This document shows positions 1 to 64,000 of a stretch of 64,000 bases of DNA, piece by piece. Source of the DNA: Chionoecetes opilio. Taxonomy: Eukaryota; Arthropoda; Malacostraca; Decapoda; Majidae. The stretch lies in assembly GCA_016584305.1 (NCBI GenBank), contig JACEEZ010019061.1, positions 1-64,000 of the forward strand, written 5' to 3'. The position numbers and the translations under genes are program-made. Under the pieces are notes generated by a model. It saw only the letters and a list, made by a program, of their open reading frames with translations, did not search any database and was not told the origin of the DNA. Numbering within the stretch: the first letter of the stretch is position 1; each line of letters opens with the position of its first letter.

Positions 1-973
1 AAGGGTATATGATTTCTTATTCTATAAAAACTTGATTAACGCCATGGAACGCCATCCGACATTTTTGAAATACACCGGCCCCAGTGTTACCAGATCTATA
101 GATTAATATGTGGATCTACAGATATTAGGTCTAGTTTAAGATTTTCAGATTTTGCCTCTAAAATTGGCTAAATCCACAGACTTTTCTCAGATATATACCC
201 AAGTCTACAGATTTCAACAGGTATTTTGCCCAAGATTCTCAGATTTATATAAATTTTGTCTGGCAACACTGATGGCAACACATCTCAGGCCAGCTGCCAC
301 ACGTACGAAGTATATAGTCTGGTGAAGTCTCACATAGTCTCACATAGGTGAGAGCTGTTTAAACATCCTCAGGAAGGCACATATGTGCGACGGAGGATCT
401 ACTGTTTCCTTCTGAGGCCTGGCAAAGCCTCCAGTGGCCAGACCTTCGATGTTCCAGGCATTGGGCCTGGCCAGCTGCCAGCCACATGTTGTCGTACAAT
501 TATCTGGCAGCAAATATATTAATATGGTTATAGTTGTTCATTAATGGATTAATCTAAATTTCTACCGTGATATAATGCTATATTGATAATATGATACCGA
601 ATCTTGAATGGTATGTACGAGTTGATTTTATGGAGAAAATAATTACTATTGACGCATATATTTTCAATCTCGATGCATCCTAGACACCAATGTTACATTT
701 GTTAAATGAATTTGAATAATCTTTTGATTTGAAGAAAAAAACTAGGTATATAGAAGCATGTACAAAAATTTATCTATGAAGTCCACAAAATATGTATATT
801 TTAGTGAGATTCACAGGCTCTAACGGGATCATAAAATTCAGTGTAGTGGCCCATTGTTTTTTAACACTTTACTCTTCACACACCTTCGCAACAATATATT
901 TCCCCTTTCTAATTTACAATTCAATTCCAGTTTCTGCATTACATTTAGGTTAACAAGCTTCCTTTTCACAACC
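1..973. other. intergenic, no gene seen
   Basis: AT-rich sequence with no coding pattern that I recognise. A short direct duplication (tctcacatag twice) lies near 330-350. The stretch ends at the TTA target site of the next transposon. Confidence 0.5.
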
Positions 974-1009
974 TTAAGCCCCTATCTCACATTCACGAAT
1001 CTGAACACG

Positions 1010-1275
1010 AATGAACACGATTTAACGTTTTTCCTTAAATCGTGTTAGAACGTATGAAGGTCGCGCACTCATTCGTGTTCATTTGTGTTAAGTCGTGGTC
1101 GGTCGCGCGCGGTCGTATGGACGTCGCAGCTCGGCTTAAATCTTAAATCGTTTAAATTAAATCGTCAAAAATTTATAACACGATTTAAGCCGAGGTGAAA
1201 AGTCGTGTTCAGTTGTATGAAGGTCGTATGACAGTCTTGTTCAATTGTATGAAGATCGTGTTCAGTCGTGTCGTA
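1010..1275. repeat. subterminal short repeats, left side
   Basis: Degenerate direct and inverted copies of units such as gtcgtatgaaggtcgtg and aacacgaatcaacacgatt. They match those at 4570-5440. Clustered subterminal motifs of this kind often serve as transposase-binding arrays. Confidence 0.6.
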
Positions 1276-1915
1276 GTAGGGTCACTTAGGGCGATTAGCT
1301 TCACATTAGGTGAAGGAAGTATTTTGAGGGTCTTATCCTAAGCATTTTGTGCCGCTGAATCCGAAAATCGTAGTTGGGTCACTCGTTAGCGGTAAGTTTT
1401 CGCGCAATTGCAATTGGCAATTGGCAATAAAATTGGCAATTACAAATTGCAGAATGAGAACCAGACGTCGTAGAGACCTCGTTTTGGACTCAAATTGAAG
1501 CTTATTAAGAGTGCATAAAATGTTATTTAGTACTCCGTGGTTGTATCTGTTCGCATTACTGAACTATAATGGAAATTAGAGATAAGTGGAAAAAAATGGA
1601 AAAAATATAAAAAGGAATAATTTTGGCACTTAATTTCACATCAAAAGTCATGAAATGTTTCTGGCTGTATCTGTTCTCATAAAGGCATACCGTCTGATTA
1701 ATAGAAAATGGTAACTTTTCTCTGACTGTCCCCTCGTGGTCGTATTTTATGACATACGGTAATGAAATTTCGCAAATAAATGTAAAATTTCATTGGCTAT
1801 AATTTAGAAATTAGCTATAAACCCGTAAATAAAATAAATTCATTTTATTATATCGCACATTTTCCTTCCCAGGTCTCGCAATGAAATCGTCCCTTTCACG
1901 TCCCTTTCACGTCCC

Positions 1916-3830
1916 TTGGCTGCGACCCATGCCTTGGAAACGGTGAACCGGACTCTGAAAGGTGACGGTGGGCTTGTAGGGATCACGAAAAATCCCTCGA
2001 CGAGGACCAAGTTCTTCTTGATCCAAGACGAACTCTTGGCAATCAAGGCCAAATCATTCGGAAGTTCTGCTACGGCATCAAAGCACCCAAGGACAGCCCG
2101 CGGTCACGAAGAAGACACACGAGATGACCAAAGAGGTTGCTGGTCTTCTTCGCCAGCATAACCCCTTCACTCGCGAGAAAGCCCAACTCACCACCGTCCT
2201 TTCCCGCAAGGTGTTCCAGATAAGATGGTGGACGCACTGACAAGAATCGAGGAGACTGGCAAGGAAGCTCTCTTGAAGTGACGAAGAGGGAAGGATCAGG
2301 ACTGCGCAGCAAAGTCCATGGGAGGTCCTGCATCGTCAGCCTACCAATACATTCAAAACGCTGGGCAAGAAAGCCAAAGTTTTCAATCGGAGGGAAGCAG
2401 GTGATTGTCACGGGATCCTCAGACTTCACTCGGCGCCTGCTGCTCGCCCTCCAACTCGACAGCAGTCTGGACCTTCGCACCATCATCTCCAACTATGAGC
2501 TCTCCCTGTTTCCCTCTTGCCCTCTTTGACGACCAAGGCCACCCGCGGGTCACGACAAAAAGTGCCCTTCTCAGGGTTCTGGAGAAGATGAACGCGGCGG
2601 TCTCCACGGCCTCGCAAACCCCTTCATCCTCTCGCGTGCTGGTCCTCGACGGGATGGCTATCCTTCAGCAGCACCCCGTTCCGGCTCAGCAAACTTTAAG
2701 GACCTGGTGGATCCCTCCTGCAGAGAGTTGCCCAACTGGGTGTTGGCTACGGGGAGTTGCACCTTGTCTTGACAGGTACGACATCGGCGCGTCCCTCAAA
2801 GACAAGACGAGGGAACAGCGAGCCCGAGGTGGAGGATACGATATCGACATCCAAGCAGCGACGAGGATCAAAGCTGGAATGACCATGGCTAACATCTTGT
2901 CCACCAAAAGCAACAAGACTGCTATGACCTCTCTCATTGCCTCCCAAATCCAGCACCATTCATGGGGATTACGCGTCGTCTGCGCGTGGCGCGACAAAGC
3001 CGTGGCAACTTCTGGACCGGACGGAGCCAAGTTCGCTTCAGAACAAGAGGAAGTGGACACTAAGATGATAATCATATCTCCATGCTCGACAAAGATGTGG
3101 AGGCAACCGTAGTTTCTCCGGACACGAGTCATCGTCCTCCTCCTCCGCACTTCCCAAGATACCTCCCAACACGTGCCTCCAGCTTGGCAAGACGACTTTC
3201 AACGTTCAGCTCATCCACGATGAACTGGGCTCTCACGCGGATGTGATCACGTCCTTCCATGCTCTGACTGGTTGTCTACACCACTTGCGCCTCTTCAGGA
3301 AAGGCAAGTTGCAAGCTTGACCTGTGTTCCAGGCGGCCGACCAGGCAACCCTCGACGTTGGGGTACACTCCGAAGCCCTGGTCCGCTGACGCAAGAGAGC
3401 CTGGACGTGCTGTGCCGATTCGTGGAGCAGAATTTACGGATTATACCTGCTTCTCTGCCGCAGGCGAGGTGGACGGCACTTCAGAAGAAGAAGGTTGAGC
3501 AGCACTGGCCCCTCCGACAGTCAACGCCACCACCCAGCACATTATGCGAGCCCAGCTACAGGCGTCGTCTGGTTGTGGATGGGGCTGTAAGAAGGAGTTG
3601 GTGACCCTCGCCGACCAAGTACGGTACGGACCAAACCTGGCGCCTATCCCTTCCACCCTGCCATCCGCCCCGCAAAGTATCATGGATGGGATGCAGTGCG
3701 ATGCAAGACGAACTGCCGAGCAATCGCTTGCCGCTGTCAACGCCTGCAGACTCCTTGTTCGGAGCTTTGCGATTGCTCCCCGAGATGTGCATCAACGACG
3801 AGGAAGATGGGCATGAGGACGTGATGGCGT
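1916..3830 (+). pseudogene. decayed transposon-borne protein with nuclease-like motifs and Cys-rich tail
   Basis: No single frame is open, but conserved blocks appear in order across shifting frames: VLVLDGMAILQ (about 2640), LHLVLDRYDI (about 2760), SEQEEVDTKMI (about 3040), VVSPDT (about 3110), SFHALTGC (about 3255), and QHIMRAQLQ (about 3535). A cysteine-rich tail (about 3690-3795) has the pattern Cx3Cx4CxCx6Cx3CxC. I recognise these blocks from a large family of repeat-encoded proteins in invertebrate genomes whose acidic EEADTK and SPDTDV motifs resemble PIN/FEN-type nucleases. The function is unproven. It lies between the long inverted repeats and is probably their cargo or transposase. 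At least five frameshifts make it non-functional as written. Confidence 0.55.
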
Positions 3831-3978
3831 AGACGACATAGATATTCGATTTTTTCAACTGTGTGAACCGCTCGCTATCGCAAGTAAGGGATTTTTGTGT
3901 TCTAATTGTTATTTCCAAAAATACGCGGAGGAGACTCGGTTTCGTTTGTTTGAAAATTTTGTGTTCTGGATAATACTC

Positions 3979-4054
3979 GGTCACTTCGGGCGGAAAAAAG
4001 GCTTTCGCTTCACCTAGGTGAGGAAGTCTTTTGAGGGTCTTATCCTAAGCATTT
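3979..4054 (+). repeat. extra direct copy of the nested element's terminus
   Basis: GGTCACTTCGGGCGG, then the gcttcacctaggtgaggaag segment, then gagggtcttatcctaagca repeat the 1279 tip in the same orientation just after the pseudogene. This suggests two partial copies or an internal duplication. Confidence 0.6.
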
Positions 4055-4569
4055 TTCAGTTGAAATACCCTGTTCTTACGCAATAATTGTACCCACCCTT
4101 GCACAAATTCGTTAATTAAATGTGTCCTAAGAACAATTGTTTGTTATTTTACTTTTTTACTAATTAAATTTAGTTTTTAATTATTAAGAACTCAGGCTTA
4201 AGGCCAAATTATTCCTTTTATATTTTCCCAATTTTTTTCCACTTATCTCTAATTTCCATATAGATCAGTAATCACGAACAGTACAACCACGGAGTACTCA
4301 ATAACATTTTATGCACTCTTAATAAGCTTCAATTTGAGTCCAAACGAGGTCTCTACGACGTCTGGTTCTCATTCTGCAATTGTAATTGCCAATTTTATTG
4401 CCAAATTGCCAAATTGCAAATTGCGCGAAACTTACCGCTAACGAGTGACCCAACTACGATTTTCGGATTCAGCGGCACACAATGCTTAGGATAAGACCCT
4501 CAAAATCTTCCTTCACTAAGGTGAAGCGAACAGCCTTTTTCTCGCCCTAAAGTGACCGACTATCGGGGA

Positions 4570-5440
4570 GCGTGGGAAGAAACTCATACGACCTTCATAC
4601 GTTTAAACACGATTCAACACGACTTTCATACGCCTTTCATACGACTCCCATACGCCTGAACACGAAATCCATACGTTTGTCATACGACCGGAAGAGCCCA
4701 TCACGTGACTGAGTGAGAACGTGGGAAACCCCCTGAAAGTGAAAGCTCATTCTACAGCCATGCCAAACCTCAGGCGGCCGAAACGGAAGCTCCTCCAAGC
4801 AAAACCTTCGAAAGGGAAACATCCTTCACCACCAACCATGGATGAACATCCACCGGGTACCCAGAGACAAGATGATCGGATCATACCCAAAATGGCCTTA
4901 AAACCTTCCCCTGGTCAACCTGGTTCCAAAACTGTGCCATATGATGGGATTGCGCCACGGGGGGCGGAACCTATAGCACACACACACACACAGACATACA
5001 CACACACTTTCGCTTATATTATTATAGATAGATGACCCACGTGACCAAAATAAACAAAAATATGTCGTATGAAGGTCTTGCTCAGTCGTATGGAGATCGT
5101 GTTTATTTTTGTAGTCGTATGGACATCGTAATGATTCGTGTTTAATCGTATGGCGGTCGTGTTGATTCGTGTTAAGTCGTATGACAGTCGTGTTTGGTGA
5201 TATGACAGTCGTATTGGGGTCGTGTTAAATGAGGTTAAATCGTGTTGTATCGTATGAATATCTTATGACGGTCGTATGAGTGTCGTGTTCAGTCGTATGA
5301 AGGTCGTATGAGGGTCGTGTTTGGTCGTATGAGAGTCGTGTTTGGTCGTATAAGGGTCGTGTTTGGTTAAGAAATTTGCATAAACCACAAGGTCGAGCAC
5401 GAATCAACACGATTTTTCAACTTTTCTTAAATCGTGTTTG
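4570..5440. repeat. subterminal short repeats, right side
   Basis: Many tandem-like degenerate units of cgtatgaaggtcgtgtt type fill the inner flank of the right end, mirroring 1010-1275. A dispersed-repeat tail (4865-5032) interrupts them. Open reading frames here are by-products of the repeats. Confidence 0.6.
4865..5032 (+). repeat. dispersed repeat tail, shared with 44160-44296
   Basis: The blocks aaaaccttcccctggtcaac, aactgtgccata and cttatattattatagata, with a CA microsatellite (4978-5008), recur in the same order at 44165-44296. This looks like the 3' end of a non-LTR retrotransposon or a SINE. The identity is inferred. Confidence 0.5.
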
Positions 5441-5477
5441 CAATTTCTTAAATAGTGTATGTGAGATAGGGGCTTTA

Positions 5478-6300
5478 GTGGGTATTTCGCCAGGTAAAAT
5501 TGTAAAATAAATGATAAATAATCACAAAATATCCAGACCGTGTGGTTACGTTGGGAGGTAAACAGTGACTGGGGTTAAGGCAAATGGCAAATCGTAACCA
5601 TAAGACATGTACAAGACGCGTCCCACAGCATTACGTAGGAATCACGGACGGTACTAGCCTACTACGCTTCAGTGACACTCAAGCGGCTATCACACGGGGC
5701 GTTTCGTTGGACTGTTTCGTCAAACTTGCCATTTGGTCGGACTGTTTGGGCGAACCTCGAGAGTCATTTCGCTCAACATGTTGGGTGAAATGGTTTTGTG
5801 AAATTATACAAAATGTTGCTCATTCGACAAACATACTGTGTGGTCAAAATAAGTATACTTTTTCTGCAAATTATAAAGTGTTATAATTATTAAGCATTGA
5901 AATGAACACCATCATATAATATACATAACAGGAAAATTATTACAGATCAGTCTATATTATATATGTGATATATTTTCAGAAATATGAAACTGATTTGATG
6001 TGTATACATTTAGCGGTAAAAATGGACGAGGACTGCGTGGTCCTTTTCAGAGACACTTGACTACATTTTCCTGTCCAGAAATTGATGCTTTTTCAGATTG
6101 AGATATTTTTATTTTCCAGAAACCTGTTAAAAAGTTTTTTCACCAAATCCTAGGGTCACCGTTTTCATTGATAACAATGTATCTCCATCAGAAAAAGCTC
6201 TAAAATTTGTCCAGAAAATAATAATCAGTGTCTCAGAAACCAGGGCAGGGATCCAAAGAGAGTTTAACACCAATGGTGCTAGGCTTAACAACATACCTCT
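5478..6300. other. intergenic, no gene seen
   Basis: Mostly AT-rich sequence with no recognised repeat end or coding motif. A 100-codon open frame at 5584-5886 has no recognisable content. Confidence 0.4.
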
Positions 6301-6611
6301 ATTTCTACCAGGGCTTTAAAACGGTTTAAGGGAACGAAAACGAAAACCGAAACTAACTAAATTATGCTCGGAACAAAAACGGAAATGAAAACATTATTAT
6401 ATTTACTGTTCCGGAGCAAAAAAGCTATTTTTAAAGCCCTGTAACCAGTTAATAACGTTATTTTTTCGTTCCATGCCATATTTGGTCAATAATCCATTTT
6501 CACTTCCAGTAGCCAAATGATTTAAATAAATACATCTATATTACATACATACATCAATTAAGTCTACTGTATTTGTTCACTTGACAATTGACGATGTGGT
6601 TTTGTGTCAAG

Positions 6612-7645
6612 TACAGTAAACCCTCTCGTATTCGGACCCTCATTATTCGGACTTCGACATTATTCGGACCTTCTCCTTTTTTTTTTATGTTATTTTTATT
6701 ATGGGTAGGTAGGGTGTCATGATGTGAGTCAGTGAGGTTAGAGGCCCAGGCAGCCAGGCAGAGCATTTGTGATCCATCACTGAACATATACTTTGTATAC
6801 TGTAATTGTGGTTTCTCTGTTGTGCCCAAATGTTGTATTGGCGAGTGATCTGAGGCCATTGAGCCTTGGGCCCAGATCCAGCAACAGAGGGGTTATCTCC
6901 AGCTACCACCCACTCTCCCACCGCCTAGATACTACCTGCCCTTACTACCGTATCCAGCAAGCCTCCCTCGTTAGGTAGTTAACAGGTAGGAAGGCCCTGA
7001 CTGGCTTGGGCGAGTAATAACGTCATCAAACTTGTCATCAGTCACCAGCCAATGACAAACTGTTTCTAAAACTTCTCGACCAATCACAAGTCTACAAGAC
7101 GTTTGACACGGCCTTTAAAGGTCATGTCAAACGGACACTTTTTATGTTAGTGTTACGGGGTGGCCGCGGCAAGAATGTTTCCCCGTCACTGGCTACCTCT
7201 CAGGACAACACGCTGTCATCCGCCTCACCTGTGCCTTCCTGAAGAAGACAGGTCAGCTACCATGCCTGTGATAGCATCATAGGATATCACCAGGGATTAT
7301 AGGGTTCCTCAAGGGCTCCTCGCAGCCCTACAACCAACACCAAGAAGGAGGAGGAAACTTCCGCCATCACGATACTGCTGTCGGCTGCCGCTGCCAGACG
7401 TAGGACTGACAGTGCTGTACACTACTCCTGTACAGTACTGTATGGTGTATTTTTACTGTAATTTATTTATTTACATGATTTATCTTATGTTTATTGATAT
7501 TTGCATGACTTAGAAATTTTCTATATTCACCTAGAATTATTTTTTTTAATCATCATTATTATTTTCTCCCTGCATTATTCGGATCCTTGCATTACTCGGA
7601 CCACTCCTTGGCCCAATTAGTCCGAATACGAGAGGGTTTACTGTA
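6612..7645. mobile_element. pogo/Tigger-like element, non-autonomous
   Basis: Inverted ends CAGTAAACCCTCTCGTATTC (6614) and its reverse complement (to 7643) are flanked by TA (6612-6613, 7644-7645), the Tc1/mariner target duplication. Subterminal 'ttattcgga' motifs recur at both ends. The 1,030 bp interior has no transposase frame; it contains GC-rich stretches near 6900-7400 that could be captured sequence. Confidence 0.8.
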
Positions 7646-7890
7646 GTATCATATGCACCACTTTTCATTTAATATGTGAAGAGTAACTATTTTTTACCTT
7701 ATATAATTATGAATTCTTTGTGTCTTCGCGATATGCATCACGTTCCCTTATTTTATTACACTTTCTATTCCTGCAATCATTGAGCTATGATACTGCAGTT
7801 GGGTTTAAGAACATGCTTAGATTAATATCCAGTATTAAAAAATAGATAATATATCGTGAGTATGTGCTTAAACTCTTAACTGTGTTCATA

Positions 7891-8275
7891 GCCTAATGCA
7901 GGGGTGGGGAACCATTTTACTACCAAGGGCCATTTGGATATTAATGACATCATTCGCGGGCCATACAAAACTATCAACTTAAAAATCAGCCTGCTTTTTT
8001 TAGCCGACGAGAACCATACATGAATTTATACATGTCTGTCCCGTCATCTATGTGTCCTATCCGTCCCGTAATGGACGTGCTTGTCCCTTAGAATTTACGT
8101 TATAAGTATTATGCATGCACTTTATAACGATTTATGTTGGTATGAAAAATAAGCTCCTAGATTTATTGGATTTTTGAGTCTCGTCTGTGGTTGCATTGGC
8201 AGGAGGACCTGACCAAATGGTTTTGCGGGCCTTATACGGCCCGCGGGCCAGACGTTCCCCACCCCTGGCCTAATG
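7891..8275. mobile_element. small hAT element (MITE) with 8 bp target duplication
   Basis: The octamer gcctaatg borders both sides (7891-7898, 8268-8275). The 369 bp element reads CAGGGGTGGGGAACC at its start and GTTCCCCACCCCTG at its end. The internal 'gggcc' blocks near the ends are typical of short hAT-Charlie-like elements. It is nested in the older hAT element. Confidence 0.88.
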
Positions 8276-8821
8276 CTTGGTGCGTCGAATTTCGGTGTGA
8301 GTATCCTAGGTTCGAGTCCTTGGAATACCACATGTAGTCATTGCTTTCATTGATTAGGTTTATTTGATTAGTGGGTTGGTGATATTACAATTAATATATT
8401 TTTGCCATATATAATATTAATAAATATTAGTGATTCATGTCTTTACGCGGCAACTGAGATTGCATACTCCTACACTATGCTTCCTGTATTGTATATGTAA
8501 ATGTGTTGCCTTGTTTGAGTCGTACAATAATGTAATTCTTACGACATCTAAGGGTTTGATTTTGTTGGATACTGTGGACCATGAAATGTATGGCTTTATT
8601 ACCATCTATAAGAATGTAGTCATGTGTAGGCATTATTATTTATTAGGGCTAATAGCATATTCAAATTTGAGAATAACGTTCTAACCGGTTTTAATTTCTT
8701 TCTAACCAGTTCAGGAATGTTATGTTTGGAGGAGGAACGAAAAAAGAAACTTTAATAATACTGTTTCTGATCGGAACGAACCATTTGGAAAATAATTTAG
8801 TTTTCAAGCCCTGATTTCTAC

Positions 8822-9330
8822 ACCCTGGACCCTGGTGTTAACTGGTATCCAAAGACGAGACATGGCAGTGGCGGTATGTGGTTGCTCATAGCTGAGTGGC
8901 TGAGCGACTACAATGACGTCACAGCCTCGCCAGGGAATCACAATTGTATTTCTCAAACGTTTCAGCCAATTACAAGGCTTCCACGTTTTCAGATTTGTTT
9001 ACAACTATCTTCCACACCAAAATCAGCCGTCCGTACTTAATTCTCAAAAAGTAAGTCATTCCATCATTCTTTCTTTCCCTTTGTCACCTCTGTCGCTTCG
9101 TCAACACCTGTTCCCACCTTCACACACGCAACTGTGTTCAATTCCTTGTATTCTCCAGCTATTCCATCATTCCTTCTTTCCCTGTGTCACCTCGCTTTGC
9201 TTCAACACTTGTTTCCACTTCCACATACACACGGGTAACACGCCGGTGTCTTTTTACTTCCTTCTATTCTATTCCTTTATATTAGGCCGAGGTCTTCTTC
9301 TTGTAACCTCTTTCACTTAGTATCGCTTCG
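8822..9330. other. no gene recognised; CRE-like site
   Basis: Contains TGACGTCA near 8911-8920 and a C/T-rich stretch around 9060-9290. A 135-codon open frame has no recognisable domain and low-complexity F/S/H/L composition. I do not call it a gene. Confidence 0.35.
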
Positions 9331-9334
9331 TAGG

Positions 9335-9530
9335 TCTAGTGTTGGCCGAAGCCACTACCCCGGGAGGCGGGTCACAAACCCCCGGTACCCATTCACTGCT
9401 GGATGGACAGGGGCTTGGGTTTTAAGGAAAAGTTCACACCACATACGTGCAGGTTCTGTCTGCCGGAGCCATGCGTGGTGCTGTCTGGCATCGCTACCCG
9501 GATCGAGACTCACCCAACTCCATGGCACAT
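9335..9530 (-). repeat. SINE, minus strand
   Basis: The reverse complement of 9340-9450 matches the body of the tRNA-derived SINE at 35139 (shared blocks: gcccctgtcc, cagcagtg, aatgggtacc, ctcccggg). A weak B-box-like gagtctcgatccgg lies upstream in minus orientation. Confidence 0.6.
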
Positions 9531-9954
9531 CACCACATTACAAAATCACCACAAGCGCATGGGTTTGTTCTATGGCCTCGTTTGTATACTTGCCTATTCA
9601 GTTCTTGAGTCAGAAAACATCATATATCTCAATTTATGAGGATTTTTGTTTTGGGGAGAGGGGAGATTATGGGCAAACACTGGAATAATACCTAAGTGCC
9701 TACTATATGCTGCTGTAATATCATTCAGGGTAATAATGGACGAGGATTTCGCGGTCTTTTTCAGACACCAACTAGTTTTTGCCTTGCCTAAAATAGGTGA
9801 TTTTTCTAATGGATATAGTTTTATTTTGGGCAAAACCCATAGTAAAAAAAAAAAAAAAAAAAAAAAAATCAAATTTTATGGAACCGTTTTCCATTAAAAA
9901 CACTATCTCTATCATAAAAAGCACTAAAACTTGGCCGGGAAAAATTAGTCAGGG
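9531..9954. other. no gene seen; poly(A) run
   Basis: Unassigned sequence with an A-run at about 9843-9867, possibly a retroposon tail or pure microsatellite. Confidence 0.4.
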
Positions 9955-10325
9955 TCTTATAGGTTTTAATGAAACCTAACCTAACCTTATAGTTTTAATG
10001 AAACCTAACCTAACCTTATAGTTTTAATGAAACCTAACCTAACCTTATAGTTTTAATGAAACCTAACCTAACCTTAGTTTTAATGAAACCTAACCTAACC
10101 TTATAGGTTTTAATGAAACCTAACCTAACCTTATAGGTTTGGTTAGGTGATGAAACCTAACCTAACCTTAACCACAAAGTATACCTAACCTAACCTTATA
10201 GGTTTTAATGAAACCTAACCTAACCTTAACCACAAAGTATACCTAATTTAAACCCTTTATAGGCTTTAATGAAACCTAACCTAACCTTAACCACAAAGTA
10301 TACCTAACCTAACCTTAACCCTCTT
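9955..10325. repeat. tandem array with embedded TTAGG telomere-type units
   Basis: About ten units of roughly 24-40 bp, each holding ttttaatgaaacctaaccta. The cctaacctaacc core is the complement of the arthropod TTAGG telomeric repeat. Two unit types alternate in the later half (one with 'accacaaagtata'). Confidence 0.8.
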
Positions 10326-10468
10326 ACCTACTGAGGTTGTGGGAAGCGTCGAATGAATGCAGTCGCTTTGTCTCCACACTCACATCCTACACAATCTATG
10401 TCTCGCCATAAACTGATTCAAATCAAAGGCTTACAGTAAAAAAATCCGTTGACTTATTGAGAGCCTTC

Positions 10469-11017
10469 GATTGGCTCCCGAAACTCCTATGATTGGCTAA
10501 ACTATCTTACGTGTCTGATTGGCTAAAAGAAAAAAATGTGAGCCTGTCATTGGCTAATTTTCGGAGTCTGTGATTGGCTAGCCTCTGAGTCTCTTGATCC
10601 GTATGAAAAATAGGAAGGTCGTGACTCCGATCAGTATCCAAATAGAGTTGGATGGAGGAGTGTGTGTCTGTGTGCGCTATAGACAACAAAAGAATAATTG
10701 CAATTGTAACGCGAGAAAATGGGTTAATCCTGTGACTCACGATTGACGAAAAGTTTACACTGAGTGGTGAGAGTAAAGTAATATATATATAGCCAGTTAT
10801 TAAATAATAAAAAATGTTCTTCACTCCTCAGTCCCAATTCATTTGGATATAGGTTTCCTGCCATATGTTTATGGTCTCATAGTCACTGGTGACGTCACGG
10901 GAAGAAGGTAAGAGAGAAGGTAGACAGCCGCTCTCGATCTCTTTCAACCCAACACCCAAGTGGAACGGTCGTGTGGAGGGAGTGTTTCCCCTGCAACCCT
11001 CAAGAAGGTATGTGAGT
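10469..11017 (+). promoter_or_regulatory. promoter-like patch: five CCAAT boxes, TATA, CRE, splice donor
   Basis: Five inverted CCAAT motifs (ATTGGCT) occur at about 10469, 10491, 10517, 10548 and 10572. A TATA-like run lies at 10780-10795, a palindromic TGACGTCA at 10888-10896, and a strong 5' splice donor match (AAG|GTATGTGAGT) at 11005-11017. The order fits a promoter plus noncoding first exon on the plus strand, but no downstream coding exon is recognised. It could belong to a repeat. Confidence 0.35.
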
Positions 11018-11617
11018 GACGGTGTACTTATAAGGCTGTCTAGTGCATTGATTAGTTCATGACAGACTTGTAACTTATGATATGTTATCAGGGTCTGGTG
11101 TTTGGAACAGTGAGCTGAGCGGAGTGAGTGGTTGATACCCTGAATTGACCCAAGTGTTTGATGGCGGCGATACTTGTGTGTTGCTGAGTGGAGCGGAGTT
11201 GGTGACCAGCTTGGACACCAGTATATAGAGCTAAGACCCTATGGTAGCTCCGTTGTTTATTTATGTAGATAGGTATAGTACCTAATAACTGAGTGCAGGA
11301 ACTTTTGTGTCTGTGTTAAGCCCGGATGAGAAGTTAGTCGTTTCGGATATTATTATTTCGAGTGATATTTCGGTGAAACCATTGGAGCTGTGATGTGATT
11401 ACTGATCGTGATGATTATAAAGCAACCCTGTTAACGAGTCGTTCATTAAGTCCCAGTTATCCTCATATATTCTCTAAATCTCTAATTCTTTTTTTCCCAC
11501 TTATTGTGGGTGGTGGCAGCGTAATCGCCAGGTTTGTGGAGCCCTTCAAATTAACATCTAGCCAAAAAAAAAGGGGGGGGGGGGGGGGGCACTACACAAT
11601 ATATAAATCATTTGGTA
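11018..11617. other. no gene recognised
   Basis: If the donor at 11008 is real, this would be intronic. It ends with an A-run and G-run (about 11565-11590). There is no coding evidence. Confidence 0.35.
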
Positions 11618-11915
11618 AATCTTAATAACAAAGGCTCCACCCCCTATCTTCTTCTTCTTCTTATAGCCAACAAGCATGGGGACATGGTGGGAAACCGGGA
11701 TTTTTGGGTGGGGGAGCACACACATAAGGGAAATATGGCCCCCCACAAAAAAATCCATAAGCTAGGGAAATTTCCATAGTTCATAGACTTTATCGGGGCC
11801 ATATTTCCCTTACATGTGTGTTCCAACACCCAAAAACCACAGTCTCCACCCTGTCCCCATGCTTGTTGGCTATAAGAAGAAGAAGAAGAAGATGGGAGGT
11901 TGAGTCTTTATTCTA
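11618..11915. repeat. foldback (palindromic) element
   Basis: Two arms of about 120 bp are reverse complements: the left runs from near 11622, through the (ctt)n block and tatagccaacaagcatgggg, to aagggaaatatggccc; the right mirrors it to about 11912. The loop spans about 11750-11800. Arm identity is imperfect (scattered substitutions and indels), so the element is not a recent duplication. Confidence 0.75.
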
Positions 11916-11929
11916 AAGATGACAAAACT

Positions 11930-12124
11930 CTTCAGACCTAACCTAGCTCCTCGAGCCCCTCGTGCTGTGCAACTAACCTAACCTAACCAGCCCTAACCCT
12001 CGAACCCCCGTGCTGTGCACTAACGTAACCTGCCCTAACCTAACCTAACCTAAACTAAACTAAACTAAACTAAACTAAACTAAACTAAACTAAACTAAAC
12101 TAACCTAACCTAACCTAACCTAAC
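11930..12124. repeat. interstitial (CCTAA)n and (CTAAA)n arrays
   Basis: CCTAA units pass into a pure CTAAA run (about 12045-12100) and back to CCTAA. The block 'cctcgagcccctcgtgctgtgca' type appears twice in diverged form between them. Confidence 0.85.
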
Positions 12125-12688
12125 GCTGGACTTGGTTTTTCTCAAAAACCAGAAATTTAATATCAGCCATGTAGGCAGATAGGATCGGCACTCATTAAAA
12201 TCTAAACAGATGTGTTAAGGACAGGAAGTATAATACGTAGAGCCAACATTTGGGTCAGCTTAGCGTGGAGCCCTCGTTCTTAAGATTTACCCATCATTTT
12301 TGTATTTTACGCAGAAGTAGATTAGTAGTGTACAGTATACTGAGCAAAAAAAATTACAGAAAACGTGAGTATTAAGGTCGCTAGCGACCGCGAAATTCTC
12401 GTCCATTATCGAAACAAGTCACTCCGGCCCCTAGTTCTTCCGGCCCCGGTCACTCCGGCCCCTAGTTTCTCCGGCCTCTCAAAGGTTCAACCCTAGTCAC
12501 TGCAGCCTCCCAGAGCTGAGTGTACGTGTCTGCGTGTTCTAGCCCATGAAGTGTGTACATTTTTTAAATTAATCTAGATATTAAAAAAAAATGTATGCTA
12601 GCTTCTACTTTATTTCTTAAACTTCTTTACTTAATTTACGTACAATAAGTACAGATTGAACCTGTAATAACACAGCATATATAGTGAT

Positions 12689-12856
12689 ATGCTCCCATCA
12701 CAGGATTAGATACCTGGGATGCTTCTGATGAACTGTTTGAACCCTGTTTGTCTCAAAGCTCGAAGGTTAAGCAACGACCACCCACGAGATTCACTCACAG
12801 GATTCGATACCTGGGATGCTTCTGATGAACTGTTTGAACCCTGTTTGTTTAGAATC
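12689..12856. repeat. direct duplication of ~65 bp
   Basis: Two near-identical blocks contain gatacctgggatgcttctga and gaactgtttgaaccctgttt, about 100 bp apart. They are followed by three diverged 'tggacgcatatttttatata' units (12865-13005). Confidence 0.8.
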
Positions 12857-13337
12857 TCAAAGAGCTTGGACGTATATTTTTATATACAGATATATTTTAG
12901 TACTTGTTTTTTTTACCTGGACGCATATTTTTATATAGCTACATATTTATTTTAGCTAGAACTTTTTTTTTCTTACATGGACGCATATTTTATTTTTATA
13001 TACAACTATATAATAAAATTTTGTGTAAATGACTAAGTAAGTTTGTGTAAATAGCATCACTACTGATTTGTCTGTGCCACTGAAGATGATACACAGTAGT
13101 TTATAATTATCATGACTGTATAATCTACCGTTTCAGCGTTGTTTTATGCTTTGTATCTGCAAGTATATACGGTTTCAAATTTCACTACTCGTTTTTTTTC
13201 GGGCGACGACGACGGCGGGAGGACACTCAGAACATAAACACTAGATGGCAACCTTAGTGTAGGTCGCCACTCGGTTGATATTTTAGTAATTTGTTAATTT
13301 ATAACCATAATATAACTCTGATGAAGACACAAAATTA

Positions 13338-13395
13338 CACACTCTCCAGATAGCCCCTTCTAACTTTCCTGAAATCATGGATGTACAAATGTAAG
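13338..13395 (+). repeat. dispersed repeat shared with 43741-43800
   Basis: The block atagccccttctaactttcc followed by tgaaatcatgg is present here and near 43750 in the same orientation. Probably a LINE or SINE 3' segment; identity not known. Confidence 0.55.
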
Positions 13396-13682
13396 TATGA
13401 ACGCCATCAGACGTCTGTAGGCCTACATCGAAAAAAACGTTGTCCTGACGACTTTAGTGTTATCTACGGTACGTAATAAGTTAATGAAGTGAAAGCCTAT
13501 TACTATATGTTCCTTATAGCCAATCTAAAGTACTAGGGTTGGTGTGTGGCAGCATTGCAGAATAAACAATGTCACTTTCCACCAACATAGCTTCATATTT
13601 TATTGGCGGCCGGAGTAACCAGGGGGGTAGGCCGGAGTGACCAGGGTGGGGGGCCGGAGTGACGGAGGGCCGGAGTGACTTG

Positions 13683-14275
13683 AAATCTCCATTATAACCT
13701 CATTCAGATAAGTTTGGAGCAGTGCTTCTGCAGTTTTGCCAAGAAACGGCAATAAAAGTAATAAATACCGCTTGTTTTATGTATATTGGGAACCATATTG
13801 GGTACAGGAACCGTCGTAGAAAATGTGAGCACCCACCGACGTGAAAAATTGGAACACTCGTCGACGGCGGCAAGGTAGGCGAGAGTTCCAGATACCCTTA
13901 TGATCCAGCAGATACCTCATGTATAGCTTGACACGAGTCGCTGCCGTATAATTACAATTGCATTGCATCTTATATATTCCTTGTGTCCTCACAATACTTA
14001 ACATAATACTACAGACCTTGCTCAAGAAAAACACGTATTTTCTTTACAACTGTCACTGTTACGGCCATCATTCACAATATACACCCTTCTGGGAATTACA
14101 CGATTACTTCTAATTATACTGGAGATAGAAATACTCACTAGAATACATGAACTTTGTGCTTAAATCTCTCGAGAGTCGAGACGCCGAAACTTCTTCTCCG
14201 ATCCGATCCGATGGTGTTTGGGGTATAGTGCCTTATCAACGGCACCCCTGCGATGGTTTTCTGAAACTTCAATTG
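13683..14275. other. no gene seen
   Basis: Unassigned. A block near 13830-13890 (ggaacactcg, cgagagttcc) has relatives near 24740-24780 and 49440-49500, so it is probably an old dispersed repeat. Confidence 0.35.
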
Positions 14276-14456
14276 GGCGTTTTCTGCGGGGATCCTGATT
14301 GCAACCGAAAAATTTTCGGTTGCTCAAATTTCGATCCCTGTTCAACCATCCAGGGAAGATGATTGGCCCGACCCGCAATCATTTGTTGTTGTTGTTGTGA
14401 CCGTTTGCAATCGAAAATTTTCCGATTGCAACCAAAAATCCCCCGCAGAAAACGCC
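14276..14456. repeat. small foldback element
   Basis: GGCGTTTTCTGCGGGG at the left is mirrored by CCCCGCAGAAAACGCC at the right. The inner arms also pair (gattgcaaccgaaaa with ttttccgattgca), leaving a loop around 14330-14395. About 180 bp in total. Confidence 0.7.
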
Positions 14457-14629
14457 TTTATATAACTGATACAATGGACCCGTTTACTCACACCTAAAAC
14501 ACGGAATTTTGTGAAGCTTTGGATGAAATATAAGCTACTTATCACTGTACTCATATTCATTTTACTTAAAAATGCACCATGAATGCGATATATGCAGTTT
14601 TTTGGGCCAAAATATGACGTGCCGCGGAA

Positions 14630-14715
14630 CGCGCTGTGATTGGTTGTGACGCAGTCAGCGCAGAAACATCCCTTCCGCTTCCTTCTCTACCCCTCTTCCT
14701 CGCCTATATAGCTAG
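14630..14715 (+). promoter_or_regulatory. promoter-like patch: CCAAT box and TATA box
   Basis: An inverted CCAAT (gattggttg, about 14638) is followed about 65 bp later by ctatatagct (about 14703). The flanking sequence is GC-richer than its surroundings. No coding exon is recognised downstream before the LTR element. Speculative. Confidence 0.3.
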
Positions 14716-14878
14716 ACAAAGAGAACACACTGTTTGTTATGTGCCAATCTGCTAAAACACCACGATTAAAACACCAGAGAGTGTTCATATCTGTGTCCAA
14801 AGACAAGAAAAAAAGTAAACAGTGGTGGATGTCTACTATAGGCGTGATTCCCCTGAGGGAACACACATGTTACTCGTG

Positions 14879-14925
14879 TGTGTTGTGTGTGTGTGTGTGT
14901 GTGCGTGCGTGTGACACTGTGTGTG
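14879..14925. repeat. (GT)n microsatellite, target of the LTR element
   Basis: A GT/GC-rich dinucleotide run directly abuts the LTR at 14926. The LTR element carries TGTG on both sides, consistent with insertion into this run. Confidence 0.8.
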
Positions 14926-15863
14926 TGTAGTGTTCATTTTGACCATCTACACCTTAGTTACCATTATGTAGTGCCCACCTTGGGAGTGTACTCTACAGTC
15001 CTGGTTACTCCGCTGCCACCACCCACATTAAGTGGGAAAAAAAATATATGATTGAACAAAAAATAAAAGATTTAAGAAAATATGTATGTTGGAAACTGAA
15101 TGATAACTCGTTAATATATTTCTAATTATAATATATTCAACTCTTTACTGTCTCACTTCCCAACTGGTGTACATTCATAAGTTATCTTAATATTAAGATT
15201 TCCTTCCCTCCTAGCGATACGCACGCGAAATGCTCAAGTCGTTATCCTAATATAATTTACTATCTTTGGTAACTTCAGTCGCACTGTTACCCCTTAACGA
15301 TACGCACATGTAATGCTCAAGTCGTTATCCTAATATCCGTTATCCTAATGTATACGTAGTCTATCCCACTTCCAACTGTTTCCCTCTCACTTATTTTTCA
15401 ATTTCCTTCTTTCTCCTTGTCCTCACACGGCTGGCTGTGACATGTTGTGGTTGCCCCCTTCTGCTAATTTGTGAGCGCTTGGCCCCCTGGTCCGCCAACA
15501 GCATCCTACCTTGGGACCCTAAGTAATGCACTTCATTAGTCTTGGTCAACAAAAGAATCACCAGTAAGTCATGTCTACATCTCTAGTTAACAAACATTTC
15601 ACAACATACCTTTACCAAGGGCGAGAATATCACCTTCCCACAGGCGACTTAACTCAACGAACGTCGAGCTGCTTCTAAAATTATTCTAACCTAGAATCCC
15701 CGTTCTCACCTCGTTTCGCTACGTGTCTTAATTACTACTGGTTTAAAATATAAGCCTAACCAGTGATTCAGGAATGAGGCGTGGAGGAAAATTCCTCGTT
15801 AGCTTATTGATACTTATGTGTTATTTCATCTCTTCCCCTATTAATGTAATTTCTCGCGTTACA
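14926..15863 (-). repeat. LTR (3' LTR of the minus-strand element)
   Basis: In coding orientation it starts TGTAACGCGAG (15863) and ends GAACACTACA (14926), giving the TG...CA termini of LTRs. It is nearly identical to 22235-23162. Two variants of a 'gatacgcac-aatgctcaagtcgttatcctaata' unit repeat inside it. Confidence 0.93.
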
Positions 15864-15880
15864 TAGCTTCTTCCCCCAAA
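15864..15880 (-). promoter_or_regulatory. polypurine tract
   Basis: On the minus strand the sequence just before the 3' LTR is a purine run containing GGGGGAAGAAG, the expected plus-strand primer for an LTR element. Confidence 0.75.
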
Positions 15881-16731
15881 AAAATTTCCTTATGCCTCAG
15901 TCCTTCATCAAGCATCCTACCGGATATCTAACTAAAAATAAAAAAAAATTATCAAATCCATCACACAAAATTTCATATAAATTTTCTTAGGATTTTCTAT
16001 CACTCACAAACAAATATTCTCATCCCGCACATTCCAATTCTTCCAACAAATTTACAACAAAATGAGATAGTATGTATTCTTAACTTATCACTTCCCTCAC
16101 CCAGAGTAGATTTGACCATTTGGGGAATACCCACTCTAAATGTGATGACTCTACTACCTTGAAATGAGAACCTTCTCACTTCCTCTCTTATTTGTTAAGG
16201 CCGAAACCCTATAGAGTCGCAACTGGACTCGTCCCTCTAGTCTGGAGTGGTCAATTTCCATTTTTACCCCCCTAATCCTAGGCATAGGTGCGTAGGGAGA
16301 AATCACGACTGGATCTACTCCAAACCCTCAGTATCTTGGGATAAGGCTCACCTCCTGCTTGAGGCATACATACTCCTGCGTCTATCACCCATCGAGCAAA
16401 GCTCAGAGCCAAGCACATCCTTGGGTCTAACGACAACCTAGCGGGTTTAGTGTTCAGTGCAATCTGTGTGCACCCTCTAAAGCAAAAATAAAATGTTTAA
16501 ACCACTACAAGTCTGTCTAGGGGACCTTCCTCAAAATCTCTCTTTCACTAGAGAAGTGGTAAACGTTAATCTCTTTCTCTCTAGAGGTTAACTCTTATCG
16601 CCTGTCATCACCATTGTTCTAAGTATCTCCTCACTGGTCTCCTCTCTCTAGGTGGGAGTTGCTCAAGTTCTTCTTCTACAACTACTATCTCTGCTGGTTC
16701 CAACAGCCAGCCATCTTGTCCTACATATCGC
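15881..16731 (-). other. 3' untranslated region of the LTR element
   Basis: Between the integrase end and the polypurine tract there is no extended frame on the minus strand. I see nothing like an envelope gene (no signal peptide or membrane-anchor frame). Confidence 0.6.
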
Positions 16732-16920
16732 TTAATTTGCTCGGCCGCGCGCTGAAACATGTTTGCCGTCAAATATATTTTCTAATACATATGAACCTCC
16801 ATCTCTCAATACTTCCACCACTTTGTATGGTCCCAACCACTTAACTGAAAGTTTTCTATTGGTGCCCGTCTCAAACGTTCTCTTTTTACCCACGCCAATT
16901 CGTCTTTTTCCAACCTTCAT
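16732..16920 (-). CDS. pol: integrase C-terminal GPY/F module
   Basis: A 62-codon frame contains KWLGPYKVVEVL followed by YVLEN, the GPY/F signature of gypsy integrase C-termini that binds DNA non-specifically. It follows the catalytic-core frame with a frame change in a 35 nt overlap (16886-16920), so it is the tail of the same polyprotein separated by an indel. Its stop at 16732 marks the end of pol. Confidence 0.8.
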   Translation of the reverse strand: MKVGKRRIGVGKKRTFETGTNRKLSVKWLGPYKVVEVLRDGGSYVLENIFDGKHVSARGRAN

Positions 16921-17332
16921 TTTTCCTTTTCACATTAGCTTTCTCCCGCCATTTTCTACCTCTCTCCAAATTTGTTGTTTTGATTATTTCGTGTGCCACT
17001 GTTGTTTCATCCTCTGAGTCAATTTGTGGTAATTTCACACTAATCAACCTTGGAGCGTATCGGGAAAAAAAAGCATAGAAAGGTTGGGTACCCATTGTCT
17101 CATGCAGTGCACTATTTAATACTCTTTGAGTTTCTAAGAGATAATTGGGCCACCTATGAGGATAACCCTTGCACAGGTTTGAGAGAATTGTTTTCATTGT
17201 TCGGTGCATCCTTTCTGAGATACTATTACCTTGTGGATGGTAAGGCGTGGTGTATCCTAATTGTATCTCACATGAGTCACACAACTCTTTGAATTGTTGT
17301 GACGTAAACTCCTTAGCATTATCCAATAACAA
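16886..17332 (-). CDS. pol: integrase catalytic core (second Asp and Glu)
   Basis: A 148-codon frame begins near LLDNAKEFTSQQF, which holds the second catalytic Asp, and continues through YHPQGN and SERMHRT, which holds the catalytic Glu. The first catalytic Asp region lies upstream at about 17440-17530 in other frames (visible pieces PLERISID and HGYRYVLTIID). The D,D-35-E layout is therefore recognisable, but the reading frame is interrupted at least twice in integrase. Confidence 0.85.
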   Translation of the reverse strand: MLLDNAKEFTSQQFKELCDSCEIQLGYTTPYHPQGNSISERMHRTMKTILSNLCKGYPHRWPNYLLETQRVLNSALHETMGTQPFYAFFSRYAPRLISVKLPQIDSEDETTVAHEIIKTTNLERGRKWREKANVKRKNEGWKKTNWRG

Positions 17333-17571
17333 GGTATGTGGTGCTCCAAATAAACTGACATATTCCCTAAAATTCTTACATACTTCGTCGGTTCATCCTA
17401 GTCCTTAATTTATAAAAGGTAGTAAACCTACTATAATGATCTATTATGGTTAATACATAGCGGTACCCGTGGGCTCCCGTTCCCATGTCTGTTAGTCTAT
17501 GCTTATCCTCTCTAGAGGTTTACTTATTTGATGGTATTTCTTGCCATTGTTGTTGGAGTCCACGACTACCC
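17333..17571 (-). pseudogene. pol: integrase segment with frame breaks (first catalytic Asp)
   Basis: This segment connects the zinc-binding domain to the core. Integrase-like pieces are visible in two different frames near 17440-17530, including the SID block that normally carries the first Asp of the DDE triad. No single frame spans it. The breaks may be assembly indels. Confidence 0.65.
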
Positions 17572-17910
17572 TTATGCTGTTGGCATGCCCAAACAGTTCC
17601 TCACATATTCTCTCACATCCGTTTTCAGGTTGGGCCAATAAAAATAGCCTTCTGCTTTACTTATTGATTTCCTCTGCCCTAAATGACCCGATTCCTTATT
17701 GTGAATTAATTCCAAAGCCGCTCGCTTCAGTTCACTAGGTAAAACCAATAAATAGTGTATACTGTTATCGAACTGTGGTTTAGTTAAATATAAAATTCCT
17801 CCTTCTATTACGAATTGATCTAAAGTATTTCTGGGGTATTTAGATCTGGGTATTCTGCCTCCTTCTAGATACTCTATCATTTCTCTCCATCTATGGTCCT
17901 CTCGTTGCAT
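17572..17910 (-). CDS. pol: integrase N-terminal zinc-binding domain and linker
   Basis: A 112-codon frame includes HNKESGHLGQ and YFYWPNLKTDV, the HH part and conserved tryptophan region of the H2C2 integrase zinc finger, followed by one Cys (RNC). The second Cys is lost in a frame break just before the stop. It follows the RNase H region after a short gap. The first Met may not be a true start because the domain is part of the pol polyprotein. Confidence 0.82.
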   Translation of the reverse strand: MQREDHRWREMIEYLEGGRIPRSKYPRNTLDQFVIEGGILYLTKPQFDNSIHYLLVLPSELKRAALELIHNKESGHLGQRKSISKAEGYFYWPNLKTDVREYVRNCLGMPTA

Positions 17911-18233
17911 TTCCTTTACTTCTTCTTTATTTTTTTCCTAACCACCTCTCTTCTACTTGACATCGAATGATTCTTACTGGTCTACTAAGTTGGTCTGCTA
18001 CAGGTTCTTTTTCCCTGCTTTATACTCTATCTGATACCTATAGTCTCTCATCTCTAGGATCCATCTGTTCATCCTAGGTGACTTATTTTCGTTGTTTAAA
18101 GACTGACACTAACGGTTGGTGGTCTGTTCTGATGATCACCTTGGTTCCCCACAGGAAATGATGAAACTGTCTGCAAGCTAAAACTATTCCTAAGGCTCCC
18201 TATCTGTCGCTGAGTATCGCGTCTCAACTGGTT
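17911..18233 (-). pseudogene. pol: RNase H continuation, frame broken
   Basis: Downstream of the RT frame, RNase H-like pieces continue in shifted frames: a YSATDREP block, a block around TDHQP position (about 18110-18140), and RMNRWILEMRDYRYQIEYKAG, seen in parts, which is the typical RNase H to integrase linker. Several one-base shifts interrupt it. Confidence 0.7.
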
Positions 18234-19655
18234 TTAATTTCTTTGAAAATAAGAGATTACTTGGGCTTTGACCTCATCACTATACTGCATCAGTACTGCT
18301 CCTACGTGAGTTTGGCTAGCATCGGTATCCAACACAAATGGCTTATTAATGTTGGCCTTAGTTAAGATGGGAGCACTAGTCAGTTTATCCTTTAATATCT
18401 GAAATGCTTGCTGGCTTTCCTCTGACCATTTGAATGGGTTATCTTTCTTGGTCAAATTAGTGATAGGCACCGCTATCTTAGCGAATCCTTCTATGTACTT
18501 CCTATAGAAACCTACCATACCTAGAAATCTTCTGGTTTCCTTGACATTAGTTGGGGGTTTCATTTTGTCTACGGCTGCCATATTGTCTGGGTTGGGTTGG
18601 TAACCTTCCTTGTTCACTAAATGTCCCAGAAAATTAACTTTTCTTTGTCCTATTTTACATTTGGTCAGATTTAATTTGACTCCAAATCTAGTCAGATGTC
18701 CAAATAATTTATCGATCCTTTCCAATAATTTCTCGTAACTGGGTGCCATCAGGATTATGTCATCCAGATAATTTTTAAGCCAATTTTCTTTCAGTAAAGG
18801 AGTTAAGATCTGGGCTAATTTGCGTGAGAAAATTGCTGCACTGCAATTTAATCCAAAGGGAAGTCTTTTGAATCTATATAGGGATATCCCTTCACTGAAA
18901 GTTGTTAGATCTTTACTACTTTCATCTAACAGTACTTGATAATACGCATCTTTCATATCTAGGGTGGCATAGTATTCATAGCCCGCTACCGATTCTACTA
19001 ACTCTTCCAATTTAGGTAGGGGGTGTATATCAGTGGCTAAATGTTGATTCACCTTTCTATAGTCTAGACACATCCTTTTTTCCCCATTCGGCTTGTTAAC
19101 CAGTACTATAGGACTTAACCACGCAGCTGTGGAATTTTCTATTATGTCCTTCTCTTCCATTTCTCTCAACATTTTAGCTATTAGTTCTTTAGCTTTCTCC
19201 GGATACCTATATGTAACTCTTCTACATGGTTTTGGATCTAACACCTGAATATGAGCGGGTTCAGTTTTCATGGTACCTAGTTCTCCTGCATCTAAGATAA
19301 ATAGTTCATGGTGCTCTTTTATCAAGGCGAAAAGATGATGCCTCTCCTGTTCACTTAAGTGTTTCCAGTCTCCTTTTTCTAGAATTGCCTGTATTCGCTC
19401 CGGTCGAGTACCATTACCCTCGCTACCATCACTATCGGGTAACATTGCGTTACTCATCCTAGTGGTGAGACAACGTGTTTCTGCCGTAACTTGCTGTTCT
19501 TGAATTTCTTCTGAGTTTACTACTCTATATTTAGCTAAAATTGTACCAGGACGTAACTTCAGCTGTCCACTACTGTTATTAATTATTGGTAGAAAGATAG
19601 TTCTTTCTTTTGTAACCTGGACGCATACAGGTGCTATATTTTGCACTTGTTTTTT
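18234..19655 (-). CDS. pol: reverse transcriptase and start of RNase H
   Basis: The open frame (its first Met is at 19709, but the biological entry is probably by frameshift at 19655-19649) encodes an RT with TLDMKDAYYQ (first catalytic Asp), LPFGLNCS, and YLDD (residues 314-317 counted from the 19709 Met), then the connection domain RRFLGMVGFYRKYI and the RNase H start VLDTDAS. The stop at 18234 truncates RNase H, which resumes in other frames. RT copies genomic RNA into DNA in the particle. The frame lies -1 relative to protease, and the part upstream of 19655 has no family resemblance, which argues against the 19709 Met as a real start. Confidence 0.93.
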   Translation of the reverse strand, partial: KKQVQNIAPVCVQVTKERTIFLPIINNSSGQLKLRPGTILAKYRVVNSEEIQEQQVTAETRCLTTRMSNAMLPDSDGSEGNGTRPERIQAILEKGDWKHLSEQERHHLFALIKEHHELFILDAGELGTMKTEPAHIQVLDPKPCRRVTYRYPEKAKELIAKMLREMEEKDIIENSTAAWLSPIVLVNKPNGEKRMCLDYRKVNQHLATDIHPLPKLEELVESVAGYEYYATLDMKDAYYQVLLDESSKDLTTFSEGISLYRFKRLPFGLNCSAAIFSRKLAQILTPLLKENWLKNYLDDIILMAPSYEKLLERIDKLFGHLTRFGVKLNLTKCKIGQRKVNFLGHLVNKEGYQPNPDNMAAVDKMKPPTNVKETRRFLGMVGFYRKYIEGFAKIAVPITNLTKKDNPFKWSEESQQAFQILKDKLTSAPILTKANINKPFVLDTDASQTHVGAVLMQYSDEVKAQVISYFQRN

Positions 19656-20212
19656 GTGTCCACCAAGAGAGTGGTTCCCTCTACCTCGTCCACTGACAAT
19701 TCTAACCATTGAGTTCTTTCTGGTTTTATGGTCACACTTTGTTGTATCCTTATATGACAGCTTGATTTATGCACCTCCTCTTCGCACTTTTCACTCTTAA
19801 CTGGGTCTGATGGTACCGTATCGGTGTTTTTAAAAAAATTTAAGGGGTAAGTTAGGTTAGCCCACATGACTTTCTTTTGTTTGTAATTGATAGTTATTTC
19901 TTCTAGTCCTATTATGTTCATCCCTATCAGGGCTTGGGTGGATAAATATTGATCTGGAACAGCTAACATCAACACTTCTATTGTTCTATCTATTCCTAAG
20001 GGTATTTTTACTCTTACTTGACCTAAGATTCTCAACTCCTTGCCCGTTATACCGGTTAAACTAGGGATGTTACTGTGGGTTCTTATTTTAAGTTGTAAAT
20101 CTAAAGCTGCACTCTTTTTTATAAGTGAATATTCGCTTCCTGTGTCTAATAAAACTTCCATGACGTGATCATTAATGGCTAAGGGGATTATTGGAGATTG
20201 ATGTTTAACTAG
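19634..20212 (-). CDS. pro: retroviral-type aspartic protease
   Basis: LLDTGSEYSLI carries the catalytic DTG(S) and ALIGMNII fits the conserved block near the flap-distal end. The frame is open from immediately after the gag stop (codon CTA at 20212-20210) to 19634, so 17 codons of family-like sequence (SPIIPLAINDHV) precede the first Met at 20161. This indicates that protease is made as a gag extension, not from its own Met. It cleaves the gag and pol polyproteins. Its end overlaps the RT frame by 76 nt. Confidence 0.88.
   Translation of the reverse strand, partial: LVKHQSPIIPLAINDHVMEVLLDTGSEYSLIKKSAALDLQLKIRTHSNIPSLTGITGKELRILGQVRVKIPLGIDRTIEVLMLAVPDQYLSTQALIGMNIIGLEEITINYKQKKVMWANLTYPLNFFKNTDTVPSDPVKSEKCEEEVHKSSCHIRIQQSVTIKPERTQWLELSVDEVEGTTLLVDTKNKCKI
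19649..19655 (-). promoter_or_regulatory. -1 frameshift slippery site A AAA AAC
   Basis: In the protease frame the codons are ACA AAA AAC, which contain the heptamer A AAA AAC in the correct phase for -1 slippage. The RT frame is exactly -1. Downstream are two short potential hairpins: GTGC/GCAC and ACCTG/CAGGT. The protease stop is 13 nt past the heptamer. Confidence 0.7.
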
Positions 20213-20215
20213 TCA
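20209..20215 (-). promoter_or_regulatory. gag stop in readthrough context UGA-CUA-G
   Basis: Gag ends in TGA followed by CTAG, and the same frame continues into protease without another stop. UGA CUA is the well-known leaky stop context of alphaviruses and some cellular genes. The phase was checked codon by codon from 20218 to 20159. Confidence 0.7.
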
Positions 20216-21367
20216 CCGGGCAGATCCTGTCCTCCCCGGACAATTTGGATTCCCTCTTCTACAATCTATTCTCCCGCAATCGAAACAAGTGTTGCTATTT
20301 GTCTTCCTTCGACAGTCTGCGGCTGAGTGGTTGTTCATTCTACAGTAGGGACAAAACATCTGTGAATCCCTTCTCCAAGCTAAACTCGACGGCTTCTGGT
20401 CGTTACATACTTTCCAGGCTTGTAATTTCCTTCCCATCCCTTCCATCTGTGCACGCAGTTCTCTAACCTCTGACTGACTAGCCGACAGTTCCTGTGACTG
20501 TTCCCGTGTGTTGGGAGGACTACTCTGGGAAGCGGGTGTTATTTCTGACGGCTGTCGTGGCTGGTTTACCGCGAACATTTTGTCGGTGTCTCTTCCGATG
20601 GCAATGGCCCTCTCGGTCTCCACTCTCTCTATGAATTTTTTTAGAGGGATTTGTTCATCCATAAAAAGTTCTAATTTCTCTTTACTGTGAATTGGCAATC
20701 CTCGCAATAGTTTTTTCTTAATGATTTTATCCCTACGGGGAATTTCTCCTGGGTATTTTGACTTCGCTTCCAGTATGGCGTATTTGCATTTGAGTTTATT
20801 TGCAAATTCTTGTGGATCTTCCATCCAGTCATACTGGACTTCAGAAATACTGTTAAGGATTCTGTCGACATTATTGTCTGTTAGCTCATCGTATAACCAA
20901 TAAGTTAGGGTGTTCCATGATCTAAAATCATGCTGACTGAGGGCATTCTGTATCAATAAGGCTAATTGCGGATCTACTCTATACATAAGTATCCTCTTTC
21001 TCTCCTTCAAATCCTCTGAACAACTTTCTACCTGGGAAAGGAAAACTGTCAACCTTCCCTCTGCTTCGATACCTTGTAAATCCCCGAGGTTCAGTATTTG
21101 TATATCTCTCGGTTTTATTAATAATCTCATTGGTCTCCTAACTTCCTGCTCCTCCTCCTTATTTTTCAAAAATAACTCAACCGTTTCTTTCGTCTTTGCT
21201 ACTTCTTGTTCTAGCTGACTCATCCACTTGAATCGCTCGCATTGTTCGGGACGGGTTTCGCCTCTCTCTTGTGTTACTCCTTCCTCCTTCTTAAGCTCTC
21301 TACCAATTGCTTCCTTTTGGAGGAAATCCTCCAAATCCTTTACTGAAAAACCCATTAAATCCTCCAT
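20213..21367 (-). CDS. gag: gag polyprotein (capsid and nucleocapsid)
   Basis: A 384-residue protein starts at an ATG with a good context (AAGATGG). The N-terminal ~90 residues are charged and probably helical. A central capsid-like region (about 90-260) has the spacing of gypsy gag proteins, with DWMEDPQEFANKL and KIIKKKLLRGLP as recognisable blocks. The C-terminus has a CCHC zinc knuckle (CPYCRMNNHSAADC, residues 339-352) and a second Cys cluster (C361, C364, C369, C376) lacking the His. It ends in a UGA that appears designed for readthrough into protease. It assembles the particle and binds RNA. The frame is intact. Confidence 0.9.
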   Translation of the reverse strand: MEDLMGFSVKDLEDFLQKEAIGRELKKEEGVTQERGETRPEQCERFKWMSQLEQEVAKTKETVELFLKNKEEEQEVRRPMRLLIKPRDIQILNLGDLQGIEAEGRLTVFLSQVESCSEDLKERKRILMYRVDPQLALLIQNALSQHDFRSWNTLTYWLYDELTDNNVDRILNSISEVQYDWMEDPQEFANKLKCKYAILEAKSKYPGEIPRRDKIIKKKLLRGLPIHSKEKLELFMDEQIPLKKFIERVETERAIAIGRDTDKMFAVNQPRQPSEITPASQSSPPNTREQSQELSASQSEVRELRAQMEGMGRKLQAWKVCNDQKPSSLAWRRDSQMFCPYCRMNNHSAADCRRKTNSNTCFDCGRIDCRRGNPNCPGRTGSAR

Positions 21368-21615
21368 CTTAAAAAAATAATTTCCTTCCGTAAATAAAAA
21401 AAAATGTATATTTCCCTGATTTTTCCAACTAGTGTTGGGCTTCCACGGTGGCTATTAAACTCACGACAACCCTCCGAAGATGCTTACTTGCTGGGGCGTC
21501 TTCCAAGCCTCAACACTTATTTACGTATTTTTATGTCCTAATTACGGTGGGTGACCAGGCCCTCCTAACGCCTGCACTGCCGCCCATGCCTGATAGTTGT
21601 GTCCTATTACATTTA
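21368..21615 (-). other. leader between SGNH-like ORF and gag
   Basis: About 250 nt without an extended minus-strand frame. No clear splice acceptor or second promoter is obvious. How gag is translated downstream of another ORF is not evident. Confidence 0.5.
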
Positions 21616-22123
21616 CTAGCTTCTCATATACCTACCTGCAAAACCCCTGCTCGTCCTACCGAAATGCACCCCGTCATACGCTAAGCCGTGTGCATAGGGT
21701 TTGGCGTTAAAGCTTAATTTCCTATACTGCGTTAGTTTTTTTATTTAATTTATTGTTTATTGCCCTGCTTATTTTATCATAATTTTCTTGTTCTACTCTC
21801 CTAGCGTAATGGTCTGTTATGATCCTATGTTCTATCATACAAATCCTTATCTCACATCGGCACGTTGCCTGCAATGTTTCTACTACTTTCCTAATATCTT
21901 CCACTATTGCTTCCACCTTACTGTTGCCTTTAATATCATTACTGCCTAACCATAGGATGACTAACTCAAATTCTTTCTGTAATACTCCGTTGAGTCTGTC
22001 ATCTACAAGGAAGGTTCTAGCCTTGCCTCCCGGCGCTCTGTAAACTTCTACTGTTACGTTAGGCTCATCCACCTCCACAGTCTGAGGGATCTGGCTATGT
22101 CCTACTAACGCTACTCTATACAT
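21616..22123 (-). CDS. extra ORF: SGNH hydrolase-like protein upstream of gag
   Basis: The first ATG is at 22123. The frame begins MYRVALVGHSQIP, where GHS fits the block I nucleophile motif (usually GDS). It then has ILWLGSNDI (residues 55-64), the GxND block III motif. The frame stops at 21722, but the next frame carries AYDGVHFG (about 21651-21680), a perfect block V DxxH dyad, and then ends at 21616. The shift falls at an A7 run near 21738, a typical site of sequencing error. Repaired length would be about 168 residues, near the minimum for SGNH folds. SGNH enzymes are Ser esterases or lipases, and esterase domains are known in ORF1 of CR1-type LINEs. The block I Asp is replaced by His, so activity is uncertain. 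It could be an accessory protein of the element. Confidence 0.7.
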
Positions 22124-22218
22124 GGATATGACCCTGTGTACTGGCACTTGGCAAAAATAATTAACTAACAAGGAGTTAGTTGGCTCGTGGGTAAGCGGAA
22201 ACCATCGAATGGATCCAA

Positions 22219-22234
22219 ACCGCTGTCACCAAAA
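22219..22234 (-). promoter_or_regulatory. candidate primer binding site
   Basis: On the minus strand, 3 nt after the 5' LTR end, is TGGTGACAGCGG (22231-22220). TGG after a short spacer is usual for sites matching a tRNA 3' CCA. The first seven bases resemble those paired by tRNA-Trp in some gypsy clades, but I cannot confirm the tRNA. Confidence 0.6.
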
Positions 22235-23162
22235 TGTAGTGTTCATTTTGACCATCTACACCTTAGTTACCATTATGTAGTGCCCACCTTGGGAGTGTAC
22301 TCTACAGTCCTGGTTACTCCGCTGCCACCACCCACATTAAGTGGGAAAAAAAATATATGATTGAACAAAAATAAAAGATTTAAGAAAATATGTATGTTGG
22401 AAACTGAATGATAACTCGTTAATATATTTCTAATTATAATATATTCAACTCTTTACTGTCTCACTTCCCAACTGGTGTACATTCATAAGTTATCTTAATA
22501 TTAAGATTTCCTTCCCTCCTAGCGATACGCACGCGAAATGCTCAAGTCGTTATCCCCAATATAATTTTACTATCTTTGGTAACTTCAGTCGCACTGTTAC
22601 CCCTTAACGATACGCACATTAATGCTCAAGTCGTTATCCTAATATAATGTAAAACGTAGTCTATCCACTTCCAACTGTTTCCCTCTCACTTATTTTTCAA
22701 TTTCCTTCTTTCTCCTTGTCCTCACACGGCTGGCTGTGACATGTTGTGGTTGCCCCCTTCTGCTAATTTGTGAGCGCTTGGCCCCCTGGTCCGCCAACAG
22801 CATCCTACCTTGGGACCCTAAGTAATGCACTTCATTAGTCTTGGTCAACAAAAGAATCACCAGTAAGTCATGTCTACATCTCTAGTTAACAAACATTTCA
22901 CAACATACCTTTACCAAGGGCGAGAATATCACCTTCCCACAGGCGACTTAACTCAACGAACGTCGAGCTGCTTCTAAAATTATTCTAACCTAGAATCCCC
23001 GTTCTCACCTCGTTTCGCTACGTGTCTTAATTACTACTGGTTTAAAATATAAGCCTAACCAGTGATTCAGGAATGAGGCGTGGAGGAAAATTCCTCGTTA
23101 GCTTATTGATACTTATGTGTTATTTCATCTCTTCCCCTATTAATGTAATTTCTCGCGTTACA
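22235..23162 (-). repeat. LTR (5' LTR of the minus-strand element)
   Basis: It matches 14926-15863 over its whole length with a few indels, mostly in a short 'gttatcctaata' tandem section (about 22545-22660). The promoter for the element should lie here; no clear TATA was assigned. Confidence 0.93.
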
Positions 23163-23224
23163 TGTGTATGTAGTACTACAGATTGGTGATTGGTGTTTGT
23201 CTGTGTATGCAGTGATGAAGTAAC

Positions 23225-23275
23225 AAACGCCTACACACACACACATGCACACACACATACACAACACACGCGGCG
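23225..23275. repeat. (AC)n microsatellite
   Basis: An imperfect CA run lies beyond the 5' LTR. With the GT run before 14926 it suggests that the insertion split a larger CA/GT-rich tract or that two tracts flank it. Confidence 0.7.
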
Positions 23276-23307
23276 TTGTGTTATTGTGACTGCTGTGGGC
23301 ACGGGAA

Positions 23308-23395
23308 GCATCCAAAAGAACATAATAACATAAGAAAATAAGGAAGCTACAAGAGGCCGTGAGACCTACACGAGGTAGTTCCTGTAGTGATTGTG
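23308..23395 (-). mobile_element. LINE 3'-end fragment
   Basis: The module 'aagaaaataaggaagctac' plus 'aagaggccgtgagacc' is the reverse complement of the C-terminal end of the LINE at 33125-33800. Copies also lie at 31505, 31629 and 32312. It is followed by a block (about 23435-23480) related to the palindrome at 63378-63995. Confidence 0.6.
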
Positions 23396-23483
23396 AATTT
23401 CCCCTTCATCTAGGGCCCTAGGCGATTCATTATGTACTCTTGACGAACTCATAGAAAAACAGGTATAGAGTGGAGCGCCTTAN

Positions 23484-24221
23484 TCGTCCATAACTGGGTA
23501 CATTCATAGTTTAATATAACTCCTCCTCCTAGCGATACACGCAAATGCTAAGCGTTATCCTAATATATACTAACTTGGTACTTCAGTCGCCTGTACCCTA
23601 ACGATACGCACATAATGCCTCAAGTCGTTATCATATAATACTAACTTGACTTCGTCCACTGTACCTTAACGATACGCACATTAATGCTCAAGTCGTTATC
23701 CTAAATAATGTATACTAGTCTATCCCACTTCCAACTGTTTCCTCTCACTTATTTTTCAATTCCTTCTTTCTCCTTGTCCTCACACGGCTGGCTGTGACAT
23801 GTTGTGGTTGCCCCCTCTGCTCATTTGTGAGCGCTTGGCCCCCTGGTCCGCCAACCGCATCCTACCTTGGGACCCTAAGTAATGCACTTAATTAGTCTTG
23901 GTCAACAAAAAAGAATCACCAGTAAGTCATGTCTACATCTCTAGTTAACAAACATTTCACAACATACCTTTACCAAGGGCGAGAATATCACCTTCCCACA
24001 GGCGACTTAACTCAACGAACGTCGAGCTGCTTCTAAAATTATTCTAACCTAGAATCCCCGTTCTCACCTCGTTTCGCTACGTGTCTTAATTACTACTGGT
24101 TTAAAATATAAGCCTAACCAGTGATTCAGGAATGAGGCGTGGAGGAAAATTCCTCGTTAGCTTATTGATACTTATGTGTTATTTCATCTCTTCCCCTATT
24201 AATGTAATTTCTCGCGTTACA
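23484..24221 (-). repeat. third, truncated LTR copy
   Basis: From about 23490 to 24221 the sequence follows the same LTR to its terminal CGCGTTACA, but it lacks the first ~250 bp in plus orientation and has many small deletions in its first 230 bp. An N at 23483 marks poor assembly at the truncation. It is either a solo or truncated LTR of a second insertion, or a misassembled copy. Confidence 0.85.
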
Positions 24222-24409
24222 CTGTGCTTTCAATAATGTCAACCTTAACGATATTCCTTGAGCCTCTGTAAGAGGTAATGAAGTGTACGACACTTTTACT
24301 CTCGGCAACATCAAGAAAGAGCTTTGGCAGCGCTACAATCGTATTTTGTGATGGCAAGCAGGGGCGGAGCCTAAATAAGTATAATTTTACTCCGGAAGGA
24401 CACTACAAA

Positions 24410-24557
24410 ATACGCCTTATATCTAACCTAACCTATACCTAGTCTATATCTAACCTAACCTATACCTAGTCTTTATCTAACCTAACCTAACCTATACCTA
24501 GTCTTTATCTAACCTAACCTAACCTTTACCTATAAAAAAAAAAAAAAAAAAAAAAAA
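24410..24557. repeat. CCTAA-rich tandem repeat and poly(A)
   Basis: Units of 'atctaacctaacctatacctagtct' type repeat about four times, then an A-run ends the array. Related to the telomere-type arrays at 9955 and 11930. Confidence 0.75.
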
Positions 24558-25557
24558 TACATAAGTCTGTAGTGATGCTAAAATTGGTCCTATATTGTGC
24601 CTGGCGACATTAGTGCAGTGGCAAGTGACTGGCGACTACAGTGTTATCTACGGTAGTTATCGGCATCATGCAATTCCTTATAAAACGGACAGAATTGTGA
24701 GATCATTTATAGTACACGGTCTGGCACGAACACTTGGCCACGGGAAAAGTTGGAACTCTCGCCCACGGGGACGCGAGGAGATCCGGCAGACGCGAGTACT
24801 GTAACGAAGCGAGGGGGGGGGGGGGGGAATCCAGCCCTCTGCTCCCGTCACAAGACAGTGCGGGGCCTTGGAGAGAACGGGAAGGACTGTAGGTAGGACC
24901 CTTCATGCCCAGATCTTTCCTCTGCTATATAAAATTGTCTTTTAAGAGCCATAAAATTTCGAAAAATGACTGAATATACCAAATTAACTAATGGACAAGG
25001 ATACTAAACAGGTTATATCTATAAAATATTGCTTATAGTCACTAAAAATTGACTAATGGTACCCAAATTACAATGGAATTTACGTTCTGGGTCTCAAGGG
25101 GTTAAAAGGAAACCCATACTGCTGCACACGGCTTATTTCCTCCCACTACTACCCACTGCACATATAAACACCTGCCCTCTTGTGCAATAACACCCAACCT
25201 GCAAAGATGATTCAGGGGCTTAGAAATGGGGGTAAAACTGCAGTCAGTACAGCCCTCCTGGTATAATACAGTTTAAACCACAACACGCTGGGTGGTTTTA
25301 AGAATCCTCGATGCGTTCTCATCAAAAGGAGTATTTCTAACCCCTACAACAGCTGACGCAAATGAAAAATAACATTAGGACGATCCCCTAAATGCAGATG
25401 TCATCACTTTTCCTGCGGCTGTCCAATGATGAAGAGACAGAGTAAGGTTTATGCAATATACATATATGTGACCTGCAGAAAATAGGAGTGTAACTTATGC
25501 GTGGAAAGACTGTTTTTTAAGGCAATCAGCAGAGAAACCTTTAAAACCCTGGATACA
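24558..25557. other. no gene recognised
   Basis: Contains a G-run at about 24813-24828 and a segment related to 13480-13480 and 49440 repeats (actctcgcc blocks near 24755). It lies downstream of the zinc-finger gene's 3' end. Confidence 0.4.
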
Positions 25558-25563
25558 TTTATT
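25558..25563 (-). terminator. polyadenylation signal AATAAA of the zinc-finger gene
   Basis: On the minus strand AATAAA lies about 190 nt after the stop codon of the zinc-finger ORF, a usual 3' UTR spacing. Confidence 0.6.
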
Positions 25564-25748
25564 GAAAGTCACACCTGCACTGCCAACCCAACAACTGCTG
25601 GGGCCATTACTCCTTCACAGAACACAAGGGCACGGCTGCCACCACACATGTAACACACTGCCCACCACCACCACCACCACCCATTGCCACACAGGACACA
25701 CTCCCACAGGCACGGGTACAACCACACTTGTCCACACAACACACCACC

Positions 25749-27365
25749 TCAAAAGTGGATCTTCATGTGCTGGGCAATATCAGGCTTTGTCTTGAAACAC
25801 TTGCTACAAATATCACACTTGAACTCCCGCAAGCCAGTGTGTCTAAAGGTGTGTTTGTTGAGTTCAGAAATGGTATAAAACCTTTTCCCACACTCTAGAC
25901 ACTCGTGATTCTTAACACCACTGTGTGTCAGGGTGTGTGTGGTGAGGGAATGCTTTGTAGTAAATCTTTTCCCACACTCTAAACATTCATAATTCTTATC
26001 ACCACTGTGTGTCAGAGTGTGTTTGTTGAGTTCAGAAATGGTATAAAACCTTTTCCCACACTCTAGACACTCGTGATTCTTAACACCACTGTGTGTCAGG
26101 GTGTGTTTGGTGAGGGAATGCTTTGCAGTAAATCTTTTCCCACACTCTAAACATTCATAATTCTTATCACCACTGTGTGTCAGGGTGTGTTTGGTGAGGT
26201 CACCCTTTGTAGTAAATCTTTTCCTACACTCTAAACATTCATAATTCTTAACACCATTGTGTGTCAGGGTGTGTGTGGTGAGGTGACTCTTTGTAGTAAA
26301 TCTTTTCCCACACTCTAAACATTCATAATTCTTATCACCACTGTGTGTCAGAGTGTGTTTGTTGAGTTCAGAAATGGTATAAAACCTTTTCCCACACTCT
26401 AGACACTCGTGATTCTTAACACCACTGTGTGTCAGGGTGTGTGTGGTGAGGGAACGCTTTGCAGTAAATCTTTTCCCACACTCTAAACATTCATAATTCT
26501 TATCACCACTGTGTGTCAGGGTGTGTTTGGTGAGGTCACCCTTTGTAGTAAATCTTTTCCTACACTCTAAACATTCATAATTCTTAACACCACTGTGTGT
26601 CAGGGTGTGTGTGGTGAGGTTACCCTTTGTAGTAAATCTTTTCCCACACTCTAAACATTCATAATTCTTAACACCACTGTGTGTCAGGGTGTGTGTGGTG
26701 AGGTTTATCTTTGTAGTAAATCTTTTCCCACACTCTAAACATTCATAATTCTCAACACCACTGTGTGTCAGGGTGTGTGTGGTGAGGGAACGCTTTGCAG
26801 TAAATCTTTTCCCACACTCTAAACATTCATAATCTTTTAAACCACTGTGTGTCAGGGTGTGTTTGGTGAGGTCACCCTTTCTAGTAAATCTTTTTCTACA
26901 CTCTAAACATTCATAATTCTTAACACCACTGTGTGTCAGGGTGTGTGTGGTGAGGTTATTCTTTGTAGTAAATCTTTTCCCACACTCTAAACATTCATGA
27001 TTCTTAACACCATTGTGTGTCAGGGTGTGTGTGGTGAGGTGACTCTTTGTAGTAAATCTTTTCCCACACTCTAAACATTCATAATTCTTAACACCATTGT
27101 GTGTCAGGGTGTGTGTGGTGAGGTCACTCTTTCTAGCAAATCTTTTCCCACACTCTACTAAACATTCATAATTCTTAACACCAATGTGTATCACTGAATG
27201 ACTCTTGAGCAGACTCTTGTATTTGAATGTTTTGTCACACTGCTGACACTTCAGCTCACTGCGTGCCTTGTGGCCTGAGCTGCCTGCCTCCAGGTGATTC
27301 TTGCCATCACCCCTGTGCCTCCCCACCCCTGAGGCAGACTGACCCTGCTGCTCCCGGCCACTCAT
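25749..27365 (-). CDS. C2H2 zinc-finger protein with 18 tandem fingers
   Basis: A 538-residue frame from the first in-frame ATG (27365) is intact. After a ~38-residue basic, low-complexity leader come 18 C2H2 fingers (first Cys near residue 40), nearly all exact 28-residue repeats with the framework ECLECGKRF...LTTHTLTH. Linkers are SGVKN, NGVKN or SGDKN in place of TGEKP. Only helix positions vary: SDL, SHL, NNL, GDL, RSL, INL, GNL, SEL, HSL. Finger 2 has an extra residue (CLVEC, C-x3-C). Finger 1 and finger 18 are the most diverged. Probable nuclear DNA-binding protein; no KRAB, ZAD or BTB is in this exon. Near-identical framework with variable contacts indicates recent tandem duplication. 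The frame is open further upstream (to about 27504) without an ATG, so an upstream exon is possible. Confidence 0.9.
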   Translation of the reverse strand: MSGREQQGQSASGVGRHRGDGKNHLEAGSSGHKARSELKCQQCDKTFKYKSLLKSHSVIHIGVKNYECLVECGKRFARKSDLTTHTLTHNGVKNYECLECGKRFTTKSHLTTHTLTHNGVKNHECLECGKRFTTKNNLTTHTLTHSGVKNYECLECRKRFTRKGDLTKHTLTHSGLKDYECLECGKRFTAKRSLTTHTLTHSGVENYECLECGKRFTTKINLTTHTLTHSGVKNYECLECGKRFTTKGNLTTHTLTHSGVKNYECLECRKRFTTKGDLTKHTLTHSGDKNYECLECGKRFTAKRSLTTHTLTHSGVKNHECLECGKRFYTISELNKHTLTHSGDKNYECLECGKRFTTKSHLTTHTLTHNGVKNYECLECRKRFTTKGDLTKHTLTHSGDKNYECLECGKRFTAKHSLTKHTLTHSGVKNHECLECGKRFYTISELNKHTLTHSGDKNYECLECGKRFTTKHSLTTHTLTHSGVKNHECLECGKRFYTISELNKHTFRHTGLREFKCDICSKCFKTKPDIAQHMKIHF

Positions 27366-27540
27366 GCTGCTGCCCGGCCCCACAGCCTCCACCGCAGCAA
27401 CACTCTGGCCACCACACGCGACGGCCGGTCCTGCGGGAACCCTCGGGGATGCCGCAGCGAGCCGGGTCAGTGCCGGGCGGGGCAGCCGGCCTGGACTGTG
27501 ACCTCAGCACCTGCAACAGTGGTGACAGTCAGCACACAGA
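27366..27540 (-). promoter_or_regulatory. GC/CpG-rich 5' region with possible splice acceptor
   Basis: Upstream of the zinc-finger ATG the sequence turns GC- and CpG-rich. A minus-strand acceptor-like ccactgttgcag ends at 27511, so the coding exon could begin there. A stop lies in frame just inside it, so the ATG at 27365 would still be the start. Confidence 0.35.
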
Positions 27541-27661
27541 GAGCCACACGCTGCCCTGACACTCTGCTCCTGCCTGCGGGGCCCACACCCTGCTTCCTGC
27601 CTCACTCACACCACACTTGGCAAGGCCTCCTCTCCCTCCTCCTCCTCAAAGGGGAGGTGAA

Positions 27662-27757
27662 TACAATAAACCCTTCATGCTCGCGGGGGTTAGGGAACAG
27701 ACACACCCGCGAGTATCGTAAATCCGCGAGCATGACATAAGTCATTCATTTACCCAT

Positions 27758-27805
<48 letters not shown>

Positions 27806-28491
27806 GTCACAAGGAACTGGCCAAGGGCACAACAAAAATGGGTAACACAAAACCCGCTTAGCCGCCATCCCTATAAAGAAGACAGTAAGAGAATAAAATA
27901 AAAACAGAGGGGTAGGCCAATTTAGTTCGGGAGGTGTCTTGTTACTCTTCTTTTGAAAAGATTTAAGCCATAGGAAAGTGGAAAAATAGAAACAGGAAGA
28001 GAGTTCCAGAGTTTACCAGTGAAAGGATGAAAGAGTAAAGATACTGATTAACTCTTGCATTAGGAAGATGGACAGAATAGGGATGAGAATGAGTAGAAAG
28101 TCTTGTGCAGCGAGGCCGCGGGAGTGGGGGAGGCACACAGTTAGCAAGTTTAGAAGAGCAGTGAGCATGAAAGTAACGGTAGAAGAGAGCAAGAGAAGCA
28201 ACATTGCGGCGGTGATTTAAAGATTGAAGACAGTCAGTCAGAGGAGAGGAGTTGATGAGACGAAAAGCTTTTGACTCAACCTTGTTTAGGAGAGCTGTAT
28301 GAGTGGATCCTCCCCAAACATGTGAGACATACTCCATACATGGGCGGATAAGGCCCCTGTAGAGAGCAAGCAATTGGGAGGGAGTAGAAAAAAAAAAGAA
28401 AAAAAAAAAAAAAAAAGGGGGGGTAGGTTGAAAACCCGCGAGTAATCAAATCCGCGAGCCTGAAACCCGCGAGCATGAAGGGTTTACTGTA
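27662..28491. mobile_element. pogo/Tigger-like element with LINE insertion
   Basis: Ends CAATAAACCCTTCATGCTCG (27664) and its reverse-complement counterpart ...GGGTTTACTG (28489) are flanked by TA. Subterminal 'ccgcgag' motifs repeat on both sides. The interior is a truncated LINE (27760-28400), not a transposase. Confidence 0.78.
27760..28400 (-). mobile_element. 5'-truncated Jockey-type LINE with poly(A) tail
   Basis: The minus-strand frame at 27963-28373 reads LYRGLIRPCMEYVSHVWGG, then ESKAFRLINS and PPPLPRPRCTRLS, the C-terminal part of a jockey-like reverse transcriptase that I recognise from decapod genomes. The T-run at 27760-27803 is its poly(A) tail. The end of the coding region is slightly broken. 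It inserted into the pogo-like element. Confidence 0.82.
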
Positions 28492-28518
28492 ACTGGACTA
28501 ATAGGGTGAATAAAGGAC

Positions 28519-28845
28519 GTGTTGATGAAATTGAATGATGAGGAGGAAGAGACAAGACTTGAAGATGAAGTGGAAGAAGTAGTAAGATTGGGACCTTATG
28601 CAGAAGGAAGAGATAGACCCATCAAAGTAAGATTGAAATGGCAGACTGCAACCCAGGAGATCCTGGCGAGAGCTTTTAGGCCGAGGTCAACGGATGATGA
28701 CAGGGAGGTGGATGCAAAACAAGCCGTGAAGGAAGAGCAAAGGAAAGGAAACAGGAAGTAAGGCAGAAAAATGAACATAGAACGGAGGAAGAGAAAGCAA
28801 CATGTTTTTTAAGGTAGTATTAGATGAATGGCTGAGAAAATTATA
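28519..28845 (+). pseudogene. LINE ORF1-like fragment
   Basis: VVRLGPYAEGRDRPIKVRLKW and QTATQEILARA match a coiled-coil plus RRM-like region seen in LINE first ORFs or linker regions of crustacean elements; the acidic EEEETRLEDEVEE start fits a coiled coil. After a frame change, EHRTEEEK is seen. It ends where the next pogo-like element inserted and resumes at 29440. Confidence 0.6.
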
Positions 28846-29235
28846 TACACTAAAACCTCTCCTATTGGGACTAATTGGGCCAAGGAGTGGTCCGAGTAAT
28901 GCAAGGATCCGAATAATGGGGGGATTATATATGGGGGGATAGGTATAAAAAAAAAAAAAAAAATAATAAATAAATAAATAAATAAAATCTAGTTGTATAT
29001 ACTGTATTAGGTAGGAAATTTCGCCCCCTAAAAAAAAAAAAATTCTAGGTGTATAGTATATTAGCTAGGAAATTTTGACCCCTTAAAAAACCAAACCCCC
29101 CCCCCATCCCACCCCAAAAAAAAAAAAAATTCTAGGTGTATATTTTAGCTAGGAAATTTTGACCCCATAAAAAAAAAAAAAAAAAAAAAATCCTAGGTGT
29201 ATTATATAGCTAGGAAATTTCGACCCCTTATAAAT

Positions 29236-29275
<40 letters not shown>

Positions 29276-29308
29276 CGAGGTGTATATATTGCTAGGATAT
29301 TTCGACCC

Positions 29309-29389
<81 letters not shown>

Positions 29390-29437
29390 GGAGGAGGTTG
29401 GAATAACGAGGCTCCGAATACGAGAGGTTTTACTGTG
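28846..29437. mobile_element. pogo/Tigger-like MITE with long A-runs
   Basis: Ends CACTAAAACCTCTCCTATTG (28848) and ...CGAATACGAGAGGTTTTACTG (29435, read in part). TA is present at the left; the right flank is TG. Four internal units of 'tctaggtgtata-ttagctaggaaattt' with long A-runs (28951-29385) make it a tandem-expanded copy. It interrupts the LINE fragment. Confidence 0.75.
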
Positions 29438-29597
29438 CCAAGAAAAAAGACTGAAGGAAAATGTTGTGAGGAAATATGTTGTACAAAACGGAATGGCAGT
29501 GATGTACACGACCACAGATGTGATGATACCAAGCAGCCTGCAACGGAGAGATTATTTATTAACTAAAGATCCAGGCGTGGTATGTCTAACAGACTCC
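29438..29597 (+). pseudogene. LINE endonuclease start fragment
   Basis: VRKYVVQNGMAVMYTTTDVM followed by DYLLTKDPGVVCLTDS resembles the first strands of an APE-type endonuclease (usually ...DVVCLTETKL). It continues the LINE fragment of 28519-28845 and is cut off by the satellite array. Confidence 0.65.
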
Positions 29598-30880
29598 ATG
29601 CACTGTCCTGTAGCCGACAATCCACGGGAAATGGGTCAAAACAGCTAAAATACACGACTGTTTCGGCAAAAAGTATCAAAATATTACCAGATTCTATACG
29701 CCATGTTAGGAAAAGGTTCTATTTTACCTATTTTAGGATTTATTTAAGGTTGCCTGTATACCTGTAGCTGCCTAAGTGTCTACAGTTACCTTATGCACTG
29801 TCCTGTAGCCGACAATCCACGGGAAATGGGTCAAAGCAGCTAAAATACACGACTGTTTCGGCAAAAAGTATCAAAATATTACCAGATTCTATACGCCATG
29901 TTAGGAAAATTGTTCTTATTTTAGGGTTATTTAAGGGTTTATTTAGGTTGCCTGTGTACCTGTAGCGGCCTAAGTGTCTACAGTTACCTTGTGCACTGTC
30001 CTGTAGCCGTTAGTCCTGTAGAAATGGGTCAAAACAGCTAAAATACACGACTGTTTCGGCAAAAAGTATCAAAATATTACCAGATTATATACGCCATGTT
30101 AGGAAAAATGTTCTTATTTTACCTTATTTTAGGGTTATTTAAGGGTTTATTTAAGTTGCCTGTATACCTGTAGCGGCCTAAGTGTCTACAATTACCTTGT
30201 GCACTGTCCTGTAGCCGACAATCCACGGGAAATGGGTCAAAACAGCTAAAATACACGACTGTTTCGGCAAAAAGTATCAAAATATTACCAGATTCTATAC
30301 GCCATGTTAGGAAAAAGGTTCTTATTTTACCTTATTTTAGGGTTATTTAAGGGTTTATTTAAGTTGCCTGTATACCTGTAGCGGCCTAAGTGTCTACAGT
30401 TACCTTGTGCACTGTCCTGTAGCCGACAATCCACGGGAAATGGGTCAAAACAGCTAAAATACACGACTGTTTCGGCAAAAAGTATCAAAATATTACCAGA
30501 TTCTATACGCCATGTTAGGAAAAAGGTTCTTATTTTACCTTATTTTAGGGTTATTTAAGGGTTTATTTAGGTTGTCTGTATACCTGTAGCGGCCTAAGTG
30601 TCTACAGTTACCTTATGCACTGTCCTGTAGCCGACAATCCACGGGAAATGGGTCAAAGCAGCTAAAATACACGACTGTTTCGGCAAAAAGGATCAAAATA
30701 TTTCCATTCTATACGCCATGTTAGGATTTTTTTTTCTTATTTTACCTTATTTTAGGGTTATTTAAGGGTTTATTTAGGTTGCCTGTATACCTGTAGCTGC
30801 CTAAGTGTCTACAGTTACCTTGTGCACTGTCCTGTAGCCGTTAGTCCTGTAGAAATGGGTCAAAACAGCTTAAACAAAGG
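29598..30880. repeat. satellite, ~205 bp period, about 6.5 copies
   Basis: Units start with gcactgtcctgtagccgaca at about 29600, 29795, 29993, 30201, 30409, 30617 and 30824. Each holds gggaaatgggtcaaaacagc, atacacgactgtttcggcaa and gcctaagtgtctacagttac. The last unit runs into unrelated sequence near 30870. Confidence 0.92.
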
Positions 30881-30945
30881 ACTGTTTTGCTCGCCGTCCG
30901 GTTTCTGGGTCCAAACCAAACAGCTGATTACAATGTCACTGCCAG

Positions 30946-31066
30946 CCACTTGCTCTCTCCCTTCCTCTCTCTTTATTCTCTCTCTCCCTTCCTCTCTCTT
31001 TATTCTCTCTCTCTCCCTTCCTCTCTCTTTATTCTCTCTCTCTTCCTCTCTCTTTATTCTCTCTCT
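30946..31066. repeat. pyrimidine minisatellite
   Basis: About five copies of ccttcctctctctttattct with ctctct spacers. The same repeat unit forms the tail of the LINE at 57490-59335. Confidence 0.9.
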
Positions 31067-31074
31067 AAATAAAT

Positions 31075-31475
31075 AAAGTCCGAAAAGAACTAGATGCCAT
31101 AAAATGGGAAAACATCTTTAGTGGAATGGAAGCCCACGAGATGTACGAAGTACTCTCCAGCAAATGCCTGCAAATTTGTAAGGAACACATTCCCCTCAGG
31201 CGGTCGTCAGGAAGGAAACACCAAATACCCAGGGACAGACGAATACTGAATGAAAAAAGAGGGCCGAATTTTACAAAGAAAATTAAAATAAGTTAAGCCT
31301 ATGCTGGTGGCAGCAAGGCAACACAACGTTCCAGCTTACAACTTAACTGGAAGATGCCTTGCCAATCACACGTACGCAGAGAACAAGAAGAACAACGTTG
31401 CCGTGGAAAAATATAAAAGTCAACCTCCAAATTTTTCTACTCTTACGCGCCAAGAATAGATTGACCAGAAGGTCT
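31075..31475 (+). pseudogene. LINE pre-RT region fragment (L2-like)
   Basis: Recognisable pieces: QICKEHIPLRRSS, IPRDRRILNEKRG and PKFF-type block followed by YSYAPR, the linker between endonuclease and RT in L2-like elements. It starts directly after the minisatellite that ends other LINEs of this kind. Several frame breaks. Confidence 0.65.
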
Positions 31476-31499
31476 CTATCCCCTATTTGCCCCGGGCGT

Positions 31500-32140
31500 G
31501 GAAAAACATTAGAACATTAGAAAAATAAGGAACTAAAGAGGCCGTGAGACTCATACGAGGTATAATGGGTCCCGCGTTATTTCCTTTTAATTCAACGCTG
31601 TTTTTGCAGTAATTAAATATAAAAACCATAAGAACATTAGAAAATAAGAAAGCTACAAGAGGCCGTGAGACCTAGCACGGTGTTTCTTGTTACTGTAACT
31701 ACCTACATTACACCTTCCATTCCCCATCCAATTAATTTAATTTGGCCTTCTTTTAAAGCTCCCTAATGACTCTATATGACTACTAAATGACGCACTAATA
31801 ACTACCGTCTACTAAGTCCATTAATTCCAATCATTTGCCACCTATTGTGAACCAGTTTTTTTTCCCTATTTTTTTAAATGTATTTTTATCTACGCTTGCC
31901 AGCTTGAATCTGTTTACTTACATTGAATCATTTTGTCATCCTTCTCTGCACTGGATTCTCTCAACACGGCTATAAATATCCATCCTGTAATATAGGAGAC
32001 CAAAATTGGAACACATAGTGTTGGTGAGGTCTATGAGCCATAAAGCTTTAGATAACCTTAATTAGCACTTCTAACTTTCCACATTCACAACTCTGGTAAT
32101 GAATCCTAACACCCTATTGCTATATTTCTAGCCTCATACA
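31500..32140 (-). pseudogene. LINE RT C-terminal fragments, minus strand
   Basis: Reverse-complement reading gives pieces such as FQFWSPI and the 'ggttcacaataggtggc' region, homologous to the plus-strand copy at 33125-33800. It ends with the module aagaggccgtgagac at 31629-31690. A second copy of just the terminal module lies at 31505-31565. Confidence 0.6.
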
Positions 32141-32400
32141 TTGTTTCCTAGGTCGGAGTCTGGGCTCACCCTCCGTCCTAAGATCTTTCTCACCTTCAGA
32201 TCTTTTCCAAATATGGGAGCGCGAATATTTCCCCTGTCCTTATTTGCAGGCCATGGTTCCAAAAAATGGGACGCGGCAATAATGTCTCTTCCCTATTTGC
32301 CCGTGGCGTGGAAAACTAAGAACATTAGAAAATAAAGAAGCTACAAGAGGCGTGAGACCTGCACGAGGTATTTCTTGTTCTTTACACTACCTCATTAACC
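32141..32400 (-). repeat. LINE-derived remnant with terminal module
   Basis: A further copy of the LINE terminal module (gctacaagaggcgtgagacc) at 32312-32385 sits after 'ccctatttgcccgtggcgtgg', which also occurs at 31475-31505. This points to duplicated insertion junctions. Confidence 0.5.
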
Positions 32401-32610
32401 TTTCCCCCGTCATACCTTTCCCCCCCCCCCACTCCCCACCTTTCCCCCCCCCCTTCCGCCCCTCCCTCTCCCCCCCCCCCCCCCCGTCCCTCACCACCCC
32501 ACTTCCCCCCCCTCTTTCCCCCCCCCCGTTTCCACCCCCCCGCCCCCTCCCCCCCCCCCCCCCCCTTCATCCCCCCCTTTCCTCCCCCACCCACCCCTAG
32601 GCACCTTCTG
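32401..32610. repeat. C-rich low-complexity tract
   Basis: C-runs of 7 to 19 bases broken by tt, ca and gtt. Long proline- or glycine-rich open frames here are composition artefacts. Confidence 0.9.
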
Positions 32611-32665
32611 ACTTTTCAGCGATTACGTTGATACTATTATATATTACAATGCATGTCATGGGTGC

Positions 32666-34043
32666 CCATTTTGCAGAGCTGGGCAGTATTAAATACAATT
32701 GTATTTAAATACGTATTTAAATACATATGTGGTTTTAAGATTATTAAAGACATTGGTTGCCATGTATTTAAATACAGTATCTAAATACTTTTTATGAATT
32801 TTAATACATTGTATTAATACACTTCAATAAAAATTGTTACTACCTTTTTTATCAGTGTAATTTGGACATTAACCCCACCAACTATCTGGCCCCCCTGATT
32901 ACAGGAACAGTGTTTACAATGGCAAGGAAAGTCCCTGATTGTCAATGAAATTTTGGCCTGAAAAGGAATTTTTTTCTAATGAAACCCAAATCTAGGAAAT
33001 CAGTTGCGAATCCATTGCAAATCTAAGGATACATTGCGTATTGTGTATCTATTACCTGGTTTTTTTTTATGACTGTTGTAGAAAAAACCCTGGTAATAGA
33101 TAAGATACACCATACGCACTGATATCGCAGAAAAGATCAGAAGGTTAAAAAGATCTTGGAGTGAGGGTAGCCCAGACCTCCGACCTAGAACAATGTATTG
33201 GACTAGATAGAGCTAATAGAGTTGTCAGGATTCATTACCAGAAAGTGTTAAAAGTAGAAGTGCAGAAGTTATTCTACAGCTTTAATCTGGCTCTAGTCAG
33301 GCCCTCACCTAGACTATGCTGTTCATTTGGGTCTCCTATTACAGTATGATATAGTGTTGTTAAAACAGTTACGCAGAAGGATACCTAAACGATTCAAAGG
33401 GATGCGTAACTTAGTTATGAGAGAGATTGGAGTTATTAAATTACACTCACTCGAGAAACACAGAGTAAGGGGCGATCTGATCGAAGTTTTTAAGTGTATA
33501 AATGGATTTAAATAAAGAGAGGGTAGGGCAAAAGTTCTTACGGCTATTAACCGGGTAAAACAGAAGTACTCGGATTCAAGCTGGAAAAGCGTGAGGTTTA
33601 AAAAAAGAAATAGGAAAAACTGGTTCACAAATAGGGTGGGGATGATGGAATGGTCTCATTAGGTGTTTAGTGCGGAGTCGATTAGAGAGCTTTAAAGAGG
33701 GCTGGTAGGTTCAATGGATGGGGATGAAGGTAGGATTAGATAGTTTAGTGACAGGACTACCACGGAGTCTCACGGCCTCTTGTAGCTTCCTTATTTCTGT
33801 ATGTTTATGTTAAATCCCTAATCAAATTATTATTTTCGGGACATGTTAAAAATTTGGGCGTATTTAAAATGTTTTACAAATGTATTTAAATACAATTGAT
33901 GTTTTGTATTTAAATACATTCGTAAAATGTATTTAGTATTTAAATAATTCGAAAATGTATTTTAGTATTTAAATACATTTCCTCCCATGTATTTAGTATT
34001 TTAAATACATTCAATGTACTTAGTGCCCAGCTCTGCCTATTTG
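32666..34043. mobile_element. hAT-like element with imperfect 8 bp target duplication
   Basis: Ends CAGAGCTGGGCAGTATTAAA (32674) and, mirrored, TAAGTGCCCAGCTCTG-type end at 34035. Flanks ccattttg and cctatttg agree at 6 of 8 positions. Both inner flanks are rich in 'gtatttaaatac' palindromes. A LINE fragment is inserted in its middle. Confidence 0.72.
33125..33800 (+). pseudogene. LINE RT C-terminal fragment (CR1/L2 group)
   Basis: Pieces in order across frames: KDLGVRVAQTSDLEQC, ANRVVRIHYQK, FNLALVRPSPRLCC, SLEKHRVRGDLIEVFKCING, and NWFTNRVG. These match the thumb and C-terminal region of CR1/L2-type reverse transcriptases. It ends with the module tctcacggcctcttgtagct. Confidence 0.82.
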
Positions 34044-34880
34044 GCAGGGTGCTGTTACTGTAGTATATGTCCCTTCGACATTTCTCTTACAACCTTGGGT
34101 GGCATCAAACATAGTTTTCCTTTAACCTTTCATTCCCTGCTACAGGATCATCAAACTCTATGGTTACCTCGCTCATACTTTCTTCACCACATGTCCGGTA
34201 ATCATCTATTTCTGGAAGGTGTGAGCCAAGAACCTCCCCTTTCTGCACGTGCCAATCCGATGTTCTCTGGTAGCTACTCATTCCCTCCATCTGCACACCC
34301 ATTTTATTACTATACTTGCTACCTTCATTACCACCAAATAGCACTTACCTTCGCTCTTTCCCAAATTTCCTCAACACTCATTCAGTCGTTCTAGAACTTT
34401 TTTGCATCACCTTCCCTCCTTTTCCATCCTCCATCATTGACATTGGACACAAAGATCCCACGCATATGTTACTATCCCACTTCCCCATGCACACTCTCCT
34501 TGATCCAACATCCACCCACAGGCCCGCGATAATGGGTTGACCAATGAGTGTATATCTTTCCTTTCCCCTTCCCTTCCTCTCCATAGTGCACCGCACCACT
34601 CCTTGTAGTCCCTGCCACCTAATGACCATTCCCCATTCATAAGCCAGCCCCCCAGTCATTCCACAGCTTCCATGTTCCCATTAGTTTGTTCAATAGAGCT
34701 CTTGCACCATCAAACAAATTATGGTAATTAAATTCTAAATGAGGGATTTACATAACATTTCTTAAAAAGCTCAACACAAAATTTAAATTAACTGTATTGT
34801 CATTCCTCACGATATACATACAGTTTTTACATGTTTTGTGCTGTCTCCTCCTGAAAATTAACAATCATATATTGGACTAA
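34044..34880. other. no gene recognised
   Basis: C/T-rich on the plus strand with several opposed open frames of 60-126 codons that lack any domain. Possibly an old retroelement remnant. Confidence 0.35.
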
Positions 34881-34885
34881 ATAGT

Positions 34886-34972
34886 TTGGGGGAAAAAAAA
34901 AAAAAAAAAAAAAAAAATCAAAAAAAAAAAAAAAAATATATATATAATATTATATATCTATATATATATAGC

Positions 34973-35009
<37 letters not shown>

Positions 35010-35127
35010 ATATATTATATATATATATAATATATATATATTATAAAAGTATATATTTTCTGAATTATGAATTATGATTCCTATGAACATATTATAGAAT
35101 TCCCTCCTTTTATTCTATATATATATA
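34886..35127. repeat. poly(A) and (TA)n tracts
   Basis: Two A-runs (about 34891-34936) followed by long TA stretches to about 35045, and another near 35117-35130. Confidence 0.9.
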
Positions 35128-35134
35128 TATTACA

Positions 35135-35395
35135 ATGGTATCCGGGTGTAGTGGTTAGCACTAGCTTGGCTCACACCGAAACGTTCACGGTTCGATCCCC
35201 GGGCGGAGCGAAGACAGATGGGTGTCTTTCTTAAAACCCTGAGCCCCTGTCCCCCCAGCAGTGGAATGGGTACCGGTGTGAGCCTCCGGGTTGGGGACCC
35301 CCCTCCCGGGTGATGGCCTTTCAGCCAACACAACCTGCAGCAGTAGATCACTATGGCTCTTAGGAATTGTATATCCTCTACACAAAACAAACCAA
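35135..35395 (+). repeat. tRNA-derived SINE
   Basis: The head carries an A-box-like tgtagtggttagcact (35147) and a B box GGTTCGATCCCC (about 35189). The body (35215-35390) matches the minus-strand SINE at 9335-9530. The whole tRNA fold is not preserved, so this is not a functional tRNA gene. Confidence 0.8.
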
Positions 35396-35569
35396 AAACA
35401 AACACAAACCTATAATCCGATAAAATCTCACATGTATACAATAATACCTATTTTGTTTTGGCTTCTCATGAAAACAATATTTCATAAATTTTCTTATTAT
35501 AACAATTGCGCACTAGAAATTGGAATGCACCCACACATATTACACATCATGTAACAATTTTGGTCTAAT

Positions 35570-35656
35570 CTATCTATCCATTTCATATCTATCTATCCAT
35601 CCATCCTCTATCTATCGATATATTTTGTTGTTCATTAAAAAATAATATCCTCACCA

Positions 35657-35687
<31 letters not shown>

Positions 35688-35763
35688 ATCTATCTATATA
35701 TATATATATACGTATATATAATATAGATAATATATTATATATATATATATATATATATTAGAG

Positions 35764-35803
<40 letters not shown>

Positions 35804-36060
35804 CTCACACCTATCAATTAATATTTTGTCGTGTGTCCCATAACAAAATTACAAAATGAAAATTCTTATGATATGGATAGAAATTGGAAAACACCCTAAA
35901 AAAAAAAAAAAAAAAAAAAATTATATATTATATATATATATATATCTATAGACTATATATATATATATGTATATAGATTAATATATATATATAGTATGAG
36001 ATAGAGAGAGAAGAAGAGAGAGGAATAGAGAGATAGAAGAGAGAGAGAGAGATAATCTCA
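35570..36060. repeat. compound microsatellites (ATCT)n, (TA)n, (GA)n, (A)n
   Basis: ATCT/CTAT units at 35570-35700, TA at 35700-35757, GA at 35760-35800, A-run at about 35899-35920, TA and GA again to 36052. Confidence 0.9.
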
Positions 36061-36677
36061 CATATACTCAAGAAATAAAGTCCTGTAAAATCCTGGTGTG
36101 GTTGGGGAGGGGGCACAGCCTTCGCCCCAGAGTGAGCTGCCGGTGGCGGCGTGATGCCCCTGTGCAGGGCCTTGTACCAGGCCAGGTCTAGCCTCGCTAA
36201 CCGCCCATCACCCTAGGCCCGCTGAAGAGTGAAGGCAGGGGAGCAGTTTTATATAGCAATTGGCGGATCAAGAGAAGTATGGGTGTGCAAAGCTAAACGC
36301 TAAGCCGGAATGTGGACCTCGCTCTTTGTCGGGTATACTAGGACTAGACTGACGAGGCCCAGCTTACTTGTCACCTGAAGAATGTCCATCAGACCCTATG
36401 ACACCATGCATAGCTCCCGCTTGACAAGAGTCATGACCTTAACAAAAAACACCACGATATTGTAAGGAACAGACCTTGCCGCCTCCCTGTTACTAGAAGA
36501 CATATACATCGCTTTTTAAACTGCCCACAATCACTCCAGACAGATGATTTTCAGGTGCTACCAGCATCAAACGCCACATCTCCCTCAATAGAGAAACAGC
36601 TAATGGGCTACCCGGCTTAGCCGTTTAAGCTCGCTGCCCCCACCCCCCTTATTGACTCTGCCATTTCCCTATATAGA
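36061..36677. other. no gene recognised
   Basis: A GC-richer block at 36090-36250 resembles repeat consensus sequence rather than a gene. No open frame of note. Confidence 0.35.
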
Positions 36678-38310
36678 TCTGCCTCCCTGCCTTCACATTC
36701 GATCAAGCCTGACATATGGAACATGATAGTTCAGAAACGTTGCTATCCATTGGACAACGTTTAGAATTAACTTATCAGAAGAAACAAGAAATTGTCCCGC
36801 AAAATAGAAACCGTGCATCTTCTCAAAAGGAGAATGATTGACTGCTTTCAATCGCGTTTGCCCTAGAGAAAATATCGTGCCTGGCTACACTAACATATCT
36901 ATATATATGTTAGATACATATATAGTCCGCAAAGTCATGCATATAGTCATGGCAAATAGTCCGTTATAATTCCGAGTCCGTTCATTGAGGTTGACTATAT
37001 ATATAATATTATATTTTATATATATAGGTCAAACCTCGATATAACGATATTATTATATATATAGTCAAACCTCGATTAACGATATTATTAATATATAAGT
37101 CCAACCTACATAGAAACGGACCTCAATGTAACGGACTTCGGATATAACGGGCTATTTGCGATACTTTTTTTTTCTTTTTTTCTCTCATATTAGACCCTGC
37201 TTATCGCCGCTCGAATTGGTCAACTCAACATATTGTATTATTTTCTCATTTATTTGGAACTGCTTTGGGTTTTAAGGAGTTTTGATGTATCACATATTAA
37301 ATATAATATTATAAGGAGGAGCCCTGTGTTGCTAGTGATTTATGGTACACGTAGTATGTGTAGTGTTTTAAATAGTGACTATTAGTGTTAGGGCGTGGCT
37401 GCTGCTACGTCCTCCTGTCACCTCAACACCAACACTCCTAAATCACCAGTATCTAAGGTACACGCAGTGCTACACTGACCTAAATAGTGCCTGTATAGAA
37501 CTGACTGCACAACCATAATTTTAGAATAGATCATTAGTCATGATAATAAGCATACCTTAGAAGCCACTGCTGAAATCTGGCTCGTATACATTTGTTTTCC
37601 CTTTTCACTAGAGCTTGAGCTTGACTAGCTACAACTGTCTGGTTGTGTTTGTGATTATTTCTCATTTATTTCACGTGTAGGAGCGGACCAAATCAGCATG
37701 TAGGTCCAGTCACTGTTTTAACCTCCCAACATAGCTTACACAAGTCCTGGTTGTGTTTTGTGATTATTTTCTCATTTATTTTAACAATTTATTTATTTTA
37801 AATATATTTCTCCATCCTTAGGAAAATACCCTCGCTATAACGGACAATCGACTTTAACGGACCACTCCCCCCTTTATCCGTTATATCGAAGTTTGACTAT
37901 ATATATATATATATCTATATATATATATATGATATATATATACGTTATGATGTTATATATAATGAGTCTATGTATAACTATATATGTATATATATATATA
38001 TATGTATACGTATATATGTATATATAATCTATGTATACGTATATATGTATAATATCATATAGTATTTATATTTATATAACATATATATATTTGTTCGTGT
38101 AGCCAGGCACGTATATTTCTCTTTAGGCAAACGAGATTGAAAGCAGTTAAATCATCTCCTTTTTTGAGATTATGATGCACGGTTTCTAAATTTGCCGGAA
38201 CATTTTTCTTGTGTTCTGATAAGTTATTCAAGTTGTCCAATGGATAGCAACGGTTTCTGAACTATCATGTTCCATATTCAGTCTTGATCTGAATTTGAAG
38301 GCAGGGAGGC
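36678..38310. repeat. long inverted repeat, ~220 bp arms
   Basis: The arm 36678-36898 is the reverse complement of 38090-38310 (matching blocks: catgatagttcagaaac, ccattggacaac, ctgctttcaatc, gtgcctggctac). Between them sit pogo-like sequences and TA runs. In the right arm the minus strand keeps a 50-codon frame (NLSEHKKNVPANLETVHHN); the left arm frame is broken. Confidence 0.75.
37027..37900. mobile_element. pogo/Tigger-like element with stuttered left end
   Basis: The right end ...TTATATCGAAGTTTGACT (37898) matches left ends GTCAAACCTCGATATAACG at about 37029, 37063 and 37098. The left end appears three times with TA sequence between, and once more inverted at about 36920-37003. This is either tandem end duplication or misassembly in TA repeats. 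The interior has no transposase. Confidence 0.65.
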
Positions 38311-38519
38311 ATATATATATAATATATATATATTATATATATTATATATCGATATATATATTATATAGTATATATATATATAATATATATATAGATATTT
38401 TACATTAAAACCCTTATAACCCGGCACTGTATGACTCGGAATTTGATATAACTCGGCAAGGCAAAGACAAAGTTTTTTTTGTTTTTTTTTTTTGTTTTTT
38501 TTTTATTACATCCATGCCT

Positions 38520-38840
38520 ATAGCGCGTGTAGCAGTGAGCTCCAGGGGTGGATGGTAGGCCCTGGAGGCTCCACTCGAGGGCTGTGATGGTTGGCCTCGC
38601 CAGTGGTGGCGCGAGGCAGGATTCTTATATGGACACCTGAGTAAGGCTCAATGCCGCCCCCTGTTTCCTCCCTTCCTACGCATTCGAAGGTAGAGTTAAT
38701 GCACAGGCATGTGGGGTGTTTAGGCCGACTCGACTGTGCAGAAAGATTTCAAGTGGATTTATGGGTCTCACTCGGGATCGAACTCGGGTTTTCGAGAACG
38801 CCACTCGGTGAACGCTAACCATCTGCTACCGCCGTCCCCT
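38520..38840 (-). repeat. tRNA-derived SINE, minus strand
   Basis: Reverse complement shows gatggttagcgttc (A-box region) and gagttcgatcccg (B box) at about 38765-38833, followed by a ~240 bp body toward 38520. The body differs from that of the 35135 SINE, so this is a second family. Confidence 0.65.
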
Positions 38841-38994
38841 AGATTGCATGCTTGGTTTTTCACTCGGTAGTTCATGCCCTCACAACCTCTTTGTGTGGAA
38901 CATGTCAACAGAAAGGCGCAAAAAAATAATGTATCTCGGCATATTCTGTTATAAACTGCATCTCTTTGCTTACCGTCGGCAAGCCTTAGTCGCA

Positions 38995-39625
38995 TAAGTA
39001 TTGTTTTTGTCCTTTCGACCTTTCCATGAAGCTCGCTCTTCAATCTCATTGAAGTCTCCCTTCCTGCTGGAGACACCCTTGCATGATGGAACTGACATCT
39101 TGAAATACAGTACTGTATGATGTAATCCCCAAACACGTAAAATAGGTGGCAAAGTACAGCAAAGGTCAGGAACGCAGCGCGTAGCTGTTAAGCTGCTGAG
39201 CCGTGTTTATGTCGTCCAAGCACCGTCTTGGATACGAATTTCCCGTTTTTTGTCCTAAATTAAAAAAGGATTGTTCTGCTAAAAAACACACAAGCCTTGG
39301 TATAGCCGATAATAATCAATGCAAAACATTGCAAACAATATCAAAAGTAGTATAACACACATTTTCAGCACGTGTTATTGATTGGTAATTCGTAATCCCA
39401 GACGGTGCTTGGACGACAAAAAACCACACTCAGCCTACCGCTGGTAACCAGACCTTTGCTGTACTTTGCCACCTATTTACGTGTTTGGGTTACATCATAC
39501 AGTCTGTATATCAAGATGTCAGCTCCATCACGCAAGGGTTCTCCAGCAGGAAGGTATGGAATTGGAAGAGCCCTGAGCCCTGGCATGGAACGGGTGAAAG
39601 TACTGGCAAGGATGGGGTGTCAGGT
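38995..39625. repeat. inverted duplication inside the pogo-like element
   Basis: 38995-39245 mirrors 39385-39625 (shared blocks: gtgcttggacgac, gtactttgccacctattt, cagcaggaa). Each arm encodes, facing away from the centre, a short frame beginning MSVPSCKG or MSAPSRKG, which could be the start of a pogo-type transposase. The frames end soon after. Confidence 0.7.
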
Positions 39626-39713
39626 GCGTCCCTGCGTGCTATTTGTGCTGAGTCTTGATATAAAATCCGCATATTCTACCCGTCACTGTTCAAGTGGTAG
39701 TTTTATGCTTTGA

Positions 39714-39717
<4 letters not shown>

Positions 39718-39749
<32 letters not shown>

Positions 39750-39883
39750 CCCCATATCAGAGGAGGATTGCATAACTCGGCACATGTGAATAAATCGGCA
39801 AGGGCCAGAGCCCCTATCGTGCCGAGTTATAAGGGTTTTTACTGTATCTATTATATATATATATATATCTATATATATTATAT

Positions 39884-39940
<57 letters not shown>

Positions 39941-39946
39941 TGATAT
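39718..39946. repeat. T-run and (TA)n tract
   Basis: A T-run at 39717-39750 near the right end of the pogo-like element, and TA repeats at 39850-39945. Confidence 0.9.
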
Positions 39947-40677
39947 TGCTCGACATTGAATTAGTCCGTCCCAGGTGAGGCGGACTAATTAATGTGTGTT
40001 AATTTTGCTTCAACTTAAGAGGGACCTAAAATTGAGCCAATGTATTGTGCCGCCTACACAGAGTTGGCATAGTAGGCCCGGAACTTCTGAGCACCAGCCA
40101 AGAAACCACGTCAGTTGTGTGTCCTTGCCGGTGTAGGGAGAGTTTGTGTTCCGCGATCCGTCCCCTATTTTGCTCCCTCCCTCTCGACTTGTCACCGCCT
40201 CTCACCTTTGAGCCCCTGTTGTTGTTGATATGGGCAAGAATAAGGATTGAGTGCAGAACAGTTGCCCGATCATTGCCATAAAAATATCGCGGTAAGCAAT
40301 CAAAGGCAATTTTGTTCGGAGATTGCCTTTGTTTGCTTACCGGTATTTTTATGGCAAGGATCTGGGCAATGTTTCTGCCTCAAATCCTTATTCTTGCCTC
40401 ATATCAACACACAGGGGGCTCAAAGGGAGATGGCGGTGCAGTCGTATGGGAGGGAGCACATAGGGACTGATCGCGGGGGAAACACGAAACTCTCCCTCAC
40501 CGGCAAAGACAACAACTCCCGTGTTTCCTTTGGCGGGCTCAGAGTTCCGCCTACTATGCCATCTGTGTAGCGACACATCCATTGCTCAATTTTAGGTCCC
40601 TCTTAATGGTTGAAGCAAAATTACACACATAATTTAGTCGCGCCCTCACCCTGGGGCGGACTAATTCATGTCGAGCA
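39947..40677. repeat. 731 bp near-palindrome (foldback element)
   Basis: Starts TGCTCGACATTGAATTAGTC and ends with the mirrored GACTAATTCATGTCGAGCA (imperfect). Arms of about 360 bp pair along their length, including 'gagggacctaaaattgagc' and, at the centre, ccataaaaatat-cggtaagc with a loop of about 11 bases near 40316. Flanked by TA runs. Confidence 0.88.
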
Positions 40678-40806
40678 TATATATATTATCTATATATATA
40701 TATATATATATATATCTTATTTATATATATATATTATATATAATATATATATATATAATATATATATATATATAAGATATATATATGTATATATTATATA
40801 TATATT
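40678..40806. repeat. (TA)n tract
   Basis: AT dinucleotide repeats bordering the palindrome on its right. Confidence 0.9.
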
Positions 40807-41330
40807 GAGAGAGGGAAAAAAAAAATTACACTCAAGATTTACTTACTCGCCTGGGGCAGTTTCAGGAATGGCAAAACAAAATGGCATCCTTTGTTGTTTG
40901 AATACTTACCCCAGGAATTTTTGACACTAAGGTTTGTGGTACCATTATTCCCGACACATCTTGCCAGTCCATGGTTTCGTTGGAATTGGCTGCCGGCAAA
41001 CACAAAATATTTCAAATGTTATAAGGCAATGTTTTTGTGCCCTTTGAATCCTCCGTGGCACAGATGGCAATGGGACAAGGTCTTGTTTCTGAAACAATCA
41101 AAAAGGTGTTTCCCTCTAAGAACTTGATCCCACTGGCAGGAGGAGGGATCACAGCCACTACAAGTGCTGTTGCAGCAGACTATAGCAACATGCCACAATC
41201 ACACACTCCCTTCTGCCTCTGGAAACTTTCGCTCCTAATGGTAATTGTTTTTCCTTGGTGTGCAGCATCTCAGCAACGTTCTTCACAGGCTGTCTAAAAA
41301 TAGAGAAGAAATAAAATAAGTGTGTGTGTG
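40807..41330. other. no gene recognised; (TG)n at the end
   Basis: Short open frames without domain content. A TG run lies at 41321-41342. Confidence 0.4.
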
Positions 41331-42640
41331 TGTGTGTGTGTTCACCATGTCTTGCGTATCACCATGCTGGACTCGCGACCGTCTGCCTTCACCTTCCGGA
41401 GAAGCTTAATGCATTTTATCAAAGCTTTTAGCATTCTTTCCCCATCGAATACTTTCCTCTCTGTCTCTTTTGCTACTGCACATTTCCATCACCTTACACT
41501 TTTTTAAGCATTCAACTCCATTTTCCCATAGTTGACTCCATCTGAAAATCATAATCTAATCTTTTGTAAATGCCTCACAGTCCTCTTTACTGTCTACTTT
41601 TCTTATGAATTTAGCAGAATCACGAATAACTCATATAACTATTCACTCCTCTGTCATATCATTGACCATAGACCCAAGAACATCACTGGGCCAATACTGA
41701 TCCTTGAGAACTCCACTTATACACTGCACCATTCTGAACTTCTGATCTTTTAATACTGTTCTCATATCTCTGTTGCTCAAAAGTCTTCATCGCCACTTCA
41801 GCAAACCACCCTTCAATCCCTGCCTACATGTCTATCTTCCATGATCCAGTCTCTTGTGGAGGTACCTTGTCAAATGCCTTCTTTAGGTCCAAGTATTGCC
41901 TCGACCACCCCTCTCTTCCCTGTTGTCACATCGATCACCTCGAGTAAAAGCTTAATAAAATTCGTTTACATGACATTCCTCCATAAATCCAAACTGGCCA
42001 CCCTGCGAGTGTTTTTTGTCTCTTCCAATATTTCAACATCTGTTCTTCCACAAGTTTTTCATTATTTTTGCCACCACGCTTGTTGTAATTGTTAATTTAA
42101 TGTTTCTTCTTTGTCTCTCTTTGGAATGGCCACAATATTGCTCTTTTAACAATCAAGCGAAGAACTCTGCTCTCCTTGATTGAACTCTCAATTACACTAT
42201 GTAACTTTCTGCTGGTTTAGGTTCCTGCAAATCTTTCATTATCCAGTTGTACCTCCATCTGGACCCGGGGCTTTTCTTCACTCTAGACTTTTCCATTAGC
42301 TTTTTACTTCTATTAACGTCTACTTTTATGTCTTCATTATATTTTCTTTTGCTATTTATTTTTTCGTTTGAAATTCAACTTTCCTCTTGTAAATACAGTC
42401 TGAAGCAACTTATTCATGCACTCTGCCTGTGTAATGCATCTTCATACCATGCCTTCGGACCTTCAGCTTATCTATTCCTTCTTGTTTGTCATTTTCCAAT
42501 TTATATATATTAGAAAGTTTTGGTTCGTTCTTACATTTTCTATTATTTCTCTCATAGTTACTTCTGTCTTCTCTTTCGAATTCTTACATATATTCATTTC
42601 ATTTGTTTTGGTACTTCTCCCATAAGTTTGTACCCGTCCT
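41331..42640 (-). pseudogene. decayed jockey-like LINE reverse transcriptase
   Basis: Read on the minus strand in shifting frames: INWKMTNKKEGIDKLKV (about 42480-42530), KKSPGPDG (about 42270), TSVVAKI (about 42090), GQFGFMEE (about 42000), YLDLKKAFDKV (about 41880, RT motif with catalytic Asp), SSQGSVLA (about 41700). These match the order of a jockey/CR1-type RT. The FADD active-site block is not intact. Many frameshifts and stops. Confidence 0.82.
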
Positions 42641-43610
42641 TTTTTTCCTCCAACTATTCCTACTATTCCAACTATTTTGTGTGCATTGTGTGTATGAGTG
42701 TAATTTGTGTGTGTTGGACCGATTGTATATACTTTAGCTTGGTGTTGCAGTAGATAAACTCTCATAAATTTTTTATCTCTCCCAGACCACAAACCCAAAG
42801 TACCCCAACACACACCCAGTGGTTCCCATTTGTGTCAATTATTTTGCACTAACTCCCCTTATGTGGACGGACTAGTATTGGGGACCTGGAAGAGTAGCGT
42901 ATTTTCTCAGGCCCTGCTACTGTGTGGGAATTTTTTTCTGATGAGATCCTGAGCAATGTTATATGGTCTCGGCCACCTTTCCCTGTATAACAAATTAAGG
43001 CAAACATTAGTTTATAATAATAATCCATAGCTATATCTTTGGTATGCTGGGATCAATGTACACTACACTAGAGTTAAAACTTGATTAAATAATTAATGTA
43101 TCTACATAAAGGTGGAAGGTAGGTTTGGGAAGAGTGTAAAAGGGGAAAAGGTTTGCTCAGAGTGATGGTGAAACTGGATCATCATATTACATACCTGTCA
43201 CAGCTCAGTCACTGCATCTTGCCTATCATCCTTGGTGACTTAAAGTCTTAGGCTGCTGGAGGGCAGGGGGTGTAAGGGGAAGGTGGTGTCATACAGTGTT
43301 TGAAAAGTGAGGTAAGGAGCACCCTTGCTCACCTCCTTGTATGCACGCATATAGTTTTCACGCATATACTGCACCGATACTGTTTTACCGTAGTAAGCAT
43401 CCAGAGATGAGTTTCGTGGCTTTCATGTTCAGGTCACTACCATAGGGCAACTCAACAGATTCCTCAGACTAGCTCCTAAATTACTTACCATTCAAAGCTA
43501 AAATTCACCTCCTGCCAACTACCCTCCTGTCAGGCACTAGTTAAGTTCTCCTAAATCATTACTTTCATTGCTCCATTCCCTACTGCCACACTCTAAGACT
43601 TACTTTTCCT
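42641..43610. other. no gene recognised
   Basis: AT-rich unassigned sequence; the first ~180 bp may be the upstream continuation of the LINE. No coding motif seen. Confidence 0.4.
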
Positions 43611-44296
43611 CTTAGATTATAGTGATTACTAAGCCCGCAAAGGCCGCCCTCCTGTCGGACTTTTTTGCTAGCTCCTGCGGAGGGCTATTGGTGGGCCTTC
43701 GCCCACCACCTGTGTTTTGTGGGACCTTTGGCCCACCAAAACACTCTCCGATAGCCCCTTCTAACTTTCCTGAAATCATGGTGTAGAAATGTATGTATAA
43801 CCCCCAACCCATTCACATCACCCCCAACCCATTCACATCACTCCATTACCCATCACCCCCCCCCCCCTTTCACTCCCCCATTACCCATCACCCCCCACCC
43901 ATTTCCCTCACCCATTACCCATTCACATTCACCATTACCCTCACGCCCCCACCTATTCCCTCACCATCACCCATCACCCCCCACCCATTCACTCACCCAT
44001 CACCCCACACCATTCACTCACTACCATCACCCCACCCATTTCACTCACTCATTCCATCACCCTACATCAAGGTTTCCTCAATTCTGCGGCAACCCACTTT
44101 TTTTGTTCACAATTCTCGCTAATAGGCTACTAAAAAAAAAGTGATCAGAGTCATCTCATAGTGGGTTGTAAAACCTTTCCCCTGGTCGAGCTGTCTCCAA
44201 AAAAAACTGTGCCATAGAGGGATTCCGCCACAGGGGGCGCACCTATCCGCGGACAACCAGACAGACAGACACACTTCGCTTATATTATTATAGATA
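43611..44296 (+). repeat. composite dispersed repeat with CCCATTCAC-rich minisatellite
   Basis: The head (43611-43800) contains atagccccttctaactttcc, shared with 13338. A cccattcac/ccatcacc minisatellite fills 43801-44070. The tail (44160-44296) matches 4865-5032. Head, variable array and tail may form one retroposon whose array expanded. Confidence 0.6.
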
Positions 44297-46119
44297 ATGG
44301 CTCAATTTTACAAGTTGTGATATCAATAATTACAGTTCCTTCAAGCTTAACCATTGACGTAACCGAATCGTCCACGATTGCTTTGGGCCTCTGGTAGGAT
44401 CTATATCCAAGACAACGTCTACCCCTTCTTCGTGCTGAATGTTCCAGAAGCACTGGGCTTTTAGCCTTACGCAATAACAGGAGGTTAGAACGGGGTGTAC
44501 TTGGTGGTCCTCTGCCGACTGGTGTTAATGCCATAGACGTCAGACCTCAAAATCCTGTAAATAAACCAATGGTGGTGTAATTGTTGTCATCAATAATGTA
44601 CTTAACTACTCACTGTGGTAGCATGTGGGCCAGATGCCTCTAACTGATACCCCTGATCACGTGAATAATGCTATACTGTTAGCAGTCTAACAATGATTGA
44701 TTAGTATAGAAATTCCTTTTGCATACCTGACCAAATGCCTGGATGCCTTTATAGTTTCAATGTCGGATAACTTGATGGAAGAAAAATTTGACTACACAGC
44801 TGCATTTACTATATTCAATGTGGAGCTAGCATTCAGGCTTCTAATTATATAAGACCCTAAACCTTATAAATTATATAAAGTTATTATCTAATTAAATAGA
44901 AAAACCTATACAGGCAACAAGAATATAGTGGCAAGAATTATTTACTCTATCATGAAACCAACCCCACTCACTCACTCTCCACTATTAAACTACAGTAAAC
45001 ACCACCGTATCCACATTTATTTTACCCAAAGTCTGTTTCATCATTATGAGGTTATTTGTCTTGGTGGCTACTGATGGCGTCCCTTCCTACTACTCAAATA
45101 TTTATTGAGCTAACAGCCACTCCCGCATTTATCGATGTGGTCCTCATTTCTTGTAATGGTTTGTTATAATTATCCATGTGCTTGTCAGTATTATGAGCTC
45201 CACACAACACTTTATTAAACATTTCAGATTTGATTGATGATTATGAACATTCTGGCTTACTATTGCGAGCGTTTCAGGCTATGTTCTGCACCATATGCGA
45301 ATTTGGGATACCAATCAATCAAAATTGTAGATGGAATTGGACACAACGATAATGGTTTTCCTTGCTGTTGTGGCTACCATTTGAGATTAAACTTTTTTTT
45401 ATCCTGTCATAGCTCAAGTAATATAGCTCGTATGGATACAGGGGCATTTAACTGTAGCCTGTGCCTAACAAATCCTTGACAAATCAAGACGTAACTGTCC
45501 CATTATCCTTACTCCATCCCATTGTCATCTCTTTCAATTACTCAGTGTTGAAATGGCAGTCTTGAGTGTTTGGTGTCCTCTCCTCTTGACCATTTGTTTT
45601 GGGGTGGTAGGGTGAGCCACCAGATGTTTTTATATTGAAAAGGGCCAATATCATTCTTGTTGACCTTGAAAAATAAACATGATCAATAAATGACAATATA
45701 GACAAGATACACTAGAAGTTACATATAAATCGACTCATAAGGTTGACCAATGACTGTATGGTCAGGCAGTAAAGATGGGTCCTGGTGGCCATAAGAAATG
45801 TTAAAGAGTTATGAGTGTCTGGGACAGTTATTCTGAAGTTATATTCACTCGAAGGCAGAGGACTGCTAAAGAGTTGGCGTACGCCAGTAAGGCAGACCAA
45901 AGATACAAAGGACGAGGTCTTGAAGAAGGACCAAGAAATCAAGGCACACAGTGCAACGTCACCGAGCTGACTGGCAACACCATGAGGTACAAACACCTAA
46001 AACACGTGACTTTCAGATTCTAATGATAATGAATTGCTACATGATAAGAGAAATTTGTTGATATATCCCATTACCAAAAAAACCCACAAAAATAGTATGA
46101 CATTGAATTATGGCAGGGC
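44297..46119. other. no gene recognised
   Basis: Includes an 84-codon minus-strand frame (44280-44534), arginine- and proline-rich at its start, that I cannot assign, and a 70-codon plus frame (45811). Otherwise unremarkable. Confidence 0.35.
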
Positions 46120-46159
46120 TTCTCTACAATTTTTTTTGGGGTTTATTCACATAATTTCT

Positions 46160-46560
46160 CATACGTTTACTCATTAACAAATTCTCGGCCTAGATCAGTG
46201 ATAATCTTTGATGGGGGGGGCCATAGGCGTAATCATTTTCAATCCGGCCTTGGCAACACTGGGGCCGATTTGTCCTGGTAGTGGGTAGGCCACCACCCAC
46301 TTGGTGAATAAATCCGTTCATCGTGATGACGAACTTATTCTCCTTTAGGTGTCCTCTTAAAAGGGGCCTATAGTCCACACCCAGCACTTCCATCTCCCCT
46401 CAGCTCCCCTCAGCCTTGATGGGATGTAGTTCCTGTCCCTTGGGGGTTTTTGTATTTTTTTGTAACTGACACGTGGGACAGGTCTTGATCTGAAAATGTC
46501 ACAATTTCTCATATAAGACCTGAAAAGGTTGTTTGTGGGATATACCTGCCAGGACATCAA
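46160..46560 (-). pseudogene. integrase core fragment (KRBA2/retroelement-like)
   Basis: Minus-strand pieces in order: TCPTCQLQKNTKTPKGQE (zinc-binding CC), VLGVDY and ENKFVITM (first catalytic Asp region), then KIITDLGREFVNE-like sequence (second Asp) near 46165-46210. The order and motifs fit a DDE integrase of the type found in gypsy/Ginger-like elements and in domesticated KRBA2. At least three frameshifts, and the Glu region is missing. Confidence 0.75.
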
Positions 46561-48449
46561 AACCGGGTTAAACACACTGAATGAAAACTGGACCAGTACC
46601 ATTTGCATGACTAGCAAATCCTCCCTTCGGATCCAATTCTGAAGTCTCCACGACGACAAAAGATTGAGAACAACAAAGTTATTATCAAGTTCTTTGTCAT
46701 GACATCGGAAACAGCAAATACACATCAAGATCAGGCACGACACTATTGCTTGAATCAATGACCATATAAGACTAATTTCATAAGGAATTATGCATAAACA
46801 TCCCATTACAACACAGGCCTACATCAATTACACAACCATGGAACTAGGAAGTTAGATGCCCTCGTTTTTGCTGACGAGCACGTTTTTTACTTCAGTTCAA
46901 GTAGAACTGAAATTAATCGTCCGGACCCATTTTTTGTTGTAAAAAACGGCTGACTTGGACTGCAAAGTGACAACATATGTTTGATATACTAACTCGGTAT
47001 GCTATAATTTTTGTTGCATTAAATCGGGAATGAGGAAATTGGGCTGGACGAGACTTCAATGGAATGTTTTTGCACAGTCCAGAAAAAATACATCCACCCA
47101 CCGCTCCAAGTATTGCATTGTTTTGTTGGGGGGAGGGGGGGGGGGTACCAAACTTAAACAATCCAGAAGGTTGTGAAGCAAACACTGTTTTCTCAACACA
47201 ACTCTTTTGATTATGGTTTGAAATTATCGCTCATTTTGTCCTCTCATGACAATATTCCATTAATTAACCTCCAACTCCAGATGTAAGGTCATAATTTGTG
47301 AGGTGTTGTACAGTGGATGTTTAAAGGAGGCTAAATGATAAGCTAACTTGGGAAACGTTTCGAGGCCTCAAAGAGTGGATTGGCTGTGCTACCATGTCGT
47401 TTGCTAATGACACCATGTTTGCTAGCTGAGTGAAACTTAAAATAATTTTTACTCTTTTAAAAAAAGTCGTTCAAATCACCATTGCTCGGTGCAATACATA
47501 ACACTGTCATTTGTTCTCCATTATTATAATCTTCCCTGCATACCACGCATACAAACCTCGCTTTCCAACCTATTTACATTACATTCTAGCATGAAATCCA
47601 CCTGCCATACTATAAGATACATTTCCCTCCAAAACTCCGCATTGAAATCACCACCTGCAATACTATAAATACATTCCCTACAAAAACCCTAGTCCCATCT
47701 TCACCTCTGGCATTAAGAAAGAGCTTCAAAATATACTTCCCATTCATACCATCACGAGTGCTAGTCAACCAATAGTACACCCTCGGTGATTTTTGGCCTG
47801 TGTGCCTTGATGCCAAGGTGTGAACACCACAATGCATTTCTTTGAGGACATCTTCACCTCTTCGCATTTTTCACCACTAGTCTCTTGACATTGGCTGATC
47901 CATACGGTGGCCTCTTTATTGCCACAATAATACAACATGCTCCTGCAAGAGAAAAAGAACAACTTTGAATAGTCAGCCATTTGGAGTCACATATAAACCT
48001 ACCACAGGAACATCTGAAACATATATAACCTACACTCTTGGAGTGGAAAGACCGGCATAAAACTAGAGTGGATTGGATTCCAGTGTTAATAATAGTTTGT
48101 ATCTGAAATAAGCAATAAATGGCTTTGACTATATACTGTGGGATTCCATCATGCAACCCCACTGAAAGTGGATTCAACATTGTAATTGTCCTGTTCCCCG
48201 CCTTCCGCCATCCTTCCTCCCCCTCCACCCTTCGTCCCTTCCCTCATGATCACCCGATTTCCTCTTCCTCTTCTTCGCATCTATAACCGTCTCGCTGTTA
48301 AGTCCTATTCTTAACTTACCCCTCCATCCTGGCTGTAAACGAGCGCATCCTTTTGTATCAACAATATCATCCCGTCCCCCCCCCAGGACCACTGACTTCC
48401 TTCACATAATACACTTGCTCCCCCACCTGAATAACACCTGATTCTTCTA
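46561..48449. other. no gene recognised
   Basis: May include the upstream remainder of the integrase element to about 46800. A G-run lies at 47131-47147. The pyrimidine-rich block after 48190 may belong to the next LINE fragment. Confidence 0.35.
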
Positions 48450-48965
48450 ACCCCTCTACTCACCTACCACTTCCACTAGCATCCCTCGCTAACCTCTACA
48501 CTCTGTCTGTTCTTCATTGGAACATTCACGACTTCCCGCTCCACAGATAAGACCTTTGTCTCTTGGATTTCTTGCTATAATCTCATGTTATCTGCCCTCA
48601 CAGAAACTTTTCTTACTCACCCCCTGTCCTCGGTCCCAATTCCCATCTCAAATCTTCTCCTTCCCCCAACAAATACACATCCTTCCTCTAATCTAACCCT
48701 CCTGCTGTAACAATCCCCTTGCCCCTTCCTTCACCGTTTCACTCATTCTCTCTAACCACTCCCCCTTTAGTATGCTTTGCTATAGTGCCATATGACCTTC
48801 GGAGGTCTGGCACATTTCCCCTTTTTTAATGATTAATTTATTCATTAAATTCTTTTCCCCTCCCTCACCGTTTCCACTCACTCTCTATAAACCCTTTCTT
48901 TTTTTTCATGCTTTACCATAGTGCATATGAACCCTGAGTCTGCACATGCCCCCTTTTTTGCATTT
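48450..48965 (+). pseudogene. possible LINE endonuclease fragment with duplicated 3' segment
   Basis: A shifted-frame reading includes LMLSALTETFLTH, resembling the ALTET motif of APE endonucleases. It is followed by two diverged copies of a segment containing 'ccctcaccgttt', 'atgcttt-ccatagtgc' and 'cccctttttt' (48715-48835, 48865-48960), like a repeated LINE 3' end. Confidence 0.4.
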
Positions 48966-49559
48966 AAATCATCAACTGTGTTTTGATCTTAGCCAGGAAG
49001 GAGGCATAACTTACCTTCAACCACAAAATTGTGAGCAATCTTCCTTAAACCACTTCTCTCACTGGCTTGCAACGGATCTAGAATATGTCCCTGCTTGCCT
49101 AGTGACGATTTTGCGTCCAGTGTAACCCACTATCACGAACCACGCCTTCAGGAGCCATGATCTGAAGACAAATTAAATGACGAGTAATGACACTGCTGTT
49201 GCAATCAGTAAAACTATAGTCATTTTCACCTAAATGGGGGGGCTGCGCCACCCCAGACTCAACCCCTCCTTCACTAAACTAACTTAGAACATTGGTTAAC
49301 TGGCCAACATAGCCTACTTAACATTTATGGCTTATTTTCTGGTATCAATACCTTATGCAGGACACGGGTACAATTCGATTGAAAGTTATATATTGGTTGC
49401 TGTACTATCAAGATCAAGACGTGAACTGTCGCCGAATAAGGAAAACTCGCCGCCGTGAGAAATTTGGAACTCTCGCCCAGAGATTTCCCTTCGGCGACAG
49501 TTTCCATGGCAGTCGATCCCGTTATTAAGCTCAGATAACTCGTGTTCACTCACTGTAAT
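48966..49559. other. no gene recognised
   Basis: A hairpin-like block (gtcgccgaa ... ttcggcgac, 49428-49500) contains ggaactctcgcc, related to blocks near 13840 and 24755. Confidence 0.4.
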
Positions 49560-52470
49560 GGCAGATCTAACTTCTTAATCTTTCTCAGAGGAGCATAAAT
49601 GCTTGTTTTGAAGAGTGCTATAGACAGGAAACAGAGGTTAAAATAGGAACATTAGTCTCTCCGTGTTGATATATCTTATCTCACTCTTATACTCGTTATT
49701 AAGCATCAGATAACTACTCGTCACTTCACTGTAATGGTAATCAACCTTTCTTTTCCTCTTTCTCAGACGAATAAATGGCTGTTAGAGAGTGGCTATAACA
49801 GGAAAACCAGGGGTTAAAACAGAAACACGTGGGGAGGTATCTCATCTCACTCATTATTACTCGTATTAGCACAGAGACTACTCGTCATCACTGTAATGGT
49901 AGATCTAACCTTTTCTTTCTCTTTCTCAGCGAATAATGCTGTTGTAGAGAGTGCTAGAACAGAAACAGGGGTTAAAACATAAACACGGTGGGAGGATATC
50001 TCATCTCACTCATTATTAACCCTCCTTATTAGCACAGATAACTAACTCGTCACTCACTGTAATTGTAGATCTAACCTTTCTTTTCTCTTTCTCAGCGATA
50101 AATGCTGTTTAGAGAGTGCTATAACAGGAAACATGGGTTTAAAACAGAACACTGGGAGGATATCTCATCTCCTCATTATTACTCGTTATTAGGCACGATA
50201 ACTACTCGTCACTCCTGTAATGGTAGATCTACCTTTCTTTTTCTCTTTCTCAGCGAATTAAAGGCTGTTTAGAGAGTGCTATAACAGGAAACAGGTGTTT
50301 AAAACAGAAACACGTGGGAGGAAATATCCATCTCACTCATTATTACTCGTTTATTAGCACAGATAACTATACTTCGTCCATCAACTGTAATGGTAACTAA
50401 CCTTTCTTTTCCTCTTTCTCAGCGGAATAATGCTGTTTTTATAGAGTGCGATAACAGGAAAACAGGGGTTAAAACAGAAACCGTGGAGGATATCTCACTC
50501 ACTCATTATTACTCGTTTATTAGCACAGATAACTACTCGTCACTCACTGTAAATGGTAGATCTAAAACCCTTTCTTTTCTCTTTCTCAGCGAATAATGAT
50601 GTTAGGGAGTGGCTATAAACAGGAAACAGGGTTAAAACAGAAACAAGTGGGAGGATATCCCATCTCACTCATTATTACTCGTTATTAGCACAGATAACTA
50701 CTCGTCACTCACTGTAATGGTAGATTCTAACCTTTCTTTTCTCTTTCTCAGCGATAATGCTGTTTTAAGAGTGCTGATAACAGGAAACAGGGGTTAAAAC
50801 GAACCACGTGGGAAGATTCTCATCTCACTCATTATTACTCGTTTATTAGCACAAGATAACTACTCGTCACTCACTGTAATGGTAAGATCTAACCTTTCTT
50901 TTCCTCTTCTCAGCGAATAAATGCGGTTTAGAAGAGTGCTATAACAGGAAACAGGGGTTAAACAGAAACACGTGGGAGGATATCTCATCTCACTCTTATT
51001 ACTCGTTATAGCACAGATTAACTACTCGTCACTCACTGTATGGTAGATCTACCTTTTCTTTTTCTCTTTCTCATGCGAATAAATGCTGTTCAGAGAGTGC
51101 TATACAGGAAACAGGGTAAAAAAAAAACAGAAACGCGTGAGGATAGCTCATCTCACTCATTATTACTCCGTTATTAACAAGGCCCACAAAACGGAATTTT
51201 TTGTCACTCTCGTCACTCACTGTATTGGTAGATCTACGAACCTTTCTTTTCTCTTTCTCAGCGAAGGTAAATTGCTGTTTAGGAGTGCTAGTAACAGGAA
51301 ACAGGGTTAAAACAGAACACGTGGGGAGATAGCTCATCTCACTCATTATTACTCGTTTTTGGGGAGATCACAGATAACTACTCCGTCACTCACTGTAATG
51401 GTAGATCTAACCTTTCTTTTCTCTTTCTCAGCGATAAATGCTGGTTTAGAGAGTGCTATCACAGGAAACATGGGTTTAAACAGAACACTGGGAGATATCA
51501 TCATCTCCTCATTATTACTCGTTATTAGCACAGATAACTACTCGTCACTCCTGTAATGGTAGATCTAACCTTTCTTTTTCTTTTCTCAGCGAATAATTCT
51601 GTTTAGAGAGTGGCTATAAAAGGAAACAGGAGTTAAAACAGAAACACGTGGGAGATACTCATCTCACTCATTATTACTCGTTATTAACAACAGATAACTA
51701 CTCGTCACTCACTGTAATGGTAGAATCTAACCGTTCTTTTCTCTTTCCTCAGCGAATAAATGCGGTTAGAGAGTGCTATAACAAAACAGGGTTAAAACAG
51801 AAACACGTGGTGGATATCTCATCTCACTCATTATTACTCCGTATTACACAGATAACTACTCGTCCCACTCACTGTAATTGGTAGATCTAACCTTTCTTTT
51901 CTCTTTCTTCACGAATAAAAATGCTCTGTTTAAGAGTGCTATAAAAGTAAACAGGGTTAAAACAGAACACGTGGGAGTATATCTCATCTCACTCATTATT
52001 TTACTCGTGTATTAGCACGAGATTACCTACTCGTCACTCACTGTAATGGTAGATCTAACCTTTTCTTTTCTCATTTCTCAGCGAATAAATGCTGTTTTAG
52101 AGAGGCTATACACAGAAACAGGGTTAACAGAAAAACAACGTGAGGATATTCTCGTCTCACTCATTATTACTCGTTATTAGCACAGATAACTGACTTCGTC
52201 CACTTCACTGTATGGAGATCTAACCTTTCTTTCCTCTTTCTCAGCGAATAAATGCTGTTTAGAGAGTGCTATAACAGGAACAGTGGTTAAAACAAACACG
52301 TGTGAGGATTATCTCATCTCACTCATTATTACTCGTTATTAGCCAGATAACTACTCGTCACTCCCTGTAAATGGTAGATCTAACCTTTCTTTCTCCTTTC
52401 TCAGCGAATAGCGGCTTTTAGAGAGTGCTATAACAGGAAACAGGGGTTTAAAACAGAAACACGTGGGAGG
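49560..52470. repeat. satellite, ~166 bp period, 18 copies
   Basis: Each unit contains gtaatggtagatctaacctt, then a pyrimidine run ending tctttctcag, then cgaataaatgctgtttagag, ataacaggaaacaggggtta and aaacacgtgggagg. The cag positions run from about 49588 to 52405 with a mean spacing of about 166 bp. Copies differ mostly by single-base indels. Open frames inside are artefacts. Confidence 0.95.
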
Positions 52471-52488
52471 TTTTTTCGACTAGGGCTG

Positions 52489-52768
52489 GGCCGCGAAACG
52501 ATTCCTGAACGATTCCGAGATTCCCCCACAAATAGGCAGTGGAATAGATTCCCTCAACGGAATCGATTCTCGGAAACGATTCCCAGATATTTCACATTGA
52601 GTTATATATACGTAAACAGTGGCAGCGTAGAGAGTTGTTATATATATATATATATATATATCTATTTATAATATATATATTATATATATATATAGTATAT
52701 AATATTATATATATATATATATATAAGATATATCTGTATATATATATACATATATATATATGGATCTA

Positions 52769-52854
<86 letters not shown>

Positions 52855-53263
52855 GACTTTATATATACAACTTTTAACAAATAAATCCAATGCAGGAGTA
52901 AGAATAACGATACTACTACTACTATTACTACTACTAATAATAATAATAAGAAGAAGAGTAATAATAATAATATTAATAGTAATAGTAATAATGATAATAA
53001 AAGTCCATAAATCTAACGGGGCGCAAAGGCAGGATGATCGTAAGAGCTACACGGAATGAACAAGACTCTCTGCAGCGAGGAGGGAAACGATTCCAGAATG
53101 TCGTCTAACTGAGTCCTCCCATGCGGCGCGCGAGGAAGGTAGAGCCTAGCGGAGCGCGAGGAAAACGATTCGGAATCGTTCCGGAAACATCCGGGAACGT
53201 TCCACGATCCACCACCTAAAGAATCGGAATCGTATTCCAGGATACGATCTTGCCAACCCTATT
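52489..53263. mobile_element. hAT-like MITE containing a (TA)n expansion
   Basis: The left end TAGGGCTGGGCCGCGAAACG and the mirrored right end (reverse complement TAGGGTTGGCAAGATCG) enclose many 'ggaatcgattc'/'ggaacgatt' motifs. TA repeats occupy 52638-52855 and a trinucleotide-rich stretch follows. No clean 8 bp duplication was found. Confidence 0.6.
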
Positions 53264-53286
53264 TTGCCCTTTCCGCTGAGTGTTTG

Positions 53287-56188
53287 TATGGTGTGACGAT
53301 ATAAGAGTTGCCAATATAAAGGGTGCTGGCCCTACTGCGCATGCGCGTGGCGTGAGAAACCAATTATCGGTAAATAGAAATATCGTTAAAATCAGTTAAA
53401 CAATGCCAAATACACCAAACTTACCAATGAGCATCCCCAAAGAGAGCTCATCTATGTGTCATCAGATACCGCCAAAGTGTGTTACATGAGATTTTTGGTT
53501 TAGTGTGCGCGCCCCTCTCGCACCGACCACCGCCCCAAGCACATATGGCAATATGTCATAAAGAAAGTGCCGTACACTATAAGCTGTCCAGATAGAGAAA
53601 TTGACAATCGCTGCATACAGACACAACCCGTGTTAGATAATAAACTAAGGGTGTTTTGTGCACCTGCACAAGCTGCAAGGACGAGGCACATGCGGTTGTG
53701 CCCCGTTTGTATTCAGTCGTTCCTTTTACTTGGTCGACATTGATTCATATGTACAGGGGGCTAGTATTGTACAAACGACGCTATTATGTGAAATCATATA
53801 GTTCACCATCCTCGGAGGCATGCCGGAGGGTGACAAGAAAAGGCATATTAACGTAAAATAAACGTCTGTTCATATCGACAAGTATGTTCTGGTTGATATT
53901 ATATATTGTTAGTGCAGGCATACAGAATGGATTCCATATATAGAACAAAAACCGGATCCACGTCGGTGTAGCGCTGACACTACCTTGCCGAGTAGCCACG
54001 CACAAATATCACGAAAACTGCCCTGGGGTATTTTGACAGTACATGTATATAAATACTACATGGAAATAATATAACATGTTTGGTTTCCTTATTTATCAGG
54101 GTATCATTGCACATAGCTACAGGTAAATAAGATTTTAAAGAAGATATATTTCCACTTGTATTGTACCAATGGTCTATGTTCGCAGTTATCACTGACTAGA
54201 TAAATAAATACCTCATGAGAAAATAATAGACTTGTGTTTTTTGACACTATTATAGGTTACCACATTCATCGCCAATAGCTAGTAATAAGATGAAAAGAAG
54301 CTATATACCACTGTAATCTGTACCACAGTGGCCTATGATCGAAAGTTATCACTGCCTGTATAAAAAATACCTACATTTGAAAATAATATAACTGTGTTTG
54401 GGGACACTATTTATCAGGGTACCACATTCATCGCAACATAGCTACATGGTAAATAAATGTAAAGAGCATATATACCACTGTATCTGTACCACAGTGTCTT
54501 GATCGAAGTTATAACTGACTAGTTAAAATATGACCTACATGAGAAAAAAATATGATTGTGTTTTGGTGACACTATTTTTTCAGGGTACCACATTCATCGC
54601 CACATAGTACTTTGGTAAATAAGATGTAAAAACAATAAAACCACTGTATAGTGGGTCTATGTCGAAGTTATCACTGACTAGTAATAATAAATGCCTACAG
54701 AGAAAATAATATGACTTGTGTTTTGGTGGACACTATTTATCGGGGTACCACATTCATTCCCGAAAATAGCTACATGGTAAAGAAAGGTAAGGAACCATAT
54801 ATACCACTGTATGTGGTCTATGACGAAGTTATCACGACTGTATAAATAAATGCCCTACATGAGAAAATAATATGACTTGTGTTTGGTACACTTTTTATCA
54901 GGGTACACTTTCATCGCCACATAGCTACATGGTAAATAAGATGTAAAGAAGCATATATACCACTGTATCTGTACCACAGTGGCCTATGATCGAGTTATCA
55001 CTGACTAGTAAAAAATAAATTACCTACATTTGAAAATAATATAACTTGTGTTTTGGTGACACTATTTATCAGGGTACCACATTCATCGCCCACATAGCTA
55101 CATGGTAAATAGATGTAAAGAACATATATACCACTGTATCTGTACACAGGGTCATGATCGAATTATCACTGACTAGTATAAATGAATGACCTACATGAGA
55201 AAATAATATGACTTGTTTTTTGGTGACACTTTTTATCAGGGTCCCAAACATTATCGCCACATAGCTACGTGGTAAATAAGATGTAAAAAAGATATATACC
55301 ACTGTTCTGTACCACAGTGGTCTATGATCGAAGTTATCACTGAATAGTATAAATGAATGACCTACATGAGGAAAATAATATGAACTTGTTTTTTGGGTTT
55401 GACACTTTTATCAGGGTACCACATTCATCGCCAACATAGCTACATGATAAATAAATGTAAAGAACCATATATACCATGTATCTGTACCACAGTGGTCTAT
55501 GATCGAAGTTTTTCATTGACTTATAAAAAAATGACCTACTTGAGAAAAATAATATGACTTGTGTTTTGGACACTATTTATCAGGGTACCAAAATTCATCG
55601 CCACATAGCTACAATGGTAAATAAGATGTAAGGAAAAACTATACACTGTATATGGTCTATGATCAAATTTATCACTGACTAGTATAAATAATGACCTACA
55701 TGAGAAAATAATATGACTTGTGTTTTGGTGACACTATTTATCAGGGTACCACATTCATCGCCACATAGCTACATGGTAAAAAAGATGTAAAGAAGCTATA
55801 TACCACTGTATCTGTACCACATGGTCTATGATCGAAGTTATCACTGACTAGTATAAATGAATGACCTACATGAGAAAATAATATAACTTGTGTTTTGGTG
55901 ACACTATTTATCAGGGTACCACATTCATCGCCACATAGCTACGTGGTAAATAAGATGTAAAGAACCATATATCCCAAATATAGTGGTCTAGGATCGAAGT
56001 TATCACTGACTAGTATAGATAAAGGGACCTACATGAGAAAATAAATACTTGTGTTTTGGTGACACTATTTATCAGGCAACCAAATATATCGCGTATCAAC
56101 GATAAATAAAGTTGCGCTTTTCCGCGCATGCGCAGTAGGGGGCCATGCAACCCTTTATATTGGCAACTCTTTATATCGTCACAATGGT
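53287..56188. mobile_element. terminal-inverted-repeat element housing a satellite
   Basis: The left end (53293) reads GTGACGATATAAGAGTTGCC and is mirrored to 56182 over about 55 bp, including a GCGCATGCGC palindrome. Flanks tatggt and aatggt agree at 5 of 6 positions. There is no transposase. Two thirds of the interior is the tandem array 54085-56100. Confidence 0.7.
54085..56100. repeat. satellite, ~165 bp period, 13 copies
   Basis: Units contain gtgttttggtgacactattt, atcagggtaccacattcatc, gccacatagctacatggtaa, a block ending accactgtatctgtaccaca, and gatcgaagttatcactgact. The ggtaccac positions run from about 54100 to 56076. Single-base indels are frequent among copies. Confidence 0.95.
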
Positions 56189-57489
56189 CGTGCCTGTCTT
56201 GTGCGCATGCGCAGTAGCGTATTGGGCCCTTTATTGCGGTGCGACATTAAAGATACCACACCGTCACTCCCGTACGGTTATCGGTGGCCTCTGGGTGGGG
56301 AATATAGGGGTATTCTAGGATATGTGTGGGAAAATTCTGCTAACCAATCACAAAGCAGCGCCTTCATGACGCGGCCCTTATCTAGCCAATCATCATGCTC
56401 TCAGCTGTCAGGGAGACCGATAAAAAATTTAAAGAGACTTTAAAGCCGCTGTTATGCTAAAATCGGCCTCTTTCGGAAATCGTCCCCCAGACGCTTTTTA
56501 ACCTAAATAACTCTACAAAACTTTAACACAAACCTATCATAAACCTTACTTAACCTAAACCAGACCTAAATAAACTTAACCTAAACCTAAAAACTATGTT
56601 TGGGCCGGTGTTGAGCTAAGATTGGCTGATTTCCCAAATAGGGACGATTTTAGTCACATCGCCAGAATGTACGATAATACAGCTGCCACATTAGCCTTTC
56701 AGCGTAAATTCTCCCACTGATTACTACACAGACGTACCAGGGTATACCCGATGCGCTGATCATAGGTTCGGTCTAGCGTGCCCGAAAAATAGTATCTATA
56801 GACCACTGCTGGCCAGCGCCGTACGTATCCGTATCCGTGGCCTGGCGGTACTCTGTTATAGTGGACAAGAACTGCGCGTTCGCTCTTTAGGTCAGACAAG
56901 ACACACGGGGGGGCTAACGCCTCACTGTGACACACGTGACACTTGTGTGCAAGGATAGTATAACTTTATAATATCCTTGCTTGTGTGTGTACGTGTACGT
57001 CAGACATTTTATACCACCACCACCACCGGATCATTATAGCGGCCAAACTTTTATGATGAACTATACGTTTTGATTCAAGAAGTCGACCCATATATCTATA
57101 TAAATATATAGGTTGCCCTGATATGAATTTATTACAAGTACTATAGGTATTGTATGTTAAATATGATATATATTGAGTCAAGAAGCAATAAACACATCAC
57201 ATTTCAAACAGGCAAGCATGAAAAAGGCTCTATAATACACAATAAACATAAGTATAGTGATACAACTTGTAATGCATTTTGTTGACGTCTTTGCCGCTTC
57301 AAATTTTTACTCCCTTAGGGAGTTTAAAGGGTGCTCCCGACCACCTTAGCCTCGCCGGTCCCGTAGGGAAGTGAAAAAATGGTTGTGAGCATCTCCCTTT
57401 GAGGCGTACGAGGTAAAGCCCTTAGGGGCAGTACTACGGGCCCCGTAACTCTTTCGAGCATCTTGCCAGCACAACACGGTTGGCCCTTA
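56189..57489. other. no gene recognised; diverged CCTAAA repeats
   Basis: A second GCGCATGCGCAGTAG plus CCCTTTAT block at 56205-56235 resembles the end of the preceding element. Degenerate telomere-like units (aacctaaa) fill 56495-56600. A 78-codon minus frame (56699) is not recognised. Confidence 0.4.
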
Positions 57490-59335
57490 CTGAAAGAGAA
57501 CGGGGAACTGAAGATGGCCCAAGGAAATGGCAGAAAGCTACAGACTGAGTATCAAGAGTGTTTAGTAAACCTATACTCAGAAAGGGTAACAGAACCTTTA
57601 ATTCTTTAGCGAAAGGAAATGTGCTGACACTCGCTCACGAATTTATGAAACAGGGAAGAAAATAAACCAAGCCATAGCAACATCGACCCGCAAGCAGCAG
57701 CAGGACCCGATGGTTACCATTAAAATGGTTTCTGAAAAAATTGTAGGGAACAATGGCCACACCCCGAAGATACTGTGGACTACATCCCTCCTCACTGGCT
57801 CCGTCCCCCATGAATTTAAGCTGGGGACAATAACACCCCCTACATAAAGGGGGAAGCAAAGACAGGCAAGCAGATACAGACCAGTGGTCCTCACATCACA
57901 AAGTCATCAAGATCTTTGAAAGGATACTGAGGGCCAAGATGGTAAACCACCTGGAAGAAAGAGGGGCCTTCAATGATGGAAAAACATGGCTTCAGAAGAG
58001 GCAGGTCTTGCCTATCAGAGCTTCTACAAAAACTATGAAGCTATATTAGAAGCAAACTCAGGATGGAGATAATGCTGATGTAATCTACCTAGACTTTGCC
58101 AAGGCTTTTGACAAGGTAGATCATGCATTCTCCTCCACAAACTCAAGAACCTTGGCATAACTGGCAGAGTAGGGGGATGGATCCACAGTTTTCTCACCAA
58201 AAAAAGGCACCCAAATTGTCACCATAAATGGTAAACAGTCATCCAGGTCAAGTCATAAGTGGGGTTCCCAAGGATCTGTGCTTGGCCCATTATTATTTCT
58301 GATTTATGATATCAGACATTGACACAGATCTCAGATATTCCACTGCTACTTCATTTGCTGACGCACCCGTATACGGCATAAAAAAAAAAACATCCCCAGA
58401 CACCGATCTACTGCAGTGGGACCTCAATACAATAATAGATGGGCCGAAAGAAAAAATAGGAATTTTAAAGGAGAAAAATTTGAAGTTCTGAGATATGGCA
58501 GAAATACCCTTTATAAAGACCACCACTCAATATATGTATCAACACCAAACCATACAAACAAAAGACTCACAAAAGACCTGGTGGGGGGGTATATGAGCAG
58601 CGATGGAAAATTTCTCCTACAAATACACCACCATCAACCCAGACAGCGCGACCAGCTAGCAGGATGGGTCCTGAGAAACATTCCGTACAAGGGAGGAATC
58701 CTGCAGCGACGCTATGGAAGTCCTTAGTAAGACCAAGGCTAGAGTACTGCTGCCAACTATGGTCACCCTACAAAAAAAAGGACATCACCCTGCTGGGAAG
58801 CACCACAAAGGACTATACCAACAAGATATATGGTCTTCAGCACCCCAACTACTGGAGAGGCTGCACAGACTGGGCCTTACTCTCTGCCCGCGCAGACGAG
58901 AGAGGTACATCATAATCTATGTCTGGAAAATCCTGGAGGGTCTGCTCCAAAAGTAGGCATGGAGGAAAACAAAAACCCTAGAAGAGGCAGCTGTGCTATG
59001 TACAGAGTACATGCGCCTCCTCTAAGGACTACAAACCTCATACACCACAGCTTCTCCCACAATGGTGTACGGCTCTTCAATTGTGCCCCAAGACACATTC
59101 GGAACATAACGGGCGTCACCACGGACACCTTAAAACATCACCTTGACAAGTGGCTGGCTGACATCCCAAACCAACCACCCACGCCAGGCTACAGTAGCTC
59201 CCATGACAACACTTTACCTTCAGTGGTCCTGGAGGCAAGGAACAGGGAGCTACATACTACACCTGGAATGAGTGGAGGACCACCTCAACTCCGCCGATAA
59301 CGGGCAAGATTCTTCAAAGGTATCAAAGGTAAAGG
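57490..59335 (+). pseudogene. L2-like LINE, RT to 3' end
   Basis: Across frames: WTTSLLTGSVPHEFKLG, HKVIKIFERILR, DVIYLDFAKAFDKVDH (catalytic Asp), LKNLGITGRVG, GSVLGPLLFLI, and TKARVLLPT/RPRLEYCCQLWSPYKKKD, then RERYIIIYVWKILEGL and a C-terminal block to about 59300. This is the usual order of an L2-type reverse transcriptase. The FADD region is not readable in one frame. It ends with 'aaaggtaaaggtatc' and then the pyrimidine minisatellite. Multiple indels, some possibly sequencing errors. Confidence 0.85.
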
Positions 59336-59640
59336 TATCTCTCCCTTCCTCTCTCTTTATTCTCTCCCTCCCTTCCTCTCTCTTTATTCTCTCTCTCTCC
59401 CTTCCTCTCTCTTTATTCTCTCTCTCCCTTCCTCTCTCTTTATTCTCTCTCTCCCTTCCTCTCTTTATTCTCTCCCTTCCTCTCTCTTTATTCTCTCTCT
59501 CTCCCTTCCTCTCTCTTTATTCTCTCTCCCTTCCTCTCTCTTTATTCTCTCTCTCCCTTCCTCTCTTTATTCTCTCTCTCTCTCCCTTCCTCTCTTTATT
59601 CTCTCTCCCTTCCCTTCTCTCTCTTCCCTCCCTTCAATCA
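59336..59640. repeat. pyrimidine minisatellite at the LINE tail
   Basis: About eleven copies of ccttcctctctctttattct with variable ctct spacers. The same unit is found at 30946-31066. Confidence 0.92.
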
Positions 59641-59641
59641 A

Positions 59642-60865
59642 TCAATCATTGGGGGCATACGCCGGGGGGCGCGTCGCCTCGCCCACCCTACGACGCCACT
59701 CCCGGGGGTCACCACGCGCGAGTTCCCATGCAGGCTCCTTTCCCATACCAAGCAGCTCTCGACAAGAAACATCAACTTGCCCCAGCCACGAGCCTTGTGG
59801 GCGCCCCCTTGGCCTCCTCCACGCCGGATTGTCTCTTACAGATACAACCCGATGGGAAGGATCGGTTTCAGGGTAGCGTGCCACATGCCCATATAGCCCA
59901 AGTTGGCGCTGACGGACTATGCAGGTAATAGGCCTCGATTCAGTCTCACGGTGCAATTGCTGATTTGACACGTAATCATCCCAGCGATACCCCATGATTC
60001 TGCGAAGACACTATTACCAAAAGCATTGATTCGTCTCTTCAAGTCACTATTTAGTGTCCATGGTTCACAACCATAGAGTAAGGACAGGGATCAACAGCGA
60101 CTGACGATCCGGAATCTTTGTCTCCTGCCACAGGTACCGACAAACGCCAAATACTCCCGCTGAGGGCGAGTCCATAACACCGTGGGCTATGCCATCCGCC
60201 GTAAGGCGTCTTGACGTTGACCCGCCGTCATTATGGTACTGCGCTTACCAAGGTATGTAAACTTTCCAAGATCTCAAAGTCCTCGCACAACGCATGAACA
60301 GACTGTACTGCTCATCTAGTAAGTCTCAAACACATGGACCTTGGTCGTGAGCCAGGAGACCTCAGTCCCAAAGGCTTTGGATCCTCGTGCAGCGACCTCG
60401 AGAGCCATCACCAGGACCTCCAGCGACCAGCAAAGATTACTGCATCATCGGCAAAAAACAAGATCAGTGACTTGTGTTGCGACGGATGCTACACAATCAC
60501 TTTGTTCTACAACCTTGTCCAATACCCCCAAGTCCCATACAAGCGGGAAAAAAGTGAGGGGGCAAGGACGGCACCCTTGCATCACTCCTGCTATTCATAG
60601 AAAAGAAGCTGGATACACCTGCCCCACACTTCACAGCACTCTCAGTCCCAGAATACAGACCGTTTCAAACCAATAGTCCTTGCAGGAATCCCTCGGAAGT
60701 CGCAGATGAATCCCCAGAGTGACTCACGATGCACTGAGTCAAACGCCTTCTTGCGATCAATAATAGGCTGAAAGCATCCCTGTCGAAAACTCACGTCGGC
60801 GCGTTCCACCAGGACACGAAGCGCTAGATTACGGTTCGTTGTTGAATTCACCAACCCAGCGAACC
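59642..60865 (-). pseudogene. LINE endonuclease-RT, C-terminal half, minus strand
   Basis: In minus order: LALRVLVERADVSFRQG and DRKKAFDSVHRESLWG (catalytic Asp, about 60740-60790), then DLVFFADDAVIFA-like sequence (FADD box, about 60440-60475), and finally the 117-codon frame 59995-59642 with MGYRWDDYVSNQQL, RQRQLGLYGHVAR and GRPQGSWLGQ. This is the typical C-terminal of the endonuclease-RT family often annotated as 'craniofacial development protein 2-like'. Broken by frameshifts. Its N-terminal continuation lies at 62456-63125. Confidence 0.85.
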
Positions 60866-62455
60866 ATCACCGGCGGGCCGACGTAGCCGTAGAGCGGCGA
60901 ACGGCGCCCGCCGGCGGAAAAATACCTCCGTCAGCCCTTACGGAGGCTCGCTGTGTATCTATTCAGACGGATAATTGTTATATTTTGAAAATTAATGTAC
61001 AGAATTTCAAGAATTGAATATTTCTATGGGTAAACATTTTGAAACAACAGTTATATGATTATCTGATGTAGTATTACATCAGTAGTGACAAGCAGCGGAC
61101 TTGACGTTCAATCCTTCCGGAGGCCGCTTATGGGCGCTGGTACGTATTGTGTAGGGGGAAATATTAATTTTCTATTATATATAGTAACTCAGTAATATTA
61201 TTAGTATCTCACTATCGGTAACATCACTATTTATTAGCTGTTCAAGCTATTAAAAAGTGTTATTAAAAGTTTTTATAATAGTTTATAGAAATTCATTCAT
61301 ATTCAGTTTATTTCAAAATGTTCAAGCTTTATCAGGACAACACCCAGAGATACATAGAAATAAAGATGAGATACGTACATAGGAAGGAGTTTTACATGGA
61401 AAAAGGTTATCAGTTGTTCTGTAGTGGCAGCTAGTATCATATAAAGATAACACTTGATTAACGCGGCCGAAGATATTACGGAATAACACAAGGGATATTT
61501 TCCCTTATTCAATAACTCCAACATATTATCAAACACATATCAATACTCAACAGGTACACCTTAATAAGGAATATGTAGATGATTGGATTTAACATATGAA
61601 TAATATCATGATTAGAATAGAATATTATTTGAAAAATCTTTTCCCGCTATCCATGTTACTAAGCTGCAGACGTACGATAGCCATTACAAAGGGTTAAAAC
61701 ACAAAAGGCCTAAAATTGTCACCCTTAACAGTCCCTGATAACAATAATGAGAACTTAGTTATAACATGTTTTCCGACTTCCAATTCATATATCGAAAATA
61801 GAATGAATAATATAAATAATTGCAGTACCCCGACACGTTTTGTTTAGGAATCCTTGACGGCCGCCTGGCGCTGTGTCTGAGTGAAAATAATCAGTTAGTT
61901 TGATAAAAACGCACGAGTGGTGGTGTGTTATGTTGTTCGCCCGCAACCATATCCTTCTACATGGCTGTTCACGTCCGTTCAGTGTGCCACGTACACCAGA
62001 ATGTAAACTCAATAACGAAATGTTTTTGTACTTATGAAATAAACAATGTCCGTAGCAAATTATGATCCTAGCAATCTCCTTTCATCGTATTACTGGATAA
62101 ACGACACAGGAATATTTCTGGTAATTTCTAGCATATTGCATATTAGATAGTAATGTTGTTATAAGTGTTTTGAACAAGCCATTAGGCTATTAACGGCTAA
62201 AGGGTTGTGCAACACCCCTAAAACATTATTATATGTGCAATATACTTAGAAAGTAAACATAAAATAATTCCTCAACAGTTAATATAACAGCCGGCAAATG
62301 GTCATATGCCCTACGGCGGGCCGTGGGAGACGGCCCGCCGGTGAGGCCTCTGGAGCAAATTTCCCCAGCGGCCCTACGTCGTTACACTTCTCGTCGGCCG
62401 CCCGATAAGACATACGGAGGGCTCCGCGAGGCCTCCGTCTTTTGTTTTTGCGAGC
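60866..62455. mobile_element. insertion with GC-rich hairpin ends splitting a LINE
   Basis: The LINE frame breaks at the conserved RT site where GFTPGKSTTD is expected and resumes about 1.6 kb away. Similar sequences ccagcgaacc (60856-60865) and caggcgtgaacc (62456-62467) border the insertion and look like a target duplication. Ends contain CACCGGCGGGCCG (60868) mirrored by CGGCCCGCCGGTG (62331-62343), a perfect 10 bp hairpin GGCGGGCCGT/ACGGCCCGCC, and CCTCCGT-ACGGAGG hairpins. The interior is AT-rich and non-coding. Class unknown. Confidence 0.6.
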
Positions 62456-63125
62456 AGGCGTGAACCGACTGCTGAGCGTCTCTGATGCTTCACCAGATGA
62501 CTGCGAATTTGTGTTCAGCAAATAGATGGGCACAAGCCCTTGCCTGGTACGCGAGCAGTGTAATACAGCGGTAATTGTTGCAGTCCTGACGGTCCCTTTC
62601 CCTTTCAAGATAGGGACGGACCAGCCCCCTTTTCCAGTCAGGAGGAATGTACCGATTGCCACACGGCAGTCAGTACAGCATGCAACCCGAGGATTCATGG
62701 GCCTCACCCAGCTTTGACGGGAAGCTCCGCACTGATATTACAAACACCAGCTGCCTTTCCACCCTTCAACTTTGCTACAGCCTTCTGACTTCGTCAAGAG
62801 AGGGGTGCGGTTTAGTCAATGGGAGGATCGGCATCCACTGCCTTGTAACCCTGGGTGAAGCTTGCTCAGTTGGGAGGTCCACCGTGAACAACTGCCCAAA
62901 ATACTCAGCCCAACGAGCCATCTGGCCCATCCATGTCGGACACGAGCGCGCCCCATCTGCTGTTCGAATAGCACTAGCCCGAGAAGGAGACTTGGACCCC
63001 TTGTGTCTGCTTCGTAAGGGTTCGGTAGGCGGGTCGGCGGTCATTAGCGTTTCAAATGACCCTCGACATTCCTCAGCGAGGATCCTGACATACCTCTCCT
63101 TGTCTCTCCCGGGAGGGTTCTAGTC
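62456..63125 (-). pseudogene. LINE endonuclease-RT, N-terminal RT part, minus strand
   Basis: MTADPPTEPLRSRHKGSKSP, DGQMARWAEYFGQLF-like and PSLDEVR at 62775-63060, then PPDWKRGLV and DRQDCNNYR in shifted frames near 62560-62640. This is the region just before and at RT block 1-2 of the same element as 59642-60865. The reading frame changes several times. Confidence 0.82.
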
Positions 63126-63377
63126 CCGGCGTGTATGAATACAAGTAATGGACCCGTTTACTCTACTTAGGTTAAGGATTGATTTGAAATCTTTCAAGCC
63201 TCATAGACTGGGCAGTGATGGTGATTTTTCTATGTGAAACGGTATTTTTGATGATACAGCCAATTTAAGTACAGGAAAAATGGTATGTCGCTCTAAAACG
63301 AATGGGCGCCATGTTGTGACGTCAAACAGCGCAGACAACAGAGCAAAACAGCGTGAAGTGGCCGCTACTATATGTTA
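63126..63377. other. no gene recognised
   Basis: Begins with 'aatggacccgtttactc', also present at 14472, and contains TGACGTCA-like ttgtgacgtcaa at 63314. Probably part of an unnamed dispersed repeat. Confidence 0.35.
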
Positions 63378-63995
63378 ATAACCTACTAATACACCAAATT
63401 GCATTACCCCTACTACAGGCAAGATGACCAGTAATCATCCTCAAGTGATTGTAGTAGGTATTCCACTGTGTTTGTGAATATGTAAGTTGTAGTTATAAGA
63501 AAAGTGGATAGACAGTATAAGTGGCCCGTGACACCAGGACAAGTGATGACTTCTGGGATCGCATTCCTTATAGGAGTTTTAAAATGAACCTGCAATGACA
63601 TGTAAAAGCTAGGACAGATAGACGAACTCATAGAGGAACAGGTAGAATAGTATGGCTTTCTTTCCCCACATAAGCAAAACATTACACCCTTGTCACTCTA
63701 CTCACCACTACAACCTTTACTAACCATACATTTCTACCTGTTTCCTCTATGAGTTCGTCTATCTGGTCATTGCCAGGTTCATTTAAGTCTGACTTTTAAG
63801 GAAGCCGATCCCAGAAGCATCACTTGTCTGGTGTACGGGCACTTATTTGTTCTATCACTTTTTCCCCTTATTAAACTACAACTTACATATTCACAAAACA
63901 CAGTGAATACCTACTACAACACTTGAAGGAGGATTACTGGTCATCTTGCAGTAGTAGGGGAGTAATGCACAAGTTAATAAGGTAGTTAGGTTAGT
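63378..63995. repeat. foldback element, ~280 bp arms
   Basis: 63378-63650 mirrors 63722-63995. Matching blocks: gatgaccagtaatcatcct with aggattactggtcatc; gacgaactcatagaggaaca with tttcctctatgagttcgtc. The loop is about 63655-63720. A fragment of the same family lies at 23435-23480. Confidence 0.85.
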
Positions 63996-64000
63996 AAAAA

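What the first reader, a model, noticed from the sequence alone, without database searches (positions are those of the whole stretch)
21616..22123. LTR retrotransposon with an SGNH hydrolase-like ORF upstream of gag
Between the primer site and gag there is an extra ORF with the three hallmark blocks of an SGNH hydrolase in order: GHS near the start, GSND in the middle, and DGVH near the end (the last after a single frame change at an A7 run). Esterase domains are known in ORF1 of CR1-type LINEs, but I do not know of a Ty3/gypsy element with one in front of gag. It may help membrane or lipid handling of particles, or be a captured host gene.
Basis: partly seen in the sequence, partly recalled or inferred. 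Interest (0 to 1): 0.75.

Follow-up and report, generated by a model that had tools for sequence, protein, structure and literature searches.

The report
Crab retrotransposon with esterase before gag
A family of crab Ty3/gypsy retrotransposons carries, ahead of its capsid gene, an extra gene for an SGNH-type esterase that natural selection has kept intact in many copies, which suggests that the element uses lipid or ester chemistry in its life cycle.

The parts
22235..23163 (-). 5' LTR of the element (minus-strand sense)
   Evidence: Pairs with 14926-15864: 942 columns, 2 mismatches, 7 gap openings; TG...CA ends; candidate 4-bp target duplication TGTG in simple-repeat sequence
22220..22231 (-). 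primer-binding-site-like TGGTGACAGCGG just inside the LTR
   Evidence: Sequence read; same 12 letters upstream of the ORF in 22 of 60 copies; the tRNA was not identified (no tRNA gene in the window)
21737..22123 (-). SGNH ORF ('ORF0'), first part: Met, GHS block, oxyanion G, GSND block
   Evidence: tblastn of C. opilio protein P0001 residues 1-129 at 88% identity; Pfam Lipase_GDSL_2 9e-6, below cut-off
21619..21744 (-). SGNH ORF, part in another frame holding the catalytic DGVH block
   Evidence: P0001 residues 128-161 match at 21640-21741, 79%; frame listing
21545..21631 (-). SGNH ORF, C-terminal part, back in the first frame
   Evidence: Frame listing; same C-terminus in most one-frame genomic copies
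20213..21367 (-). gag ORF from its Met, with a CX2CX4HX4C knuckle
   Evidence: Open frame 20213-21451; P0093 matches 80% over its full length
19634..20212 (-). aspartic protease
   Evidence: Pfam gag-asp_proteas 5.9e-7, above cut-off
18234..19766 (-). reverse transcriptase and RNase H
   Evidence: Pfam RVT_1 4.9e-27, RT_RNaseH_2 2.5e-17
17572..17937 (-). integrase zinc-binding part
   Evidence: Pfam Integrase_H2C2 3.4e-14
16886..17392 (-). integrase core part (open reading frame interrupted between this and the previous part)
   Evidence: Pfam rve 1.5e-5, below cut-off
16753..16887 (-). integrase C-terminal GPY/F module (WLGPYKVVEVL), in another frame than the core part
   Evidence: P0104 residues 226-270 match, 82%; motif name recalled and as used in PMC5408684
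14926..15864 (-). 3' LTR of the element
   Evidence: See the 5' LTR

Best explanation
This is a Ty3/gypsy LTR retrotransposon family of the snow crab whose first gene ('ORF0', 190 aa in 22 of 32 one-frame copies) encodes a cytosolic SGNH hydrolase. It is the first long ORF on the genomic RNA, about 110 nt after the LTR, and so is probably translated ahead of gag. My most likely mechanism: the enzyme is an accessory esterase that acts on a lipid or other acyl ester in the cytosol or at membranes during assembly or transport of Gag particles, as proposed for the ZfL2-1 LINE esterase. Shown here by computation: the predicted fold, an intact active site in most relatives, the same genomic place in many copies, and purifying selection. 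Inferred: catalysis, the substrate, the membrane role and the mode of translation.
Against: No activity, substrate, transcript or protein is shown. Six of 78 family rows have lost one active-site residue, and 2 of 32 one-frame crab copies have Ala at the oxyanion-Gly column. The window copy itself is broken, and 28 of the 60 copies inspected do not keep a one-frame ORF by the criterion. A short upstream ATG lies in the leader at 22205, so ORF0 is not the very first start codon. A weak OSK match in 6 of 78 rows keeps a non-catalytic, Oskar-like binding role possible.
Confidence: 0.6

Rival explanations
1. The SGNH protein has kept its active-site geometry but works as a binding protein (RNA or lipid), like the non-catalytic SGNH domain of Oskar, packaging or tethering the element RNA.
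For: Pfam OSK matches 6 of 78 family rows at E<=0.01 and the window ORF at 0.012; six rows lack one catalytic residue. Oskar is called a non-catalytic SGNH protein in PMC3905857 (passage).
Against: 72 of 78 rows keep all five active-site residues at 23% mean column identity, more than a pure binding role would need; Lipase_GDSL_2 matches 76 of 78 rows at E<=0.01.
Confidence: 0.2
2. The ORF is a host gene captured as a passenger; it hitch-hikes in the element without a role.
For: 28 of 60 copies do not keep a one-frame ORF by the criterion used, and the 60 lean towards the better preserved ones.
Against: Low omega between subfamilies (252 pairs, median dS 0.68, omega 0.145), below that of gag; the ORF is retained in both subfamilies. 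Of 92 related proteins only three bear a name, none of them a known host enzyme, which says little.
Confidence: 0.07
3. The enzyme acts on host glycans or receptors, like the SGNH-fold haemagglutinin-esterases (recalled), i.e. an entry or exit function of a virus-like cycle.
Against: The family starts directly at the first strand, without room for a signal peptide, and no env-like ORF of 80 aa or more lies between integrase and the 3' LTR on the coding strand of this copy (a broken one could be missed). Close structural matches to bacterial esterases of many substrates say little about substrate.
Confidence: 0.08
4. SGNH and gag are joined by splicing into one protein, as in the C. opilio gene model P0001, and act as an enzyme-Gag fusion.
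For: P0001 joins SGNH in frame to the gag N-terminus; a GTAAAT donor-like site is present in 21 of the 23 copies listed.
Against: An AG directly before the gag ATG is present in only 7 of the same 23 copies. The fusion looks like an automatic gene-model intron.
Confidence: 0.1

Closest known systems
Bdelloid rotifer Vesta LTR retrotransposons with a GDSL esterase/lipase ORF3 (PMC5408684; passages and section 3.1 seen)
   Same: LTR retrotransposon with an extra SGNH/GDSL ORF, invariant catalytic residues, no TM or coiled coil
   Different: There it is ORF3, numbered after gag and pol and in place of env (the figure was not seen); here it precedes gag. All Vesta families carry a dUTPase between PR and RT; none was matched here.
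ZfL2-1 (CR1-clade LINE) ORF1p esterase, PDB 4c1b (PMC3905857; passages seen)
   Same: Retroelement-encoded SGNH esterase upstream of the polymerase; a full-length sequence match in the PDB (E 1.1e-6) and Foldseek rank 25 (E 8.1e-6)
   Different: LINE without a Gag homologue; here a true gag follows. The Foldseek superposition is poor (rmsd 20; the crystal is domain-swapped). The LINE-specific H191 aligns with Trp/Phe here, and S228 with a column that has Ser in 3 of 78 rows (my reading of the alignment; counts).
Ngaro elements of Xenopus with an SGNH_hydrolase ORF (PMC9210276; passages seen)
   Same: Retroelement with gag-like, RT/RH and an SGNH ORF
   Different: Tyrosine-recombinase element; the SGNH ORF is after YR
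Grass LTR elements Retrosat2/RIRE3/RIRE8 with ORF0 before gag-pol (PMC3485330; passages seen; Ty3/gypsy by recall)
   Same: Extra ORF in front of gag-pol; the authors infer from structure models that a group of ORF0s are hydrolases acting on ester bonds
   Different: Plant lineage; [quoted passage not shown] no SGNH assignment in the passages seen; here the ORF evolves more slowly than gag
Texim SGNH genes moved by fish Helitrons (PMC4021074; passages seen)
   Same: SGNH hydrolase moved by a transposable element
   Different: DNA transposon; intron-bearing genes

Membership tests
SGNH hydrolase superfamily | Blocks with catalytic Ser, oxyanion Gly and Asn, and Asp-x-x-His, in order | tested here: met
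   Present in window pieces; 72 of 78 relatives keep all five
SGNH hydrolase superfamily | Flavodoxin-like alpha/beta/alpha fold | tested here: met
SGNH hydrolase superfamily | Pfam curated cut-off | tested here: inconclusive
   Window ORF 26.7 bits against 32.9 (PF13472) and 19 against 23.6 (PF00657); P0001 passes PF00657, 26.2 against 23.6, but not PF13472, 26.3 against 32.9
SGNH hydrolase superfamily | Esterase activity | not testable with these tools
   No assay
Ty3/gypsy LTR retrotransposon | LTR pair with TG/CA ends and PBS | tested here: met
   tRNA not identified
Ty3/gypsy LTR retrotransposon | PR-RT-RH-IN order with GPY/F module | tested here: met
Ty3/gypsy LTR retrotransposon | RT phylogeny placing it in a named clade | not tested
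   No reference RT set on hand
LINE-type transposon esterase clade (CR1/RTEX/Penelope) | Clade-specific residues H191 and S228 (ZfL2-1 numbering) | tested here: not met
   H191 column: W 42, F 22, Y 5, others, no His; S228 column: Ser in 3 of 78 (mapping read by hand from the alignment, counts)
Vesta-type LTR elements | dUTPase between PR and RT; GDSL as ORF3 | tested here: not met
   No dUTPase match at E<=1 in the PR and RT frames; ORF lies before gag
Env-bearing gypsy (errantivirus-like) | Env ORF after pol | tested here: inconclusive
   No minus-strand ORF of 80 aa or more between 15864 and 16886 in this copy; a broken env could be missed, and no other copy was looked at there

The most novel reading that the evidence does not exclude
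An independent, old capture of an SGNH hydrolase created a lineage of marine-animal gypsy elements in which a catalytically active cytosolic esterase is the first product of the genomic RNA and is under stronger constraint than Gag. The roughly 90 related proteins in public data would then mostly be ORF0s of such elements, and lipid or ester chemistry would be a general step of their particle cycle.
Probability: 0.45. Interest if true: 0.7.

Novelty: new variant of a known kind. Interest (0 to 1): 0.58.

Why it matters
SGNH esterases have been reported in LINEs, Ngaro, Penelope-like and bdelloid LTR elements, and their role there is unsettled; the bdelloid study reports no significant departure from neutrality for its extra ORFs (passage seen). 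Here a true gag and an esterase sit in the same element, and the esterase is kept under purifying selection across many crab copies, more strongly than N-terminal gag. That makes the question 'what does a retrotransposon need an esterase for?' testable in a system with a defined particle protein.

Tried and rejected
Phage and plasmid collections: no match for the window ORF or P0002. Scans of viral contigs with P0001 and with the family alignment, and of prokaryote contigs with the alignment: no relative confirmed. PHROGs with five proteins: only weak hits (best 8.3e-4). Single-sequence PDB search with the window ORF: no SGNH hit, only a chance methyltransferase at E 1.4; the profile was needed. 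The SGNH-Gag fusion was considered and judged a gene-model artefact. Linkage of the metagenome relatives to gag could not be tested: no contig context, and no longest-contig length is shared between the SGNH list and the non-crab gag hits P0100 and P0102. The complementary test, how many gag copies lack the ORF, did not complete, so the 60 copies were all chosen by having the ORF. They also lean to the better preserved: 20 top loci and 40 further rows with near-full coverage; several full-coverage but more decayed rows lower in the list were not fetched. One-frame copies were picked by motifs VGHS, GSND and [DN]GVH, so S, N and H are invariant among them by construction; subfamilies A and B were split by locus number (order of identity), not by a tree; pairs are not independent; within A the dS values are small (median 0.021), so its omega is weak.

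Full report
What was checked. The finding lies in a minus-strand LTR retrotransposon. The LTRs (14926-15864 and 22235-23163) align over 942 columns with 2 mismatches and 7 gap openings. Just inside the 5' LTR is a primer-site-like TGGTGACAGCGG. Then come the SGNH ORF, gag, an aspartic protease (Pfam 5.9e-7), RT (4.9e-27) with RNase H, and integrase pieces (H2C2 3.4e-14; rve 1.5e-5, below cut-off). A GPY/F module follows. No minus-strand ORF of 80 aa or more lies between integrase and the 3' LTR in this copy. This order is Ty3/gypsy-like; the clade within Ty3/gypsy was not determined.

The ORF in the window. The first frame, 22225 to 21722, starts its protein at Met 22123 and holds VGHSQIP, RAPGGK and LGSND. 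DGVHF is read in another frame (21744-21619), and the C-terminal helix YEKLVNVI is back in the first frame (21631-21545). Pfam gives Lipase_GDSL_2 at 9e-6, Lipase_GDSL at 0.0016 and OSK at 0.012, all below the curated cut-offs. pol is also interrupted in this copy, with integrase in separate frames.

The host. The window is G000:C14660:1-64000 in an unnamed 1.94-Gb assembly. Contig lengths of four fetched pieces equal the contig lengths listed for four C. opilio gene models: 173749 for P0094 (L012), 160658 for P0001 (L030), 237301 for P0101 (L024) and 209671 for P0096 (L038). I infer that the host is the snow crab Chionoecetes opilio.

Relatives. One search with the window ORF gave 3 proteins: the C. 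opilio protein P0001 at 88% identity over 77% of the query, which continues into the gag N-terminus, and two metagenome proteins. A search with their alignment gave 92 proteins, including two Portunus trituberculatus proteins, P0022 and P0064; only these two and P0001 bear a name. I aligned 78 of the 92 (those of 160 aa or more; 14 shorter ones were left out). Residues G8, H9, G32, G60, N62, D63 and R100 are invariant, and S10, E98, D150 and H153 are among those kept in at least 90%. All five active-site residues are kept in 72 of 78; the six exceptions each lose one. On a maximum-likelihood tree of these rows plus the window ORF, the window joins P0001 (100/100), within a set of 17 rows (95/91) that includes Portunus P0022. 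Several long branches make the deeper tree unsure.

Same place in other copies. The own-genome search counted 151 matches, a lower bound. I examined 60 of them: the 20 loci returned by that search and 40 more chosen for near-full coverage; more decayed rows were not fetched. An LTR match lies upstream in 58 of 60; by my count of the list it is at least 200 nt long in 32, only 34 to 98 nt in 26, and absent in 2. The exact 12-letter primer site is upstream in 22 of 60. The first gag match begins 705 to 791 nt downstream of the SGNH start in 51 of 60; both flanks are present in 49 of 60. Why nine lack a gag match was not examined. 32 of 60 keep one open frame through VGHS, GSND and DGVH (33 by the looser criterion); 22 of the 32 are 190 aa long with their own stop, the others 162 to 197 aa. 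All 60 were found through the ORF itself, so they show conserved place, not how many gag copies lack the ORF; that search did not complete.

Selection. Nei-Gojobori dN/dS among the 32 one-frame copies: of 496 pairs, 412 have dS between 0.03 and 1.5, with median omega 0.165 and pooled omega 0.22; 4 of these pairs reach 1 or more. The 297 pairs with dS>0.2 have median 0.148. The same pairs read in shifted frames give 1.12 (402 pairs) and 1.67 (404 pairs). Between subfamilies A and B the SGNH median omega is 0.145 (252 pairs, median dS 0.68; pooled 0.20), within B 0.303 (142; pooled 0.35), within A 0.392 (75, median dS only 0.02; pooled 0.51). gag, taken over at most its first 230 codons and open over 150 or more in 20 of 60 copies, gives 0.237, 0.591 and 0.779 (92, 45 and 39 pairs; pooled 0.33, 0.63 and 0.67). 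Only 15 copies are in both sets, so the two genes are not compared on the same pairs throughout. Pairs share history, so these are descriptions rather than probabilities, but the direction is the same in all three comparisons. Constraint on the SGNH ORF is at least as strong as on N-terminal gag.

One protein or two. P0001 fuses SGNH to gag. The genomic locus on a contig of the same length (L030) has a separate 190-aa SGNH ORF. The fusion would need an intron from a GTAAAT site to the gag ATG; the donor-like site is in 21 of 23 copies in which the gag start was recognised (of 60), but AG directly before that ATG is in only 7 of 23. I take the fusion as a gene-model product, though splicing is not excluded. 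A second gene model, P0101, also shows LTR-like, SGNH and gag pieces in this order.

How it most likely works. The ORF starts 111 nt after the LTR and is the first long ORF of the RNA, though one upstream ATG lies in the leader. The protein starts at its first strand and has no room for a signal peptide in 72 of 78 relatives, so it should be cytosolic. Retained active sites argue for catalysis. The best guess is an accessory esterase that acts on lipids or other acyl esters where Gag particles assemble or move, by analogy with ZfL2-1, whose esterase is active and binds phospholipids (passages of PMC3905857, abstract included). That last step is inference.

Known and new. SGNH ORFs are published in LINEs (ORF1), Penelope-like elements, Ngaro elements (after YR) and bdelloid Vesta LTR elements (ORF3). 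An ORF0 in front of gag-pol is published in grass LTR elements, and an upstream accessory ORF in a planarian Burro-like gypsy element. The combination, SGNH before gag in a gypsy element, was not found in ten searches of the held open-access library; of the papers listed I read passages of twelve. Subscription papers and repeat databases were not searched. This is a new variant of a known kind.

Noticed in passing
23492-24226: A diverged LTR of the same family (93 to 94% to the element's LTRs over about 655 nt, many indels) stands alone next to the complete element.
   Followed up: partly
21368-21380, and the copies: Directly before the gag ATG 16 of 23 copies have a T-run followed by a G-run of variable length; the window copy has a T-run and AAG. 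A role in translation of gag is possible but untested.
   Followed up: partly
25749-27503 (minus): A 584-aa ORF of C2H2 zinc-finger-like repeats (84-nt period, 15.6 copies, 87% matches).
   Followed up: no
29599-30887: A 208-nt tandem repeat, 6.3 copies, 92% matches.
   Followed up: no
C. opilio gene model P0104 ('Protein canopy 1'): The predicted canopy protein begins with gag and an integrase C-terminal piece of this element family, either a gene-model artefact or exonisation.
   Followed up: no
proteins P0076, P0082, P0085, P0088, P0091: A subfamily with GGND (RGND in P0091) instead of GSND, with 48 member sequences for P0082 and contigs up to 19 kb; two members have Asn for the catalytic Asp. 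Host unknown.
   Followed up: no
14926-23163: The two LTRs differ by 2 substitutions but 7 gap openings, which hints at homopolymer indel errors in the assembly or slippage; the frame changes in the SGNH ORF and pol should be read with that in mind.
   Followed up: partly
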